Shown here one piece after another: positions 1 through 64,000 of a stretch of 64,000 bases of DNA. The notes under the pieces were generated by a model. That model made no database searches. It saw nothing but the letters and a program-made list of their open reading frames with translations, and was not told the origin of the DNA. This stretch comes from an uncultured Flavobacteriales bacterium (GTDB taxonomy: Bacteria > Bacteroidota > Bacteroidia > Flavobacteriales_E > Vicingaceae): contig CAJQOH010000016.1 in assembly GCA_905479915.1 (NCBI GenBank), positions 1 through 64,000 of the forward strand. The letters run 5' to 3'. Within the stretch, counting starts at the first letter, position 1; each line of letters opens with the position of its first letter. Both the position numbers and the translations under genes were made by a program.

Positions 1-186
1 ATTAACATCTTCGTCTTCACTATAAGCTCCTACAACAGCATAATCACCAGATATTGATACAGAGATTCCAGTATAGTCTCCTACTGCTCTATCCGAAGCT
101 ACAATCTTTTGTTTTTCTAGCCAGCTTTGCGCATTAATGCTTCCAAAAAATAAAATAAATACTGTAAATAGTAATAGGTTTTTCAT
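1..186 (-). CDS. Secreted FG-GAP/propeller-like protein, N-terminal part
   Basis: A reading frame starts with ATG at 186 and runs off the left edge of the window (62 codons visible). The first 20 residues are a clear Sec signal peptide: MKN, a hydrophobic core, and cleavage probably after INAQ. The mature part contains SISGDYAVVGAYSEDE, the pattern seen in FG-GAP/integrin-type beta-propeller blades, so a secreted or surface propeller protein is likely. The rest, including any T9SS sorting domain, lies outside the window. The function is not known. Confidence 0.6.
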   Translation of the reverse strand, partial: MKNLLLFTVFILFFGSINAQSWLEKQKIVASDRAVGDYTGISVSISGDYAVVGAYSEDEDVN

Positions 187-406
187 AATGTTTGTACAAT
201 TAAGGTTATGCTTCAATTTTTGAATATTTTAGCTAACCTCAAAAGTAAAGACCAACCAACAAACTCAGCGTGTGGTTTTAGGGTGTTTATTATCCGTATT
301 TACACGGATATTGGTAACTAAAGAAAGTTCAAAAACTAAAGAGGTTTTAAAGAGTAAAACTCTCGTTAATCGAAATGGTTTAAAAATAAAACCTGATTAA
401 TTTTTT

Positions 407-529
407 TTACCTGATAACATTTACATGACCTGTATACTTTTTTGAAATACCTTCAAGATCTGTAATTTCTACTTTCCAAACATAAACTCCATTTGGCACA
501 AAATCTCCTTTAAAAGTTCCATTCCAAAA
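407..529 (-). pseudogene. Remnant of a gliding-motility-type (CHU_C, T9SS type B) C-terminal domain
   Basis: On the minus strand about 40 codons read FWNGTFKGD, then PNGVYVWKVEITD and TGHVNVIR before a stop at 407. This is the end of the CHU_C/type B sorting domain, whose usual form is WDGTYKGK...PNGVYVYKV...GHVTLIR. An in-frame TAA (530-532) sits just before the FWNG and there is no start codon or upstream domain, so this is a gene fragment. It is probably the leftover of a lost large surface protein. Confidence 0.6.
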
Positions 530-922
530 TTAAATCCAACTAAAATAAAACAACATGAGGCTATCAGGTATTTAATATAAGTGCTCACCCACACCAAATC
601 AACAACCATCACAAAACAATTTCTTAAGAAAAAAGAACATCACACCTAATTTTAACTTTCCAGCTTATAAGAAAAAGAATGAGTGAGCCAAACACAACAC
701 ACTGTAAATCAAAAAAATTAAACACTACAACGTCTAAAAATCATACATTACAAACAGTTAAAAAAAACCAAAAACAGACATTCAACCATATCAGTGCTAG
801 CACTGATACATAATACCATCTAGCACGGCATTTTTAATGTTTATTTTTAGTAACTTGGTTATGTTGATAGCCAAAGCTAGATTGGTATAAAAACTCGAAA
901 AATACTTACAGGGAAGAGCTTA
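530..922. other. Intergenic stretch with no recognised gene
   Basis: About 390 bp of A/C-rich sequence lies between the dead CHU_C fragment and the next gene. No coding frame, RNA gene or strong hairpin is visible. It presumably carries the promoter of the gene at 923, but I see no good TAnnTTTG element there. Confidence 0.5.
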
Positions 923-2860
923 ATGAAAAAAGAAAATATAAATAACAAACTCATTTCGTTAGTTATCGTTTCACTAGTGTTTATTAATACTTTATACTGT
1001 CAAAAAAAAGATATTGAAAAGGGTGATAGAGAATATACTATAGAAAACTACTACAACGCATTAAATTATTACCTTAAAGCATCTAAAAAATCAACTCAAA
1101 TCTCAGAAGAAACAAGAGTAAAGATTGCAAACTCTTATTATCATTTATGCAATTATGAATTGGCTATAAATCATTACAATAAAATACCCACTGACAAACT
1201 TACTTTAAACCAACAATTCAATTATGCTAAATCTCTACAGTTTTACACGAAATATAAATTAGCAAAAAATATATTTAAGCAACTACAAGAAAAGGGCTTT
1301 CAAAACAATTTAATTTCAAATCATATCAAAAGCTGTGAATTTGCGATTATAAACAATACGAACTCTTCAGAATATGATGTTAAAAAAACGAATATAACCA
1401 GTTTTAAAGAGTCTTTTGGTATTCAATTTTACAAAAATGGAGTTGTCTATTCAACAGTACTAAACAAGAAAAAAAACAAAAGATGTAAAGCCAATAATTT
1501 AGATAGAAATGGTAATCAATTTAAAAATTTAGGGTTCTCAATAAATAACAATGGAGTTTTTGAAGAGCCTACTCTATTCTCTAAACATCTAGGTTACAAC
1601 TATCACAAGGGATCAATATGCTTTTCTTCCGATAATAAAACAATGTACTTTACAGAAAGTGTAAAAAAACAAGAACGCTTTTTTTTACAAATCTTTCAGG
1701 TAGAACTGATTAATGATAAATGGAAAAATAAAAAAAAGCTCGAATTTAATAGTGATAACTACTCTTGTGCTCATCCTACGATTTCTGCTGATGGTAAAAA
1801 AATATACTTTACATCAAATATGCCAAATGGTTATGGAGGTTCAGATATATACGTATCAACTAAGGAAGGTGATTCATGGGGAAAACCACAAAACTTAGGA
1901 GAAGAAATCAATACTCCTGGAAAAGAATTGTTTCCATTTATAAACAAAAATGGAATTTTGTACTTTTCTTCTAATGGACATCCTGGATACGGAGGTTTAG
2001 ATATTTTCTCAGCACTTTATATCTCCAATAAATGGACAAAAGTGAAAAATAAAAAAAAGCCATTAAATTCTTCTGCAGATGATTTCTCTATTGTTGTTAA
2101 TCCAAAAAACACTAGCTTTTTACTTTTCTCGAGCAATAGAAATACACATGGAGATCAAGATAATTTTTATCAGGCTACAAAAAAAAAATTAGCTTCAGAT
2201 ACTATAAGTGGAGTTGTTAAAGACCTATTAACAGATAAGCCAAAAGAAGGTACTTTAGTTTTTTTGTTAGTTGATTCTCTTTCTGGAGATACAATTGATA
2301 GAACAGTTACAAATAAAAAAGGAGAGTACTCATTAATAGTACCTAAAAAAGATGAATGGGATCCAGAAAGGAAATTATATGTAGTGGTAGAAAAAATAGA
2401 ATACGAAAAAAAAATAATTGAAATTGATGAAACTTATTTTGAAACTGATATCCCCTTAGTTCAAGAACTAAACATTAATTTATCAATTAAACTTGAAGCA
2501 CAACAAGTTTTACAACTTTACAACATTTACTTTGAAACCAATAGCGCAGAACTAAGTAACCAATCAAAAAAATCAATCGATCAAATTATTTTGATGTTGA
2601 AAGAAAATAAAGATATGGTAATTGAATTAAGTGCCCATACAGATAGTCGTTCTGATGCAGATTTCAATCTTAAATTATCTAAAAAACGAGCTTATAATGT
2701 AAAAGAATATATGCTGACAAATAATATAGCTGATGCCCAAGTATTTGAGAAAAGCTATGGTGAGTCAAAACTTTTAAACCATTGTAAAGATGGTATTGAA
2801 TGTAGCGAAAATGAACATGCTCTAAACAGGAGAATAGAAATTAAAATCCTGAAATTTTAG
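923..2860 (+). CDS. PorE-like TPR/PD40-propeller/OmpA outer-membrane anchor protein (copy 1)
   Basis: 645 aa. Signal peptide (residues 1-26) ending ...NTLYCQ; the Cys could make it a lipoprotein, but LYC is not a canonical lipobox. TPR-type helices span about 30-135. PD40/WD40-like blades span about 215-420, with repeated YFTSN and GYGGSDIYVS motifs. A carboxypeptidase-regulatory-like fold spans about 425-525. An OmpA_C peptidoglycan-binding domain spans about 535-645 (YFETNSAEL, HTDSRSD, NRRIEIKI). This order matches PorE of the T9SS, which links the secretion ring to peptidoglycan. The stop is 2 bp before the sensor kinase gene, so the two are co-transcribed. Paralogue of the protein at 5527. 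A T9SS or gliding anchor role is inferred; it could equally be a specialised paralogue paired with the PorP-like protein downstream. Confidence 0.8.
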   Translation: MKKENINNKLISLVIVSLVFINTLYCQKKDIEKGDREYTIENYYNALNYYLKASKKSTQISEETRVKIANSYYHLCNYELAINHYNKIPTDKLTLNQQFNYAKSLQFYTKYKLAKNIFKQLQEKGFQNNLISNHIKSCEFAIINNTNSSEYDVKKTNITSFKESFGIQFYKNGVVYSTVLNKKKNKRCKANNLDRNGNQFKNLGFSINNNGVFEEPTLFSKHLGYNYHKGSICFSSDNKTMYFTESVKKQERFFLQIFQVELINDKWKNKKKLEFNSDNYSCAHPTISADGKKIYFTSNMPNGYGGSDIYVSTKEGDSWGKPQNLGEEINTPGKELFPFINKNGILYFSSNGHPGYGGLDIFSALYISNKWTKVKNKKKPLNSSADDFSIVVNPKNTSFLLFSSNRNTHGDQDNFYQATKKKLASDTISGVVKDLLTDKPKEGTLVFLLVDSLSGDTIDRTVTNKKGEYSLIVPKKDEWDPERKLYVVVEKIEYEKKIIEIDETYFETDIPLVQELNINLSIKLEAQQVLQLYNIYFETNSAELSNQSKKSIDQIILMLKENKDMVIELSAHTDSRSDADFNLKLSKKRAYNVKEYMLTNNIADAQVFEKSYGESKLLNHCKDGIECSENEHALNRRIEIKILKF

Positions 2861-2862
2861 CG

Positions 2863-4674
2863 ATGATCAATAAACAATACACCATATCAATACTTTTTAC
2901 CCTACTCTCATTTTTCTCTAATGGGCAATCTGAACAAGATAACCTATCTACCTTCTTAAAGAATAAAGGAGAACTAGAAAAAATAGATAGTCTTAATCAA
3001 TTAGCAGAACAAAATATAAAAAGTAACCCTAACAAGGGGTTTAAATATGCAAAACAGGCATTAGATATTTCCACAAAAATAAATAGTATAACTGGTCAAC
3101 ATCGATCAGCAATTAACTCAGCGAAATCATTAAGAGAACAAAAAAAATACAATGAAAGTCTAAACTATTACGATCTAATATTAAATATCTATATCAAAAC
3201 AAATAACAAAATAGGTATAGCATATTACTATAATGAAACCGGAAGTGTGTACAAAGATTTTAAAAAGTATGAAAAAGCATTAACAAATTACCGAAAATCA
3301 CTTAGCATATATAAAGAAGCAAATGACAGTAAAAATCAGTACTTAATTTATAATAACATTGCGAATATTTATTTAAATTTTAAAAAGAAAAATTTTAAAA
3401 TTGCAAGTGAATACTTTTTATTGGCATACAACGAAATTAAAGATGAAAACGACAATAAAGAGAAAGCAACCATATTAAGTAAAATAGGTGGCTGCTATGC
3501 CAATTGGGGGAATTATAAAGAGGCTTTAAAGTATCTAGAAAAAGCCAGGAAAATTGCAAAAACCAATCAATATACTAGTCTAGAAATCAATATTTCAGAG
3601 AGTATAGAAAACATTAAATTCAATATCAAAAACAAAGCAATTTTTAAAACTGGATACGAAGAGGAAATCGAAAAATTACAACAACAGTACATTACTGCCA
3701 TAAAAGAAGAAAATGTAAAGGTGAGAAAAAGCAATTTAACCTCTCTAGAAGAAATTGAGAGTTTGAGCTTTAAAAACCAAGCTAAAGAATTGAAATTGAT
3801 TGTACTAGAAGGGAAATTAGAACAGCAACAACTAAATGCAAAAATCAAAGAACAAAACATTCAGTTATTAAACTCTGAGAATAAATTGAACAAAGCTGCA
3901 CTCTCCAAAAAGAATCAAAAATTAAAAAATCAAGAAATTATCATTTACTTAATGGTAATTGGATCTTTATTACTGATTATAGTAGTTGTCTTAATATTTA
4001 AAGGAAGGCAAAACAAACAAAAAGTCAAATTCAAACAAGAACAAATGAATTCTATAATAAATGCTCAGGAAGAAGAAAGGGTAAGATTTGCACAAGATAT
4101 TCATGATGGAATAGGCCAGTTCTTTTTTGCTTTAAAACTAAAGATTAGTGAATTAGATGATGATAGTATCGATGAAAATCAGAAAAAAAAGATCTATCAA
4201 AATGCGATGAGAATCATTGATGATTTGCAGCAAGAAATACGAAACATTTCTTTTTCAATAATGCCTCAAATACTACATTACAAAGGACTAATAGCTGCGT
4301 TAGAAGATTTAACAGATAAAATAAATAAACTGGCAAAAGTTAAGGTAGATTTAAGTGCTTTCCAATTTAACGAAAGATTAGACTCACAAACAGAAGTCGC
4401 TATTTATAGAATTATTCAAGAATTAACGAATAACATTCTTAAGCACTCTAAAGCAACCTATATAAATATTCATTTTACGAAATACAAAAATGAATTAAAT
4501 ATAATCGTAGAAGATAATGGTGCAGGATATAACACCATGTTATTAGAAAATTCTAAAGGACATGGTTGGAGAAATATTAAATCAAGAGTAGAAATGATTA
4601 ATGGAACAATTAATATTGAAACAATGCCTCAAAGAGAAGGAACAACTGCTATAATTAATGTACCCATACTCTAA
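2863..4674 (+). CDS. TPR-containing sensor histidine kinase (NarL/HisKA_3 type)
   Basis: 603 aa. Signal peptide (MINKQYTISILFTLLSFFSNGQ), then a periplasmic TPR region (about 40-240: YYNETGSVYKDFKKYEKALTN is one repeat unit), a coiled coil (about 255-355) and one transmembrane helix (about 359-381). The cytoplasmic part has a HisKA_3 dimerisation domain with DIHDGIGQ; His414 is the predicted phosphorylation site. A HATPase_c domain follows (ELTNNILKHSKA N-box, VEDNGAGY G1 box, GHGWRNI). It begins 2 bp after the PorE-like gene and is followed 45 bp later by its likely partner regulator. Sitting between envelope-anchor genes, it probably senses envelope or secretion state, but the signal is unknown. 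Confidence 0.9.
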   Translation: MINKQYTISILFTLLSFFSNGQSEQDNLSTFLKNKGELEKIDSLNQLAEQNIKSNPNKGFKYAKQALDISTKINSITGQHRSAINSAKSLREQKKYNESLNYYDLILNIYIKTNNKIGIAYYYNETGSVYKDFKKYEKALTNYRKSLSIYKEANDSKNQYLIYNNIANIYLNFKKKNFKIASEYFLLAYNEIKDENDNKEKATILSKIGGCYANWGNYKEALKYLEKARKIAKTNQYTSLEINISESIENIKFNIKNKAIFKTGYEEEIEKLQQQYITAIKEENVKVRKSNLTSLEEIESLSFKNQAKELKLIVLEGKLEQQQLNAKIKEQNIQLLNSENKLNKAALSKKNQKLKNQEIIIYLMVIGSLLLIIVVVLIFKGRQNKQKVKFKQEQMNSIINAQEEERVRFAQDIHDGIGQFFFALKLKISELDDDSIDENQKKKIYQNAMRIIDDLQQEIRNISFSIMPQILHYKGLIAALEDLTDKINKLAKVKVDLSAFQFNERLDSQTEVAIYRIIQELTNNILKHSKATYINIHFTKYKNELNIIVEDNGAGYNTMLLENSKGHGWRNIKSRVEMINGTINIETMPQREGTTAIINVPIL

Positions 4675-4719
4675 ATGCCTCTATTCAAAAAACTATAACA
4701 TAATTAAAAAGAAATAAAT

Positions 4720-5343
4720 ATGGACCAACCAAAACTACTAATCGTTGATGATCATCAAATTCTTTTAGATGGCTTAGGTAATATGCTTGACAACAAAGAA
4801 TTCATAATAATAGATAAGGTTTATGATGCTGAATCAGCCCTAGAATCTTTAGAAAAAAATGAAATTGACATAATGATTACAGACATTAATATGCCTGGAT
4901 CTGATGGGTTATCACTTATAAAAAAAGTAAAAAAACTGCATCCTAATTTAAAAATTATAGTACTAAGCATGCATGAAGAAAGAAGTATTGTTTTGGATGC
5001 AATTCAACTAGAAGTTGATGCTTACCTTTTAAAAAACATTACCAAAGAACAATTCTTAAGGGCTTTACGTTTAGTAAAAATGAACAAATTCTATATTAGT
5101 CAAGAAATTTCGCACCTCCTAATCGAAAAAATTCACAACAAATCAAAGGATAGAGTATTAAGTGATCGAGAACATGAAGTACTTAAATTAATTGCAAGAG
5201 AATTTTCAAATAAACAAATAGCCAAAGCTCTTTTTATAAGTGAACGTACTGTTGAGACACATCGGAAAAATATATTTCGAAAAACCAATACAAAAAGCAT
5301 TGTTGGCCTTATAAAATATGCGATCGAAAACAAATTAGTTTAA
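4720..5343 (+). CDS. LuxR/NarL-family response regulator
   Basis: 207 aa. N-terminal receiver domain with acidic pocket Asp10/Asp11, phospho-acceptor Asp55 (MITDINMPG), conserved Ser/Thr about 83 and Lys105 (AYLLKN). C-terminal LuxR helix-turn-helix about 145-205 (LSDREHEVLKLIA, NKQIAKALFISERTVETHR). The full domain set and length are typical. It lies 45 bp behind the HisKA_3 kinase, the usual partner class, so the two form a two-component system. Its targets may be the neighbouring PorE/PorP-like genes; no binding site was recognised. Confidence 0.93.
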   Translation: MDQPKLLIVDDHQILLDGLGNMLDNKEFIIIDKVYDAESALESLEKNEIDIMITDINMPGSDGLSLIKKVKKLHPNLKIIVLSMHEERSIVLDAIQLEVDAYLLKNITKEQFLRALRLVKMNKFYISQEISHLLIEKIHNKSKDRVLSDREHEVLKLIAREFSNKQIAKALFISERTVETHRKNIFRKTNTKSIVGLIKYAIENKLV

Positions 5344-5496
5344 AAACAATCAAAACAACCCTTATAAATACAACATATACACCCTATTTTTTTGAAGCAC
5401 TTTCAAAAAAACAAACATTAAATCAACTTAAAAAATATAAGTAAGCACCGATACTAAATACCCAATAGCCACAGGTGAAATTTTTAAATCCAACCA

Positions 5497-5504
5497 TAAC
5501 TTTG
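5497..5504 (+). promoter_or_regulatory. Putative -7 promoter element for the PorE-like gene at 5527
   Basis: TAACTTTG is a perfect match to the Bacteroidota -7 element TAnnTTTG, 23 bp before the start codon. No TTTG-type -33 box is visible at the expected distance, so this rests on the -7 match alone. Confidence 0.4.
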
Positions 5505-5526
5505 ATAGTAACTTTAAAAAGAAAGT

Positions 5527-7536
5527 ATGCAGCTATCGAAGCAATCTCTTATCGTTTTTACATTATTCCTATTTGGATTTACAAATATAAAAGCTCAGAA
5601 AAATATACCATTTAAGAAAAGTAACTTTAAAACAGATATTGCCAACTACAAGAAGGCATTGAGAAATATACAAGAAGGAGATTTTTTCTGTTTAGATAAA
5701 CAATACTCTGAAGCTCTTATTAAGTACAACAAAGCAAATAGTTTTAATCCTCATAATGCCGAACTAAATGCCAAAATTGGAAATTGCTACCTATACTTAT
5801 CAAGTATTGATAAAGCAAACAAATTATTCGCTAAAGCATTCAAATTAGATGACAAATTAGATGGAGACTACCTGCTATCTTATGGAAAGTCATATCAAAT
5901 GCTTCATGATTTTGATAACGCGATAAAACAGTATGAAATAGCAAAAACGAAAGAGAGTAAAATAAATCCTGACCTGATTATAATTGCTGACAAAAGAATA
6001 AAAGAATGCATTTATTCTAAAGAACTGTTAAAAACTCCCATTAACCTTAAAATTGAAAAATTAAACTCAACCATTAATTCAGAAAACGAAGAATACGTAC
6101 CTGTTATCAATGCAGATGAAACCGAATTATTTTTCACATCTAGAAGGTCAAATACAACTGGAGGAAGTATAGCTCCAGGATTAAATGATTACTATGAAGA
6201 TATTTATACTTCTACCAAAAAAAATGGTAAATGGACTCAAGCAACGAATATAGGAAAACCTGTTAATAGTGAACACCATGATGCTACGGTTGGGCTTTCA
6301 TTGGATGGTCAAAAACTTTTCTTATATAGAGATAACGAACAAGGAATAGGTAATATCTTAATAACAGAACGAAATGGAGAAACATGGACAACTCCTAAAG
6401 AATTACCATACCCTATTAATTCTAAACACCAAGAAACATCAGCATGTTATTCTCCAGATGGTCAAACAATATATTTTGTAAGTGACAGACCAGAAGGAAA
6501 AGGAGGTAAAGATATTTATAAAGCTTCCAAAAATAAAGATGGAGAATGGGACAAAGCCCAAAACCTAAGTTTCAAAGTCAATACACCTGAAGATGAAGAT
6601 GCTATATTTCTTCATGCTGATGGCAAAACGCTTTACTTTAGTTCAAAAGGTCATCCCACTATGGGAGGTTATGATATCTATAAAACAGTCTTCAATGAAG
6701 GGGAATGGAGTACTCCAATAAATATGGGATACCCTTTAAATTCACCAGATGATGATGTATGCTTTGTGTTAGCTGCAAGCGGAGATCATGGCTATTATAC
6801 TTCTATAAAATCAACTGGAGAAGGGAAACGAGACATCTATGAAATTTCTTTTTTAGATCAACTAAACAAACCAAAACTAACTCTCATAAAAGGAACAGTT
6901 ATAGACAACAGTTCTGGAAAAAAATTAAGCTCAAAAATTGAAATTTATGACAATGATGCTGATACACTATTTGGAACATTCGAATCCAATAGTACCACAG
7001 GAGACTTCATGATTTCTTTACCATCAGGTAAAAATTATGGAATTAGCGTTAAGTCAAAAGGCTCTTTATTCTATTCAGAAAACTTTAACATACCAGATTC
7101 TGCAGCATTCATGAAAATAGAAAAAAAAATAGTGCTTGATAAATTAGAAATAGGAAAAAAGGTTGTACTCAACAATATCTTTTTTGATTATGACAAAGCA
7201 AACCTAAGAGCATCATCACACAATGAATTAAGTAAAGTAGTAAATCTATTAATTGATAACCCCAATTTAAAAATAGAATTATCTACTCATACAGACTCTA
7301 GAGGAACTGAAACTTACAATAAAAAGTTATCTCAATTAAGAGCAGAATCCTGTTTAGCCTACCTAATTAGTCAAGGAATACAAAAAGAACGAATAGTAGC
7401 TATAGGCTATGGAGAAAGTCGATTAAATATTACAGATGAAGAAATCGAACAATTAACAACACTACAAGAAATAGAATCAGCACACCAAAAAAACAGAAGA
7501 TCCGAATTTAAAATTATAGACAACACTTTTAAATAG
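5527..7536 (+). CDS. PorE-like TPR/PD40-propeller/OmpA outer-membrane anchor protein (copy 2)
   Basis: 669 aa. Signal peptide 1-24 ending NIKAQ. TPR region about 40-150 (YSEALIKYNKAN). PD40 propeller about 185-430 with repeated LFFTSRR, YFVSDRPEGKGGKDIY and YFSSKGHPTMGGYDIY. Carboxypeptidase-regulatory-like fold about 455-545. OmpA_C domain 553-669 (NIFFDYDKANLR, HTDSRGTETYN, NRRSEFKI). Same architecture as the gene at 923 and as T9SS PorE. It is followed by a small unknown gene and a PorP/SprF gene; OmpA-PorP pairs are common in Bacteroidota and are linked to secretion and tethering of surface proteins. There is no cysteine at the mature N-terminus, so it is probably not a lipoprotein. Confidence 0.85.
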   Translation: MQLSKQSLIVFTLFLFGFTNIKAQKNIPFKKSNFKTDIANYKKALRNIQEGDFFCLDKQYSEALIKYNKANSFNPHNAELNAKIGNCYLYLSSIDKANKLFAKAFKLDDKLDGDYLLSYGKSYQMLHDFDNAIKQYEIAKTKESKINPDLIIIADKRIKECIYSKELLKTPINLKIEKLNSTINSENEEYVPVINADETELFFTSRRSNTTGGSIAPGLNDYYEDIYTSTKKNGKWTQATNIGKPVNSEHHDATVGLSLDGQKLFLYRDNEQGIGNILITERNGETWTTPKELPYPINSKHQETSACYSPDGQTIYFVSDRPEGKGGKDIYKASKNKDGEWDKAQNLSFKVNTPEDEDAIFLHADGKTLYFSSKGHPTMGGYDIYKTVFNEGEWSTPINMGYPLNSPDDDVCFVLAASGDHGYYTSIKSTGEGKRDIYEISFLDQLNKPKLTLIKGTVIDNSSGKKLSSKIEIYDNDADTLFGTFESNSTTGDFMISLPSGKNYGISVKSKGSLFYSENFNIPDSAAFMKIEKKIVLDKLEIGKKVVLNNIFFDYDKANLRASSHNELSKVVNLLIDNPNLKIELSTHTDSRGTETYNKKLSQLRAESCLAYLISQGIQKERIVAIGYGESRLNITDEEIEQLTTLQEIESAHQKNRRSEFKIIDNTFK

Positions 7537-7608
7537 AAGTAATGTTTCAACATTTCAGTAATCGTTCAGCCCTTTTTAAAAACAATTATTAATTAAAAAC
7601 AACTAAAA

Positions 7609-7848
7609 ATGATCAGTATTTTAATGTCAGATGAATCTAAATTAATTATCAAAATTTCTGAAAGTTTAGACATCACCAAGGTTAGAAAAATAATTAGAAA
7701 AGCTGAAAGAATGTATATGTCGCAAAAAGCAGAGTCTATTATAATTGATATAAACGCTACTCATAAAATTAAACGTAGTGCATACCCTCTAATCAAAAAG
7801 AAAATAAAAATGATAAAAACAATACCCGTAATTATCACGTCAAATTAA
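7609..7848 (+). CDS. Small unknown protein, weakly STAS-like
   Basis: 79 aa, basic and without a signal peptide or membrane segment. The pattern of strand, helix, then AESIIIDINAT followed by a helix and VIITS faintly recalls a STAS fold (bacterial anti-anti-sigma type), but length and key residues are not convincing. It lies between the second PorE-like gene and the PorP-like gene on the same strand, 72 bp after the former. I do not recognise the family. The reading frame is clean, starts with ATG, and has codon use like its neighbours, so it is probably real. Confidence 0.5.
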   Translation: MISILMSDESKLIIKISESLDITKVRKIIRKAERMYMSQKAESIIIDINATHKIKRSAYPLIKKKIKMIKTIPVIITSN

Positions 7849-7907
7849 ACCCAATTTATGCTCAAATTTTAAACTTCTAACACCACAAAACTTCCAACTA
7901 TTTAAGC

Positions 7908-7915
7908 TATATTTG
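7908..7915 (+). promoter_or_regulatory. Putative -7 promoter element for the PorP/SprF gene
   Basis: TATATTTG matches TAnnTTTG exactly, about 68 bp before the start at 7983. No clear -33 box is seen upstream. Confidence 0.35.
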
Positions 7916-7982
7916 ATATGTTAGGTTTTGATTAATCTTAAAAAGATCTTTCTAAATTAAGTTTCTGAACGAAAGAGAATAA

Positions 7983-9026
7983 ATGAAAAGTGTATTTACA
8001 ATTATATTTACAATCATAGTTCTTACAACTGCTAAGACACAAGACATACACTTTACCATGTGGGATGCTAACCCCATAACTATAAACCCTGCTACAGCAG
8101 GAGCTTTCAATGAAAACATAAGAGGGGTAATCAACTACAGAAACCAGTGGGCCAGCGTTGATAATGCTTATAAAACTTACGCCATAATGCTAGATCGAAA
8201 CTTCTTTAAAAGTAAATGGAGAAATGGCTACATTGGAGGAGGTTTAAGTGCATATAAGGATATTGCTTTAAAATATGAAACAACAACCATTTCATTAGCT
8301 CTATCAAGTGTCTTGTACCTAAACAGTACTAATATATTTTCTGTTGGATTTATGGGCGGCTGGGGTCAAAATAGCTTGAACACGAATGATCTAAAGTGGG
8401 ATTCTCAGTTTAATGGACAAACATATGATCCTTTATCTGGTTCAAATGAAACTTTTAATTTTGAGAATAATAATTATACTGACTTCTCTACAGGAATATT
8501 TTGGGCCCATGGCGACCTAATAAAGAGTATCTATTCGAATGGTGGATTCAATATAAAAACAGGAGTAGCATTTCACCACATAACAAGATCCAACAATAGT
8601 CTTTCACCTACAGTCTCAAATAAATTATACCCAAAGCTTGTATTTCATACCAATATGCACATTGGCATTAACAATACTAAAATAGCACTTAACCCAAAGT
8701 TTTTATCGTTCTTACAAGGACCTTCAAAAGCGTTTGTTGGAGGACTATTTATAAAGTATTTAATAAAAGAAGAATTAAAGTCATCTGATACATTTAAAAA
8801 AGTAGCCATATCAATAGGAAGTTATTATCGCGTAGGTGATGCCTTATCTCCTTCAATTGAATTTGATTTTTCGAAATTTGCTGTGGGTGTAGCTTATGAC
8901 ATGAATATCTCTGGACTAGCAACAGCTACTAATGGAAATGGCGGGCCTGAATTTTTTATTCGCTTTCAGAATATAAAACCACTTTTATCTCAAGAAGGAT
9001 CGGTAACTAGTCCTAGATTTAGATAA
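7983..9026 (+). CDS. PorP/SprF family type IX secretion outer-membrane protein
   Basis: 347 aa. Signal peptide 1-20 (ending TAKTQ). The mature N-terminus carries the family hallmark: DIHFTMWDANPITINPATAG followed by GVINYRNQW. The remainder is glycine and aromatic rich with alternating strands, as expected for an outer-membrane beta-barrel, and the length is typical. PorP is part of the T9SS core, and SprF-like paralogues help secrete or hold type B cargo. The presence of a PorE-like gene just upstream fits a dedicated PorP/OmpA pair rather than the core porPKLMN operon, which is not in this window. Confidence 0.92.
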   Translation: MKSVFTIIFTIIVLTTAKTQDIHFTMWDANPITINPATAGAFNENIRGVINYRNQWASVDNAYKTYAIMLDRNFFKSKWRNGYIGGGLSAYKDIALKYETTTISLALSSVLYLNSTNIFSVGFMGGWGQNSLNTNDLKWDSQFNGQTYDPLSGSNETFNFENNNYTDFSTGIFWAHGDLIKSIYSNGGFNIKTGVAFHHITRSNNSLSPTVSNKLYPKLVFHTNMHIGINNTKIALNPKFLSFLQGPSKAFVGGLFIKYLIKEELKSSDTFKKVAISIGSYYRVGDALSPSIEFDFSKFAVGVAYDMNISGLATATNGNGGPEFFIRFQNIKPLLSQEGSVTSPRFR

Positions 9027-9100
9027 TTCCTAGACACCCTGTACCAACACAACCATTTTTGCCAGTAACTTCTATATTTTATTATATTGACTAATTAACA

Positions 9101-9108
9101 TACATTTG
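9101..9108 (+). promoter_or_regulatory. Putative -7 promoter element for the sulfatase-GDPD fusion gene
   Basis: TACATTTG is a perfect TAnnTTTG match 53 bp before the start at 9161. A TTG lies only 11 bp upstream, too close for a normal -33 box. Confidence 0.4.
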
Positions 9109-9160
9109 ATTTCGATTAACCGAAAGCCTAGTTTATAGTCAGCTAGATTTAAAATAAAAC

Positions 9161-11407
9161 ATGGAGTCACTCATTCTTTTTATTGATCAGTTTGGAGGTA
9201 AAGAAGATGTTATTGTTCTCTTATCACTCATCTCAGGTTTAATTGTAATTAATTCTTTGATTAAACCTAAAGCTTTAAGATTAATAAGTAGTGTTCTAGC
9301 AACATTGCTTTCATCCGCTCAAGCATTCTCTTTATATTCCACACAATCATTTATTGGGTATCAATTCTATATCCACATGAATTTAAAAGGTGTAATAGGT
9401 ATGCAAAGTCTATTTGTTACTCAAATGACTACCCTACTCATTTTCTTTATTATTGTAGCTACACTAAACTTTTATTCTTACCGTATTTTTAGGAAACTGA
9501 ACAACTTCATAAAAAGTGATAAAAAAATGTTTTTCATCCAAGTATTGGGCCTATTAGCTTTCTGTTCTCTAATAATCTTAGAGGGGAATTTTATAAAGGA
9601 TACTGCTAGTTTAAAAACACTCTTCATAACCAACAATTCAAGCAATTTTGAAGAAGTACTTCTGAAGTACAACATGTCTTCCTATACCTCTTCCGATAAA
9701 ATAGAATCTTCAGCCGGTAAAAACATTATAGTGATATCAATGGAGTCTCTAGAGCGCGGGTTCTTAAATGAAAAACATTCATCACTAACCCCGAATCTAA
9801 ACCAGCTTAAAACTAAATGGAATTATTTAGACCTTAAACAAAATTGTGGTAGTTCATGGACAAGTGGTTCTCTTTACACCTACATGACCGGCTTTCCAGC
9901 TTTTTTTGGATCACAGGGAAATTCAGCTTTCAAAGGTTCTTATCACTCCAGTATTTCAAGTATACCTGAATTATTAAGACGAGCTAACTATCAAACAGTT
10001 TATTTAAATACAGACACACAACACTCAGGTGTAGATAATATGTTAAATGTTTTTCACTTTGATAAAGTAATTGACTATAGAAATACCTCCGAAAAAGGAC
10101 CAGAAAACGAACCGGGTTTAAGAGATATGGACTTATTTTCTATTGCAAAATCTGAAATTGAAACACTTAAAGATTTAAAAAAACCTTACGCGCTTTTTAT
10201 ATCAACCACCGATAGTCATTTTCCGGATGGAATCTATGACAAAAGAATGGAAGCAAACATCTCTCCTAAAAATTCAGGCTTTGAATTTACAGTGGCATCT
10301 CTAGATTATCTTATCGGAGATTTTGTTTCTTATTTAAAGGCTAAAGATATTCTCAAAAATACGGTCATCTATATATTTCCTGATCATTTAAAAATGGGAG
10401 ACCCATCGCTATTTGAAAGCACTGGAGAAAGAGAACTATATGTTATAACCAACGCCAACAATGAAGATATTAGGCTTGATACTTCGAATACAACATATCA
10501 AATTGATCTTCCAAAAATAATATTAAATGGTGCAGCAATAGAACACAATTTAAAGTTCTTAACCGATTATATTACTGGTGATAAGGATCAATTTATTCGA
10601 GACAACATTAATGAAATAACGGAAATAAATTGTGCCGGACTTTTAAGATCAAATACCAAAACGTATGCTGCTCCGCAAATCTCAAAACACTATAAAGACT
10701 ACAAAAAAGACACCTATCGATATATTGCTCATGCCGGGGGCATCATTGATGGCTATACGTATACCAACTCTTTAGAAGCACTAAACATGAACTACTCTAA
10801 AGGTTTTAGATTGTTTGAGTTAGACATAAGAAAAACATCGGATAATAAGTATGTAGCTCTCCACAACTGGGAAGAATGGAGCTACATGACAGGATATACT
10901 GGAGAAACACCAGTTACTTTTCAGGAGTTTATGAATCATAAAATTCATAAAAAATACAGCCCTCTTAGCATGAAAGAAATAAATGACTGGTTTAAAGAAC
11001 ATCCTGATGCTATTCTAGTTACAGATAAAGTAAATGAACCTGAATTATTTTCAAAAGTATTCATTGATGCCAATAGATTAATAATGGAGTTATTTAATGA
11101 AAAAGCACTAAAACAAGGACTTAAATTTAATATCTTATCGGCAATGCCTACTCAAGGTCTTATAGCAAAAATGGGATGGGAAAAGGCTGTACAATTAAAG
11201 CTAAAACATGTAGCAGTATCAAGATACTTTATTAAAGAAAATAAAGGGCTATTGAAAAAATTAAAAGAGAATGGCATTAAAGTTTATGTTTATCATGTTA
11301 ACCAAGATGAAGATGTTCTTGACTCTGGAATGGATGAAGAGTATGTTACAAAATATGAACTGGATTACGTCTATGGAATGTATGCTGATAAATGGAATTT
11401 CGAATAA
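9161..11407 (+). CDS. Membrane phosphoglycerol-transferase/sulfatase-like protein fused to a GDPD-like domain
   Basis: 748 aa. Transmembrane segments lie at about 14-35, 43-60, 82-103 and 124-141. An extracytoplasmic alkaline-phosphatase/sulfatase-superfamily domain spans about 186-460, like LtaS/OpgB lipoteichoate or phosphoglycerol transferases: ISMESLE (metal ligand Glu195), a Thr/Ser-rich candidate nucleophile stretch SSWTSGSLYTYMTG (231-244), TTDSHF (349-354) and FPDH (406-409). A second domain from about 520 to 748 resembles glycerophosphodiester phosphodiesterases: IAHAGG (His524), NSLEA (Glu539), FELDI (Glu553/Asp555), ALHNW (His568) and VTDK near 617. GDPDs usually have HD where this has HN. 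One polypeptide may therefore add and remove phosphoglycerol groups on an envelope glycan or lipid. The substrate is unknown. It is monocistronic and ends before a bidirectional terminator. Confidence 0.75.
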   Translation: MESLILFIDQFGGKEDVIVLLSLISGLIVINSLIKPKALRLISSVLATLLSSAQAFSLYSTQSFIGYQFYIHMNLKGVIGMQSLFVTQMTTLLIFFIIVATLNFYSYRIFRKLNNFIKSDKKMFFIQVLGLLAFCSLIILEGNFIKDTASLKTLFITNNSSNFEEVLLKYNMSSYTSSDKIESSAGKNIIVISMESLERGFLNEKHSSLTPNLNQLKTKWNYLDLKQNCGSSWTSGSLYTYMTGFPAFFGSQGNSAFKGSYHSSISSIPELLRRANYQTVYLNTDTQHSGVDNMLNVFHFDKVIDYRNTSEKGPENEPGLRDMDLFSIAKSEIETLKDLKKPYALFISTTDSHFPDGIYDKRMEANISPKNSGFEFTVASLDYLIGDFVSYLKAKDILKNTVIYIFPDHLKMGDPSLFESTGERELYVITNANNEDIRLDTSNTTYQIDLPKIILNGAAIEHNLKFLTDYITGDKDQFIRDNINEITEINCAGLLRSNTKTYAAPQISKHYKDYKKDTYRYIAHAGGIIDGYTYTNSLEALNMNYSKGFRLFELDIRKTSDNKYVALHNWEEWSYMTGYTGETPVTFQEFMNHKIHKKYSPLSMKEINDWFKEHPDAILVTDKVNEPELFSKVFIDANRLIMELFNEKALKQGLKFNILSAMPTQGLIAKMGWEKAVQLKLKHVAVSRYFIKENKGLLKKLKENGIKVYVYHVNQDEDVLDSGMDEEYVTKYELDYVYGMYADKWNFE

Positions 11408-11474
11408 CTAAGTGAACAAGCTCTTTATTGCAGTATAGTTTAACAGGTATAACATCAACCAAATTTTAGCCCAT

Positions 11475-11507
11475 AAAAAAAGCCCTTAGTTAATAAGGGC
11501 TTTTTAA
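11475..11507. terminator. Bidirectional rho-independent terminator
   Basis: Stem AGCCCTTA (11481-11488) pairs with TAAGGGCT (11494-11501) around the loop GTTAA, with an A-run on the left and a T-run on the right. It can end both the rightward fusion gene and the leftward tRNA-Ser transcript. Confidence 0.85.
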
Positions 11508-11511
11508 TTGG

Positions 11512-11599
11512 TGGCGGAGATGGAGGGATTCGAACCCCCGGTACCCTGCGGTACAACAGTTTTCAAGACTGCCGCATTCGACCACTCTGCCACATCTCC
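11512..11599 (-). tRNA. tRNA-Ser (anticodon UGA)
   Basis: Read on the minus strand, the acceptor strand GGAGATG (11599-11593) pairs with CATCTCC (11522-11516), followed by discriminator G and an encoded CCA. The anticodon loop CTTGAAA gives anticodon UGA. The T-arm contains GGTTCGAATCC, and a long variable arm (GTACCGCAGGGTAC) is present as expected of a class II serine tRNA. It is 88 nt including CCA. Confidence 0.96.
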
Positions 11600-11603
11600 G
11601 CTG

Positions 11604-11611
11604 CAAAAGTA
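11604..11611 (-). promoter_or_regulatory. Putative -7 promoter element of tRNA-Ser
   Basis: On the minus strand TACTTTTG matches TAnnTTTG and ends 4 bp before the mature 5' end of the tRNA, the spacing expected when transcription starts at or just before the tRNA. Confidence 0.5.
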
Positions 11612-11772
11612 GCAATTGATTTTAAATATAAAATGTTTTTTGATCTTTTTTCAAAAAAAAATATTCCCACTATAATATAATATTCAAAAGCATAGTTTAT
11701 AATCTACCGTTTATCAATTATATAACATCTTTTGAAAGATAAATACTAACTTTACATCTATATAATTTTTTA

Positions 11773-13224
11773 ATGAAAAAACATTTTACACTCTTACTTT
11801 TTATTGGATTAATTTCTACAAATATCTTTGCTGGGAATCTTAAAGCATATTTTACATTTTGCACCTTTAATTCTCCAGAAAAAGGATCATACATTGAAAC
11901 CTACCTTTCTATAGTTGGAAACTCAGCCTCTTATAAAAAAACTGCGCAAAATACATTTCAAAGTGAAATTGAAATAACCTTAATTTTTAAACAAGGTGAA
12001 GAAATTAAAAAGTTTAAGAAATACAATCTATTAAGCCCAGAAAGCATAGACTCTTTAGCATCAAAAGAAAACTTTATAGATCAACAAAGAATATCATTGG
12101 ATGAAGGTGAGTACGAATTTCAAATTTCCATTAAAGATTTAAATACCAATGAACCTCCTTTTACATCGGTTCAAAATTTAAAAATTAACTACCCAAAAGA
12201 TAAAGTCAACATTTCTGATATCGAATTAATCGAGTCACTTAAAAAAACCACAGATAAGAGTATTCTCTCAAAAAGTGGTTACGACCTTATTCCATATACT
12301 TCAGATTTCTATCCTGAAGATTTTGAAAAAATCGCTTTTTACGCAGAAATTTACAACACCAATAAAATATTAGGTGCTGAAGAAGGATTTCTTATTTCTT
12401 ACTATATAGAAACTTTTGAAAACAAAAAACCAATAAACAGTTATAAAAATTTTGTTAGAGAAAAAACGAAAGACGTAAATGTCTTATTAAAATCTTTTAG
12501 CATTGGTAATCTACCCTCAGGGAACTATAATTTAGTGATTGAGGCGAGAGATAAAAAGAATGATATACTAGCTACCAAAAGAATGTTTTTTCAACGAAGT
12601 AACCCAAAAGCTACTCCCCTATTAATTCATAACGATTATCTAAGTTCTTTTGTGGCAAGCATGGATAAAGATGACCTTACTGAATACATAAAATGTATTG
12701 AACCAATATCTTCAAACATTGAAATTGATTTTGCTCAAAATCAATTAAATGGGGATGATGAAGAATTAATGAGACAGTATTTTTATAATTTCTGGATAAC
12801 AAGAAACGAAACTGAACCAGAAGCTGAATGGAATAAATACAAAGGAAAAGTAGCTACTGTACAACAACTCTTCTCCAACCAAATAAAAAAGGGATACAGT
12901 ACAGATAGAGGTCGTGTTTATTTAAAATATGGGCCTCCAAATACTCGAAGTCAACACTCAAGTGAGGAAGGTACTTATCCACATGAAATATGGCATTATT
13001 ACAAAATTGAAGAATTCAATAATAAAAAATTTATTTTTCATGACCCTAACTTAGGAATGAACGAATATGGAATTCTTCATTCCAATATGCCTGGATACTT
13101 CAATAATCCGCAATGGAAAACGCAACTATACGGTAAAGCTGGTCGCCCGACAGATATGGATAGTGAAAGTAGCGGATCCCTTAGAGAACAGAGAACAAAC
13201 GATCGTTTTAACAATCCTAGATAA
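11773..13224 (+). CDS. GWxTD domain-containing secreted protein
   Basis: 483 aa. Signal peptide 1-20 (ending NIFAG). The C-terminal third carries the GWxTD domain typical of Bacteroidota and Acidobacteriota: FSNQIKKGYSTDRGRVYLKY, then GPPNTR and HEIWHYYKI. In this copy the motif reads GYSTD. The N-terminal part is beta-rich without a recognised domain. It is followed 6 bp later by a glycosyltransferase gene, so the two are probably co-transcribed. The molecular role of GWxTD proteins is not established; a periplasmic or outer-membrane location is inferred from the signal peptide. Confidence 0.85.
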   Translation: MKKHFTLLLFIGLISTNIFAGNLKAYFTFCTFNSPEKGSYIETYLSIVGNSASYKKTAQNTFQSEIEITLIFKQGEEIKKFKKYNLLSPESIDSLASKENFIDQQRISLDEGEYEFQISIKDLNTNEPPFTSVQNLKINYPKDKVNISDIELIESLKKTTDKSILSKSGYDLIPYTSDFYPEDFEKIAFYAEIYNTNKILGAEEGFLISYYIETFENKKPINSYKNFVREKTKDVNVLLKSFSIGNLPSGNYNLVIEARDKKNDILATKRMFFQRSNPKATPLLIHNDYLSSFVASMDKDDLTEYIKCIEPISSNIEIDFAQNQLNGDDEELMRQYFYNFWITRNETEPEAEWNKYKGKVATVQQLFSNQIKKGYSTDRGRVYLKYGPPNTRSQHSSEEGTYPHEIWHYYKIEEFNNKKFIFHDPNLGMNEYGILHSNMPGYFNNPQWKTQLYGKAGRPTDMDSESSGSLREQRTNDRFNNPR

Positions 13225-13230
13225 ACTATT

Positions 13231-14238
13231 TTGAACACAAAAACAGCTGTTGTTATTCTAAATTGGAATGGTAAAACGTTCTTGGAACAGTTCTTACCAT
13301 CTGTGGTAAAACACACCAAAAATGCTGAAGTAATTGTTGCTGACAATTGCTCTACTGATGATTCTATTGCTTTCTTAAAAAACAACTTCCCTACTGTTAA
13401 GATTGTTGTACTCGATAAAAATTATGGATTTGCTGGTGGATACAATAAGGCTTTAAAACAGATAGAGAGTCAATATTATGTTTTATTGAATTCTGACGTA
13501 GAAGTAACTGAGAATTGGTTAGAACCTATGGAAGAATTATTAGAGAATGATAGTTCTATTGTTGCTTGCCAGCCAAAAATCAAAGATCAAAAAAAGAAGA
13601 CTCATTTTGAGTATGCTGGAGCATCGGGTGGTTTTATTGATAAATATGGTTATCCTTTTTGTAGAGGTAGAATATTTGATGAACTTGAAGAGGATATAAA
13701 CCAATACAATGATTCAACAGAAATATTCTGGGCATCAGGAGCCGCTCTATTTATTAGAGCAGAAGAGTATCACAACATAGGAGGATTAGATGAGTTTTAT
13801 TTTGCTCACATGGAAGAGATCGATTTATGTTGGCGATTAAAAAACCAAGGGCATAAAATAATGTCTTGCCCCTCTTCTACTGTCTATCATGTTGGTGGTG
13901 GAACATTAAATAAAATAAATCCAAAAAAAACATTTTTAAACTTTAGAAATAGCCTACTCACTCTTCACAAAAACCTTCCTAAAAAAGGTCGTTTTTCTGT
14001 TATTCTAATCCGTTTATGTTTGGATGCTATTGCAGCTGCTAAATTTCTAATTTCAGGTAAACCTTCTCATACATGGGCCATTGCCCGTTCTCACTTTGCA
14101 TTTTACAATGCTATATCTCAAAACAAACTAAAACGTAGCAAAACAAACGAGCCTAATTTAATAGGCATGATTGATAAAAGTATTGTTCAAGAACATTTTA
14201 TCAATAAACGTAAAACATTTAACGAGTTGTTAAAATAA
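13231..14238 (+). CDS. Glycosyltransferase family 2
   Basis: 335 aa. GT-A fold with the N-terminal strand VVILNWNGKTFLEQFLPSV, nucleotide-binding ADNCSTDDS, DKNYGFAGGYNKAL, and a DxD-type motif in LLNSDVEV. It closely resembles rhamnosyltransferase-like GT2 enzymes that act on lipopolysaccharide or capsule precursors. The start is TTG at 13231, forced because the first catalytic strand begins only six residues later and no ATG lies upstream in frame. It probably acts on the cytoplasmic membrane face; the acceptor is unknown. Confidence 0.9.
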   Translation: MNTKTAVVILNWNGKTFLEQFLPSVVKHTKNAEVIVADNCSTDDSIAFLKNNFPTVKIVVLDKNYGFAGGYNKALKQIESQYYVLLNSDVEVTENWLEPMEELLENDSSIVACQPKIKDQKKKTHFEYAGASGGFIDKYGYPFCRGRIFDELEEDINQYNDSTEIFWASGAALFIRAEEYHNIGGLDEFYFAHMEEIDLCWRLKNQGHKIMSCPSSTVYHVGGGTLNKINPKKTFLNFRNSLLTLHKNLPKKGRFSVILIRLCLDAIAAAKFLISGKPSHTWAIARSHFAFYNAISQNKLKRSKTNEPNLIGMIDKSIVQEHFINKRKTFNELLK

Positions 14239-14301
14239 TCAACAATATTCTTGTATAAGCCCTAAGAAAGTGTAAATTAGCCGCCAAATAGATATTTGAC
14301 A

Positions 14302-14514
14302 ATGGGAAGACCAGCAACGAAACCAACAAAGCTTAAAGACGGATTTTACTTAGAGATAAGAAATAAAGGAAGTAAGTCAGGAATTAAGATCATGAGAGAG
14401 ACTGAAAAAGCAATGAACATTGCTATTACAGAGTACGAAAAAGTAAAGGATGTTGTTATTTTAGGTGAGTTTAAAAATGGTAAGCCTATTTCAAAACCTA
14501 AGAAAAAGAAGTAA
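14302..14514 (+). CDS. Small conserved basic protein of unknown function
   Basis: 70 aa from the ATG at 14302; an in-frame TTG six bases earlier is a weaker start. The sequence begins MGRPATKPTKLKDGFY and ends in a lysine-rich tail (KPKKKK). I recall similar short proteins in Flavobacteriia, but no function is known. The basic ends suggest nucleic-acid contact, which is speculation. It ends two bases before the convergent PBP4 gene. Confidence 0.6.
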   Translation: MGRPATKPTKLKDGFYLEIRNKGSKSGIKIMRETEKAMNIAITEYEKVKDVVILGEFKNGKPISKPKKKK

Positions 14515-14516
14515 TT

Positions 14517-15980
14517 CTATTTCTCAATTTCTGCTAATTTAATCATTACTTTTTCCATTTTCTTTTTCATTTTAAAGGAAGTGCAGTTAAAGTTATTTAC
14601 AATTATTGCAAAAGCGATGTTCCTTTTGTTTTTAGTCGTAACGTAACCGGCATAGCTTTTTACACGAGTCATTGTTCCGCTTTTTGCCCTAACCCTGCCA
14701 ACTGCAGCAGTACCTTTACCTATATTTCTTAACGTACCACTCTTACCTGCCACAGGTAATGAATTCGTAAACATTTTTTTGTTATCGCTTTCATACATAT
14801 GTTTCAGTATACCAACCAACTGCCTTGCTGTGATCGCATTAAACCTAGATAGTCCACTACCATCATTTACATGCATCCCATCAATATCTAGCTCATTCTT
14901 TTTCCAAAAAAGTGATATTGCTTGAGTACCAGAACCTGTATCACCACTTCTATACTTTAATACACCAATTTGATTGACGATATGTTCTGCATACAAGTTT
15001 ATACTATGCATATTGGTTAAGTCTACAATAGACGTTAATCTAGGCGAGCGTGTAGTTGTCACCATGCTTCTTTTAGGCTTTTTAAATGATCCCTTTTCTG
15101 ATTTAATCTTACGAATTGTAGTTGAAGGATTTGCTAATTTAATTCCCATGCCTCTTAGCTCCATATCCAACTCAAAAGCAGTTAGGTAGGCTGGATCCGG
15201 AATAGAACCTCTTACATTAAAATTTTCTTTATCAATCGGTATCCCTCCTTTTATAATTCTATTCTCCTGATAAGGAGCACCAAATATGTAAGACAAATCT
15301 TTCTTTGTAATCATACTCTTAACACCATTATCAAAGGTTAAATTAGGAATATATGGATATATACAAGTAATGGTAGTAGAATCTCCTCTTTTTCCTGATT
15401 GGAGCTCTAAATTGCACTTATTTTCATAAATAGATAAACCACAGGGTCCTGCACCATAATAGTTTCCTAAATCTCCCCATATCCATGTGGCTGGAATCAT
15501 CTGTTCACTAAAGATAGAAGCATCACCAATCACCCTTCCATTAATAGAATCTATTCCCAATTGAATAATTTCATTTGCCCATTTACCAATAAAATCTCCG
15601 TAATATTTTGAAAATCGAGTAGATCCCAAACAAGGATCACCACCACCAACAACATAAATATCTCCATTCAAAACACAATTGGTATCTATTTCTCCTGAAT
15701 ATTTAATGTACGTAGAAAATCGTTTACCACCCCCAAACAACTCTAATGCTGTTGCCGTTGTTACCAATTTCATAGTTGATGCTGGAATCAAACTTTTACT
15801 CGATCCATATCCTGAAATAATCTTGTTGGAATCTATATCTAAAGCATAGAAGCTTATCGATGCATTTTTCAAGTCTTCATCTGCAGCCATCTCTTTAATA
15901 GCTAAACGAACATCTCTAGTTGTTTGTGATTTTAAAGTGAATACAACAAGTAATGTAAATATGAAAAAAGATATTCTCAC
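14517..15980 (-). CDS. dacB: D-alanyl-D-alanine carboxypeptidase/endopeptidase, PBP4 type (peptidase S13)
   Basis: 487 aa. Signal peptide 1-19. Active-site SxxK is PASTMK (Ser68, Lys71). The second motif lies in NDGSGLSRFN and the third in RAKSGTMTRV (KSG in place of KTG, common in S13). The large insert between motifs 1 and 2 typical of PBP4 is present. It trims or cleaves peptidoglycan cross-links in the periplasm. The start is GTG, overlapping by one base the TAG stop of the upstream DUF6495 gene (TAGTG), which indicates translational coupling. Confidence 0.92.
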   Translation of the reverse strand: MRISFFIFTLLVVFTLKSQTTRDVRLAIKEMAADEDLKNASISFYALDIDSNKIISGYGSSKSLIPASTMKLVTTATALELFGGGKRFSTYIKYSGEIDTNCVLNGDIYVVGGGDPCLGSTRFSKYYGDFIGKWANEIIQLGIDSINGRVIGDASIFSEQMIPATWIWGDLGNYYGAGPCGLSIYENKCNLELQSGKRGDSTTITCIYPYIPNLTFDNGVKSMITKKDLSYIFGAPYQENRIIKGGIPIDKENFNVRGSIPDPAYLTAFELDMELRGMGIKLANPSTTIRKIKSEKGSFKKPKRSMVTTTRSPRLTSIVDLTNMHSINLYAEHIVNQIGVLKYRSGDTGSGTQAISLFWKKNELDIDGMHVNDGSGLSRFNAITARQLVGILKHMYESDNKKMFTNSLPVAGKSGTLRNIGKGTAAVGRVRAKSGTMTRVKSYAGYVTTKNKRNIAFAIIVNNFNCTSFKMKKKMEKVMIKLAEIEK

Positions 15981-16456
15981 TAATTTTTCATTTGTTTTGT
16001 AGAGTAGTTATGCGCCATTTCTAACTTTTTAAAACGTTCTTCATCAATAATTGAACAGCCCGAATTTAACAAATCAAAAATCTCTAACTCTCGTTCTTTA
16101 TGATAAGGTTTTGTCGTTTTAAAAATATCCAAATCATCAGCAAAATCAGACAAAGTGTCCTTATTAAAATCTATCTCTTTATTTTTAGAAACAACACCTA
16201 TCAGAGTCATTTCAGTCTCATCACATTTAAACGATTTAATATCTTGCGAGGTAACATGCTCCAAAAACTTAATATTTTTCAATGCTTTATCCAAAACTAT
16301 ATCACTGAACAGCTCTACCAATTCTGCAACTCTTTTATCTTTAGTTTTATTTAGCTGCTCCCACTCTTCAGTATACACATTATTAGAAATTAAAAAATGT
16401 TTAAACTCTCCCTCTAACTCTTTAAGTTCTTCATCTGATAAGCATCTATATTTCAT
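15980..16456 (-). CDS. DUF6495 family protein
   Basis: 158 aa, cytoplasmic, acidic and largely helical. The N-terminus MKYRCLSDEELKELEGEF and the block AELVELFSDIVLDKALKNIK match my memory of the DUF6495 family, which occurs in Flavobacteriia. No catalytic motif is visible. It overlaps the PBP4 start by one base and is the first gene of that two-gene operon, which suggests but does not show a role linked to cell-wall metabolism. Confidence 0.7.
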   Translation of the reverse strand: MKYRCLSDEELKELEGEFKHFLISNNVYTEEWEQLNKTKDKRVAELVELFSDIVLDKALKNIKFLEHVTSQDIKSFKCDETEMTLIGVVSKNKEIDFNKDTLSDFADDLDIFKTTKPYHKERELEIFDLLNSGCSIIDEERFKKLEMAHNYSTKQMKN

Positions 16457-16648
16457 GGACTAATTTTTTATTAAAAATATGGAATAAAAAACAAAGGTAT
16501 ATCAAATCCCTAAATAGAGATTTTTTTGGTTTGATTTTCTACCTATCTTCTCTCTTTTAATACCTGTTTAACTTTATTACGTTACTTTCTTAAATTCATA
16601 CTATTAATTTTATACTTTTAATTCATAACTGAGATGCGCATTATTTAA

Positions 16649-17428
16649 GTGGTAGGTACTTTAAAAAACATATTCTGGAACTGCTTTACAAGCATGGATG
16701 GCTCACTTAAATTTCCACAATTAAAAAAAGGTGAAATAGGTATTCAAGTAGGATATGATATGTCCTCAGCAATTACTTCTGATTTATTTACCATGAATCG
16801 TAATGTTGGAAGTACAGGTAAAGTTATTGGTATTGATCCCGATCCTTTTAACCATGAAGTGGCCTCAAAAATTATAACTAAAAAGCTACTTAACATAGAT
16901 CTCATCCAGAAAGGAACCTATTCGAAAAAAGAAAATGCGCAATTTTTATTTGGAAAAAAAAGCAGCTGGAATCAACTAGGCATTGTTCCCATTGATTCAA
17001 CTGTAGTGTTTTCTGGAGAAGAAATTTCAGTAGAATTAGATACGCTTGACAACATTATTAAGACCCAAAACATTGACCTTCAAAAAATAGGGCACATTAA
17101 TTTAACCATCAACGGTTCCGAATATGATACTTTATTGGGCATGGACAATGTTCTTAGTCAAGCAAAAAACCTATCACTAACCATAATTGCCGGAAGGCAT
17201 GACCAAAGCGGAACGATTCAAGGTAAGAAAGACTATGAAGTCATTCTCCCACTACTCCAATCCTATGGATTCAAAACAAACTTTAAAAGAATTAACGAAC
17301 TGTTCTGGTGGGGATTTATCGTAAAAACAGTAATAAATCGAAAATGGATTTACAACCAGCCTAACTTTGGTGTGATAATGGCTGGAAAAGGAACTAAAAC
17401 CCCAAAATGGTTTCAGTCTTTTTCTTAG
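16649..17428 (+). CDS. FkbM-like methyltransferase family protein, degenerate
   Basis: 259 aa. A Rossmann-like segment GEIGIQVGYDMSSAIT...GKVIGIDPDPFNHEV resembles an AdoMet-binding motif I and II, and VELDTLDNIIKTQNID...GHINLTINGSEYDTLLG matches the FkbM family block (usual form IDLIKIDVEGSE), here with the acidic DxEG replaced by TINGSE. The binding loop also lacks the usual GxGxG, so activity is doubtful. The start is GTG at 16649; an in-frame ATG at 16694 is possible. The 3' end overlaps the convergent arsC by 4 bp. Confidence 0.6.
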   Translation: MVGTLKNIFWNCFTSMDGSLKFPQLKKGEIGIQVGYDMSSAITSDLFTMNRNVGSTGKVIGIDPDPFNHEVASKIITKKLLNIDLIQKGTYSKKENAQFLFGKKSSWNQLGIVPIDSTVVFSGEEISVELDTLDNIIKTQNIDLQKIGHINLTINGSEYDTLLGMDNVLSQAKNLSLTIIAGRHDQSGTIQGKKDYEVILPLLQSYGFKTNFKRINELFWWGFIVKTVINRKWIYNQPNFGVIMAGKGTKTPKWFQSFS

Positions 17429-17820
17429 TTTGATTTGATTTTTTGGATCAAATCTTTTACTTCATTTTCAATAATGTCTCTAACTCTATTAAATTCTTCA
17501 GGATTCATGTGTTTAGGATCTGGTAATGCCCAGTCCTCTCTATTAACAGCAGCTACCATCGGACACTCATCTCCACAACCCATTGTAATTGCATATTCAT
17601 ACTCAACTTGAGGTATATCATCCAAACCAATAGAAACATGCTTTCCTAAATCGTAACCGATCTCTTTCATTGCCTCAACCGCTTTAGGATTAACAACACC
17701 AGAAGGCTTAGATCCTGAGCTATAAACATCTATTACACCTTCACCATGCATCCTTGCAAATCCTTCTGCCATTTGACTTCTACAAGAATTTTCAACGCAA
17801 ACAAACAATACTTTTTTCAT
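17425..17820 (-). CDS. arsC: Arsenate reductase, thioredoxin-coupled (LMW-PTPase fold)
   Basis: 131 aa. The P-loop is VCVENSCRSQ (nucleophile Cys8, Arg14), with the C-terminal catalytic aspartate in LPDP and redox cysteines in TMGCGDECP (Cys82, Cys86), the pattern of ArsC rather than of tyrosine phosphatases. It reduces arsenate to arsenite in the cytoplasm. It is the last gene of the arsR operon and overlaps the preceding small gene by 4 bp. There is no arsB or acr3 gene beside it; the aquaporin in the operon is the likely arsenite exit. Confidence 0.92.
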   Translation of the reverse strand: MKKVLFVCVENSCRSQMAEGFARMHGEGVIDVYSSGSKPSGVVNPKAVEAMKEIGYDLGKHVSIGLDDIPQVEYEYAITMGCGDECPMVAAVNREDWALPDPKHMNPEEFNRVRDIIENEVKDLIQKIKSN

Positions 17821-18032
17821 AATTCTTCTATTAATTTTTTGATTTTTACTGCTTTTTCAAAATGATCTAACTGTTCAGTTTTAATCCACCACTCGGCCAT
17901 TTCCATCAACAATTTAGGATCATCATTTTTATTGGCAAAAAAAGCATAAAAAGACAACCCCACATTCGTTCCTTTCTTGCTAATTTTCTCGTTACAAACT
18001 TCTATTGCCTTATCTTTTAAAACTTTATTCAT
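17817..18032 (-). CDS. Small unknown protein of the arsenic operon
   Basis: 71 aa from the ATG at 18032, chosen because it sits next to the aquaporin stop (18034), whereas the longer upstream frame overlaps that gene. Helical, with LSFYAFFANKNDDPKLLMEM and a C-terminal EKAVKIKKLIEEL. It has one cysteine (CNEK) and no membrane segment. It overlaps arsC by 4 bp, so the two are translationally coupled. The family is not one I can name; its position suggests a helper of ArsC or of the channel. Confidence 0.65.
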   Translation of the reverse strand: MNKVLKDKAIEVCNEKISKKGTNVGLSFYAFFANKNDDPKLLMEMAEWWIKTEQLDHFEKAVKIKKLIEEL

Positions 18033-18033
18033 A

Positions 18034-18681
18034 TTAGGCGGCCTCTTTTCTTGTAAATTTAAACACAAACACAGCCAAAATAGCTCCTAAAAATGTTGCA
18101 ACTATATAAGCCCATAAATACTCTGTATGCCCAGAAACTACCGCAGGCGCAATAGAACGAATTGGATTCATAGAAGCTCCACAAACCGGACCTGCAAACA
18201 TTGCTTCCAAACCTACTGTAGCACCAATTGCAGCACCAGCCATAATCCCTTTTTCTTTAGCGCCACTAGAAACGTTCAGAATAACATACATCAATAAGAA
18301 TGTTAATATTACTTCCATAATAAAAGATTGTTCCCAAGTACTAGATGGTAAAGATGCTCCTAGTGTTTCATCCAATGGAAACATTACTTTCAAAGCAAAA
18401 CTCGCCAAAAAAGCACCCACAGTTTGTGCTAGCATATACGGAAGAACCTCCTTGCCTTTAAACCTTTTAACAATCCAAAAGCCCAAAGTAACAGCTGGGT
18501 TTAAATGTGCGCCAGAGATATCTCCAATGGCATAAATAATTACCATTACTATTAACCCCCAGGTCATCGCTACGCCAACATGCCCTAATGCTCCCCCACT
18601 ATACGTATTTACAACCATGGCTCCACAACCCGCAAACACTAGAAAAAAAGTACCTATTAATTCTGAAATATAATTTCTCAT
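18034..18681 (-). CDS. MIP-family aquaporin/aquaglyceroporin of an ars operon (AqpS-like)
   Basis: 215 aa with six predicted membrane helices. The first half-helix motif is SGAHLNPAVT (Asn61-Pro-Ala). The second is GASMNPIRS (Asn172-Pro-Ile174) with the filter Arg175, so the second NPA is altered to NPI. In Sinorhizobium meliloti AqpS replaces an arsenite pump and lets ArsC-made arsenite leave by diffusion; the operon layout here (arsR, aquaporin, arsC, no pump) supports the same role. The NPI change may tune solute choice. It could transport other metalloids or glycerol. Confidence 0.88.
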   Translation of the reverse strand: MRNYISELIGTFFLVFAGCGAMVVNTYSGGALGHVGVAMTWGLIVMVIIYAIGDISGAHLNPAVTLGFWIVKRFKGKEVLPYMLAQTVGAFLASFALKVMFPLDETLGASLPSSTWEQSFIMEVILTFLLMYVILNVSSGAKEKGIMAGAAIGATVGLEAMFAGPVCGASMNPIRSIAPAVVSGHTEYLWAYIVATFLGAILAVFVFKFTRKEAA

Positions 18682-18716
18682 ACTACTTGTTTTAAATCAA
18701 ATACCTAAAAATTTGT

Positions 18717-19190
18717 TTAACAACAACCAGTTTGTGGATCACAACAAGAAGAATTGTTTTGTAAATCTGATAAACTAACTTTCTGCTTAGTTACTGGAAT
18801 CCCGCAATTATCTTGTGCTAAACAAGCAGTTTGTTTATTTGTTAAAACAAATTCAAATCCATTAAATTCAACACCATATTTACCAATAGTTGCTGATTGA
18901 TATTCCACTTCTATCTCTTCATCAAGAATATTTAATTTCTCTTCCGAAAGAAGGATAATGTTGAATAGTTTTTCTGCAGAAAGTCTATGCTCCAGGTCTG
19001 CATCATCCTTCCACAACTGAAAACCAACCTTTGCTTCATTTCTAACCACACCTCCACAATCTATAAATTGTTTATTGAGCATACCTACCTCAGTAATATG
19101 GATGTGATCCTCAACAAATTTACCGTCTGGCATTCTAAAACTTATTTTTTCTAATGAACTTAAAGCATTCTTAAAATCTGATAATTTCAT
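18717..19190 (-). CDS. DUF6428 family protein of the arsenic operon
   Basis: 157 aa, soluble. The N-terminal part (MKLSDFKNALSSLEKISF, DHIHITEVG) and the position directly after arsR match the DUF6428 family, which I recall as an arsenic-operon companion in Bacteroidota. The C-terminus is cysteine-rich (SSCCDPQTGCC), and CLAQDNCG adds two more cysteines, a layout that suggests As(III) or metal binding. It is 10 bp downstream of arsR. A chaperone or sensor role for arsenite is inference only. Confidence 0.75.
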   Translation of the reverse strand: MKLSDFKNALSSLEKISFRMPDGKFVEDHIHITEVGMLNKQFIDCGGVVRNEAKVGFQLWKDDADLEHRLSAEKLFNIILLSEEKLNILDEEIEVEYQSATIGKYGVEFNGFEFVLTNKQTACLAQDNCGIPVTKQKVSLSDLQNNSSCCDPQTGCC

Positions 19191-19200
19191 AGTTTAACGT

Positions 19201-19530
19201 TTAGCAACAACCATTCTTATTTGAATAGCTCTCTGTTAGTTTAATATTAATCTTTTCCAATTCTAACCAAGTAGATTCATCAATACAATAGCAGGTTTTA
19301 GCCCCTTCAATTTCTCCTTTTATTATCCCAACATTTTTCAACTCTTTTAAATGTTGTGAAATAGTTGATTGTGATAAAGGAAGATTTTCAACAATATCAC
19401 CACAAACACAAGACTGTTTATTTATCAAAAATTCTACAATAGCAATACGAGCTGGGTGCCCTAGAGATTTGTACAATTCCGCCTTACGATTCTGTGTTTC
19501 TGTAAATTGATTTGTTTTTGTGATACCCAT
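19201..19530 (-). CDS. arsR: ArsR/SmtB family transcriptional repressor
   Basis: 109 aa winged helix: SLGHPARIAIVEFLINKQSC, recognition helix SQSTISQHLKEL, and a wing at about 65-83. Candidate As(III)-binding cysteines are Cys41/Cys43 (SCVCGD, comparable to the CxC of classical ArsR), Cys80/Cys82 and the terminal CC. It is the first gene of the operon, so it likely represses its own transcription until arsenite binds. A perfect palindrome lies immediately upstream. Confidence 0.93.
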   Translation of the reverse strand: MGITKTNQFTETQNRKAELYKSLGHPARIAIVEFLINKQSCVCGDIVENLPLSQSTISQHLKELKNVGIIKGEIEGAKTCYCIDESTWLELEKINIKLTESYSNKNGCC

Positions 19531-19533
19531 ACT

Positions 19534-19569
19534 TAATTATATTATCGCAATATTACGATAATATAATTA
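19534..19569. promoter_or_regulatory. Perfect palindromic operator of the ars operon
   Basis: TAATTATATTATCG (19534-19547) and its exact reverse complement CGATAATATAATTA (19556-19569) flank the 8-bp spacer CAATATTA. The right-hand edge is 6 bp from the stop of the thioesterase gene and the left edge only 3 bp from the arsR start codon. This is a two-half-site dyad as expected for a dimeric ArsR. The nearness to the ATG implies a very short leader, or blocking of initiation as well as transcription. Confidence 0.75.
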
Positions 19570-19575
19570 AATGAA

Positions 19576-19986
19576 CTATTCTTTGAAGTATTTTTCTATC
19601 GCCAAAATAAAATCTTCTGGTGCATGGCATGGTTTCATTGTTTCTTTATTAATAAAGACCAATGATGTTTGTGCCTCATTCAATTGAACACCTTCTGCAT
19701 TGTACGTTTTATAAGAAAAATGAATTCTAAGATTAGGAACTTTAGTAACTGTTGTTTCTATTGTTAATTCATCATCATAGAATGCCGGCTTAAAGTACTT
19801 AATCGAAAATTCCAAAACAGGCAAAGCAACTCCATCATCCTCCATTTTTCGATAACTAAAGCCCAATTGACGAATCGCCTCCACCCTTGCTACTTCAAAA
19901 TAAGTAGCATAATTGCCATAGTAGCAATATCCCATCATATCAGTTTCAGAATACCTTACTCTAACTTTTGTTTTGGAAACATACAT
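19576..19986 (-). CDS. Acyl-CoA thioesterase, 4HBT/YbgC hot-dog family
   Basis: 136 aa. VRYSETDMMGYCYYGNYATYFE holds the family motif, with the catalytic Asp in ETDMMG and the usual H replaced by Y or C (YbgC has DxxGVVYHxNY). Hot-dog fold continues with ARVEAIRQLGFSY, IKYFKPAFYDDEL and SYKTYN. Cleaves short acyl-CoA thioesters in the cytoplasm. It lies upstream of arsR on the same strand but is separated by the ars operator, so it is probably an independent unit. Confidence 0.88.
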   Translation of the reverse strand: MYVSKTKVRVRYSETDMMGYCYYGNYATYFEVARVEAIRQLGFSYRKMEDDGVALPVLEFSIKYFKPAFYDDELTIETTVTKVPNLRIHFSYKTYNAEGVQLNEAQTSLVFINKETMKPCHAPEDFILAIEKYFKE

Positions 19987-20599
19987 ATATATAGTACTAA
20001 ATGTGAATTAGCAAAGTAACAGTATTATTTTAAAGAATAGTAATCTTCCAGATTCTAGTTTTCAACTTAACCACCTATCAACATCTTGTTTTCTATTTAA
20101 ATTGTGATTCCAGCAACGGTTATCAATACCAAAAAAGTAAGAAACTACTAAATAGTAAGAAATTGCATTTAAATACCCACCAAATATTAATTCAATCATA
20201 CACGAAACCCTTATTTTATCTAATAATTCAATTAATTTAAAAACTTCAAAGAATTCTAGCTTTTTAACTATTCAAGTCGAATTATAAGGCAACAACCTAA
20301 TTCCTTTAGACTTCTTTATCGGTTAGAACAAAAATTATTCTGTTAGTTTTCAGAATATTAGGTAAACGGGTAAAAAAAATTAGAAAAACAATAGCTGAAA
20401 AGTTTTTTTTTTCACTTTTTTATTCAAATATTTGTTAGAACAAAACAAAGGCGCTGCTTTACATTATAAAGCATTGAATTTTAAAAGGTTAGTGTTTAAG
20501 AAAAAGGCAATTTATTTTTCAACAATCAACTCTTAAAAGCGCTTGTTAAATTTTGTACGAAACAATTATTTTTAACAATTAATATGGGAGCTTTATAAA
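19987..20599. other. 613-bp AT-rich region upstream of dnaA
   Basis: No gene is visible. The stretch is very A/T rich, with the 12-mer GTTAGAACAAAA occurring twice (near 20324 and 20433). No sequence close to the DnaA box TTATCCACA was found on either strand, so an origin here is not supported by my reading. It must hold the dnaA promoter; no convincing -7/-33 pair was seen. Confidence 0.5.
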
Positions 20600-22033
20600 A
20601 TGCAAAAAGACTTTAATTTAGTTTGGGAAAATTGCCTACAGGTAATCAAGGATAACGTTAGTTTACAAAGTTATAAGACTTGGTTCGAACCTATAAACCC
20701 TATAAAGCTCAAAAGCAAAGTATTAACAATACAAGTTCCTAGTCAGTTCTTTTACGAATGGCTAGAAGAACACTACGTAACTATCCTTAAGAAAACCATC
20801 AGAAAAGAATTAGGTGCCGAAGGAAGGTTAGAATACAGTATTGTTATGGAAAACAATCAAAACGGAACAAAACCATACACTGTTAAAATACCAGGAACAA
20901 ATAGACAGGCAATTAAAAACTCACCAGTTTCAATGCCTATTGATTTAAACAAAGACAAATCAATAAGAAACCCATTCATTATACCTGGTCTTAAAAAGAT
21001 AAACGTAGATTCTCAACTAAACCCAAATTACTCTTTTTCCAATTTTGTTGAAGGAGACTGTAACAGATTAGCTCGTTCTGCAGGTTTTGCTGTAGCAAAA
21101 AACCCAGGAGGAACAGCTTTTAACCCATTATTAATTTATGGTGGTGTTGGTTTAGGAAAAACACATTTAGCTCACTCTATTGGAATTGATGTTAAAAACA
21201 GATTCCCAAATAAAACAGTACTATACGTTTCTTCAGAGAAATTTACCACTCAATTTATTGATGCCGTAAGAAACAACGAACAGAACGATTTTATCCACTT
21301 CTATCAAATGATAGATGTATTGATAATTGATGATGTTCAGTTTTTTGGAGGAAAACCCAAAACACAAGATGTATTCTTTCACATCTTCAACCACTTACAC
21401 CAATCAGGAAAACAAATTATTTTAACTGCTGATAAAGCTCCTGTTGAAATAATTGGGATGGAACAACGTTTACTTTCTCGTTTTAAATGGGGATTAGCAG
21501 CTGATTTACAAGCTCCTGAATTAGAAACAAGAATTGCTATTCTTGAGAAGAAAATGTATCAGGAAGGATTAGAATTACCAAAAGATGTTGTTGAGTATAT
21601 TGGATACAGTATTACTACTAACGTAAGAGAATTAGAAGGTGCTTTAATTTCTATTTTAGCACAATCATCATTAAATAAAAAAGCTGTAAACTTAGATTTA
21701 GCTCGCCAGATGGTTGACAAGTTTGTTAAGAATACTGCCAAAGAAGTTTCTATTGATTATATACAAAAAGTAGTTTGTGACTATTTTGATATGGCAATTG
21801 ATACTTTAAAATCTAAAACAAGAAAAAGAGAAGTTGTACAAGCAAGACAAATTGCAATGTACTTCTCAAAACAAATGACTAAATCTAGCTTAGCAACAAT
21901 CGGTATGCATTGTGGTGGAAAAGATCACGCTACTGTTCTACATGCTTGCAAAACAGTAAACAACTTAATGGATACTGACAAAAGATTTAGAGGCTACATT
22001 GATGATTTAAAGAAAAAAATAAGCTTACAATAA
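20600..22033 (+). CDS. dnaA: Chromosomal replication initiator DnaA
   Basis: 477 aa. Domain I about 1-85 (LQSYKTWFEPINPI), variable linker, AAA+ domain III with Walker A GGVGLGKTHLAHSIG, Walker B LIIDDVQFFGGK and sensor motifs, and DNA-binding domain IV with the DnaA signature KDHATVLHACKTV near the C-terminus. Full length. It opens the origin and also acts as a transcription factor. A strong terminator follows 48 bp after the stop, so it is probably transcribed alone. Confidence 0.98.
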   Translation: MQKDFNLVWENCLQVIKDNVSLQSYKTWFEPINPIKLKSKVLTIQVPSQFFYEWLEEHYVTILKKTIRKELGAEGRLEYSIVMENNQNGTKPYTVKIPGTNRQAIKNSPVSMPIDLNKDKSIRNPFIIPGLKKINVDSQLNPNYSFSNFVEGDCNRLARSAGFAVAKNPGGTAFNPLLIYGGVGLGKTHLAHSIGIDVKNRFPNKTVLYVSSEKFTTQFIDAVRNNEQNDFIHFYQMIDVLIIDDVQFFGGKPKTQDVFFHIFNHLHQSGKQIILTADKAPVEIIGMEQRLLSRFKWGLAADLQAPELETRIAILEKKMYQEGLELPKDVVEYIGYSITTNVRELEGALISILAQSSLNKKAVNLDLARQMVDKFVKNTAKEVSIDYIQKVVCDYFDMAIDTLKSKTRKREVVQARQIAMYFSKQMTKSSLATIGMHCGGKDHATVLHACKTVNNLMDTDKRFRGYIDDLKKKISLQ

Positions 22034-22080
22034 GCTAAAAGAAGCAACATTTAATGATTCTCATTATATTGCACTAACTA

Positions 22081-22110
22081 AACAGGAACGTTAATTTGTT
22101 CCTGTTTTTT
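22081..22110 (+). terminator. Rho-independent terminator of dnaA
   Basis: AACAGGAAC (22081-22089) pairs with GTTCCTGTT (22098-22106) around an 8-nt loop, followed by a T-run. Confidence 0.88.
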
Positions 22111-22115
22111 ATTGT

Positions 22116-22256
22116 ATGGGATTTTTAGACAGAAAATACAAAACACCGCAACACTACAAACCCATCAACAAGAAGGGACAAAACGACCTATTTTATAGCG
22201 CCCTATTCATTATTGCAGCAACGCTACTTTACATTTTATCATTTTACATCTTATGA
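22116..22256 (+). CDS. Small single-span membrane protein (46 aa)
   Basis: ATG at 22116 opens a 46-codon frame: basic and polar N-terminus (MGFLDRKYKTPQHYKPINKK) and one hydrophobic helix (about 28-45, FYSALFIIAATLLYILSFY). Its TGA stop overlaps the ATG of the phosphatase gene (ATGA, 22253-22256), a typical coupling overlap. It follows the dnaA terminator directly, so it would be the first gene of the next operon. Family unknown to me; a small membrane partner of the phosphatase is possible. Confidence 0.55.
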   Translation: MGFLDRKYKTPQHYKPINKKGQNDLFYSALFIIAATLLYILSFYIL

Positions 22257-22717
22257 AAAAAGTTTTATTTGTATGCTTAGGAAACATTTGTCGTTCAGCC
22301 ATGGCCGAAGGAATCCTTATCGACAAGATAAAAAAACAAGACCTTAAAATTGATGTTGATTCTGCAGGAACCTCCAACTACCACATCGGAGAAGCTCCAG
22401 ACAAAAGAATGCAACAAAAAGCAATAGAACACGGTCTAGACATCTCCAACCAAAAGGGAAGACAATTTACAACTTCAGATTTTGATGAGTTTGATTACAT
22501 TTTTGCAATGGACGAATCCAACAACACCAATATTCTTAAATTAGCAAGAAATCAAGAAGATGAAAATGGTGTTGAACTGTTTTTAGAAAAGTACCACCCT
22601 GACCTAACCAATGTGCCTGATCCTTATTACGGAGGAGCACAAGGCTTTGAAGATGTTTACCAAATGCTAGATATTGCTTGTACCAACTTTATTAAAAGCT
22701 TACAAAATGAAAGATAA
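22253..22717 (+). CDS. Low-molecular-weight protein-tyrosine phosphatase
   Basis: 154 aa. P-loop VCLGNICRSAMAEG (Cys8, Arg14) and the general-acid loop VPDPYYGG mark an active LMW-PTPase; cysteines typical of ArsC are absent. Cytoplasmic. Such enzymes dephosphorylate tyrosine kinases of polysaccharide export or arginine-phosphorylated proteins; the substrate here is not known. Overlaps the upstream small gene by 4 bp and the downstream methyltransferase by 11 bp, so three genes form a tight operon. Confidence 0.92.
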   Translation: MKKVLFVCLGNICRSAMAEGILIDKIKKQDLKIDVDSAGTSNYHIGEAPDKRMQQKAIEHGLDISNQKGRQFTTSDFDEFDYIFAMDESNNTNILKLARNQEDENGVELFLEKYHPDLTNVPDPYYGGAQGFEDVYQMLDIACTNFIKSLQNER

Positions 22718-23414
22718 AGGAACACTCTACATGATCCCAATAACCTTGGGTGAAACTTCTGTTGACAAAGTAATCCCCGAATTAAATAACGAGCTTATCA
22801 ATGAAATTGACGTATACATTGTTGAAAACATTAAATCCGCAAGGAGATTCCTAAAAAAAGCAGGGATAAAAAAAGAAATTAGCGATCTAACTTTTTTTGA
22901 ATTAAACAAAAGAACACACATCACTGAATTGCCTCAATTCCTAAAACCAATTAATGAAGGAAGAAATATTGGCGTTTTATCTGAAGCTGGATGCCCAGGT
23001 ATAGCTGATCCAGGAGCAGATATAGTAGCACTAGCACAACAACAAAACATTAAAATAGTTCCTTTGGTTGGTCCATCCTCCATCCTACTTGCACTAATGG
23101 CTAGTGGGTTTAACGGTCAAAGCTTTTGCTTTAACGGTTACCTCCCTAAAGATCAAAAAGACAGAACTAGAAAAATAAAGGAATTAGAGAAAATCGCAAA
23201 AAACAAACAACAAACTCAATTGTTTATCGAGACTCCTTTTAGAAACACCCATGTGCTAGAAAACATTATTCAAAACTGTTTTAGTGCTACTAAACTTTGT
23301 ATTGCTGTAGATCTAACACTCCCAACAGAACAGATTTACACCAAAACAGTTGAAGAATGGAAAACAACAAAAATTAACTTACAAAAAAGACCCTGTATAT
23401 TTCTAATTGGATAA
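22707..23414 (+). CDS. Tetrapyrrole-methylase-fold SAM methyltransferase, RsmI-like
   Basis: 235 aa from the ATG at 22707, where MKDKGTLYMIPITLG aligns with the start of RsmI-type proteins; the longer in-frame start inside the phosphatase gene is unlikely. Signature GVLSEAGCPGIADPGADIVA, then PLVGPSSILLALMASGFNGQ and FIETPFRN. The family 2'-O-methylates C1402 of 16S rRNA; this Bacteroidota branch is shorter and more divergent, and lacks the first GNLGDI motif, so its exact target is uncertain. Last gene of the operon. Confidence 0.82.
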   Translation: MKDKGTLYMIPITLGETSVDKVIPELNNELINEIDVYIVENIKSARRFLKKAGIKKEISDLTFFELNKRTHITELPQFLKPINEGRNIGVLSEAGCPGIADPGADIVALAQQQNIKIVPLVGPSSILLALMASGFNGQSFCFNGYLPKDQKDRTRKIKELEKIAKNKQQTQLFIETPFRNTHVLENIIQNCFSATKLCIAVDLTLPTEQIYTKTVEEWKTTKINLQKRPCIFLIG

Positions 23415-23431
23415 TTCAAAACGATTTTCTT

Positions 23432-23439
23432 TAAATTTG
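23432..23439 (+). promoter_or_regulatory. Putative -7 promoter element for mscS
   Basis: TAAATTTG fits TAnnTTTG and is followed by C; a TTGG lies at 23407, about 22 bp upstream, as a loose -33 box. The start codon is 20 bp downstream, giving a short leader. Confidence 0.45.
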
Positions 23440-23458
23440 CACTTTAAACACCATTTCA

Positions 23459-24517
23459 ATGAACGATTTTTTAGCAAAAGAATTTTACCACAATACAATT
23501 AGTGACTGGGGAATATCACTCCTAATTATTCTAGGCGCAATTGTAGCAGGAAAAATTTTGTATTGGTTTTTTGGCAACATCATTAAAAAACTTACAGAAA
23601 AAACGAAAACCAAAATTGACGATATTATTGTTGATATGGTTGAAGAACCTATAGTTTTAGCGCTTGCCATAGTTGGTATGTGGTATGGATTACACCGATT
23701 AGATTTTCCTGAAAACTGGTACCTATTCATGGGAAAAGTTTACCACATCCTAATTGCCATCAACATTACATGGCTTGTCGCACGCTTAGTGGACGCCATT
23801 ATAGGAGAATACATTGTTCCTTTAGCTGAGAAGACAGAAAGCTCTTTAGATGATCAAATTATCCCAGTTGTAAGAAAAGGTTTACGTTCTGTTATTTGGA
23901 TCTTAGGAATTATTGTAGCACTAAATAATGCAGGATACGATGTTGGAGCTTTAATTGCAGGATTAGGAATTGGAGGTTTAGCCCTTGCTATGGCCGCAAA
24001 AGATTCTGTTGCAAACATTTTTGGAGGCATTATGATCTTTACTGACAAACCTTTTAAAGTTGGTGACAGAATCAAAATAAATGGATTTGACGGAACAATC
24101 ACTGAAGTAGGAATACGAACAAGCAGAATGAGAACTTTAGAAGGGAGATTAGTCACTATACCCAATTCTCTTTTTACAGGAGATATGGTTGAAAACGTAT
24201 CTGCAGAGCCTTCTAGAAAAGTAATTCTAAACCTCGGCTTAACTTACGATATGAAAGCTGAACAGATGGAAAAAGGAATTGCAATCTTAAAAGAAATTGC
24301 AAAGGTCAACAATGATGTAAATGATGATTACATGGTTTCTTTTAATGCTTTTGGCGATTTTTCTTTAGGAATTATTTTTATTTATTACATCAAAAGCGGT
24401 AGTGACAACCTAGATACTCAAACAGCTATTAACTTAGAAATACTCAAGCAATTTGCTGCAAATGGCTTAGACATGGCATTCCCAACTCAAACCATTTACC
24501 ACAAAAAAGACGATTAA
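23459..24517 (+). CDS. MscS-family mechanosensitive ion channel
   Basis: 352 aa. Hydrophobic helices at about 20-40, 62-82, 93-113 and 140-160, then the glycine/alanine-rich pore helix (AGLGIGGLALAMAAKDSVANIFGG) and the beta domain start (DKPFKVGDRIKINGFDGTITEVGIRTSRMRT), all classic MscS features. Opens under membrane tension to release solutes in osmotic downshock. Its stop overlaps the convergent XRE gene by 3 bp. Confidence 0.94.
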   Translation: MNDFLAKEFYHNTISDWGISLLIILGAIVAGKILYWFFGNIIKKLTEKTKTKIDDIIVDMVEEPIVLALAIVGMWYGLHRLDFPENWYLFMGKVYHILIAINITWLVARLVDAIIGEYIVPLAEKTESSLDDQIIPVVRKGLRSVIWILGIIVALNNAGYDVGALIAGLGIGGLALAMAAKDSVANIFGGIMIFTDKPFKVGDRIKINGFDGTITEVGIRTSRMRTLEGRLVTIPNSLFTGDMVENVSAEPSRKVILNLGLTYDMKAEQMEKGIAILKEIAKVNNDVNDDYMVSFNAFGDFSLGIIFIYYIKSGSDNLDTQTAINLEILKQFAANGLDMAFPTQTIYHKKDD

Positions 24518-24714
24518 TCCGTTTCTTCTAAGAAAAATACATCTTCAACACTTTTACCAAACACCTTTCCTATTTTAAGAGAAAGAACCGTTGATGGAAC
24601 ATATTTGTTTTTCTCCATTGCATTAATTGTTTGACGACTAACCCCTATTAGTTTTGCTAAATCTTCTTGTGTTAGATTTTTTATAGCACGTTCTACTTTT
24701 AAATTGTTTTTCAT
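24514..24714 (-). CDS. XRE-family helix-turn-helix regulator (YozG-like)
   Basis: 66 aa, single HTH_3 domain: LTQEDLAKLIGVSRQTINAMEKNKYVPSTVLSLKIGKVF. This short class usually sits beside a small membrane protein gene, as here (the membrane gene ends 1 bp before this start). It likely represses the two-gene operon through the palindrome at 25216-25233. Confidence 0.9.
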   Translation of the reverse strand: MKNNLKVERAIKNLTQEDLAKLIGVSRQTINAMEKNKYVPSTVLSLKIGKVFGKSVEDVFFLEETD

Positions 24715-24715
24715 A

Positions 24716-25186
24716 CTACAGTCTTTTTGATTTATACAACGAAAGATTGAACTTAATAATGAACACCACCAGCAGTGTAAACATATTAAAAATCATAAAA
24801 GTGAAAAACTCCAAATCAAACAAAAACAACATTCCAAAAAGTAAAATTCCAAAATGAATATAGGTTGACCACACCAATGACTCCATACGAATCTTGGCAA
24901 TGAATTCATCTTCGCTTTTTGCCTCCGAAAAAGCCACCACCATTGCAGAAAGTAAAAACAATATTCCAGCTATCTCATTTGCAACATTGGTTCTAATCAC
25001 CGAAAAATAGGTAGACTCTTCATTAGACATGATTGCCCCATCCGAAAAAATTGTAAGCATGGGCAACTTTAAAAATTCAGGTTCAAAATTTGTGAAAATT
25101 GTAAATAAGCCCAGCACCGCTGCAGGGATTAAAAATATCCAACCTATTTTCTTGTACTTCTGTGGCAATAAAAATTTTGTTTTCAT
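24716..25186 (-). CDS. Four-helix integral membrane protein paired with the XRE regulator
   Basis: 156 aa from the ATG at 25186 (MKTKFLLPQKYKKIGWIF); the longer upstream start would lie inside the promoter palindrome and is rejected. Four hydrophobic helices at about 17-35, 65-82, 97-118 and 125-148; no catalytic motif. Membrane protein plus YozG-like regulator pairs are widespread but their role is not known. The operon starts here. Confidence 0.75.
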   Translation of the reverse strand: MKTKFLLPQKYKKIGWIFLIPAAVLGLFTIFTNFEPEFLKLPMLTIFSDGAIMSNEESTYFSVIRTNVANEIAGILFLLSAMVVAFSEAKSEDEFIAKIRMESLVWSTYIHFGILLFGMLFLFDLEFFTFMIFNMFTLLVVFIIKFNLSLYKSKRL

Positions 25187-25211
25187 AAGATCTACGTTTA
25201 AGATTATGACA

Positions 25212-25233
25212 CAAATGTAAAGCAAACTTTACA
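25212..25233 (-). promoter_or_regulatory. Promoter -7 element overlapped by a palindromic operator
   Basis: On the minus strand TACATTTG (25219-25212) matches TAnnTTTG, with a TTG 20 bp upstream as -33. A perfect inverted repeat TGTAAAG-CAAA-CTTTACA (25216-25233) covers the upstream part of the -7 element and the spacer, so a bound dimer would block polymerase. The XRE protein encoded in the operon is the obvious candidate. Confidence 0.65.
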
Positions 25234-25350
25234 CTTAGACAAGTAAACAATACATTTTTAGGTAAAAAAACAATAAGAAAACTACTAAAACGCAGTCAAA
25301 ACAACAATCACAGACAGTGTTAAAAAATGTTAACTAGAAAAAAAACAGAT

Positions 25351-25836
25351 TTATTTAAGAGGGATAAGCTGATTGTGCCAGCTATTCTTCATAGGAACTT
25401 CCCAATGATTTTCAAAATCACCTTTAGTTGTTATCATATTGTTATAAACGATAGTATTCTCATCAATCTCTTTACTATCTAATAAAGCCTCATAATCAGC
25501 CATTCGAACCACTTTAACCTCTTCTCCCTTCTTATAAGATTGCACCATTCTATCCAAGAATGTAACTTCCAATTCTTCTTCTAAACGCTTCATTAAATTA
25601 ACTGAAGCATCCTGGGCTCTTCCACACATATTATCTCCTTTCTCATCAACAAAAAAGACAACAAACAAATCATAAAAAACTTCTGTAGTTGCTTTCAACA
25701 ATTGCCCATGAGATTCCCAATCAGAAACAAAATCGTCTAATTGAACTTTTAAATAATCTAACTCATCTTTATCAAAATGCTTATTACTTTGATAAACCCA
25801 TGCTTTTGCGGCATCTGGATATTCTAGGTATTCCAT
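25351..25836 (-). CDS. Conserved protein often labelled 'ABC transporter ATPase' in Bacteroidota, true function unknown
   Basis: 161 aa, soluble. It has no Walker A or ABC signature, so the common database label is misleading. Features: AKAWVYQSNKHFDKDELDYL near the N-terminus, DLFVVFFVDEKGDNMCGRAQDAS in the middle, and a conserved-looking C-terminal WEVPMKNSWHNQL. Last gene of the leftward operon after the Fe-S proteins, though a palindromic repeat separates it by 96 bp. Function unknown; co-location suggests a link with the Fe-S redox pair. Confidence 0.7.
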   Translation of the reverse strand: MEYLEYPDAAKAWVYQSNKHFDKDELDYLKVQLDDFVSDWESHGQLLKATTEVFYDLFVVFFVDEKGDNMCGRAQDASVNLMKRLEEELEVTFLDRMVQSYKKGEEVKVVRMADYEALLDSKEIDENTIVYNNMITTKGDFENHWEVPMKNSWHNQLIPLK

Positions 25837-25850
25837 ATCTTCTTTTTAAC

Positions 25851-25932
25851 TCCCTCTTAGAAAAGAGGGTTGGGGAGATTGATTTTAATTTCACATCAAT
25901 CCCTCTTAATCTCCCTTCTCCAAGGGAGAGAT
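25851..25932. repeat. REP-like palindromic intergenic element (family 1)
   Basis: Two hairpins, CCCTCTTAGAAAAGAGGG and TCTCCCTTCTCCAAGGGAGA, lie at the ends, and GAGATTGAT/ATCAATC arms pair between them. This CCCTC/GAGGG type is familiar from many Bacteroidota intergenic spacers. It fills the gap between two operon genes, so it could process or attenuate the transcript. Confidence 0.65.
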
Positions 25933-26721
25933 TTATAAATCATTTGCTTCAGCGATCATCTCTGCCAAATCATACACTTTAACCTCAGTTTCTTTCTCTT
26001 TAATCTTAACACCATCCGTCATCATGGTCATACAAAAAGGACAACCAGTTGCAATAATATCGGGCTTAGTCTCCATCGCTTCCTCAGTACGCTCAATATT
26101 AACCTCTTTATCTCCTTTTTCTGCTTCTTTAAACATTTGAGCACCGCCAGCACCACAACATAAACCTTTCGATTTACATCGTTTCATTTCCACCAGTTCA
26201 GCATCTAATTTCTCCACCAATTCTCTTGGAGCCTCATAAACATCATTTGCTCTCCCCAAATAACAAGGATCATGAAAAGTAATTTTCTTCCCTTTAAAAG
26301 TTCCTCCTTCAACAGTTAATTTACCTTCATTAATTAATTCTTGTAAAAACTGTGAGTGATGCTTCACTTGATAATCCCCCCCTAACTCTGGATACTCATT
26401 CTTTAAAGTATTGAAACAATGCGGACAGGTAGTCACTATCTTTTTTATCTCATAAGCATTTAGAACCTGTATATTCCCCATAGCCTGCATCTGGAACAAA
26501 AATTCATTTCCAGCTCGTTTAGCAGGATCTCCAGTACAACTCTCTTCAGTACCTAAAACAGCAAAATTAATTCCAGCTTTATTCAATATCTTAACAAAAG
26601 CTCGAGTAATTTTTTTTGCTCTATCATCAAAACTTCCTGCACATCCCACCCAAAACAAAACATCTGGCTGCTGACCTGAAGCCATCATTTCCGCCATTGT
26701 AGGTACTTTTAATTCACTCAT
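25933..26721 (-). CDS. CCG-domain (Fe-S)-binding protein, heterodisulfide-reductase/GlpC-like
   Basis: 262 aa. Two cysteine-rich CCG-type modules: VGCAGSFDDR, TCPHCFNTLKNEYP, CDPCYLGR-type motif (HDPCYLGRAND), LCCGAGGAQMF and TGCPFCMTMM. This is the HdrB/LutA/GlpC-type domain that binds an unusual Fe-S centre and handles thiol or quinone-linked electrons. Paired with the membrane ferredoxin-domain protein encoded upstream (gap 91 bp); the two are a recurring Bacteroidota unit. The electron donor and acceptor are unknown. Confidence 0.88.
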   Translation of the reverse strand: MSELKVPTMAEMMASGQQPDVLFWVGCAGSFDDRAKKITRAFVKILNKAGINFAVLGTEESCTGDPAKRAGNEFLFQMQAMGNIQVLNAYEIKKIVTTCPHCFNTLKNEYPELGGDYQVKHHSQFLQELINEGKLTVEGGTFKGKKITFHDPCYLGRANDVYEAPRELVEKLDAELVEMKRCKSKGLCCGAGGAQMFKEAEKGDKEVNIERTEEAMETKPDIIATGCPFCMTMMTDGVKIKEKETEVKVYDLAEMIAEANDL

Positions 26722-26728
26722 CTTTTTT

Positions 26729-26810
26729 CAAGTTTGAAAGTTTGAAAGTGTATCAAGTTAAAAGTTAATAGACCAACATCTTTTTACTTTTACTTTTTCA
26801 CTTTAAACTA
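26729..26810. repeat. Simple-sequence spacer
   Basis: The spacer between the two Fe-S genes contains AAGTTTGAAAGTTTGAAAGTG (a 7-bp unit repeated) and then CTTTTTACTTTTACTTTTTC. Such low-complexity tracts arise by slippage; no regulatory element is recognised. Confidence 0.4.
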
Positions 26811-26812
26811 AA

Positions 26813-28132
26813 TTATTCTTCGTCTTTCCACTTTAAACGGTCTGCCTGAGCAAATTGCCAAGGAGCACCATTATTTTCAATATTCGTTAACATTCCAGTC
26901 CATTCAGCCGGAGCTTTAGACTCTTCCATTATCAAATATCTTCTTAAATCTACAATAACAGATAAAGGATCATTGTTTACTGGACAAGCCTCCGTACATG
27001 CATTACAACTCGTACAAGCCAACAACTCTTCTTCCTTAATATAATCTCCTAACAAGGATTTACCATCATCATGGTCTTTTCCATTTTTATCAATTCCTTT
27101 ACCAACCTCTTCTAATCGGTCTCTAGTATCCATTAATATTTTACGAGGAGACAACTCTTTTCCTGTAATGTTAGCTGGACATACATCAGTACATCTTCCA
27201 CATTCTGTACAGGTATAAGCATCCATCAACTGTTTCCATGTTAAATCTTGAACATCTTTAGCTCCAAATCTTTCTGGCTCTCCAACTGGTTCTGGTGGCG
27301 CAGCATAAGGATCTGCATTAGGGTCGAACATTAATTCCACCTCTTTCTTAACAGCTTCCATGTTTGTTAACTGTCCTTTAGGAGTTAACTTAGAATAAAA
27401 CACATTTGGAAATGCCAATAGAATATGAAAGTGCTTTGAATAAGGCAAGTAATTTAAAAAGGCAAAGATCCCAATGATATGAAACCACCATAAACCTCTT
27501 TCAAAAGCCACTAAACTAGATTCAGACAAACCAGAAAACATCCCTTCAAACATTCCACTAATTGCAAAAGGACCTACTTGAGTATAATGTTCTGCTCCTA
27601 TCGATTGCAATTGAGCATCTACAACATTCATCAATAAAAATGCAGTCATCAACAACACTTCTGTAATTAGAATAAGATTGGCATCCGTTTTTGGCCATCC
27701 AGTCATTTCTGGACTTAAGAATCTTTTTAAACGAATAATGTTTCTTCTAATTAAGAAGATAACACAAGAAACCAACACCAATAAAGCCAAGACTTCAAAC
27801 GTTGAAATTAGAAAAGTATACAAACTTCCTAAAGGAGAGAATAAACGATGTGTTCCTAATAAACCATCCAGTACAATTTCTAGTACCTCTATATTAATAA
27901 TTACAAATCCAGCATAAACAATAAAGTGTAGAATTCCAACAACCGGTCTGGCTTGCATTTTAGACTGACCCATTGCTACTTTAGCCATCAATTTAAAACG
28001 ACCACCTTTGTTATCGCCCCTGTCTAAATCCTTTCCTAAATTAATGTTACGAATGATGGTTTTTACATTTTTAGCAAACAAACCCAATGAAACAAGGATC
28101 AAGACTGCAAATGCGATAATAGAAATATTCAT
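26813..28132 (-). CDS. Membrane (Fe-S)-binding oxidoreductase with two 4Fe-4S clusters
   Basis: 439 aa. N-terminal membrane domain with helices at about 3-22, 65-85, 105-130, 150-170 and 220-240, similar to a NarI/HdrE-type membrane subunit. C-terminal ferredoxin-type motifs CTECGRCTDVCPAN and CTSCNACTEACPVN. Likely passes electrons between the quinone pool and the CCG protein encoded next. The MlaD gene ends 3 bp upstream, so they share a transcript. Confidence 0.88.
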   Translation of the reverse strand: MNISIIAFAVLILVSLGLFAKNVKTIIRNINLGKDLDRGDNKGGRFKLMAKVAMGQSKMQARPVVGILHFIVYAGFVIINIEVLEIVLDGLLGTHRLFSPLGSLYTFLISTFEVLALLVLVSCVIFLIRRNIIRLKRFLSPEMTGWPKTDANLILITEVLLMTAFLLMNVVDAQLQSIGAEHYTQVGPFAISGMFEGMFSGLSESSLVAFERGLWWFHIIGIFAFLNYLPYSKHFHILLAFPNVFYSKLTPKGQLTNMEAVKKEVELMFDPNADPYAAPPEPVGEPERFGAKDVQDLTWKQLMDAYTCTECGRCTDVCPANITGKELSPRKILMDTRDRLEEVGKGIDKNGKDHDDGKSLLGDYIKEEELLACTSCNACTEACPVNNDPLSVIVDLRRYLIMEESKAPAEWTGMLTNIENNGAPWQFAQADRLKWKDEE

Positions 28133-28135
28133 GTA

Positions 28136-29062
28136 TTAATCTGGTTTTTTATATGGAATTTCTTTTTTAGAAAGTATTCTAAAGTAACGTTTTGGATGAA
28201 GTTTAATATCTTCTAACAACTCTTCCATTTCTTTAGTTGCTCCAGCTAAATTATTGTAAAGAGAATCATTATTCATCAGTTTACCCATAGTTCCTTCACC
28301 TTCATTCATTTTTGTCATTACTGCAGACACACCATCTAGTGCAGCTTGAGCTTTCGCTATCGTTTCATTTAACTCTAAAGCTTTAATTGAATCTGCTACA
28401 TGCCCAAACTTCTCCATTGTTGGGTTCACTTTGTTTTTCACCGTTTTATTAAGGGTTACTGAGATTTCATCAAACCCCTCTAAAGCAGTCTTTAAGTTAG
28501 CCAAAGCTTGAGAAAAATTCCTTTTATTAGCTACCGTAAACATTCCATTTATATTTGCTAAAGTTGAAGTCATTTTTGTCACAGCTGTATCCATAGAAAT
28601 CATCAAATTCTCTGCCCTATCTTTTATTGGTAAAATTTGCTCACTAAAATCTTCCATCATAGATTTTTCAAAATGAGACTGAATGGTATCTCCATTTTCT
28701 AATTCAGCTTCTGAATCGCCCAATTTTAAACCAATCGCTTTCCCTCCTAAAAAATCAGTACTAATTAAATCAGCTACAGAATTTCTCGCAATCTTAATAC
28801 CACCTTCAGTAATGTTCAATTTAACAACTACTCTACTCGATTTATCTGGGTGAAAATAAATATCATCAACTACTCCACTTTGAACTCCGTTAATAATAAT
28901 TGGTGAAGAAACTGCTAGCCCTGGAACCTTAGGATAAACAGCATAAACCGTTCTACTCTGAACAAAAATGTTTGTTCCTTTTAAGTAATTAAAGCCCCAA
29001 ACTAACATTGCAATTGCAAAAATAGCAACAAACCCAACTTTTATTTCTTTAGATATTTTCAT
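28136..29062 (-). CDS. MlaD/MCE-domain protein
   Basis: 308 aa. One N-terminal membrane anchor (VGFVAIFAIAMLVWGFNYL) then an MCE domain (about 38-118: VYAVYPKVPGLAVSSPIIING, DFLGGKAIGLKLG) and a helical tail. MCE proteins form periplasmic hexamers that bind phospholipid for transport between inner and outer membranes. The usual ATPase and permease partners (MlaE/MlaF) are not next to it. Lies 63 bp after the amidase gene. Confidence 0.92.
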   Translation of the reverse strand: MKISKEIKVGFVAIFAIAMLVWGFNYLKGTNIFVQSRTVYAVYPKVPGLAVSSPIIINGVQSGVVDDIYFHPDKSSRVVVKLNITEGGIKIARNSVADLISTDFLGGKAIGLKLGDSEAELENGDTIQSHFEKSMMEDFSEQILPIKDRAENLMISMDTAVTKMTSTLANINGMFTVANKRNFSQALANLKTALEGFDEISVTLNKTVKNKVNPTMEKFGHVADSIKALELNETIAKAQAALDGVSAVMTKMNEGEGTMGKLMNNDSLYNNLAGATKEMEELLEDIKLHPKRYFRILSKKEIPYKKPD

Positions 29063-29125
29063 CTACTTAATAATAATATACAAATATCGCTAAAGTGAAT
29101 TGATCTACCAAGCCAACAACCATCG

Positions 29126-30298
29126 TTATTGTTTGTTTATTTGTATTGCCTCGCTAATCGCAACTCTTTTACCATCAGAAAAAACAACCACAAATGCATC
29201 CTTATACCCTTTAGCTCTTAAACTAACCTGAAGTATATTCGCATCAGTCATATTCTTCTCCTTTCCAACAGTATATCGATACAAACCTCCTGCTTCGTAA
29301 ATCTCCACCCCTTCAACACCATTAAAATTAGCTGGTATTAATTCTAATTTTTTAGATGAAGTGGCAATTTGCACTTTAAATACAACACCTTTTTCTACCG
29401 TTCCTTTCTTTTTCTTATGCTTTTTTGTTTTTCCTTTAGGTGCCTCTACCACTTCCTTTTTAATTGTTGGCTTTACCTCTTTCACCTCTTCTTTATCAAT
29501 TTCAATTTTTTGCTTTGATTCGATCTCATTTTTATACTCCTTAAATGCCCTAAAAACTGCTGAAGCCAGATAATCTTGTCCAGTTTTTGATACCAAAAAC
29601 TTTTCCTCATCTATATTCGTTAAGAAACCAGTTTCTATAAGCACACTAGGCATATTTGTTTGATGTAACACTAAAAAACCAGCTTGTTTTACCCCTCTGT
29701 TTTTACGCCCCACTCTTTCGGTAAATTGCTTTTGAACTTTTGCTGCGAAACTTAAACTCTGATCTAAAAAAGCATTTTGTCGCATCGTTAAAACAATGTA
29801 TGATTCTGGAGAATTCGGGTCAAAATCACTATACTTTGTCTTGTAATCTTCTTCTAATAAAATGGAAGAATTCTCTCTTTTCGCAACATTAAGGTTTGAT
29901 TCTGATTTGTGTAATCCCATCACAAATGTTTCTGTTCCATAGGCAGCCTTATTGTCATTGGCATTGGCATGCACACAAATAAATAAATCTGCTTTAGCTT
30001 TATTCGCTACAGCAGCTCTCTCCCATAACTTTAAATAAACATCTGTTTTTCTAGTATAAACAACTTCTATTTCCGGAAAATTTTCTTCGATATACTTTCC
30101 TAATTGCAATGCAATGGATAAAGCCACATGCTTTTCTTGTGAGTTCTTTCCTTGACATCCTCCATCATGACCTCCATGACCAGCATCTATACACACTGTT
30201 TTAATTCCAAAAAAGTCTGTTTTACCTTGCGCATAACTAATGTTAGAAAGTACACCGACCAGCAACATAAGAAAACCACATATTATCCGTTTTATCAT
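29126..30298 (-). CDS. N-acetylmuramoyl-L-alanine amidase (Amidase_3) with SPOR-like C-terminus
   Basis: 390 aa. Signal peptide 1-23 (ending ISYAQ). Catalytic domain about 34-245 with zinc ligands in IDAGHGGHDGG, VHANAND and catalytic Glu in LIETGFLTN. A lysine-rich linker (about 260-300) leads to a SPOR-like fold at about 303-388 (GVVFKVQIATSS...YRYTVGKEKN), which would bind denuded septal glycan. Cleaves the peptide from the glycan strand during daughter-cell separation. Divergent from lptD. Confidence 0.92.
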   Translation of the reverse strand: MIKRIICGFLMLLVGVLSNISYAQGKTDFFGIKTVCIDAGHGGHDGGCQGKNSQEKHVALSIALQLGKYIEENFPEIEVVYTRKTDVYLKLWERAAVANKAKADLFICVHANANDNKAAYGTETFVMGLHKSESNLNVAKRENSSILLEEDYKTKYSDFDPNSPESYIVLTMRQNAFLDQSLSFAAKVQKQFTERVGRKNRGVKQAGFLVLHQTNMPSVLIETGFLTNIDEEKFLVSKTGQDYLASAVFRAFKEYKNEIESKQKIEIDKEEVKEVKPTIKKEVVEAPKGKTKKHKKKKGTVEKGVVFKVQIATSSKKLELIPANFNGVEGVEIYEAGGLYRYTVGKEKNMTDANILQVSLRAKGYKDAFVVVFSDGKRVAISEAIQINKQ

Positions 30299-30356
30299 AT
30301 CTGAATTATAATAATGTTAAAAACACCCTTTTTACTATTACAAATGTTATTTTTTT

Positions 30357-30364
30357 TAGTTTTG
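30357..30364 (+). promoter_or_regulatory. Putative -7 promoter element for lptD
   Basis: TAGTTTTG followed by C matches TAnnTTTG in the 165-bp divergent spacer, about 100 bp before the start codon. No clear -33 box. Confidence 0.35.
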
Positions 30365-30463
30365 CCAACGCTTTAAAAACAGTTAATTATCACAACTTTA
30401 ATGTTAATAATTCTTACTTAAAAATGCGTTAAATCGCATCAAATGATAAGAAATTAGCTTTTC

Positions 30464-33058
30464 ATGATTTACAATTTCTATACCAAGCACTTTACCCCCC
30501 GCAAAACCCTAGCTTTTATTTTGCTATTGCTCTGTGCTTCCATTTCTTTTGGACAGGATGTAGATCTCAAAATTCCTTTACCTCCAAATGATTCTATAAC
30601 TACAGACTCAACAAAGGTCGACACTACTACAAATACTATCAGTATTGATACGATAACTTCTCCTGACGCACTAGAATTTCCGGTAAAGTACGTTGCTAAA
30701 GATTCTATTCGTTTTGACATGAAAAACAAAATGGTTTACCTATTTGGCGAATCAGAAGTGTATTATGAAGAAATTGAGCTAAAGGCCGAAGAAATTGAAA
30801 TTGATATGGATACGAATACGGTTACAGCAAAAGGAAAACAAGATTCCACAGGCAAATACTTTGGTGAACCCGTTTTTACCGAAAAAGGTTCTGTAGTGAA
30901 CTCTCACGAAATGAAATACAATTTCAACACCAAAAAAGGATTGATAAAGGATGCCGTAACTCATGAAGGTGAAAACTACATACACGGTGCTAAAATCTAC
31001 AAAACACCAGAAGACATCCTCTACATTAAAAATGGAAAATACACCACTTGTAATTTAAAAACTCCGCACTACCATTTTGGTGCTAGAAGGTTAAAAATTA
31101 TACCCAACGATAAAATTGTTACAGGACCTGCGAACTTAGTTATAGAAAATGTACCTACTCCAGTTGCCATACCTTTTGGTTTTTTCCCTAATTCCAACAA
31201 AGAAAAATCAGGAATTATTGTACCAACTTTTGGAGAGAGTGCTCAATATGGATTTTTCTTATTGAATGGAGGGTATTACTTAGCCTTAAGCAAAAACATA
31301 AGCACACAGCTTACTGGAGATTACTACAGCAAGGGAAGTTGGGCAACAAATTGGTTGACCAACTATAAAAAAAGATACAAGTATACAGGGTCGTTCAACA
31401 CCAACTACTCCGTTTTTAAAAATGGTTTTAAAGAGTTTCCTGATTATTCTCAAAATTCTAACTTCTTTATAAAGTGGAACCATACACAAGATCCTAAAGC
31501 GAGACCGAACAGCGTTTTTTCTGCCAACGTTAATTTTGGAAATAGTGAAAACTTCTCCAATAATTTTAACAGTACAGGCACAGAATATCTAAACACTACT
31601 TTCAACTCCAACATTTCTTATAAAAAATCTTGGGCTGGAAAACCTTTTAATTTATCCATTAACGGATCTCACAGTCAAAATACACTTAACAAAACCATTA
31701 CCGTAAGGTTACCAGAAGTAGCTTTTAACGTTGCTAGACGATATCCTTTTAAACGAAAAGCAACTGTTGGAAAACAAAAAATTTATGAAAAAATTGGGAT
31801 TAGCTATTCCATGAACACCAAAAATGAAGTTACCACACAAGATTCTTTGTTTGCAACAAGGAACCTTGATTTATTAGCTGATCAATTTAAGAACGGAATG
31901 AAACACAGTATTCCATTGAGCACCTCTTTTAAAGTATTGAAAAACTTTACAGTGAACCCTTCTTTTAACTACTCTGAAGTATGGTATTTAGAATCAATAA
32001 GACAAAGCTGGGACAATGACAACCTTACTGTAGACACAGATACTTTAGGTGGTTTTGCAAGAGGAAACACTTACAACATGGCTATTAACATGACTACCAA
32101 AATTTTTGGAATGTATCAATACAGAGGTAAATTGATTAAAGCTTTACGACACGTTATGACTCCTAGTGTTGGTTTTTCTTATACTCCTGAAAACAAGAGT
32201 GGAATAAATACCTATACTGATGCTAACAATGAAGAGGTTGAGTATTCAATTTTTACTAATGGAATTTATGGAACATCAAACACTATCAAAGCAGGAAATA
32301 TTAACCTTGGCTTAATGAACAACTTTGAATTAAAGGTTAGAAACAGAAAGGATAGCTTAGGAAAAGACAAAAAGATTAAACTCCTAGAAAGTTTAAACTT
32401 TACGTCTAGTTATAACACCATGGCAGATTCATTAAACTGGAGTAACATTCTAATAAGTGCAAGAACAAATATCTTTAAGAAGATCAATTTAAATTTTAAT
32501 GCGACTCTTGATCCTTATGCGCTAGATTCTAACACAGTTACTGGAGTAATTACAAAGATCAACACCTCAGAATTGAGCCAAAGCGGAAACTTAGGAAGGT
32601 TAACTTCTGCCAATTTAGCTGCAGGATTTTCCATCAGAAGTAAAAATGTAGATAAAGAAAAAGAAAGTAATTACGGGTCTGAAGCTGAGCTAGAATACAT
32701 TAGAGCAAACCCAAGTGCTTTTGTTGATTTTAACATTCCTTGGACCTTAAATATGAATTACAATGTTCGCTACTCTAAACCTCAGCTGCAAAGTAGCGTA
32801 ATACAAACGCTAAACTTTTCTGGAGATTTTAGCTTAACCAAACGCTGGAAAATTGGTTTCAATTCTGGTTATGATTTTGAATTGAAAGACCTTTCTTACA
32901 CCTCTATTGATATTTATAGAGATTTACACTGTTGGGAGATGTCTTTCAATTGGATACCGATTGGACCAAGACAAAGTTATTTGTTTACCATAAGAGTAAA
33001 ATCTGCTATCCTACAAGATTTAAAATTGACCAGAAGGAATATTGCTAACGTGTTTTAA
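30464..33058 (+). CDS. lptD: LPS-assembly protein LptD-like outer-membrane protein
   Basis: 864 aa. Signal peptide about 1-30 (ending SISFGQ). OstA/LptA-like beta-jellyroll at about 60-190 (KAEEIEIDMDTNTVTAKG, MKYNFNTKKGLIKDA), then a long beta-barrel with many aromatic-ended strands (AIPFGFFPNSNKEKSGIIVP is the conserved LptD plug/barrel entry). Bacteroidota LptD-like proteins insert LPS into the outer leaflet. Head-to-head with the envelope amidase/MlaD operon, a coherent envelope-biogenesis neighbourhood. Confidence 0.88.
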   Translation: MIYNFYTKHFTPRKTLAFILLLLCASISFGQDVDLKIPLPPNDSITTDSTKVDTTTNTISIDTITSPDALEFPVKYVAKDSIRFDMKNKMVYLFGESEVYYEEIELKAEEIEIDMDTNTVTAKGKQDSTGKYFGEPVFTEKGSVVNSHEMKYNFNTKKGLIKDAVTHEGENYIHGAKIYKTPEDILYIKNGKYTTCNLKTPHYHFGARRLKIIPNDKIVTGPANLVIENVPTPVAIPFGFFPNSNKEKSGIIVPTFGESAQYGFFLLNGGYYLALSKNISTQLTGDYYSKGSWATNWLTNYKKRYKYTGSFNTNYSVFKNGFKEFPDYSQNSNFFIKWNHTQDPKARPNSVFSANVNFGNSENFSNNFNSTGTEYLNTTFNSNISYKKSWAGKPFNLSINGSHSQNTLNKTITVRLPEVAFNVARRYPFKRKATVGKQKIYEKIGISYSMNTKNEVTTQDSLFATRNLDLLADQFKNGMKHSIPLSTSFKVLKNFTVNPSFNYSEVWYLESIRQSWDNDNLTVDTDTLGGFARGNTYNMAINMTTKIFGMYQYRGKLIKALRHVMTPSVGFSYTPENKSGINTYTDANNEEVEYSIFTNGIYGTSNTIKAGNINLGLMNNFELKVRNRKDSLGKDKKIKLLESLNFTSSYNTMADSLNWSNILISARTNIFKKINLNFNATLDPYALDSNTVTGVITKINTSELSQSGNLGRLTSANLAAGFSIRSKNVDKEKESNYGSEAELEYIRANPSAFVDFNIPWTLNMNYNVRYSKPQLQSSVIQTLNFSGDFSLTKRWKIGFNSGYDFELKDLSYTSIDIYRDLHCWEMSFNWIPIGPRQSYLFTIRVKSAILQDLKLTRRNIANVF

Positions 33059-33159
33059 CACTTGAATTTCTCCTTAAAAAACTTAATTTCGTTTAATGTA
33101 TGCGAAGTTTCGTAGAAACAACATTTAACTTCATCGTTTATAGTGCATTAAATTAGAAA

Positions 33160-34554
33160 ATGGGAATAAAAGAGCTACTACTTGACAAAGATTTTACATC
33201 ATCTAGAATTTCAGCCCTTATTGCTATTGTCATTTTATCATCTCTATCAATAATTTCGGTAATTATTCCATTTGTAAACAAGTACATACAGGAACCTTTA
33301 CTAGACATGGGAATTTTCGCTGTAATAGAGCTTTCTATTGCAGGTATTTGGTATTATAGAAGAACTGTATTTCCAAAAGGAAATCCCAACAAACAAAACA
33401 TTGTTATAGCTATTACAACCGAAGACACTAGCCAAAAAGCGAGGATTAGAAAAGATTTCTCTGAAGAAATTAAAAAACAGCTAAAAAAGAATCGCCTTGA
33501 TTCGAGCTATGACGTTATTATTCTACATAACCACTTATCGAAATTAACTAAGGAAAAAATTGAATTATGGAGTCAATCGCAAAAAGCGGGAATGCCAGAT
33601 TCAGAAGATGTAATTTCGTTTAACAAAATAACCAATAAGCTAAATGCTAAATTTTTCATTTTCGGAGATTTAATAAAAAGAAATACAACAGACAGTACTT
33701 ATTGCTTAAGCGTTGAAGCACTAATATTACACGCTCAAACCAATCTAGCAAATGGTATAACTATGAAAAAAGAGTTTAATGATCTTTGGAAAAAAGAAAT
33801 AACTTTTTTAGAAAACGATGAGTTAGTTGGATTTAAAAGTAATGCCGAGGATATTTTCTTTACAGCAACTTACATGCTTGGACTTGCAACATTTGTTGAC
33901 AATCAATTTGAGCTAGGTGCTAATATTTGGTCAACTCTACAACAGCATGTGGAGATAACAGCTAACCTTTCAAAGTTCACAGAAAAAATTAAAAAACTCC
34001 ACGCCACTTCGCTTTTTCTGCAATCTCGCCTTCATTACTTTGCTGGGAATTTTGAAGATGCAGTTAAGTGGAGAAAACTCTTTCTATCTATAACTCCCAA
34101 TGAGTATGACGCTCATTTGAATCAAGCAATAGAACATGTTAAACTAAGAAATGACCCAGAATTAGCACTTGAACATGTTGAAATTGCTGAAAAACTAGCA
34201 CAAAATGACCAAATATGGAGATACAGTAAATTATATCTTTATATTAAATTGGGAAGAATAAAGGATGGCCTAGTAATTCTTGATGCTATATTGTCAAATA
34301 AATTCCCTAGCGATATTGATGTAGTAAATCAAGTAATTGCGTACAATATAAATTGCCTAAAAGACGACTCAAAACACCTTCAAACAAACTTTATTGTAGG
34401 TACTCTACTTTATAAAAAACTAGACCATCCTATACCAGCATATGAAAAGCTTGAGAGTTTTATTTCATCTACAGAAGACATAGAAGAATGGAAACCAATG
34501 AGAGAATTAGCACAAACGTACTTATCTGAAATCGATAAAATTATAAAAGTCTAA
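33160..34554 (+). CDS. Two-helix membrane protein with an effector-like domain and TPR-type C-terminus, unknown
   Basis: 464 aa. Two transmembrane helices (about 18-37 and 48-67), then a soluble domain of about 80-210 (QNIVIAITTEDTS, DVIILHNHLSKL, AKFFIFGDLIKRN) whose layout loosely resembles TolB-N/FlgO-type domains, which read 'can the system be found, with what value'. A helical TPR-like region spans about 230-460 (GNFEDAVKWRKLFLSITP, LALEHVEIAEKLA). No enzymatic motif. Stands alone, with no operon partner and no signal peptide. I do not recognise the family; the TolB-like reading is weak. Confidence 0.55.
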   Translation: MGIKELLLDKDFTSSRISALIAIVILSSLSIISVIIPFVNKYIQEPLLDMGIFAVIELSIAGIWYYRRTVFPKGNPNKQNIVIAITTEDTSQKARIRKDFSEEIKKQLKKNRLDSSYDVIILHNHLSKLTKEKIELWSQSQKAGMPDSEDVISFNKITNKLNAKFFIFGDLIKRNTTDSTYCLSVEALILHAQTNLANGITMKKEFNDLWKKEITFLENDELVGFKSNAEDIFFTATYMLGLATFVDNQFELGANIWSTLQQHVEITANLSKFTEKIKKLHATSLFLQSRLHYFAGNFEDAVKWRKLFLSITPNEYDAHLNQAIEHVKLRNDPELALEHVEIAEKLAQNDQIWRYSKLYLYIKLGRIKDGLVILDAILSNKFPSDIDVVNQVIAYNINCLKDDSKHLQTNFIVGTLLYKKLDHPIPAYEKLESFISSTEDIEEWKPMRELAQTYLSEIDKIIKV

Positions 34555-34613
34555 ACATTAAAAGAAAGAAAAATTAAATAAGCACAAACTTTAACAAAAC
34601 GTCAAACGAAAAC

Positions 34614-35840
34614 CTATTTCTTATCCAATATTCTGTACTGTTTTAAGAGTTTTTCTAAAGAGACTTCTTGGTTACTCTTATTCATCTTTAGCAACTCATT
34701 CGCCCCATCAAAGACCACAACATCAGGATAGTAATTATCGCGAGCAAAATGCATATACTTTAACACCTTAAAAGCATTGAACCATTTAAAAAAGACTTCT
34801 TCAAAATGCTTTTCTGATTTACTATTCTTTTTGATATTGATTAGATTTTCTTCAAAGTCAATTGTATCCAAAAAGGCCTGAACAGTTTCAGGAACAACAT
34901 TCACCTTATGATACAATTGAGGAACCGCTTCCCTAAACAATTTTAAATCTATAAACGATTGTGGGTGATAACTCAGCAATTCTTGCTTCTCCTCATCCAA
35001 CCAATTCTGCATGGCTTTTCCTGTACCAAATGGTACTCGATCCGAAACTCTTGGAGAAGGAATAATTTTAGTGGTTTTTAATTCTGTAAAACCGCCTAAA
35101 GGAATCAACTTTTGTAAGAAATAGAAGTCTTCTCCAGCTTTACGCTTGTTCATTCCATTTTGCTTTTGATACGCATCACTCCTAACTGCCATACTAGAAC
35201 CAATGGTATGATATGCATACGGCAATCCAACGTAAGCCAAACCATTTTTATAGTAACGCAAATGCAATTCATACTGCATTATTCCGTTGTAAATTTCTTC
35301 TGAGAATTCACTTCCTTCTATAGGATGTTCAAAATGTATAGAACAAGCTGGTGATTTTGGAAATGCGTTAAAATGTTTTTCAAGCTCCACCAAATAATTT
35401 GATTCACATGAAGCATCAGCATCATAACAAGCAATTACACCTTGGTGTTTGTCAATTTGCTCAAATCGCCTTACTGCTTCATCCATACCTATTTTACGCG
35501 CTAAACCTACTCCAGCATGTTTTTTAGGCAATGAATTTTCCTGAATAAAATAGAATTTCAGGTGCTCACTTTGATAATTCCTATACCAATTTACCGCATC
35601 ATCATAAGCTGTTCTATTTTGCTTTAAAACTGTTTCATCAGCTATATCTGAAGCATTGATCACAACAAGTACTTCTACTTTACAATTTGGCTGAGCGCAA
35701 TTGTACAGACTCTCTAATGAGTTCACCAAATCAGGTTCATTATAGCAAGGAATTACTACAATTATTCCTACTTCAGCATCAATCGATTCTTGAATAATTT
35801 GTTCTCGAAAGGCGTAACGATTTAAGTAGTAGTTATTCAT
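34614..35840 (-). CDS. Glycosyltransferase family 2
   Basis: 408 aa. GT-A domain: VGIIVVIPCYNEPDLVNSL, NAS after the second strand, and a DxD-type ACYDADASCESNYL. Further blocks AGEDFYFLQKLIPLGG match GT2 enzymes that use nucleotide sugars. No transmembrane helix, so soluble or peripheral. Isolated between an unknown gene and uvrA, so the glycan target is unknown. Confidence 0.85.
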   Translation of the reverse strand: MNNYYLNRYAFREQIIQESIDAEVGIIVVIPCYNEPDLVNSLESLYNCAQPNCKVEVLVVINASDIADETVLKQNRTAYDDAVNWYRNYQSEHLKFYFIQENSLPKKHAGVGLARKIGMDEAVRRFEQIDKHQGVIACYDADASCESNYLVELEKHFNAFPKSPACSIHFEHPIEGSEFSEEIYNGIMQYELHLRYYKNGLAYVGLPYAYHTIGSSMAVRSDAYQKQNGMNKRKAGEDFYFLQKLIPLGGFTELKTTKIIPSPRVSDRVPFGTGKAMQNWLDEEKQELLSYHPQSFIDLKLFREAVPQLYHKVNVVPETVQAFLDTIDFEENLINIKKNSKSEKHFEEVFFKWFNAFKVLKYMHFARDNYYPDVVVFDGANELLKMNKSNQEVSLEKLLKQYRILDKK

Positions 35841-35875
35841 TTATTAATTTCTTTTCACATTATTTTTTAGAAAAT

Positions 35876-35992
35876 ACTCCTTACCCGCAAAAGCGGGTAT
35901 CCAGATACAAGTAAACACTTTTTTTATCGCACCTAAAACTTCTTCCTTTCTGGATCCCAGATATCCGCTGCGCTACTTCTGGGAAGGAGTAA
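35876..35992. repeat. REP-like composite palindromic element (family 2)
   Basis: Contains hairpin CCCGCAAAAGCGGG, the pair TATCCAGA/TCTGGAT, and a terminal hairpin CCCAGA...TCTGGG, with outer arms ACTCCTT (35876-35882 area) and AAGGAGT near 35984-35990. The CCCGC-GCGGG plus CTGGATCCC pattern is widespread among bacterial genomes. It sits between the convergent-side ends of the glycosyltransferase start and uvrA stop. Confidence 0.65.
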
Positions 35993-35995
35993 GAC

Positions 35996-38797
35996 TCACA
36001 ACTTCTCTTTCAAGTACTGAGCTGTAAAAGACGCTTTAACAGCTATTAAATCCTCCGGAGTACCTGTAAAAACAATATTACCACCCTTTTCTCCACCATC
36101 AGGACCAAGATCAATTACCCAATCCGCACATTTTACAACATCTAAATTATGTTCTACAACAATAATTGAATGTCCTTGAGCAATTAATGCATTAAATGCT
36201 TTTAACAATTTTTTGATGTCATGAAAATGCAACCCTGTAGTAGGTTCATCAAATATGAATAACAAATTTATTGAGTTATCTTTCTTGGTTAAAAAAGAAG
36301 CCAATTTAACTCTTTGCGCTTCTCCTCCAGACAAGGTATTTGATGATTGTCCTAAATGAACATATCCCAACCCAACCTCTTGCAGAGGAAGTAGTTTGTC
36401 TATAATTTTCTTTTCTGTTTTTCCTGTCGATTCTTGAAAAAACAGAACAGCTTCATCAATAGTCATTGCCAATAAATCAGCAATATTCTTATCCCTAACT
36501 TTAATATCTAACACCTCTTCTTTAAAGCGTTTCCCTCCACATTCTTCACAAGTTAAATGGATATCAGCCATAAACTGCATTTCTACAGTAATTTCTCCTT
36601 CGCCTTTACATGTATCACACCTTCCCCCATCAGTATTAAAAGAAAAGTGACCAGGTTTATATGCTCTCGTTTTTGCCAAACCTTGAGAGGCATACAATGT
36701 TCTTATTTCATCGTAAGCTTTAACATACGTTACAGGGTTTGATCGTGAAGATTTACCAATTGGATTTTGATTCACAAACTCTACCCCTTTTATACTCTCA
36801 ATGTCTCCACCAATTTTATCAATAGAACCAGATTGTTCTGAATACCCTTCAAACATTTTTTTTAATGAAGGCAACAAACAGTTTTTAACTAAAGAAGATT
36901 TTCCTGAGCCACTTACTCCTGTAACCACTGTTAAAGCATTTAAAGGAAATTGAACATCTACTCCTTTTAAATTGTTTTCTCTAGCTCCTTCAATCACTAT
37001 CTTATTCTTCCATGGTCTTCTTTTAGCAGGAATTTCTATTTTTTCTATTCCATTAAAATACTTGGATGTTAGACTATCTCCTTTTAATAAAGATTTATAG
37101 TCTCCTTGAAAAACTATTTCACCTCCTAAATTACCAGCCTCAGGACCTAAATCAATAATTTCATCAGCAGCTTTTATAATGTCTTCATCATGCTCAACAA
37201 CAATTACAGAGTTCCCCAATTGTTGCAACTCTCGCAATACTTTTATCAAACGCTCTGTATCTTTAGAATGCAAACCAATACTTGGCTCATCTAAAATATA
37301 CATTGACCCTACCAAGCTACTACCTAAAGAAGTTGCTAAATTTATTCGTTGTGATTCTCCTCCTGATAGTGTTGATGACAATCTATTTAACGTTAAATAT
37401 CCTAAACCAACATTATTCAAATAATGTAAGCGGTTTTTAATTTCAATCAACAAACGATTTGAAATCTTAATTTGACTGTCACTTAATTCTATGCTATCAA
37501 AAAATGTAGACAACTCACTAACTGGCGATAGAACAATATCTGTAATTGATTTTCCAGCAACCTTTACATAATTGGCATCCTTACGCAAACGTGTTCCTTT
37601 ACAATCTCCACACAGTGTTTTACCTCTATACCTAGAGAGCATAACTCGGTATTGTATTTTATAGCTTTTTTCTTCTACTTTTTTAAAGAACTTATTCAAT
37701 CCTTTAAAGTGCTTATTACCCGTCCAAACCAACTCTTGTTGTGCTGCGGTTAACTCATAAAATGGTTTGTGAATTGGAAAATCAAATTCCATAGCACTCA
37801 TTACCAATTCATTCTTCCACCTTTGCATTTTCTCTCCCTTCCAACAAACTATGGCATTGTCATAAATGGATAAGTTCTTATTTGGGATAACCAGGTTTTC
37901 ATCAATACCAATAACACTACCATAGCCTTCACATGTTTTACATGCTCCTACAGGATTATTAAAACTAAAGAAATGTGCATTGGGCTCATGAAACTCTATT
38001 CCATCTAATTCAAATCGATTGTTAAATGACTTCTCTTCAACCCCTTCTTCTTTAAGCACAACAATCTTACATTCTCCTTTACCTTCAAAAAAAGCTGTTT
38101 CTACACTATCATAAATTCTACTAATGTTATCCTCATCATCACTAACAACAAACCGATCTATTAATAGCGCAAGTGTTTTCTCCTTGTAAGCAGATGCATC
38201 TATTTTCTCTAATCGCGTAACTTTATTGTCTAACCAAACTCTAGAAAAACCTTGTTTAATCAGTAATTCTATTTGCTCTTTAACTGTTTTAGTTATGATA
38301 TCAATTTCTGCAAGCAGCACTACTTTTGTTCCATTCTCATAAGAATTGATAAACTCTACAATACTATCTGGTCGATCTCTTTTTACTTCTTTACCTGAAA
38401 CTGGAGAATAAGTAATCCCTACTCTAGCAAATAATAATTTTAAATAATCATAAATCTCAGTAGAGGTTCCAACCGTAGATCGTTTGTTAACGGTATTTAC
38501 TTTCTGTTCAATTGCAATTGCTGGAGCTATACCATAAATATGATCTACATCGGGTTTTTCTATCTTACCTAAAAACTGACGTGCATAAGAAGACAAACTC
38601 TCTACATACCTTCTTTGTCCTTCTGCAAAAAGGGTATCAAAAGCCAATGAAGACTTTCCTGAACCTGACAATCCAGTAACAACAACAAACTTGTTACGTG
38701 GTATTGCAACACTAACATTTTTTAAATTATGCACCTTTGCTCCCTTAATGACAATATGGGATTTAGCATTTATTGATTTCTCAACTACTTTCGGCAT
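35996..38797 (-). CDS. uvrA: Excinuclease ABC subunit A
   Basis: 933 aa. Two ABC modules: Walker A TGLSGSGKSSLAFDTLFAEG with the UvrA hallmark RRYVESLSSYARQFLG, and TGVSGSGKSSLVKNCLLP; ABC signatures TLSGGESQRINLA and TLSGGEAQRVKLA. Zinc modules CKTCEGYGSV and CDTCKGEGEI/CEECGGKRF. Damage recognition in nucleotide excision repair, acting with UvrB. Full length for the main UvrA class. Confidence 0.97.
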   Translation of the reverse strand: MPKVVEKSINAKSHIVIKGAKVHNLKNVSVAIPRNKFVVVTGLSGSGKSSLAFDTLFAEGQRRYVESLSSYARQFLGKIEKPDVDHIYGIAPAIAIEQKVNTVNKRSTVGTSTEIYDYLKLLFARVGITYSPVSGKEVKRDRPDSIVEFINSYENGTKVVLLAEIDIITKTVKEQIELLIKQGFSRVWLDNKVTRLEKIDASAYKEKTLALLIDRFVVSDDEDNISRIYDSVETAFFEGKGECKIVVLKEEGVEEKSFNNRFELDGIEFHEPNAHFFSFNNPVGACKTCEGYGSVIGIDENLVIPNKNLSIYDNAIVCWKGEKMQRWKNELVMSAMEFDFPIHKPFYELTAAQQELVWTGNKHFKGLNKFFKKVEEKSYKIQYRVMLSRYRGKTLCGDCKGTRLRKDANYVKVAGKSITDIVLSPVSELSTFFDSIELSDSQIKISNRLLIEIKNRLHYLNNVGLGYLTLNRLSSTLSGGESQRINLATSLGSSLVGSMYILDEPSIGLHSKDTERLIKVLRELQQLGNSVIVVEHDEDIIKAADEIIDLGPEAGNLGGEIVFQGDYKSLLKGDSLTSKYFNGIEKIEIPAKRRPWKNKIVIEGARENNLKGVDVQFPLNALTVVTGVSGSGKSSLVKNCLLPSLKKMFEGYSEQSGSIDKIGGDIESIKGVEFVNQNPIGKSSRSNPVTYVKAYDEIRTLYASQGLAKTRAYKPGHFSFNTDGGRCDTCKGEGEITVEMQFMADIHLTCEECGGKRFKEEVLDIKVRDKNIADLLAMTIDEAVLFFQESTGKTEKKIIDKLLPLQEVGLGYVHLGQSSNTLSGGEAQRVKLASFLTKKDNSINLLFIFDEPTTGLHFHDIKKLLKAFNALIAQGHSIIVVEHNLDVVKCADWVIDLGPDGGEKGGNIVFTGTPEDLIAVKASFTAQYLKEKL

Positions 38798-38832
38798 AAT
38801 AATTGTTAAGTGTTAAAGAGTGTTAACGAAAT

Positions 38833-38840
38833 CAAAAGTA
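38833..38840 (-). promoter_or_regulatory. Putative -7 promoter element for uvrA
   Basis: On the minus strand TACTTTTG matches TAnnTTTG, 36 bp before the ATG. No convincing -33 box and no LexA-like palindrome was seen. Confidence 0.4.
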
Positions 38841-39034
38841 CTTCCTTTTTTAGTAGTTTTGAAGTAACAAAAAAATATTTTTGTCGTAACACAATAAAAC
38901 AAAACAAACCACGTTTGTTGTATATTGTAAAGAATAATTAATAAAAAAACGCCTATAAGTAATATCTACTCTTTTTAAATAATAAGTCATTAAGACTACA
39001 ATTATTGTATAACTATTAAAAGAGGAGGGGTATT

Positions 39035-39622
39035 ATGAAACTTTCAAAACTTTCAGATCAAGAATTGGTTCAAGCCTACATGAGTGGTAATGAACTTGCA
39101 ATTGAACAATTAATAATTCGTTTTAAAAGTAAAGTTTTCACTTATATAGTATGTAAGGTGAAAAATAAAGCTTTAGCGGAAGATATTTTTCAAGACACTT
39201 TTATTAAGGTAATCAACACCATTAAAAAAGGAAAGTATAACGATGAAGGAAAGTTTTTACCTTGGGTAATGCGAATAGCTCACAACCTCATTATAGATCA
39301 TTACAGAAAAACAACAAGAATGCCTTTTGTTAAAGGAAAAGACGATTTTGACATTTTTGATGTGATTAAAAATCCAGACAACAACATCCAAGAGGATTTA
39401 GAAAAAGAACAAGTACTATCTGATGTAAAGGAATTGGTAAAGTTTTTACCAGACGATCAAAAAGAGGTATTGATGATGAGACTATATTACGATATGAGTT
39501 TTAAAGAAATATCTCAAACAACAAATGTTAGTATAAATACAGCCTTAGGAAGAATGCGATATGCATTAATCAACTTAAGAAAGATGGCTGAAGAAAAGAA
39601 TTTGTCATTGACTCTTCATTAG
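39035..39622 (+). CDS. ECF-type sigma-70 family RNA polymerase sigma factor
   Basis: 195 aa with sigma region 2 (LAEDIFQDTFIKVINTI, WVMRIAHNLIIDHYRK) and region 4 (LPDDQKEVLMMRLYYDMSFKEISQTTNVSINTALGRMRYAL). Strong purine-rich ribosome site AGAGGAGGGG lies 6 bp before the ATG, unusual for Bacteroidota, where ribosome sites are mostly weak. No anti-sigma gene follows; a terminator comes about 95 bp after the stop, so it is an orphan. Confidence 0.93.
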   Translation: MKLSKLSDQELVQAYMSGNELAIEQLIIRFKSKVFTYIVCKVKNKALAEDIFQDTFIKVINTIKKGKYNDEGKFLPWVMRIAHNLIIDHYRKTTRMPFVKGKDDFDIFDVIKNPDNNIQEDLEKEQVLSDVKELVKFLPDDQKEVLMMRLYYDMSFKEISQTTNVSINTALGRMRYALINLRKMAEEKNLSLTLH

Positions 39623-39715
39623 TATATAGATCCCGTTTTTCAACGGGATTAATTCAACTAATGTTGTGAAACAACAAAGTTTCATTAAGTTAATATATGT
39701 TTAGTTAGGTAAAAG

Positions 39716-39742
39716 GCTCTGAGTATTTCTCAGAGCTTTTTT
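39716..39742 (+). terminator. Rho-independent terminator after the sigma factor
   Basis: GCTCTGAG (39716-39723) pairs with CTCAGAGC (39729-39736) around TATTT, followed by six T. Confidence 0.88.
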
Positions 39743-39827
39743 ATTTTATTTTGTTTGGTGTATAATAAAACAGAATAACCTTCGTTTTAAGTTACAATTA
39801 GACACTAAAACAAAGAAAGAATAGCCT

Positions 39828-40025
39828 ATGCAAAAATTTACTCACTCTGATTTACTGGAAATTACTGAACAAGAAAACGAAATTAAAGCGTTTCTAAATC
39901 TTAAAAAGATGACTAGAAGTACTTCTCCAAAAAAAGAAACCATCGATAATTTACTTAACTACTCAAAAGCATTGAGTGTTAGAAAGTCTGAAAACTTAGA
40001 TTTTATCGAATTGGTACTGAACTAA
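39828..40025 (+). CDS. Small unknown soluble protein
   Basis: 65 aa with ATG start, basic-helical composition (QENEIKAFLNLKKMTRSTSPKKETIDNLLNYSKALSVRKS). No domain recognised. Stands between two terminators (39716 and 40031), so it is a monocistronic unit; this isolation and the clean frame make it likely real. A length and style typical of short Bacteroidota hypothetical proteins. Confidence 0.5.
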   Translation: MQKFTHSDLLEITEQENEIKAFLNLKKMTRSTSPKKETIDNLLNYSKALSVRKSENLDFIELVLN

Positions 40026-40030
40026 AAATA

Positions 40031-40079
40031 AAGTCCTCGTTGTCATCCTGAGCGGAGTCGAAGGAGCGAGGACTTTTTT
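40031..40079. terminator. Terminator hairpin whose loop is a REP-like sequence (family 3)
   Basis: AAGTCCTCG (40031-40039) pairs with CGAGGACTT (40067-40075) and is followed by T-rich sequence. The 27-nt loop contains TGTCATCCTGAGCGGAGTC and GAAGGAG, a motif I know as a widespread bacterial REP-like sequence. It separates the convergent 65-aa gene and the ridA gene and can end both. Confidence 0.7.
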
Positions 40080-40455
40080 ATTTTACAGCTATTGCTGAAA
40101 TTTCTACATTCACTTTTTTAGGCAAACAAGCAACTTCTACTGTTTCTCGTGCTGGAAAATCTGAAGTAAAATAAGATCCATACACTTCATTAATTTGAGC
40201 AAAATTGTTCATGTCTGAAATAAAGATAGAGCACTTAATTATATTAGAGAAATCCATTCCTGCTTCTGTTAATATAGCCCCTAAATTTTCCATTACCAAT
40301 TTCGTTTCAGTTTGGATATTCTCCATTTCCAACTCATTGGTTACTGGATTAATAGCAATTTGCCCTGAAGTATACAACATATCCCCCACCATTACAGCTT
40401 GATTATAAGGACCTATTGGTTCTGGTGCATTTTTTGTGTTTATTATTTTTTTCAT
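40078..40455 (-). CDS. RidA family enamine/imine deaminase
   Basis: 125 aa. Hallmarks: NAPEPIGPYNQAV, LYTSGQIAINP, the catalytic Arg in PARETVEV and the C-terminal VNVEISAIAV. Hydrolyses reactive enamines and imines made by PLP enzymes, in the cytoplasm as a trimer. Two bp behind the channel gene on the same strand, so co-transcribed, although no functional link is obvious. Confidence 0.93.
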   Translation of the reverse strand: MKKIINTKNAPEPIGPYNQAVMVGDMLYTSGQIAINPVTNELEMENIQTETKLVMENLGAILTEAGMDFSNIIKCSIFISDMNNFAQINEVYGSYFTSDFPARETVEVACLPKKVNVEISAIAVK

Positions 40456-40457
40456 AA

Positions 40458-42125
40458 TTATCTTAGTATTTTTCTAACAAAAGCAACAGTAAAATAGCTC
40501 ATCAAGAACAATCCTGACCAACCTTCTACTATAGATATTCCTCTATTAATTCCTGTAGGATAATAATCTCCATAACCTATGGTTAAAAAAGTAATGGCGC
40601 TATGGTAAAAGCACGTTTGTAAATAACTCATTCCATCGGTTGCTCCAACAGAATTAACTATAGTTCCAGCATCAAAGAATGGGAATGTTAAATACAATAG
40701 GCTAAACATGATGTAGATCACAAACATGCTAAATAAAACCCTTAAAGGACTCGTAGCAAACAACCCCATCTTATCAAAGATTAACCACCTAAATACATAA
40801 TTAGGCAATGAGAATAATTTAAGCCCTCCATCCCTAATGGTTTCCTGATAATCTGCACTTAATTCAAATCTTTTAAAGTGAATGTATGATTTATCCTCAT
40901 CATTGTACTGTCCACTTATTTCAAAATTTTCTTTTAAAATATTGAACTGTTCAGATTTCTGGCGTAGCGTGGTTTTCTTTTGATTACTAATCAACTCCAA
41001 CACATTATTATCTTTCCAATCGATAATGATCCTACCTAAATTTCGCATTTCATTTAGGTAAAGTGTTTTAATATTGACTTGATGATTGATTGGCTTAACA
41101 TCAACAATATCTCGCAATACTGTTTGTGAAAGGTCAATTATTTCGACTCTTTTAACACACAAATCTAAAAAGACATCCAATCGCGAACCTTTAAATGAAA
41201 TGTATTTTGAACTACTTTCTGAAAATGACAAATTTCCTGTTCCAAAATTTACATTCTCAAACAACACGTCAGCCTGTCCAAAATTAACCAGCTTAAACGT
41301 AATGTCATTGTTTCCAAATCTAGCTGAACGAAAATTAAATTTTCCTTTAACAATTTCAGATTCATCAAAGTTTACATAACAGTTTCCAAAAGCAGCTCTT
41401 CTAAAATCAACTCTTCCAGAACCAAACTCAACCTTTCTAAAATCAACTAACTTATCTCCAAAACGCGCCTTATTAAAATTAACACAGCCGTTTTCAAATT
41501 TAGCAAAGTGAAACTTTACTCTACTATTATAGAAGTCTACATTATTAAATAAGGCATCTCCATTTTTAAAATTAGCATTAACAAAAGATACTACCCCACC
41601 ATAAAATTTTACTCCAGTAAAAGCTGTAGTTTCATTATTGAACTCTACATACTGAAAACTAATTTCTCCGCTACCAAATTCAACATGCTTAAACTCTACA
41701 GGAGTATCATTATTAAAACGTGATTGGTAAAACGAAATGTTTCCATGGGAAAAAATGGTATCGTTAAATCTTGCTACACCTTTAAAGTTAATGTAAGAAA
41801 AATCGGTTCTTAAACTACAATCAAAAAAAGCATCTTCAGCAACAAAGTCATTAACATCAATATGCTCTAAATCATCATGATCTATACTATTCTTAAATTT
41901 TGAAATAGAAAAGTCTTTAACATAGCATCGGTTAAGGTTAATGTTTTCTCCATTTTTAAGTTGAGCATACACTTCTTCTTTAGTGACTAAACCATACTTG
42001 GTTTTAGTGACCAGTTTGTTTTCAACGAAAGTTTTAACCACAACAGTTTGATCAGAACTATTCCCTTCAAATTGAAAGGGTTCTTTTAAAACTTCTATTT
42101 GATATGTGGCTATACTGTTAGGCAT
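40458..42125 (-). CDS. Pentapeptide-repeat protein fused to a two-helix potassium channel
   Basis: 555 aa. Residues about 80-320 are a run of imperfect five-residue repeats with F or V at every fifth position (VEFKHVEFGSGEISFQYVEF is one stretch), predicting a right-handed beta-helix. From about 440 to 555 are two transmembrane helices and a pore with the K+ filter TIGYGD (515-520), followed by YPTG as in Ion_trans_2 channels. A soluble N-terminal sensor arm attached to a K+ channel is inferred. Followed 2 bp later by ridA. Confidence 0.85.
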   Translation of the reverse strand: MPNSIATYQIEVLKEPFQFEGNSSDQTVVVKTFVENKLVTKTKYGLVTKEEVYAQLKNGENINLNRCYVKDFSISKFKNSIDHDDLEHIDVNDFVAEDAFFDCSLRTDFSYINFKGVARFNDTIFSHGNISFYQSRFNNDTPVEFKHVEFGSGEISFQYVEFNNETTAFTGVKFYGGVVSFVNANFKNGDALFNNVDFYNSRVKFHFAKFENGCVNFNKARFGDKLVDFRKVEFGSGRVDFRRAAFGNCYVNFDESEIVKGKFNFRSARFGNNDITFKLVNFGQADVLFENVNFGTGNLSFSESSSKYISFKGSRLDVFLDLCVKRVEIIDLSQTVLRDIVDVKPINHQVNIKTLYLNEMRNLGRIIIDWKDNNVLELISNQKKTTLRQKSEQFNILKENFEISGQYNDEDKSYIHFKRFELSADYQETIRDGGLKLFSLPNYVFRWLIFDKMGLFATSPLRVLFSMFVIYIMFSLLYLTFPFFDAGTIVNSVGATDGMSYLQTCFYHSAITFLTIGYGDYYPTGINRGISIVEGWSGLFLMSYFTVAFVRKILR

Positions 42126-42184
42126 GAAAACATAAATATAGCATTTTGACTACTAAATTAAAAATGGAGACTATTCTGAAAAAT

Positions 42185-43573
42185 CTACTGGACCCCTTCT
42201 ACAGAAATTTCTGCCATATGGGTTTCAACAAAATTTTCTAATGTTTTAAAAAAGTTTATAATGTCTTCAGGGTTATTCTGAGCATTGATGGTTACAAAGC
42301 GAACAAATTCGTTCTCCCTAAATGTACCATATCCTACCAATAACTTAGACTCTTTATACAATTCAGTACACAATTGTTGTGCAGGAATTCCTTTATAATT
42401 AAAACATACAGAAATAGAATCTTCTATTCCGTAAGAGGTATAATCAGGGTTATTAGCGATATAATCCCTAGCGATATCTGCAAATTCGAATTGCTTGTCT
42501 ACAATCTTTTCTAATCCTTTTGTTCCAACACTTTTCCAAAGTGTCCAAAATTTAAGCGCATCATTTCTTCTTCCGCACTGTAATGATGTTTTACCTAGAT
42601 TAAACTCATCATGATCTGTTTGATAAAGATAACTAGCTTCTTCTGTAAAAGAATCGTAAAGCATTTCATTATTCTTAACCACAATCAAAGAACAAGTTAA
42701 AGGTGTTCCAATCATTTTATGAGCATTAAAACTGAAAGAATCCACTTGTTCTAACCCCTTCAACAAATGCTTGTATTTAGTACTAAAAATAACAGAACCA
42801 CAATAGGCTCCATCAATATGTAACCAAACATTATATTCTTTACAGATTGCAGCAATATCCTCAATTGGATCAAAAGCTCCTAATACTGTTGTTCCTGCAG
42901 TTAAATTAACTAAAGCTGGTTTTTTTCCAGAAGCAATATCTTCTTCAATTTTCAACCTGAGTTCATTTGCATCAATACGTCCGAATTGATCTGTTGAAAT
43001 TTTTCTTACATTATCACGCCCTATTCCAGAAAAAGAAGCATTTTTTGGTGTGCTATAGTGTGATTCAATAGAAGTGTAAACTGTTAAATTCTGATTGGAC
43101 ATTCCCTTGTACTGAATGTCCTGACTTGCAGAATCTCTAGCCATTAGCATGGCCATAAAGTTAGTTAAGGAACCTCCTGTAGCAAATGTTCCTCCTCCAT
43201 TTTTGCTCCAACCAACTATTTTACATACTTCATTGATAACAATTTTTTCTACACCAATTTGAGGTCCGGCAGCTTTATAAGTATACATGCTGTTATTTAG
43301 CATAACAGCTAATAGCTCTCCTAAAACGGCTTTATCATTTCTCCCTCCAAAAAGTTGATTAAAAAAAGCATTGGTTGCTGTTTTGGGTGTTTTAAGAACC
43401 AAATCTTCTAACACTTCCTTAAATTGGTCTTCGTCTATTGGATGGTCAGAAAGACTCAAGTCCAATTTATCGAACAAATCTCCAGACGATACAAACTCGG
43501 ATACTGGATTTTGTTCTTCATCTCTTAATATTTTTTTAGCTAAATCATTAAAAATCTTTAAGCTATTATCCAT
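42185..43573 (-). CDS. PLP-dependent decarboxylase, cysteine-sulfinate/glutamate decarboxylase-like
   Basis: 462 aa, group II decarboxylase. PLP lysine Lys286 in SFNAHKMIG, TAGTTVLGAFDP, HIDGAYCGS (PLP Asp), ASYLYQTD, LQCGRRNDALKFWTLWK and an N-terminal FFNQLFGG. These blocks follow animal CSAD/GADL1 (FFNQLFSG, SGTTVLGAFDP, VQCGRRVD) better than other families I know. With the divergent cysteine dioxygenase it would make hypotaurine from cysteine sulfinate. Glutamate or aspartate as substrate cannot be excluded from sequence. Confidence 0.85.
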   Translation of the reverse strand: MDNSLKIFNDLAKKILRDEEQNPVSEFVSSGDLFDKLDLSLSDHPIDEDQFKEVLEDLVLKTPKTATNAFFNQLFGGRNDKAVLGELLAVMLNNSMYTYKAAGPQIGVEKIVINEVCKIVGWSKNGGGTFATGGSLTNFMAMLMARDSASQDIQYKGMSNQNLTVYTSIESHYSTPKNASFSGIGRDNVRKISTDQFGRIDANELRLKIEEDIASGKKPALVNLTAGTTVLGAFDPIEDIAAICKEYNVWLHIDGAYCGSVIFSTKYKHLLKGLEQVDSFSFNAHKMIGTPLTCSLIVVKNNEMLYDSFTEEASYLYQTDHDEFNLGKTSLQCGRRNDALKFWTLWKSVGTKGLEKIVDKQFEFADIARDYIANNPDYTSYGIEDSISVCFNYKGIPAQQLCTELYKESKLLVGYGTFRENEFVRFVTINAQNNPEDIINFFKTLENFVETHMAEISVEGVQ

Positions 43574-43656
43574 AGTTTATCTTGTCTTATTTGTATGGTT
43601 TCACGAATCACCCCCCTCCGAAATTGATCTTAAACCATTTAAAAAACCAATCTTTG

Positions 43657-43664
43657 CAAAGGTA
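43657..43664 (-). promoter_or_regulatory. Putative -7 promoter element for the decarboxylase
   Basis: On the minus strand TACCTTTG followed by C, a strong TAnnTTTG match, in the 126-bp divergent spacer; an upstream TTG lies about 24 bp further. It overlaps CTTTGCAAAG, a 10-bp palindrome that also faces the cysteine dioxygenase gene. Confidence 0.45.
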
Positions 43665-43699
43665 TGTTTTTTTTAACTAGTTAAATAACAAGTAGATTA

Positions 43700-44224
43700 A
43701 TGAATAAAATAATGTCGCTGAATGAACTGATTGAGTCTTTAATAAACTCTAATGCTAAAGACTTTTTAAAAGTTGCAAAAAACATGCGTTTACCTGTTAA
43801 GGATTTTGATAACTATATCTTCTGGAAAGAAAATGGATATTCAAGAAATTGCATTATCAAAACTTATGATTTTGAATTAATATTGATTTGTTGGAAAAAT
43901 GGTGACATCACCCCAATTCATGGCCATGACGCTAAAGATTGTTGGGTTTATCAAGTGGATGGTGAAATGACTGAAATTCGTTATAAAAAGAATACTGAAG
44001 GTGAATTAATTGAATGCAACCGTATAGATTTAACTCCTGGTAAATTATGTTATATGAATGACAGTATGGGTTACCATCTGTTAAAAAATGAATCGAACAA
44101 TACTGCCTTAACATTACATTTGTACATGAAGCCTGTAAATAAATGTGATGCATACAATCCCGAAAAAGACGCTTTTGAAGAGCGACAACTTAGCTTTGAC
44201 ACAATAGGTGGTAAACCTGTTTAA
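43700..44224 (+). CDS. Cysteine dioxygenase
   Basis: 174 aa cupin. All residues known to matter in mammalian cysteine dioxygenase are present with correct spacing: Tyr47 and Arg49 (YSRN, substrate contacts), iron ligands His74 and His76 (PIHGHD) and His126 (GYHLL), Cys81 (the crosslink cysteine, seven residues after His74), and His140/Tyr142 (LHLYMKP). Many bacterial homologues lack the crosslink cysteine. Converts L-cysteine and O2 to cysteine sulfinate. Divergent from the decarboxylase; a terminator follows. Confidence 0.93.
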   Translation: MNKIMSLNELIESLINSNAKDFLKVAKNMRLPVKDFDNYIFWKENGYSRNCIIKTYDFELILICWKNGDITPIHGHDAKDCWVYQVDGEMTEIRYKKNTEGELIECNRIDLTPGKLCYMNDSMGYHLLKNESNNTALTLHLYMKPVNKCDAYNPEKDAFEERQLSFDTIGGKPV

Positions 44225-44242
44225 CCAATTCTTTTAACTCCA

Positions 44243-44279
44243 TAAAAAAAAGGTGCTACAAGTAGCACCTTTTTTTTTA
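44243..44279. terminator. Bidirectional terminator
   Basis: AGGTGCTA (44251-44258) pairs with TAGCACCT (44263-44270) around CAAG, with an A-run and a T-run on the outer sides. Serves the cysteine dioxygenase and the convergent T9SS operon. Confidence 0.88.
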
Positions 44280-44297
44280 TTCTATTTTAGTCTAGGC

Positions 44298-45545
44298 TTA
44301 CTGCACTACTACTTTAGATACTTGAAGACCATACTTAACAAAGTAAATTCCTTCACTTAAATCATTTAACTGTATCGTTTTAGATTGCTCTTGATTATCA
44401 AACGCAACTTCTTTTACAATTTGCATAGCAGTATTGTAAAACACAACAGTTGCTTGATTCTGGTTATCTCCTGTTAAACGTATAGTTACTTTATTATGTG
44501 CTGGGTTTGGGAAAATATTAAATAAGTTTGAAGCTACTTGAGCATCATCAACTCCTGTAGAAAACGAAATTTTAGAAACTCCGGTACTTGTAGCTACCCA
44601 CACATTGTCTGATTGATCGATATGCATTTTTCTAATTACCGGTCCAACAAGTCCATCGGCAACATGATAATCAGTCCATGTTGTTCCACCAGTGTTTACT
44701 CCAACACCACCTTCAGTACCTAAATAATCAACATATATACCAGCCCAAACATCTCCTTGAGAATTTATTTTAACATCTTCTACAGGGTTTAACACGTGAG
44801 GTGGTGTAATTGCAACTATTGTTGCGTGCGTATCTACAACAGCATTTGAACTATTAAAAACGGTAATTCCTTCAGCTGTTCCTACCCACTTATTATCAGA
44901 ACCATCTATTGTAACTGATCTTACAGTATTACTTACCAATCCATTTGATGTGTTGTAAATTGTAAAGTTTGAACCATCATATTTAATAAATCCAGATAAA
45001 GCATTTGCCATATAAACATCATCATTAGAATCAAAATCTATATAATCAATTCCCCCAAAAGGCAAACCATCACCTGTTCCATAAGCTGTAAAAGTAGATC
45101 CATTGTATTTTGTTGCCCCACTAAAATCACCTAACCAAACATCACCGTTTGCTGCTTGGTTAATGTATTTAACTCTATCATTCCCTAAACCATCAGATGC
45201 TGCAGTGTAAGTAGTAAAAGTAGTTCCATTAAAAACACTAACTCCCATATCAGTTCCTGCCCATATATTTCCCGCATTATCAACTGCAATAGCTGTAATA
45301 GCATTATCTGCTAAACCAGTATGAGAAGTTGTTGTATAATATGTCCAATTAGATCCTCCATCAAATTTTGCTATACCAGCTGAAGTTCCAAACCACATAT
45401 TTCCAGAAGCATCTTCTGCCAAACAATTGACATTAAGATGTGGCATTCCGTTTGAAGTTGTATAATTCGTAAATGTTTGAGCTTTCAAAGAAAAAGCTGC
45501 CAACACAAAACAAACGCTTAATACTAAGTGTGTAATTTTTTTCAT
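44298..45545 (-). CDS. Secreted two-component-regulator-type propeller with T9SS sorting domain
   Basis: 415 aa. Signal peptide 1-22. Residues about 25-330 contain Reg_prop repeats (LAEDASGNMWFGTSAGIAKF, VDNAGNIWAGTDMGVSVF), a beta-propeller usually found in hybrid sensors but here without kinase. The C-terminal 75 residues are a type A T9SS domain (IFPNPAHNKVTIRL, LSEGIYFVKY, KVVVQ). A cell-surface or secreted protein. Last gene of a three-gene T9SS cargo operon (gap 5 bp). Confidence 0.9.
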   Translation of the reverse strand: MKKITHLVLSVCFVLAAFSLKAQTFTNYTTSNGMPHLNVNCLAEDASGNMWFGTSAGIAKFDGGSNWTYYTTTSHTGLADNAITAIAVDNAGNIWAGTDMGVSVFNGTTFTTYTAASDGLGNDRVKYINQAANGDVWLGDFSGATKYNGSTFTAYGTGDGLPFGGIDYIDFDSNDDVYMANALSGFIKYDGSNFTIYNTSNGLVSNTVRSVTIDGSDNKWVGTAEGITVFNSSNAVVDTHATIVAITPPHVLNPVEDVKINSQGDVWAGIYVDYLGTEGGVGVNTGGTTWTDYHVADGLVGPVIRKMHIDQSDNVWVATSTGVSKISFSTGVDDAQVASNLFNIFPNPAHNKVTIRLTGDNQNQATVVFYNTAMQIVKEVAFDNQEQSKTIQLNDLSEGIYFVKYGLQVSKVVVQ

Positions 45546-45550
45546 AGTTC

Positions 45551-47836
45551 TTATTTTATTATAAATTTTTGAGTTAATGTATATTCTGAATTCGTAAGTG
45601 TTAAAAAGTAAAGTCCTCTTGAATAATTACGAACATCAATTGCAAAATCATTAGATAATGTATTGATGTTTTTTGTAGTTAATTGCCTACCATTAATATC
45701 ACTTAAAACAACGTTATACTGTCCTGTTTTATCCAATCTGATGTTTACTATATCTTCTGCTGGGTTAGGATAAAGTACAAAACTATTTTCTTTAGGGGTT
45801 GCTATTTCTTCTACAGCAACAGGGAACTTATTTTCTGAATTGTATGAAGAATTCATATAGGTCCAAGGACCAGAACCATTAGGAAATCTTCCATAAGTTG
45901 CATTACCAGAAGTTTGAGTTCCAAACAGCACCTCATCTATTAAAACACCAGATGAATCACTAAGGAAAACAGCATCTCCTGTTGACGATAATTTAAATCC
46001 TGCATGTAAACCAACATCTAAGATGTCTTTATCTGCCCAAACAATTAAATAGCTATTTGCAGCAATTGTTGTATCAGGAAACCTCCATTTTAAAAGATCA
46101 GTATTATCATCTGATAAATAATAGCCGTTCAAAGAAACTGGACTTGAAGAGTTGTTGTACAACTCTATCCAATCATCATCTTGTCCTTGAGGGTCTAACC
46201 AAATTCCATTGTTAATGGCACACAACTCATTCACTACAACATCTCCATCGATAGCTATTTCATGATACTCATAAGCTGCTCTTTCTGGAGAAAATCTTCC
46301 TGAAGAATCATTATCTGCATAAATATAATACTCTACTGTATGTCCAATATTCATCAGCTTATAACCATAGATACTGTCTCCTGCTGTTCCATCATTGTGC
46401 AATCCATCATCAAACATATCCACTTTAGTAAATAACTCTGTAGAACTATAACGATATGCTAAAATAACACTATCTGCATCTGCAACTTTAGAGGTAATCC
46501 ATACACTATCACCAATAGCTAAATTTGTTGGTGAAGCGTTTACATTTGAAATAACTGGTGCTCCCTGGAAACCTGGATAGGTACTTAAGTAAGTATTTCG
46601 AGCATCCATTAAATCTGTAATTCCCGCATAATCAACAAGATCAGTAACTGTAGAGGTTAAATTGTTTTGAAAATCTGCATAGGTATAAAACTTATTGGTA
46701 TCATTTTGAACGGATACATCAATAAGTGTTTGCATGTGTTGCCCTCTTGCATAATAATCTTGATTATCAAAATTCTCTTCCATTATCGTTCTCATATGAG
46801 CAATGTACATTTTTCTATACCTGTTATTGTTAAAGAGATTTCTCATTAACGGTCTTTCATAAACAGAAGTATTGTTGTAATGCAATAATGGATCCATCAC
46901 TTTCGCTTCAGGAATTGTGAAACCAAAGAAATGAATTGAGGCATCTGCCAATCTAAAACTTGCGAATGATTGGTTTAAATCCCATAAGATTGGATTAAAT
47001 CTACCATGGTGGTCTTTGTAGATATAATAGTTTTGAGCATATCCCACATAACTGTCAAAATTGATTAATGAATAATTAAATGCGTGCATCCACAAGGTTC
47101 TATCTACATTCAACAACTTCTCTATCTCTGATGGGTAATTATTTAAGGTATCTATAAATTCATATAGATCTGCCCATCCGTGATCTGACTTTAATGTATA
47201 GAATGGGTAATACAATGTACTATCTGTTCCAGGAGCATCTCCTAAATTTGAGTTATCTCCATTTAAATTTAAACTGGCTGGATTACCTTTAAAAAATGAA
47301 TTGTCTGAAGAGTTAAAATGTTCTTGCAAAAACTCTCCTCCCACAGCTTCTACATTAGAATACAAACCAATAAGTGTATCATTTACATAGACATTAGCAA
47401 AATTTGCTTTGGATGCTGGCATATATTTACGAGCTATCTCATAGGAAAGAACTTCTCTAATAAATGAAGGGTCTTGAATGATATTACTCAGTTTAATTTT
47501 ATCAATTCCATTATACGTTTGATTCACTTTAACATAATCAAACTTAAGGTTAAATGGATTTTTTATTCTATTTATACTTGCAGAACTATATCCTTTATAT
47601 CGAACACCAACGCTATCTAATTGGGTTCCATCTACAGTAACTTTTGTTGCCAACAAACGATCTTCATTCCCTAAAGTAAATAAGCTATCTAAAAGGTGAT
47701 CCCAATTGGATTGGTCAAAATATATTTTAATTTCTCTTATCGTATCAACATCATAAAACTGAGTTTGAGCAACTAAACTCTTGCTATTTATCAATAGAAA
47801 AATACTTATGAAAGCGAATACAATTTTTTTCATCAT
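45551..47836 (-). CDS. CotH-kinase-domain plus lamin-tail-domain surface protein with T9SS sorting domain
   Basis: 761 aa. Signal peptide 1-23. CotH-like domain about 30-370: VRYKGYSS, a kinase-like segment HGRFNPILWDLNQSF. Then a Fn3/Y_Y_Y-like strand region (VADADSVILAY). A lamin-tail domain at about 540-660 (VVVNELCAINN, DDDWIELYNN, YGRFPNG). C-terminal type A T9SS domain (LYPNPAEDIVNIRL, YSRGLYFLTL). CotH phosphorylates spore coat proteins in Bacillus; in Bacteroidota surface copies it may modify secreted partners. Gap 4 bp to each neighbour gene. Confidence 0.88.
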   Translation of the reverse strand: MMKKIVFAFISIFLLINSKSLVAQTQFYDVDTIREIKIYFDQSNWDHLLDSLFTLGNEDRLLATKVTVDGTQLDSVGVRYKGYSSASINRIKNPFNLKFDYVKVNQTYNGIDKIKLSNIIQDPSFIREVLSYEIARKYMPASKANFANVYVNDTLIGLYSNVEAVGGEFLQEHFNSSDNSFFKGNPASLNLNGDNSNLGDAPGTDSTLYYPFYTLKSDHGWADLYEFIDTLNNYPSEIEKLLNVDRTLWMHAFNYSLINFDSYVGYAQNYYIYKDHHGRFNPILWDLNQSFASFRLADASIHFFGFTIPEAKVMDPLLHYNNTSVYERPLMRNLFNNNRYRKMYIAHMRTIMEENFDNQDYYARGQHMQTLIDVSVQNDTNKFYTYADFQNNLTSTVTDLVDYAGITDLMDARNTYLSTYPGFQGAPVISNVNASPTNLAIGDSVWITSKVADADSVILAYRYSSTELFTKVDMFDDGLHNDGTAGDSIYGYKLMNIGHTVEYYIYADNDSSGRFSPERAAYEYHEIAIDGDVVVNELCAINNGIWLDPQGQDDDWIELYNNSSSPVSLNGYYLSDDNTDLLKWRFPDTTIAANSYLIVWADKDILDVGLHAGFKLSSTGDAVFLSDSSGVLIDEVLFGTQTSGNATYGRFPNGSGPWTYMNSSYNSENKFPVAVEEIATPKENSFVLYPNPAEDIVNIRLDKTGQYNVVLSDINGRQLTTKNINTLSNDFAIDVRNYSRGLYFLTLTNSEYTLTQKFIIK

Positions 47837-47840
47837 CTTT

Positions 47841-49331
47841 TTATTTTATAAGTGATACTTTTTTAATTAAAGTTTCTCCTGAATCTGTTGTTATATTAAT
47901 CATGTAAACTCCATTACTATAATCAGAAAGATCAATAGTCAAACCATTATACGAAGCTAACACTTGATTTCCGTACATGTCAAACACATTAATTTCATAT
48001 GAATCAATTCCTTCAAACCCTGAAATTTTAAACATTCCATTTGAGGGGTTGGGGAAAATCATCACATTTTTTTCAGTATGCTCATCAACTCCAGTTATAA
48101 AACCACACGGATTATTTCCCAATAAAGCTGTAATACCAGGGTAATCACATTGATATCTAAAAGCTTTAGCTGTAGGTCCATTATATTGCCATATCACGTT
48201 ATTGGATAAATCTACTTCATACATATATTGAAAAGAAAGATTAACAAAAGTATTTCCATTAGACATTCTATCACTTGCAGATTGACCTTGAGAGTAAGCT
48301 AATGTTGTATGACTCCAATCACTAACAGAAGGAGTTGCTAAGGAAGTATAGTTATATCCTGATAAAGGCGGGTTAATTGCTTCTACTGTTGATGAACTGC
48401 TTCCTCCACCATCATTATTAAAAAATTGAATATATCCTTCATTTGGTCTTCCGGCTTTAACCCATCTAGGGTCGTGAACCGCAGCAGGAATAATTTGTGG
48501 CGAAGTTGATCCATAGTTTGGTGGATTCCCCCATCTATATAAGAAATCTCCTCCCATACCTGCATTACCTCCTGCATGAGATGCTGCTTCTGCAGTTGTA
48601 GTACTGTGATCAATTATGTACAACTCACTAGTATAACGTGATGAAAATACCAATTGATCTAATGTAGGGTTATAATCAACTCCATTTACATGAAACCAAT
48701 CTCCACCTCCAAAGGTACCTACGTTAACATTAACATCCATTAACTCAGGATTATTAGCAACTACTCCAAAATTTGCTTTTGTGTTGTCAAAATCTTGAAT
48801 CATATGATCCCACATATGCCACTCCCAAACAATAGTAGCACTACCATTTCCATCTGGTTGTAATTCAATAAAATGTGTTGGCCACATATCAAATGTTCCC
48901 CCTGAATAGCCAGCGGCAACTAACTCTGCACCCGTTTTAACTTCATATGCTGTTAAAATAACGTTACCATTTGGTAATACTGCAAAATCATGATGCGAAA
49001 CTACTGTTGACGTTGAGTACACATACTCCCATACAATATTTGCATTTGCATCTAATTCTTGAATAACTCCTGATAATGCTGGTGCCATTAATTGGTTGTT
49101 CCAATAAACACCCCCCCTTACTAAATTTCCATTTTCTTTTAAATGTACCGTATAATTAGCTACTATCGCACATGTCCACGAATGTGCAATTGATCCATTT
49201 TTATCAATTAAATAAGTAGTATTATGATTTGGTCTATTGTACAAAGCATACCCATCAAAAGTTTGGGCAATTGAGATACTAGTAATTAAAAAAAATAAAC
49301 TTGATGCAATAATGTGTTTAATCGATTTCAT
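47841..49331 (-). CDS. Arylsulfotransferase-like secreted protein with T9SS sorting domain (copy 2)
   Basis: 496 aa. Signal peptide 1-22. ASST/Arylsulfotransf_2-like propeller: LIDKNGSIAHSWTC, VSHHDFAVLPNGNVILTA, IVWEWHMWDHM, VNGVDYNPTLDQLVFSS, AVHDPRWVKAG and a conserved C-terminal cysteine pair (NNPCGF). C-terminal type A T9SS domain (MIFPNPSNGMFKI, SNGVYMINI). Near-identical in layout to the gene at 49587. The true reaction (aryl sulfate transfer or a binding role) is unproven because T9SS copies often lack catalytic proof. First gene of the CotH operon. Confidence 0.85.
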   Translation of the reverse strand: MKSIKHIIASSLFFLITSISIAQTFDGYALYNRPNHNTTYLIDKNGSIAHSWTCAIVANYTVHLKENGNLVRGGVYWNNQLMAPALSGVIQELDANANIVWEYVYSTSTVVSHHDFAVLPNGNVILTAYEVKTGAELVAAGYSGGTFDMWPTHFIELQPDGNGSATIVWEWHMWDHMIQDFDNTKANFGVVANNPELMDVNVNVGTFGGGDWFHVNGVDYNPTLDQLVFSSRYTSELYIIDHSTTTAEAASHAGGNAGMGGDFLYRWGNPPNYGSTSPQIIPAAVHDPRWVKAGRPNEGYIQFFNNDGGGSSSSTVEAINPPLSGYNYTSLATPSVSDWSHTTLAYSQGQSASDRMSNGNTFVNLSFQYMYEVDLSNNVIWQYNGPTAKAFRYQCDYPGITALLGNNPCGFITGVDEHTEKNVMIFPNPSNGMFKISGFEGIDSYEINVFDMYGNQVLASYNGLTIDLSDYSNGVYMINITTDSGETLIKKVSLIK

Positions 49332-49531
49332 ATTTTTTGTTTTAGTTTGTTTAACTTTAGATAAGCATAAGTATCATTATTGGGAATATTTGCCCTTAAC
49401 AAAACCGACACTTAATAACAAATTTTATCAAAAAAAAATATTTTTAACAAGCGGAAAAACGGTATTTAAAGTAGGTGCTAGCACTTATTTTTTATAAATA
49501 GTTATTAATCATTTTTAAACCAAACTAAAAC

Positions 49532-49581
49532 AGGCTCTTTGCAGTGAATTCTTCCATTATTGGATTCACTACAAAGAGCCT
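49532..49581 (-). terminator. Long hairpin terminator downstream of the first arylsulfotransferase-like gene
   Basis: AGGCTCTTTG (49532-49541) pairs with CAAAGAGCCT (49572-49581), and AGTGAAT/ATTCACT extend the stem. Only a weak T-tract follows on the minus strand. It begins 5 bp after the stop of the gene at 49587. Confidence 0.65.
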
Positions 49582-49586
49582 ATCTA

Positions 49587-51101
49587 TTATTTTATTAATG
49601 AGACTTTTTTAACAATTGTTTTTCCTTCATCATTAGTAATATGAACCACATATACTCCATTATCAAAAGCAGTTAAATCCAACACATTGTTATTATTAAC
49701 TCCTAAAACATGTTTACCATACATATCATAAACATTTATCGCAAAAGAATTCATCTCTGATGATAATCCCATCACACTAAACCTTCCTTTTGACGGATTA
49801 GGAAATACATTAATTGCAGCTTCAGAGAATTCTGCAACTCCAGTTGTAAAGCCGCACGGATTACTACCCAATAAAGCTGTAATACCAGCATAATCACATT
49901 GATACCTGAACGCTTTAGCAGGATCTGCACTATATTGCCACACCATAGTTCCTGTTGAATCTACTTCATACATGTATTGATTAGACACATTAACAAAAGT
50001 ATTCCCATTGGACATTCTATCACTTGCAGATTGACCAGAAGAATAAGCCAATGTTGTAAGGCTCCAATCACTAACTGACGGAGTTGCCAATGAGGTATAG
50101 TTATAACCTGATAGAGGTGGATTGATTGCTTCTACTGTTGACGAACTATTTCCTCCTCCATTATTGTTAAAGAATTGAATGTATCCTTCATTTGGTCTTC
50201 CGGCTTTAATCCATCTAGGATCGTGAACCGCAGCTGGGATAATTTGTGGTGAAGTTGATCCATAGTTTGGTGGATTACCCCATCTATACAAGAAATCTCC
50301 TCCCATACCTGCATTACCTCCTGCATGAGAAGCTGCTTCTGCAGTTGTAGTACTGTGATCAATTATAAAGAATTCACTCGCATAACGAGAAGTAAATACC
50401 AATTGATCTAATGTAGGATTGTAATCAACTCCATTTACATGAAACCAATCTCCACTAGCTCCTCCTGGTCCACCACCGCCACCACCAGTAACAGCATTAA
50501 TGTCCATCAATTCAGGACTATTTGCAACAACACCAAAATTTGCTTTTGTGTTATCAAAATCTTGAATTAAATGATCCCAAATATGCCATTCCCAAACAAT
50601 AGTAGCACTACCATTTCCATCTGGTTGTAATTCAATAAAATGTGTTGGCCACTTATCTGTAGAAGATCCTCCAGAATAACCAGCAGCAACTAATTCTGTA
50701 CCCGTTTTAACTTCATATGCTGTTAAAATAACATTACCATTTGGTAGCACAGTAAAATCATGATGCGAAACTACAGTTGATGTAGAATATATATACTCCC
50801 AAACAACATTTCCTGAAGGGTCAAATTCTTGAATAATTCCTGAAACTGCAGGTGCACTCAACTGGTTACTTCCATAACTACCGCCTCTCACCAAGTTTCC
50901 ATCTTCTTTTAAATGCACAGTGTAATTCCCTGCCAAAGAACATGTCCACGAATGTGCAACAGCTCCATTTTTATCAATTAAATAGGTTGTATTACTGTTT
51001 TGTGAATTATACAATGCATATCCATCAAAAGTTTGTGCAATAGTTATATTTGCTATCATCAGCATTAAACTAAGTACAAATAGTTGGTTAATTTTTTTCA
51101 T
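49587..51101 (-). CDS. Arylsulfotransferase-like secreted protein with T9SS sorting domain (copy 1)
   Basis: 504 aa, paralogue of the next gene to the left; long blocks such as GYIQFFNN, AAVHDPRW and HAGGNAGMGGDFLYRWGNPP are identical in both. Signal peptide 1-22. Differs by a Gly-rich insert (TGGGGGGPGG) around residue 205. C-terminal type A T9SS domain (NVFPNPSKGRFSV, DNGVYVVHITNDEG). Hairpin and 255-bp spacer separate the copies, so it has its own transcript. A recent tandem duplication is the simplest reading. Confidence 0.85.
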   Translation of the reverse strand: MKKINQLFVLSLMLMIANITIAQTFDGYALYNSQNSNTTYLIDKNGAVAHSWTCSLAGNYTVHLKEDGNLVRGGSYGSNQLSAPAVSGIIQEFDPSGNVVWEYIYSTSTVVSHHDFTVLPNGNVILTAYEVKTGTELVAAGYSGGSSTDKWPTHFIELQPDGNGSATIVWEWHIWDHLIQDFDNTKANFGVVANSPELMDINAVTGGGGGGPGGASGDWFHVNGVDYNPTLDQLVFTSRYASEFFIIDHSTTTAEAASHAGGNAGMGGDFLYRWGNPPNYGSTSPQIIPAAVHDPRWIKAGRPNEGYIQFFNNNGGGNSSSTVEAINPPLSGYNYTSLATPSVSDWSLTTLAYSSGQSASDRMSNGNTFVNVSNQYMYEVDSTGTMVWQYSADPAKAFRYQCDYAGITALLGSNPCGFTTGVAEFSEAAINVFPNPSKGRFSVMGLSSEMNSFAINVYDMYGKHVLGVNNNNVLDLTAFDNGVYVVHITNDEGKTIVKKVSLIK

Positions 51102-51246
51102 AAAATAAGTGTTTGTTTTTTTAAAATTTCTAAATTATTTACGCGTTTGACTTGATCAAAAACAAAAGGTTTAATCTAAACTTAAACTTTTCTTCATACT
51201 AAATAAACACCTATATCATCTAATACCCTACAATATAATCATAAAA

Positions 51247-51272
51247 AAAAGCCTCACTTTCATGAGGCTTTT
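51247..51272 (-). terminator. Rho-independent terminator after the 1515-aa gene
   Basis: AAAAGCCTCA (51247-51256) pairs with TGAGGCTTTT (51263-51272) around CTTTCA; on the minus strand a T-run follows. Confidence 0.85.
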
Positions 51273-51292
51273 AAAAAGAATGAAAATTTCTA

Positions 51293-54200
51293 CTACTCTA
51301 CCACGATTTTAAAATTGTCCACTCCCTTTTTTCCTTCTAAATTTATAAAGTAAATTCCTTTATTTAATTCAGATAAATCTATTTGATTGGTACTACCCTC
51401 TACTGTTTTAACTACTTTTCCTGTAACATCTAAAACAACTATTCGGGATAATTCATAGGTTGAAACGATATTTAACAATCCTTTTACAGGATTTGGATAA
51501 ATCACTACTCTATTCTCTAGTTCTGATTCTATTGCAATAACTTCTGATACTGTTCGTGTACCATCATAATCATACTGTACCAATCTATAATACATTAATT
51601 GAACTGCAACATCTTCATGTTTAAACCCATAATTGATTTGTTGATTACTATTACCACTACCATCAACCTTACCAACCACCTGGAACTCATAACCATCAAC
51701 CGATGCTTCAATTTCAAAATAATCATTGTTAATTTCTGTTACTGTAGACCATTTCAACTCATTGTCTCCCAATAAATGATATCCATCAAAATCTATTAGC
51801 TCTACTGGTAAAGGTGATGCACACAAACCATCCGGAACGGTATTTGATGTATTTTCTGCTATTGCTTGAGTGGTAAAAGGTCCATACACTTTAACTTCAC
51901 AAACTGCCAATCCTCCACATCCTAAAACATCAACAGGATCATATACTTCCAAATAATAATAATTTCTTTGATTTAAAGCAGGTCCAATTAGATTATACAC
52001 TTTCCATTCTCCTGTGCCTCCGTTACATGAACCTGGATCAGTTAACGCTCCTGAACTAACAACTCCTAAATTCCCCCCAGCATTACAAGGGTGATCAATG
52101 TCCGTTATATTCCCTTCATTACTTGGAGAATCTGACCCTTGAGATCTTAATCTTGCTTCTACATCTGTTCCATCACCTATAACCTCAATCCTATAAAAAC
52201 CCGATGGTGTTTGCTCAGGTAAATCAACTTTATAAAATAAACTACAGTCATTTCCACATTCAATACCACCAGATACCTCGTTACTTCCCGTTATTGGACA
52301 GTTTTCTATCACATCACTTTGGTAAAAACATAAACGATAATTCACTTCTTCTGATACTGATTCATTGTGAGCAACACGAACATAATAAGTATCTCCTGGA
52401 GTTAAATGACCTGCGTGTGCCCATGCATCTCCTTGAGAATTTGTTGTAGATGATGCTAACTCTGAAGTTCCTGTAGCATCATAAATCTGACATTTAATAT
52501 CATGACCTGATGTTCCATCAAGATACAGTGTAACATATCCTTCTTGAGTAACATATGGTCCTCCATTATTAGGCGCTACAAATGTAAACCAAACATCTCC
52601 CCACCCATCAGGATTAATTCCTGAATCCGATGCTCCTTGAGCAGAATAAGTATCTGATGGACATACTGACCGATCAAAACCTGTCTCGATTGTACCGATA
52701 TCTTCAGCACCATCTTTATCATCATTACAAGGTCTAACCGGACCATCTTCAACAGTAATGTCAAAAGAGTATTCAAAATCACTATTTAATCGAGATGGTT
52801 TAACACGTAACAAATAAGATTCTCCTTGTGTAAGCCCAGAAACAGTCCATGTACTACCCGGTGCCCCACCATCTAAAGTAGAACTACAATCAACCAAATC
52901 AGCATCTGTAAGTCCATCGTACACATATAATTTTGCATCTCTAAATGAATTCCCTGCATTGTAGGTAATATCCATGGTAGAAATTACAGAAGATGAAGTT
53001 AATCCATTGGCTCCACAACTGTCACTTGGAACTTCAAAAACAAACCATAAATCTCTATCATCCGACTCTGTAAAAGCTGCATTATCAACTCCACTACAAA
53101 ACGCAGAACTAATATTTGGATGACAGTCTGTAGAATTTTCAAAATCATCTACAACAAAATTTGCTGATCCTGAAGGAATAAACCAAGGGTTAAAGTTATT
53201 TGCAGCACTTCCTCCTCCTACTATTTTAGGACCACTTCCGTTCCAAATATTTTCTGCATCATTGTTAAAAGGTCCTATAGGGTTAGGAAAAGCTTCTAAA
53301 GAAACATTATCTGCTGTTGTACCAGCAGTTTGTATAACACGCACAATATATCGATCACCATATACTTCATCTAAACAATTGATAATTACTGTTCCATTTG
53401 AAGTTACAGTTTCTGTAGTTATATAATCTGTAGCTAAATTCGAACAGTCATTACTCGCATTTTCTTTGTACAGCATTATGGTTAATTCTTGCCCCGCCAA
53501 CAATCCTCCAACTTGCAAATCAACTGATGTTGAATAAACAGAGTTACTATTATCAGAACCGTTCAGAGGATCAAATTGAAACCAAAGATCATTGCCTGTT
53601 TGAGTTGGTACAGCTCCAGATTCTGAAGCAAAATTAAAGTTAGCATCCAATTGACCAGCATCTAAATCAAACCCTGGAAAAGTTTCATGCATCAATTCAC
53701 AATTGTTGTTTTCAGCAATTAAGTTTCCTGTAATGTCAAATGATGTTGCAGTACTCCCTGTTGGTTTAACAATCCTTATTTTATAATTGGTATTTGCACT
53801 TAAAGCATTGTCAAAATTTGTAATGTTATTTTGATCAAACACTACAGTTCCATCGGCAGATATATTAGCGCAGCCAATTGGATCAGTATCTCCGGCAGAA
53901 CAATAATTATGTAGTAAAACATAAATTTCATCTGCAGTTCCCGTAAAATCAATATCAACATCCAAATAGTATTTACCAGATGCTGGAGTTTCTATATTGT
54001 ACCAAAGATCTTCTTCACTAGTTGTAAAATTAATTCCACCACATGTTTCTCCATTTACCTCATCATGTGTATCGGCATCTATATTTGCCTGGCTAATATC
54101 TCCTGAAGCAGTTTCAGGTAAAAATGTTGATGAATTCACAATATCAATTGCATCACCACATACATCATTAGGCTGTGGAGCTGATGCACATATCGTAAAA

Positions 54201-55840
54201 TCAAATACTGTCATACCTGCACAACCTGTATTGTCATCAAAATTAATAGGCAACACTCTAATGTATAATGGAGCAGTACTTTCTCCAGCTAAACCTGTTA
54301 TTATATGGGCTGTAACCGTTTGATCAAAGAAAGAACAAACAAAATTTCCTGTTGTTGTGGCTACATTATTACTAGCATTTACTCCAGGATCTCCAGTATG
54401 TAAAACATACCCAACAATTTCTTGTGCTGCCAATCCTGTAACAGTTAAAGTCATTTCATCAGTACCATCAGGCAAATCAACTTGATACCATAGATCTACC
54501 CAGTCGGTATTGTTATTAAAATTTGCTGCACTACAATCTCTAATAAAATTATTTGCTGTAGAACCTCCTGCTCCACCATCATCACAAGAAGGCGTAAAAC
54601 CAATTGCAGCACTAACGGTTGCTGTTGTAAAATCTCCAGCACCACAAGTACCTAAAATATCTGGGGCTAACGTACTCCAATCATCCGATCCATTACAATT
54701 TTCAGTTGTTGTAGAAGAGGTTTCACACGTTACAAAACCAGGACCAGTAGCTCTAACATCTACATTGTGTGAACCTGTTGCATATCCAGAAAAAGTATAC
54801 AAGTTAGACAATACTGCACTACCCTGAACTAGAGCATTGTCAATGTAAATATCTGCTCCTGTTCCAGATCCAAAATTGGTTACCGTTACCTCAATATCAT
54901 AATCAAAAGTTGCACAATCTAGATTGGTAGAACTTATTGTAGCAGTAGGTACTGTTACACAATTACAAGCTTCTGTTAATGTTCCTGAAGCTATATCACA
55001 CCCTGCATAAGAAGCTCCATTTACCTGAATTGTTTTATTTACTCCAGCTGTAAATGGACCAACTGTATATGTTCCTGTTCCAACATTGGTTTGAAATGTT
55101 GTAGTTCCATCGGTAATATCTACTCCTGTGGCATCTCCTAAAGAAGTAACATTTACATCAATAGAAAATTGTCCGTTATTACAATCAGGAACTACAGTAT
55201 AAGTAGCTACTGGATCGTTACATAAAGATTCTACAACTGATATATCATCGATATAAATATAGAAATCTGGACTACTTACATTGCTGTGTTCAGTCTCAAA
55301 CTTAATAAAAGTAGCTCCTGCTGCACGACTAAATGTAAATGATTCGGTTACACAACTTGTACTCGCTGTATGAGATGTAATGCTATATTCTTCTGTCCAT
55401 GGACCTGAATTAGACGTTCCTGAATAAACCTTAATGTATTTTAAATCTGCTCCTGGAGTTGCTCCTAACCCAGAATATTCAAGCAGTTTATAATCAAACT
55501 GTACTGTTAAATCTCCTCCTAAACTAGTTCCTAAAGAGTTTGTGTTATTCATATCTACAACTTGCGAAGTCCCCGTTCCATAACAGTTATCTCTCATTGA
55601 ATAACCTGAACAAGCGCTTGAGTTTGAACCATTAAAACCTCCATCATCCCAATTACCTTCTCCGGAAGCATCTCCTTGAACGTCTAAGTTTGATGAATAA
55701 TTTACTTGGCCCAATATATTGGGCACCAAAAAAGTTGATAGCGTGAGTAATAGAATTACTCTTTGAATTTTAAATTGAATCACGTGGTAGATGATTTTAA
55801 TTAATAATACTTCAAACATAACGTAGATATTTCTCTCCAT
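51293..55840 (-). CDS. Large multidomain secreted surface protein with T9SS sorting domain
   Basis: 1515 aa. An N-terminal hydrophobic signal lies near residues 24-45 (VILLLTLSTFLVPNILGQ); the ATG at 55819 would give a shorter n-region. Residues about 55-205 form a lectin/MAM-like module, followed by CARDB-like stretches (NFGSGTGADIYIDN) and about five repeats of a pre-peptidase-type module with DLWFQF/DLWYNI plus YLRV/YIRV (examples near 445-560, 575-695, 710-830, 905-1030, 1060-1180). C-terminus about 1430-1515 is a T9SS type A domain (VVIYPNPVKGLLNI, LNKGIYFINL). Probably an adhesin or matrix protein. Ligands unknown. Confidence 0.85.
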   Translation of the reverse strand: MERNIYVMFEVLLIKIIYHVIQFKIQRVILLLTLSTFLVPNILGQVNYSSNLDVQGDASGEGNWDDGGFNGSNSSACSGYSMRDNCYGTGTSQVVDMNNTNSLGTSLGGDLTVQFDYKLLEYSGLGATPGADLKYIKVYSGTSNSGPWTEEYSITSHTASTSCVTESFTFSRAAGATFIKFETEHSNVSSPDFYIYIDDISVVESLCNDPVATYTVVPDCNNGQFSIDVNVTSLGDATGVDITDGTTTFQTNVGTGTYTVGPFTAGVNKTIQVNGASYAGCDIASGTLTEACNCVTVPTATISSTNLDCATFDYDIEVTVTNFGSGTGADIYIDNALVQGSAVLSNLYTFSGYATGSHNVDVRATGPGFVTCETSSTTTENCNGSDDWSTLAPDILGTCGAGDFTTATVSAAIGFTPSCDDGGAGGSTANNFIRDCSAANFNNNTDWVDLWYQVDLPDGTDEMTLTVTGLAAQEIVGYVLHTGDPGVNASNNVATTTGNFVCSFFDQTVTAHIITGLAGESTAPLYIRVLPINFDDNTGCAGMTVFDFTICASAPQPNDVCGDAIDIVNSSTFLPETASGDISQANIDADTHDEVNGETCGGINFTTSEEDLWYNIETPASGKYYLDVDIDFTGTADEIYVLLHNYCSAGDTDPIGCANISADGTVVFDQNNITNFDNALSANTNYKIRIVKPTGSTATSFDITGNLIAENNNCELMHETFPGFDLDAGQLDANFNFASESGAVPTQTGNDLWFQFDPLNGSDNSNSVYSTSVDLQVGGLLAGQELTIMLYKENASNDCSNLATDYITTETVTSNGTVIINCLDEVYGDRYIVRVIQTAGTTADNVSLEAFPNPIGPFNNDAENIWNGSGPKIVGGGSAANNFNPWFIPSGSANFVVDDFENSTDCHPNISSAFCSGVDNAAFTESDDRDLWFVFEVPSDSCGANGLTSSSVISTMDITYNAGNSFRDAKLYVYDGLTDADLVDCSSTLDGGAPGSTWTVSGLTQGESYLLRVKPSRLNSDFEYSFDITVEDGPVRPCNDDKDGAEDIGTIETGFDRSVCPSDTYSAQGASDSGINPDGWGDVWFTFVAPNNGGPYVTQEGYVTLYLDGTSGHDIKCQIYDATGTSELASSTTNSQGDAWAHAGHLTPGDTYYVRVAHNESVSEEVNYRLCFYQSDVIENCPITGSNEVSGGIECGNDCSLFYKVDLPEQTPSGFYRIEVIGDGTDVEARLRSQGSDSPSNEGNITDIDHPCNAGGNLGVVSSGALTDPGSCNGGTGEWKVYNLIGPALNQRNYYYLEVYDPVDVLGCGGLAVCEVKVYGPFTTQAIAENTSNTVPDGLCASPLPVELIDFDGYHLLGDNELKWSTVTEINNDYFEIEASVDGYEFQVVGKVDGSGNSNQQINYGFKHEDVAVQLMYYRLVQYDYDGTRTVSEVIAIESELENRVVIYPNPVKGLLNIVSTYELSRIVVLDVTGKVVKTVEGSTNQIDLSELNKGIYFINLEGKKGVDNFKIVVE

Positions 55841-55931
55841 GTTACAAATACTACAATAGGACGTACCAATTCATGAATCAAGACAGGAAAGCCTATTAAA
55901 AAGGCTCTTGGAGATTAAAAAGAAAGTGATT

Positions 55932-57029
55932 TTAATCAATTATAGGTTTTCCTAACCCTCGCAATAGGCGATAATGTGAGGCAATTGTTACCCTCCAATT
56001 TTTATACTCACGATAATTAACCCCAAATTCTTTAGCGGTTGCTTTAACGATTGGAGCTAGCTTTCTATAATGAATACTACAAATATTCGGGAACAAATGA
56101 TGCTCTATTTGAGTATTTAATCCACCTGTTATCCATGATCCAAACCAACTGGTACTTGCAAAATTTACCGCTGTTGAACACTGATGCTCAGAATAAGATT
56201 GAGACAACTGATTATTTTCATCTGGCCAATCTTTAGGCATATCTTCTACCATATGACCTAATTGAAATACTAAGGACAAGGTTAACCCTAAACCTGCTTG
56301 CATTACTAAAAAACCAACAGGAACTCCCCACCAAGGTACATCTAACAATAACGAAGGCCATAAAAATACATTGGCATAAAAAATAAGCTTTGCAGCTAAA
56401 ACTTTAGGCATTGCCCATTTTTTTAGCTTTGGTTTTTTATAAATCAAATGTTGTTTTTTTCGCATTTGTTTAATATCCCTAAACAAAACCCATTCTAATG
56501 TAAAAATAGAATACAAAAACCAAACGTATAAATGTTGATATTGATGTATGGGCTTCCATGCTGTAGCTTCATGAAACCTAAGTACAGGCGCTGGAGTATA
56601 ATCACCATCGGCACCTGGAATACTCGTAAAAGTATGATGACATTGATTATGGGTAAATGCCCAATTTTCTGCATAAGCACCAATAGCAGTAAAAGTTACT
56701 CCCAACAATTTATTCACCCACTTTTTTGAAGAATATCCCCCATGAATTGCATCATGACCAACATTAAATCCAATTAACCCACATAAAACACCTAATAAAA
56801 GTGCCAAACCTAACAACCCCCAACCTGTAATAGACCCAAACAAGATAAAGCCATAAACAACCAATAATGATGACAGGTAAAAAGCAGTTTTAAAAATCAT
56901 TTCAGCATTACAATGCTTAGAAATTTTTTGATCTTTAAAGTATTGATTTACTCGAGATTTTAATGCTTTTGAAAATTCACCCTCAGGCTGAAATTTTGGA
57001 AGAGGATTTACCTTAGTGTTATCTTTCAT
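55932..57029 (-). CDS. Membrane fatty acid desaturase (acyl-lipid/acyl-CoA type)
   Basis: 365 aa from the ATG at 57029, where MKDNTKVNPLPKFQPEG matches the family start; an in-frame ATG at 57056 would add 9 residues. Three histidine boxes: HDAIHGG, HNQCHHT and QIEHHLFP, the last with Q replacing the first His as in front-end (delta-6 type) desaturases. Membrane helices at about 50-90 and 180-245. Inserts a double bond in acyl chains, adjusting membrane fluidity. Own promoter at 57073. Confidence 0.92.
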   Translation of the reverse strand: MKDNTKVNPLPKFQPEGEFSKALKSRVNQYFKDQKISKHCNAEMIFKTAFYLSSLLVVYGFILFGSITGWGLLGLALLLGVLCGLIGFNVGHDAIHGGYSSKKWVNKLLGVTFTAIGAYAENWAFTHNQCHHTFTSIPGADGDYTPAPVLRFHEATAWKPIHQYQHLYVWFLYSIFTLEWVLFRDIKQMRKKQHLIYKKPKLKKWAMPKVLAAKLIFYANVFLWPSLLLDVPWWGVPVGFLVMQAGLGLTLSLVFQLGHMVEDMPKDWPDENNQLSQSYSEHQCSTAVNFASTSWFGSWITGGLNTQIEHHLFPNICSIHYRKLAPIVKATAKEFGVNYREYKNWRVTIASHYRLLRGLGKPIID

Positions 57030-57072
57030 CTTTATCGAATTATCAAGATTGCACATTCTTCCTTGAACTGCT

Positions 57073-57080
57073 CAAATTTA
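57073..57080 (-). promoter_or_regulatory. Putative -7 promoter element for the desaturase
   Basis: On the minus strand TAAATTTG matches TAnnTTTG, about 44 bp before the ATG at 57029. Lies on the chromosome side of the attachment site, so the insertion left the promoter intact. Confidence 0.45.
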
Positions 57081-57136
57081 GATATTAAAATTAGGGTAAG
57101 GAAATTTAAACAGGTTTAATAAAAACTATAGAACAA

Positions 57137-57166
57137 AAAAAAGCTCCACTAAAAAGTGAAGCTTTT
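57137..57166 (-). terminator. Terminator, probably of the disrupted tRNA-Asp
   Basis: AAGCTCCACT (57141-57150) pairs with AGTGAAGCTT (57155-57164) with one G-T-type mismatch; on the minus strand a run of nine T follows. It sits 15 bp beyond the tRNA remnant, the normal place for a tRNA terminator. Confidence 0.7.
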
Positions 57167-57180
57167 AAAAATGCTTTAGA

Positions 57181-57198
57181 TTGTTGCGGTCTGGACGG
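57181..57198 (-). other. Attachment-site remnant matching the 3' end of tRNA-Asp
   Basis: On the minus strand CCGTCCAGACCGCAACAA reads as the end of the T-stem (CCGT), acceptor strand CCAGACC, discriminator G and trailer of a Bacteroidota tRNA-Asp, recalled from memory. Everything on the 5' side of these 18 bp is foreign, and the original tRNA terminator follows. This is the pattern left when an integrase recombines at a tRNA 3' end. Between 57199 and 57346 I see no gene. Confidence 0.55.
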
Positions 57199-57346
57199 AA
57201 CAACCACCAAAAGAATCCCGTTAATATTTATAATCAATAGAAATGAATAATAATAGGACTTTCATAAACGAGTAAAAGCCTTATAATTAATTCAATGAAC
57301 GTTTACTAACTTTAAGTATAAAATAAAAGTAATAAATATTAATGGA

Positions 57347-57418
57347 AAAGTGGATACAAAAGTGGATACACTTGAACAAAAATCAAAATTTGGTGAAGTA
57401 GATACAAAAGTGAATACA
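57347..57418. repeat. Phased 12-bp repeats near the attachment site
   Basis: AAAGTGGATACA occurs at 57347 and 57359 exactly, GAAGTAGATACA at 57395 and AAAGTGAATACA at 57407. All four start at multiples of 12 bp from the first (0, 12, 48, 60). Paired direct repeats about 150 bp inside an att site resemble arm-type sites of a tyrosine integrase or excisionase; a replication or regulator iteron is another option. Confidence 0.6.
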
Positions 57419-57447
57419 CATTAAATACAATGATAACAGGGCTCTTG

Positions 57448-57693
57448 TTATTTCTTTTTTATCTTTCCTGTATATTTTTCTGCTACAATAAGTTCATTCA
57501 TTGGAACATCTAATATTTCAGAAATTTTTGGAAGTTCCCACCCCGAAGGTTGAGCTTTATTCTTGCAAATATTAGAAACATGAGTTTGTGATTTACCCCA
57601 TTTTTTCATTAAATCTTCTTGCTTCCACCCTTTAATAAGTAGTATTTCTGCTATTCGGTTAATTCTAACACCTATATATTCTTCTTTAGACAT
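57448..57693 (-). CDS. XRE-family helix-turn-helix regulator of the mobile element
   Basis: 81 aa. HTH_3 fold: IAEILLIKGWKQEDLMKKWGKSQTHVSNICKNKAQPSGWELPKISEILDVPMNELI. It is the first gene inside the attachment-site end. A perfect palindrome lies 22 bp upstream of its start and is likely its own operator. Control of element excision or of the PRTRC operon is plausible, not shown. Confidence 0.85.
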   Translation of the reverse strand: MSKEEYIGVRINRIAEILLIKGWKQEDLMKKWGKSQTHVSNICKNKAQPSGWELPKISEILDVPMNELIVAEKYTGKIKKK

Positions 57694-57714
57694 TCTACAA
57701 AAATATGGTTTATT

Positions 57715-57731
57715 ATTAACTATTAGTTAAT
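57715..57731. promoter_or_regulatory. Palindromic operator upstream of the element's XRE gene
   Basis: ATTAACT (57715-57721) and AGTTAAT (57725-57731) form a perfect inverted repeat around ATT, 17 bp in all, between the regulator gene and the next gene upstream. Confidence 0.5.
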
Positions 57732-57753
57732 GGTTATTAGCTAGATTATGTTT

Positions 57754-58047
57754 TTATTTTGACTCGTCTGAAGAAATAAAAATCTTACTAAACATTCCAA
57801 CTTCATAATCTTCGCTGAGTTTCATTACACTTTCAAATTTATAGTTCATCAAATCCTCATTGAAGCCTAAAGGAATTAATATTTCTTTTTGTTCCTCTGG
57901 AGAAAAACCATCATACTTCCCATTTTCAAAAATTATACTTGCTCCCTCTCGTTGTTCAACGTTATAAGTTTCATAACATATTCCTTTTGTTCCTGGCATA
58001 TTATTCAAACACTTGGTTCTTAATTTTACAACAGTTCCGACTATCAT
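57754..58047 (-). CDS. Unknown soluble protein of the mobile element
   Basis: 97 aa from the ATG at 58047 (MIVGTVVKLRTKCLNN); a longer frame from 58098 exists but its start repeats part of the gene (AAACACTTGGTTCT occurs at 58007 and 58076, an in-frame 69-bp spacing), so the shorter start is chosen. Acidic C-terminus (EEQKEILIPLGFNEDLMN, KIFISSDESK). Family not recognised. Lies after the terminator of the PRTRC operon and before the XRE gene, with its own promoter not identified. Confidence 0.5.
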   Translation of the reverse strand: MIVGTVVKLRTKCLNNMPGTKGICYETYNVEQREGASIIFENGKYDGFSPEEQKEILIPLGFNEDLMNYKFESVMKLSEDYEVGMFSKIFISSDESK

Positions 58048-58114
58048 TAAACTTACTTTTCTTTTGATTATAATTAAACACTTGGTTCTGTCCGTCAAAA
58101 ATACTTTTTATCAC

Positions 58115-58154
58115 AAAAAGAGAGCAAGTAATAATACTTACCTACTCTCTTTTA
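58115..58154 (-). terminator. Terminator of the PRTRC operon
   Basis: AAAAGAGAG (58116-58124) pairs with CTCTCTTTT (58145-58153), and AAGTA/TACTT extend the stem inside; on the minus strand a T-run follows. It lies 25 bp after the ThiF stop, marking ThiF as the last gene of the operon. Confidence 0.75.
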
Positions 58155-58178
58155 ATAATTCAAAAGTACTTCATTCTA

Positions 58179-59003
58179 TCATACTACTTTTACTTTAGAA
58201 TTAATAAATTCTTTAATTTTTATTGGATTACTTTTTAGCGTTCCCATATTGACGTATGCTCCTTGTTCTTCAATTTTAGCTTGTTTAAAGAGATTCCATA
58301 GTATTTGCATACCAAAGGGTGCTAACATACAATTAGTAAATAGGTCTTGTTTTAAGAGTGCTTCTTCGGTGGAACAGCTTGGGGTATTATCTTCTTCATC
58401 GACTTGGTCAATGTTTGGAAATAGGTCTAATACCGTTGGTAAATAACTTGCTGTATCGAATTTAGATTTTGGTTGTTCTAATGTTCGTTGTGTTCCTAAA
58501 ATTACTTGCCCTGTATCTTTACCATTGCCATAGTCTAACCAATAGTAGGGTGTTGAATGGGAAGTGTACATACTAAATTCTCGATTCTTAATATAGTCGT
58601 TTTGAATTTTTCCTATTGATACTCTTGCTTTTCCTGTATCAACGCAAGTGATTAGGATATTTGCTCCTTTTAATTCTTCATCCTTGATATGTTCTTGTTC
58701 GTATCGGTATGTATGGCTTTCCCAATCTGTACCAAATGCTCTGTTTACTCGATTGACTAATACTGTTGCTTTATGATGTCCTACATCGGGTTCAAAAAAC
58801 AATTGCCTACCCAAATTGGGTGCTTCGACTTTATCATCGTCAAATACTCTTACGTGTAATCCTAAGTGGTTTAATTTTCTTAGGGTACTGTGTAATAATG
58901 CTAATTTGGTCAATACTTGTGAGCCTGTTCCTCCACAACCAACTAAGTTAACGGTTATTGGGTGTCTTGGATTAATTAAATATTGGTCTGTATAGTGTAT
59001 CAT
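58179..59003 (-). CDS. PRTRC system ThiF-family protein (E1-like adenylyltransferase)
   Basis: 274 aa. Rossmann nucleotide-binding motif VNLVGCGGTGSQVLTKLA (GxGGxG at 22-27), adenylation-domain blocks VRVFDDDKVEAPNLGRQLFF (Asp/Asn/Arg of ThiF/MoeB/E1) and ILITCVDTGKARVSI. Candidate catalytic cysteines are in TPSCSTEEAL and FTNCMLAPFG. This is the PRTRC ThiF family: an E1-like enzyme that would adenylate the C-terminal Gly of a ubiquitin-like protein. Starts 10 bp after PRTRC-B. Partner for PRTRC-C is inferred from co-location. Confidence 0.9.
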   Translation of the reverse strand: MIHYTDQYLINPRHPITVNLVGCGGTGSQVLTKLALLHSTLRKLNHLGLHVRVFDDDKVEAPNLGRQLFFEPDVGHHKATVLVNRVNRAFGTDWESHTYRYEQEHIKDEELKGANILITCVDTGKARVSIGKIQNDYIKNREFSMYTSHSTPYYWLDYGNGKDTGQVILGTQRTLEQPKSKFDTASYLPTVLDLFPNIDQVDEEDNTPSCSTEEALLKQDLFTNCMLAPFGMQILWNLFKQAKIEEQGAYVNMGTLKSNPIKIKEFINSKVKVV

Positions 59004-59013
59004 TTATCTATTT

Positions 59014-59742
59014 TTATAGGAGTTGATTTAATTTTGTGTTGCTTGGTAACAAGTAACCTTTTGGAAATTCTTTATTGGTATTGATTAATTCTCTCCAGAG
59101 TTCATTTATATCTCCGTTAATGGGTGTACCGTGTATCTCGGAAAATTTGGTGTACCAAAACACATTTTCCCACGCTTTCATTAATTCTTCAATATACTTC
59201 CCTTCTATTGTTGGTTTTTTGCCTTGTCCTAAACAAACATTTCCGTTCACACCAGTATTGTGAAATGGTGCTTTGTAGAGTTTGGTTTTCTCGGTGGGTT
59301 TACTTTTGGTCTTAGTTGTAAATATTTGGAGGTTGTTATTTTTTACAACATATACTATAGTCGGAACACTAGCTTTTCCTGTGGGGATTCCTAAGCCTTT
59401 TGTGAAGTACATTTTTTGACGTGATGGGGATTGATACCAAATTAGGGTGTACTTTTTTTCTTCTTGATGAAAATACAGTAGATTTTCTGAAAATAGTTGT
59501 TTGCTTTTTAGGTAGGTTTTCGATTTTTCTTGGTCAATAATTGCTTTACCTAATTCCTTGATTGTTTCTTTTTGGAGAGGTTTTCCTTGTGATAAGATTG
59601 ATTTTCCTTGTTCATCTAAATTTATATTGTGGTGTTCTATGTAATAGGGTTGACTATCCCATTGTGCGGTATCTCCTTTTTCATAGATTATCAACGCTTG
59701 TTTAGGTTGTAATTGATTGGATATATTGATAATGTCTTTCAT
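59014..59742 (-). CDS. PRTRC system protein B (E2-like fold)
   Basis: 242 aa. Matches PRTRC-B by its context and by the block APFHNTGVNGNVCLGQGKKP, in which NGNVCLG mirrors the active-site NGxxCL of ubiquitin E2 enzymes (His161, Cys170). This family overlaps the Prok-E2_D class in my memory. Predicted to accept a ubiquitin-like protein as a thioester. ATGA overlap with PRTRC-F (4 bp). The target of transfer is unknown, and an E3 was not found. Confidence 0.85.
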   Translation of the reverse strand: MKDIINISNQLQPKQALIIYEKGDTAQWDSQPYYIEHHNINLDEQGKSILSQGKPLQKETIKELGKAIIDQEKSKTYLKSKQLFSENLLYFHQEEKKYTLIWYQSPSRQKMYFTKGLGIPTGKASVPTIVYVVKNNNLQIFTTKTKSKPTEKTKLYKAPFHNTGVNGNVCLGQGKKPTIEGKYIEELMKAWENVFWYTKFSEIHGTPINGDINELWRELINTNKEFPKGYLLPSNTKLNQLL

Positions 59743-60887
59743 ACTAATGCTGTTTTTAGTTCAAGTGATAAGTCGTCTCCTGTTTTAAAAAATTGGGTAA
59801 TTTCTTTTGGAAATGTTGTTGACTGTGGCTTTTTAAAAGTGTTGTCTGATGGTTTGGTTACTTCCCAATTAATAAATGGGGATTCTCCGTATTCGTTTGC
59901 TCTTACTTCTAAGGTAGCCATATATTCTGAAAAGAAATTATCGTTTTGATCCCACGACAAAAACATATATTCATCGGGTCGTAGGATATCATCATCTTCG
60001 TATTCGTTTAGTCTTGGGTAGTAACAGAATTGATGAATGCCTGTTTTAGATTTGATAATACTTATTCCATCTTCTATCCAATCGTACAACTGCTGTTCGA
60101 GTTTTGTTTTGGGTTTAAATTTAGATAGCTTTTTTGCTAAGGTTTTTAGGGTAGATTGATTGTTGTTTAATGATATTGAATAATAATTGGCTGTTCCCTC
60201 GGTGTAGTTAGATATGTCTAGTTCCCACGCTCTTTTTTCTTCTTCGGTTTCAAAGTCATCACGTTCTATCATCCAATCTAACGACCATTCTCCGTGCTGT
60301 TCATCCCATAGGCTGACTTGTGTTATTCTGCGGATTTGAGCGAACAAATCCATTAAAATGTCGTGTAACAATTCATTTTCAACTCGAAGCTGTGGCAGAA
60401 AACAGAGCGAAATGGTATAGTAACCTCCGTTATCGAGGTATATTGATTCGGTTGTAACTAGATTATAGTCCGTTTCTTGGTAAGGTTGTACCAATTGCCA
60501 ACTGTATTCTTGTCCTATAAGGGTATTCATTTCTTCTATGAGCCAAATCAATACTTCTCTTTCTTCGGTAATAGTGTTCCAATTTTGGTTATCTTTAAAT
60601 TGGGGGTGTTTTTGAAGATATTGATAAAGCAATTTTATCAAGTTAATATGAGCGATACGGTCTTTGAGAAATTCGTAATCTCTGCCAGAATTAACGTAAG
60701 CTTTGGTGTAACTGACAGGGGTTATATTCTCTAAAAAAGAAAGTCCAAGGTTTCTGAAGGTGGTAGTACTTTTTCTTGTTGTTCCTCCATATTGTTGGAG
60801 GGTTGATTTTCGTTTTTTAGAATGTCTCCCAATCTTCGGTAAAAGTCCGAGTTGTCGGGTTTCTCTTGATATGGCTCGTTGTTGCAT
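59739..60887 (-). CDS. PRTRC system protein F
   Basis: 382 aa, soluble, acidic. I assign it to PRTRC-F by order in the cassette (C, F, B, ThiF), length and the middle region (YTISLCFLPQLRVENELLHD, TQVSLWDEQHGEWSLDW). No catalytic motif is visible; the family's biochemical role is not known. The start at 60887 places its first 52 codons inside a 64-codon frame (60731-60925) in another phase, so either the start or the phase is uncertain. Overlaps PRTRC-B by 4 bp. Confidence 0.7.
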   Translation of the reverse strand: MQQRAISRETRQLGLLPKIGRHSKKRKSTLQQYGGTTRKSTTTFRNLGLSFLENITPVSYTKAYVNSGRDYEFLKDRIAHINLIKLLYQYLQKHPQFKDNQNWNTITEEREVLIWLIEEMNTLIGQEYSWQLVQPYQETDYNLVTTESIYLDNGGYYTISLCFLPQLRVENELLHDILMDLFAQIRRITQVSLWDEQHGEWSLDWMIERDDFETEEEKRAWELDISNYTEGTANYYSISLNNNQSTLKTLAKKLSKFKPKTKLEQQLYDWIEDGISIIKSKTGIHQFCYYPRLNEYEDDDILRPDEYMFLSWDQNDNFFSEYMATLEVRANEYGESPFINWEVTKPSDNTFKKPQSTTFPKEITQFFKTGDDLSLELKTALV

Positions 60888-60925
60888 TGTTGTTGTTGTG
60901 TTTTTAGGTATTGTTGGGTATTCAT
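60731..60925 (-). CDS. Overlapping 64-codon frame between PRTRC-C and PRTRC-F, uncertain
   Basis: ATG at 60925 lies 4 bp after the PRTRC-C stop. The product is polar and low-complexity (QQYLKTQQQQCNNEPYQEKP, then NSDFYRRLGDIL, PSETLDFLF). It ends at a T-run (CTTTTTTAG), and a -1 slip there would join it to the PRTRC-F phase. It may be a true small gene, the real N-terminus of PRTRC-F reached by frameshift or sequencing error, or chance. Confidence 0.35.
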   Translation of the reverse strand: MNTQQYLKTQQQQCNNEPYQEKPDNSDFYRRLGDILKNENQPSNNMEEQQEKVLPPSETLDFLF

Positions 60926-60929
60926 CTGA

Positions 60930-61148
60930 TTAGCCTTTTACTTTTGGATTGCTTCCAAATTCATAGACCAATACATCGTCTATTATTCCTTTGTTATCAA
61001 TGGTCGCATTGGTTAGTTCTGAATAATTATCTTCAAAAAATGATTTAACTCTTTCGGGTGTCCAATCTGTATTTGGGTCGGATAATTCTATTGCTTCGTT
61101 TCCTCTTTTGATGATAAATTTTCTTTCTATTCCTGTTACTTGTAGCAT
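60930..61148 (-). CDS. PRTRC system protein C (prokaryotic ubiquitin-like)
   Basis: 72 aa. Beta-grasp pattern: VTGIERKFIIKRGNEAIEL, then DWTPERVKSFFEDNYSELTNATI and DDVLVYEF, with the sequence ending in VKG, so the last residue is Gly72 as required of an activated ubiquitin-like protein. Matches the PRTRC-C/Prok_Ub family as I know it. Likely the conjugated modifier of the cassette, activated by ThiF and carried by protein B. Starts 30 bp after PRTRC-E. Confidence 0.85.
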   Translation of the reverse strand: MLQVTGIERKFIIKRGNEAIELSDPNTDWTPERVKSFFEDNYSELTNATIDNKGIIDDVLVYEFGSNPKVKG

Positions 61149-61178
61149 AATTTTATTGTTTAAATGAACATTGTTTTG

Positions 61179-61613
61179 TTAAGCAAAGAGATCTAATTCT
61201 CCGCCTTTTTCTTGTGATTCTCCTTGTACCTCAACTTCTTTCTCTAGTGTATTTACAATCGGTGTAGAGATGGAAGCAACTTTTTTTACAGAGGTTTTCT
61301 TTCCATTTTTATTGGCTAGTTCTTCTTTTTTCTTTGCTTCAATTGAAGCCATTGCCTTATCGTGCCATTGAATGTTAGCAATTACTCCTGTTGCTTTTTC
61401 TAAGGGTTGTTTGATAGTAGCAATAAAATCATTGTCTAATTCGGTTGCTGTTCCTTTAATGTTTAAAGGTGGAATACTGTTTATTGCATCTTTACTATTG
61501 GGTTTGGGGTGTAGTGCTATAATTAAGTTATTCCCCGATTTACTGATTTTAAGGTTAAGGTCGGTATCCTCGTTCATTAATTCTGATAGCTGTGTAAAAA
61601 ATTGATTTTCCAT
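61179..61613 (-). CDS. PRTRC system protein E
   Basis: 144 aa. N-terminal domain with NQFFTQLSELMNEDTDLNLK and NLIIALHPKPNSKDA, then PPLNIKGTATELDNDFIATI, the family core as I recall it; the C-terminal 40 residues are a charged, low-complexity tail (KKEELANKNGKKTSVKKVAS). First PRTRC gene of the cassette here. Its role is unknown. PRTRC-D, A and the ParB-type gene usually near this set are not in the window. Confidence 0.85.
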   Translation of the reverse strand: MENQFFTQLSELMNEDTDLNLKISKSGNNLIIALHPKPNSKDAINSIPPLNIKGTATELDNDFIATIKQPLEKATGVIANIQWHDKAMASIEAKKKEELANKNGKKTSVKKVASISTPIVNTLEKEVEVQGESQEKGGELDLFA

Positions 61614-61632
61614 TGTTATTGAGTTTTAGTGA

Positions 61633-61824
61633 TTAATTTAAGTCTGTTGGGGAGATATAGAAACCGTTACCATTTATGTCTAGCCTTACCTCTTTTTGTA
61701 TAAATAAGCAGAGGTATTTACAAAATTTAATGGCTTCTGAACGGTTTTTAAAGGAGAGTAATTTTTTAGGTTGTCTCTCCCATTTTCGTTTATCTCTCTT
61801 GGTTCTAATTTCAAATTCTTTCAT
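61633..61824 (-). CDS. Small basic unknown protein
   Basis: 63 aa, Lys/Arg-rich (IRTKRDKRKWERQPKKLLSF), then NRSEAIKFCKYLCLFIQKEV and a beta-like tail DINGNGFYISP. No domain recognised. Separated by one base from the upstream gene and by 19 bp from PRTRC-E, so it belongs to the operon. Nucleic-acid binding is possible given its charge. Confidence 0.55.
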   Translation of the reverse strand: MKEFEIRTKRDKRKWERQPKKLLSFKNRSEAIKFCKYLCLFIQKEVRLDINGNGFYISPTDLN

Positions 61825-61825
61825 A

Positions 61826-62086
61826 CTAGCTTTGTTGTTTATTAATAATGTTCTTGATTTGTAGATAGTTATTACTGTCCTCTGCTATGTCTTTATGTTC
61901 ACAAGTAGAGTTTAGCCCATCAGCAGAACCAATGAACACAATTAAGGCTTGAAACATATTATAAAAGTGTCCTTTAACATAATCTTGATAGTACTTGCTT
62001 TCAATGAATTTTTGTGCTAATTCTTCAAGGGTTAAATCGTACTTGTTTGATATTTTGTTGTCTTTGTATAGTTTAATTTTTTTCAT
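61826..62086 (-). CDS. Small unknown protein
   Basis: 86 aa, helical (LTLEELAQKFIESKYYQDYV, YNMFQALIVFIGSADGLNST). No family recognised. It stops one base before the next gene's start, in an operon with the methylase-like gene upstream (gap 21 bp). Confidence 0.55.
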   Translation of the reverse strand: MKKIKLYKDNKISNKYDLTLEELAQKFIESKYYQDYVKGHFYNMFQALIVFIGSADGLNSTCEHKDIAEDSNNYLQIKNIINKQQS

Positions 62087-62107
62087 AGGGTTTTGTTTAA
62101 ATGGTTT

Positions 62108-62962
62108 TTAGAATAGTGATAGTTGCTGATTTTCAATAATTTTTGTTAATACTTTTTTCGTTTCTGCCCTTATTGGCTTATCGTTTTTATTTGATTCAAT
62201 TTGTTGTTCAAAATCAAGTATTACTTGCTCTTGTTTCAATTCAATTTCTTGCTTCTTTTCGGGGCTTTCTTGATGTAGTTGTTTGATTTGAGGCATCAAA
62301 CTTGATAGCTTTGGATTAGTGTTTATATCAATTCTAAGTCTAGGAAAACCATATATTTTATAGGATTGGTAAAACTCCATTGAAAGGCTATTCATATTCG
62401 CTATTTCGCCTGTCATACCGTTAAGGAATAGATTTATAGCTGCCATCTTACAACATATTGGGTCAAGGTCTGCTCCATAAAATCGCATTTCGGGATTTAC
62501 TTTTTTTCCCGATAATAGCATTTGACCAGAACCGCACGTAGGGTCTAATATCTTTTTGCCTTTCAATTCTTCGGGGTTATCTCCCAAAGTCATTAAAGCC
62601 ATCATATCTGAAATGTGGGGAGGGGTAAAAAACTGCCCTTTTCGACTATTACTAAATCTTTCCATATAGAAATGACCCAAAATGTCATTCGCTCCGATTT
62701 TATGTAACTGGTCTTTTTCAAGTCCTGTAGTATCTCCCCCCGATTCCATACTCATAATTAATTGTGCTAACAATTCGGGAAATAGGCTAAAGGTTTCTTT
62801 TTTGTATCTACTAACAACTTGTAGATATTCAGTTTCATACTGTTGTTGACTAAATGCGTAAATTGTAATGTCTAAAAAATCATTAAAAGCATCGTACTCA
62901 TTCAATCCGTAGCTGATTTTATCAAAAATCTTTGCAAATGGTTTTGGGTCTAGTCCGTACAT
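62108..62962 (-). CDS. N-6 DNA methylase-like protein without visible NPPY motif
   Basis: 284 aa. N-terminal helical region about 1-100, then RKGQFFTPPHISDMM (the usual pre-motif of type I/IIG N6-methylases), motif I LDPTCGSGQMLL (140-150) and YGADLDPICCKMAAINLFLNG (motif II-like). The catalytic (N/D)PP(Y/F) motif expected about 60 residues later is absent: that region reads NSLSMEFYQSYKIYGFPRL. Length and the lack of a specificity domain argue against a working R-M enzyme. It may bind AdoMet or DNA without methylating. Confidence 0.75.
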   Translation of the reverse strand: MYGLDPKPFAKIFDKISYGLNEYDAFNDFLDITIYAFSQQQYETEYLQVVSRYKKETFSLFPELLAQLIMSMESGGDTTGLEKDQLHKIGANDILGHFYMERFSNSRKGQFFTPPHISDMMALMTLGDNPEELKGKKILDPTCGSGQMLLSGKKVNPEMRFYGADLDPICCKMAAINLFLNGMTGEIANMNSLSMEFYQSYKIYGFPRLRIDINTNPKLSSLMPQIKQLHQESPEKKQEIELKQEQVILDFEQQIESNKNDKPIRAETKKVLTKIIENQQLSLF

Positions 62963-62968
62963 CTTTAA

Positions 62969-63238
62969 TTATTTAATAGTGTAAGTATCAACTGCTTTCT
63001 CTCCATCATAAAGGGTAATTTCTCCTTTAATAAATCCCATCGTTTCCAAAACCACGTATTCGGTGTATATTTCGTGGTTTGCTCGTCCTTGTTCGTTATC
63101 TTGATAGTTCACGCCTATTATATTGTTCCAAATAACTAGGATTGAACTACCATCGTTACTAGCTAGGATTTTTTGATTGTTTTGACGAATTGATAATTCA
63201 TTATTTGATTCAAAACTTTGTCTTTTTGGCTTGTTCAT
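62969..63238 (-). CDS. Small unknown protein
   Basis: 89 aa; polar N-terminus (KPKRQSFESNNELSIRQNNQ) then a beta-rich C-terminal half (YTEYVVLETMGFIKGEITLY). Six bp before the methylase-like gene, same operon. Family not recognised. Confidence 0.55.
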   Translation of the reverse strand: MNKPKRQSFESNNELSIRQNNQKILASNDGSSILVIWNNIIGVNYQDNEQGRANHEIYTEYVVLETMGFIKGEITLYDGEKAVDTYTIK

Positions 63239-63274
63239 GGATTTTGTTTTATGGGGGATTACTCCCCCAATTAA

Positions 63275-63763
63275 TTAATTTGCAATTCTTTGCTTTTGAT
63301 TCTTCCCATTTTTAGTGATTTTTTCCTCTCCATAGAATCCTTTAATTTGATCGTAGGTTAAAACTCCTTTAGATTTCTTTCGATATCCTTTAGGGGAGAA
63401 ATACCATTGCTCTTTTGCTTTAGAGAATCCACGTTTAAGGGTTTCGCCTGTATCAATGGCTTTAATCTGTTCCTTTATTGGCTTAGTATCTCCTTCTAAC
63501 CATATCCAAGAACCACAAACAACAATTGTAATACCTTCAATATTTAGTAATTGATTAATGATGTCCGCATACTCTTTAGAGTTCCATTGCTCGGCTTCTC
63601 CTTTAAATTTTTCACTTTCGGGTTTGAATGCGTGAAACTGATTAAGCATTTCTTGAAAATCTGCGGTTAATCCTCCTTTATCGGGATGCAGTTTTAATGC
63701 TAGTTTTTTGTATAGGGTCTTTGCCTCGTCTAAGGTTTTACAACCTTGAAAATAGTTTTGCAT
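63275..63763 (-). CDS. J-domain (DnaJ-like) protein of the mobile element
   Basis: 162 aa. N-terminal J-domain half with KTLYKKLALKLHPDKGGL (HPD at 26-28), followed by a unique region (KEYADIINQLLNIEGITIVV, GSWIWLEGDTKPIKEQI) and a basic tail. Helix IV and the G/F region of DnaJ are missing, so it is a truncated J-protein such as phages and plasmids carry to recruit host DnaK, for example to replication complexes. Family beyond the J-domain unknown. Confidence 0.8.
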   Translation of the reverse strand: MQNYFQGCKTLDEAKTLYKKLALKLHPDKGGLTADFQEMLNQFHAFKPESEKFKGEAEQWNSKEYADIINQLLNIEGITIVVCGSWIWLEGDTKPIKEQIKAIDTGETLKRGFSKAKEQWYFSPKGYRKKSKGVLTYDQIKGFYGEEKITKNGKNQKQRIAN

Positions 63764-63796
63764 TATTATATTATTGAATGAATAAAAATTGATTTG

Positions 63797-63819
63797 AAGC
63801 CTTAGAATTAATAAGGCTT
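63797..63819 (-). terminator. Weak hairpin after the right-edge gene
   Basis: AAGCCTTA (63797-63804) pairs with TAAGGCTT (63812-63819); on the minus strand only a poor T-tract follows, so termination is uncertain. Confidence 0.35.
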
Positions 63820-63833
63820 TAAACCTTTATTAA

Positions 63834-64000
63834 TTATGCTCCTAAATAGATAGCAGTTGAAATAATTAACCCAATAATTGAGATTAAAAAGAGTTTATAA
63901 AAACGCTTTTTTTTGTTTGGGTTATTTGCTTTTGATAAGTAAGTAGGGAAATTAAAATAATCCTCACTTTGAATTGCGTTAAGCTCTTGGTTAACGGCTT
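63834..64000 (-). CDS. C-terminus of a membrane protein, cut by the window edge
   Basis: A minus-strand frame enters at the right edge and stops at 63834. The visible end reads QELNAIQSEDYFNFPTYLSK, a basic stretch (NNPNKKKRFYKL) and a final hydrophobic helix (FLISIIGLIISTAIYLGA). A tail-anchored or C-terminally membrane-bound protein of the mobile element; nothing more can be said. Confidence 0.55.
   Translation of the reverse strand, partial: AVNQELNAIQSEDYFNFPTYLSKANNPNKKKRFYKLFLISIIGLIISTAIYLGA

Follow-up and report, generated by a model that had tools for sequence, protein, structure and literature searches.

The PRTRC cassette described here is probably a ubiquitin-like conjugation pathway of the Bacteroidota type (operon type 6d of Iyer, Burroughs and Aravind, 2006; PMC1779556), located on a mobile unit and built around a modifier protein, C, that would be made in its mature form. 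Across 190 loci, residues beyond the Lys-Gly end of C were found only where the JAB protein A is also encoded, a rule that is strong in counts and modest phylogenetically. The conjugation idea as such is not new, as it was described for the PRTRC cassette in 2006 (PMC1779556). The window is positions 1 to 64000 of contig C16, i.e., the whole stretch of 64,000 nucleotides that was analyzed; the contig ends at 65100 and belongs to a Bacteroidota genome of 3.57 Mb that is 97.5% complete. The features of the cassette and of its surroundings are listed in Table 1.

Table 1. Features of the PRTRC cassette and the mobile unit, in window coordinates.
Feature	Position	Strand	Evidence
att-like repeat AAAAGTGGNTACAAAAGTGGNTAC	57346..57369	.	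left boundary of the 7.6-kb unit; unit-to-unit homology stops here
Cro/C1-type HTH regulator of the unit	57448..57693	-	PF01381, 6.9e-8
orf114/92, no assigned function	57754..58035	-	present in both unit copies
PRTRC ThiF, predicted E1-like adenylating enzyme	58179..59003	-	TIGR03736, 248.3 bits (cut-off 144.75); PF00899, 54.8 bits
PRTRC B, Prok-E2_D, E2-like, Cys170	59014..59742	-	PF14460, 1.3e-30, 106.8 bits (cut-off 25)
F-position gene, 382 aa, mostly helical, no known family	59739..60887	-
64-aa ORF over the disordered N-terminal part of the F-position gene, other frame	60731..60925	-
PRTRC C, small beta-grasp ubiquitin-like modifier, ends KG-stop (encoded mature)	60930..61148	-	PF14454 Prok_Ub, 7.8e-16, 58.1 bits (cut-off 25)
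PRTRC E, C-terminal motif ELDLFA	61179..61613	-	TIGR03741, 53.4 (cut-off 37.95); PF19556, 8.7e-23
orf63, no assigned function	61633..61824	-	dN/dS ~0.04 between unit copies
orf86	61826..62086	-	no Pfam match
N6 DNA methylase-like protein of the unit	62108..62962	-	PF02384, 4.4e-15
DUF7688 protein	62969..63238	-	PF24737, 2.8e-17
DnaJ-like (J-domain) protein	63275..63763	-	PF00226, 5.6e-4, below cut-off

The original prediction placed five adjacent leftward genes of the PRTRC families E, C, F, B and ThiF in this region, and the minus strand does carry five genes here, between 61613 and 58179. Profile searches recovered ThiF, E, C and B, with B (124.7 bits against TIGR03737, cut-off 131.45) and C (36.6 bits against TIGR03738, cut-off 45.95) scoring just under the NCBI cut-offs, while the label F had to be given up. 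The gene in the F position showed no match to TIGR03742 or Pfam, and a profile of 42 F-position proteins aligned to true F, the alpha-hel2 protein, by hhalign with a probability of 1.7%. The AF2 model of its product (pLDDT 80) is mostly helical; it has no relative among the solved structures of the PDB, and one uncharacterized phage protein model matches it (9.8e-14). The 64-aa ORF that overlaps this gene is kept in locus L039 with an alignment score of 88 as compared to 63 for the overlapped part of F, and is probably a real small gene judging from this sequence conservation. In E, motif analysis found enrichment of the C-terminal motif ELDLFA. The range 57754-63763 originally assigned to the cassette does contain it, and covers in addition the orf114, orf63, orf86, N6-MTase-like, orf89 and DnaJ-like genes, which are not PRTRC genes.

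The E1-type pattern foreseen for ThiF is present as GCGGTG, DDDKV and NLGRQ. The candidate catalytic residue Cys210, located in PSCS, is invariant in 12 Bacteroidota sequences and in 23 diverse aligned sequences, all of which retain the adenylation residues as well; its PSC(S/T) context resembles that of the catalytic cysteine of eukaryotic E1s. A profile of ThiF relatives matched UBA6/UBA1 (~1e-13) and UBA5 (1e-9) in the PDB, and also NEDD8 and SUMO E1s, ThiF, Cap2 and BubCD, and the top match of a 12-sequence ThiF profile was UBA5. In B, Cys170 lies in N-G-N-V-C-L-G, in agreement with the predicted NGxxCL context, and C terminates in the predicted glycine, a single one, in NPKVKG. Comparison among homologues found both positions conserved, the B cysteine in 81 of 81 and the Lys-Gly end of C, right before the stop codon, in all 70 distinct C proteins of relatives. 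At aligned position 202, 94% of the relatives of B have histidine (H202), where the window B has glutamate, with a histidine at 204; the histidine C-terminal to the cysteine was described as absolutely conserved in this family (Iyer et al., 2006; PMC1779556). A Foldseek search of the PDB with the AF2 model of B (pLDDT 89) returned no match to an E2 (UBC) fold at E<=0.001, Cap2 appearing weakly at 0.44, and the B sequence profile likewise had no significant match in the PDB. Since the fold was not recovered by Foldseek, the E2 assignment of B rests on the Pfam model and on the 2006 paper (PMC1779556).

Searching GTDB genomes with the 12-sequence ThiF profile revealed at least 537 places encoding the protein, and the best 80 of these, nearly all from Bacteroidota plus one from Desulfovibrio, were taken for comparison. 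The gene order E-C-F-B-ThiF was seen in almost every one of these loci, where the contig permits, and B and ThiF overlap by 4 nt in 61 of the 80. Proteobacterial plasmids carry the genes in the order ParB-E-C-F-B-A-ThiF. The PRTRC family is found across phyla, and plasmids frequently bear its cassettes (385 records), among them members without A such as that of pWW53. Taken together, the profiles, the synteny in about 80 loci and the invariant catalytic positions bear out that modifier, E1-like and E2-like genes are combined on a mobile unit.

The statement that no JAB protease accompanies the cassette was upheld: Prok-JAB (PF14464) is missing from the entire window genome, and PRTRC A (TIGR03735) is missing from this genome and from 15 cassette-bearing relatives, with three A-containing records serving as positive control. 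Near the Bacteroidota cassettes, JAB motif matches occurred solely in RadC-like genes, with no JAB gene observed next to a cassette. The A of proteobacterial plasmids belongs to the JAB proteins, combining DUF2016 and Prok-JAB regions with an intact HxHx7SxxD motif. When C loci from genomes, plasmids, phages and viral contigs were scored (n = 190, L198 being left out), a tail of residues after KG was present in 62 of the 81 loci with A and in none of the 109 without A (Fisher ~1e-29, ignoring relatedness), and in 19 loci A is present while C is untailed. The pattern was first noticed in the initial plasmid records, which are included in the larger test set. The tails range from 1 to more than 100 residues, and some resemble a second domain. 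Among 100 distinct C genes from JAB-less loci, 99 end in glycine and one in alanine. Their terminal codons show synonymous variation (AAA/AAG; GGA/GGT/GGC/GGG) and each of the three stop codons occurs; what stays constant is thus the exact end of the protein. The KG end is unlikely to be a mere Shine-Dalgarno effect (AAAGG), since the codons vary and the next start lies a median of 38 nt away.

On the ThiF tree, there are 5 changes in the presence of A and approximately 9 in the tail state, one of the latter coinciding with a change in A. The JAB-less parts account for 40 of 77 branch-length units, and no tail change falls inside them. Only one to two well-supported independent pairs are available for the contrast between tail and A, all of them agreeing; the sign test is not significant, as so few independent contrasts do not allow it to reach significance. 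The rule was not found in the literature searched, which does not prove it unpublished. The pattern fits a scheme in which A would mature C and the Bacteroidota would encode C already mature. As the simplest reading of these sequences, the glycine of C would have to be free, A would free it where C is tailed, and A would perform a further job, namely removal, where C is untailed.

Adenylation, a thioester relay and conjugation are the activities that we infer for ThiF, B and C. Following this, we propose that translation yields C in its mature form with Lys-Gly at the end, that ThiF would adenylate its C-terminal glycine and probably carry it as a thioester on Cys210, and that B would receive C on Cys170 and hand it to a target, with E and the F-position protein as possible partners or adaptors. 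In other lineages, C would be a tailed precursor that is cut after KG by the JAB protein A. The window cassette would need no C-cutting step and appears to encode no dedicated remover, which would make the pathway one-way.

Alternatively, C might be a sulfur carrier of the ThiS/MoaD kind, thiocarboxylated by ThiF for the synthesis of a modified base, nucleotide or cofactor, with B in a non-conjugating role. The best known members of the ThiF and C superfamilies do carry sulfur, and the Foldseek search did not confirm an E2 fold for B. However, ThiS/MoaD carriers end in GG, whereas C ends in KG; moreover, ThiF has the invariant PSCS cysteine as in E1 enzymes, a B protein of the E2 family with its invariant cysteine is always present and we noticed no sulfurtransferase cluster in the neighborhood of the cassettes. 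We therefore regard a role in sulfur transfer as unlikely.

The genes that surround the cassettes bear on the purpose of the pathway. In Bacteroidota, SSB was encoded nearby in 42 and DUF932 in 35 of the 65 loci with 9 kb of upstream sequence, and topoisomerase, Toprim/primase-like, helicase, relaxase, TraG and integrase genes were further neighbors; on plasmids, the neighbors include ParB, SSB and dnaN. This context of replication and transfer genes speaks for a role in replicating, maintaining or transferring the element and not for a defense island. A defense function against phages or other elements, with C attached to phage or immune proteins in the manner of CBASS Cap2/3, Bil or Bub, would be in line with the enzyme logic common to known bacterial defense systems and with the distant matches of ThiF to the E1-E2 and BilD models of PADLOC and to BubCD and Cap2 in the PDB, but is quite unlikely given that B, C, E and the F-position protein had no PADLOC model match, that the unit has no effector and that the partner genes serve replication and transfer instead of being other defense genes. 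In the literature searched on PRTRC, expression or presence is reported and no function was found. As a guess, C would be attached to a protein that serves DNA maintenance or replication, either one of the element or one of the host. A more specific version of the conjugation reading, in which PRTRC would be a mobile-element counterpart of PCNA modification, E tethering the cascade to the sliding clamp via its C-terminal LF-type motif and C being conjugated to the clamp or replisome in favor of the element, one-way in Bacteroidota lacking the JAB protein, appears improbable at present.

The repeat AAAAGTGGNTACAAAAGTGGNTAC at the left boundary has a direct partner at contig position 64922, 0.9 kb past the window, and the pair bounds 7.6 kb. 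Exactly two direct copies are present in contig C16 and two in contig C58, where the same repeats flank a second copy of the unit that is colinear at 86-92% identity. Both contigs end approximately 155-180 bp beyond the right repeat in near-identical sequence, suggesting that the neighbor is repeated and that the assembly was broken there. We infer that the 7.6-kb segment is an integrated or cis-mobilizable unit; a search of the genome detected no relaxase, and the integrases are located on different contigs, which lack the att-like repeat, none of them tied to the unit. In the C58 copy, all five cassette genes are deleted or truncated: E has no start, deletion has removed C, the F-position gene, B and the larger part of ThiF, and a short ThiF fragment is left. 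In the window copy, by contrast, every gene is intact and the catalytic cysteines are retained. The flanking genes of both copies are under purifying selection, as seen from the DnaJ-like gene (identical protein, dN 0, dS 0.25), the N6 DNA methylase-like gene (dN 0.027, dS 0.33) and orf63 (dN 0.013, dS 0.31). The silent-site divergence of these genes together with the cassette loss in C58 indicates that the unit can persist without the cassette, at least for the time being and in the presence of an intact copy elsewhere in the same genome. Element maintenance without conjugation, be it by a regulated ThiF/B/C complex or with the cassette as a decaying passenger, would agree with this deletion from a sister unit that kept its neighbor genes and with the displaced histidine of B, but is very improbable in view of the intact window copy and the conservation of the family across phyla.

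The restriction of tails to loci beside a JAB gene supports, on comparative grounds, a need for C to present a free terminal glycine, and exposure of this glycine is the central step in a pathway of the ubiquitin type. Two questions follow, namely whether A cuts C after KG and whether the JAB-less version produces lasting conjugates. PRTRC genes are annotated in B. thetaiotaomicron at BT2645 and BT2648-49 (PMC10434189), and the cassette of this species makes both questions approachable in the laboratory.

In comparison to known systems, the cassette resembles CBASS Cap2/Cap3, Bil and Bub in its logic of E1, E2 and peptidase and in the weak matches of ThiF to Cap2, BubCD and BilD. Unlike these, it has E1 and E2 as separate polypeptides, no effector and no JAB protein, its gene context is that of replication and transfer, and B and C have no match in the defense library. 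Ufm1, Atg8 and Atg12 are single-glycine modifiers, and C likewise ends in one glycine, as in the UFM1-UBA5 system, with no membership at the sequence level. The PRTRC systems of proteobacterial plasmids (TIGR03734-03739, 03741, 03742) share homologous E, C, B and ThiF proteins and the location on mobile elements, whereas the window cassette has neither A/JAB nor a PRTRC-type ParB, the sole ParB being chromosomal-type (107.7 versus 278.6 bits), its F-position gene is not recognizably F and C is always encoded mature in Bacteroidota. Operon type 6d, for which B. thetaiotaomicron was listed under a ubiquitin-like reading, comprises a Ubl with conserved C-terminal glycine, an E1-like protein, an E2-like protein with conserved cysteine and a helical protein (PMC1779556), and all four are shared by the window cassette. 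The same authors stated that the JAB gene, unless fused, always lies adjacent (PMC1779556), a statement broken by the Bacteroidota branch without an adjacent JAB. Their prediction of processing by the JAB protein (PMC1779556), on the other hand, agrees with the rule reported here that C is tailed only where A is encoded.

The unit, the 7.6-kb segment carrying the PRTRC cassette, is flanked by att-like direct repeats (AAAAGTGGNTACAAAAGTGGNTAC) both here, on contig C16, and in its second copy in the same genome, on contig C58. Past the right repeat the two contigs are 99% identical, whereas the units themselves differ by 8–14%. The PRTRC genes are deleted from the C58 unit, probably between short direct repeats, of which AATAAnAATGGAAA lies at E, and the genes neighbouring the deleted cassette are under purifying selection.

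Coordinates of the features in the two copies of the unit
Feature	Coordinates	Remarks
att-like direct repeat AAAAGTGGNTACAAAAGTGGNTAC	C16: 57346 and 64922; C58: 156 and 4734	
Second copy of the unit (L004, contig C58)	1-4780	PRTRC genes deleted
64-aa ORF	60731-60925	Different frame; overlaps the F-position gene at its start, which encodes a disordered region
C-terminal motif ELDLFA of E	61179-61235 (end of E)	Window copy

In the compared locus L039 the 64-aa ORF is better conserved than the part of the F-position gene under it, and the true start of that gene may lie downstream of the listed one. As for gene neighbourhoods, the Cupriavidus cassette (L122), like that of the window, has an N-6 DNA methylase gene upstream of it (1701-2594), and several TIR-domain genes lie downstream of the Sphingobium PRTRC cassette (L127, 13285-16716).

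A short [DSTNQ]-L-[FWY] motif, a pattern picked post hoc once the tails had been looked at, occurs at or near the C-terminus of E in 27 of the 62 clusters (4.4 in shuffles) and resembles the sliding-clamp motif QLxLF. dnaN adjoins the PRTRC cassette on Aeromonas pS121-1b and is close to it on P. aeruginosa pPUV-7.

The arrangement E-C-F-B-A-ThiF, A being the JAB protease, was also found on phages or phage-plasmids, namely Burkholderia phage BgVeeders33 (L125) and many IMG/VR contigs (L141-L161). In these cassettes an extra 60–100 aa are fused to the ubiquitin-like protein C beyond its Lys-Gly end, an architecture which resembles that of ubiquitin fusion precursors.
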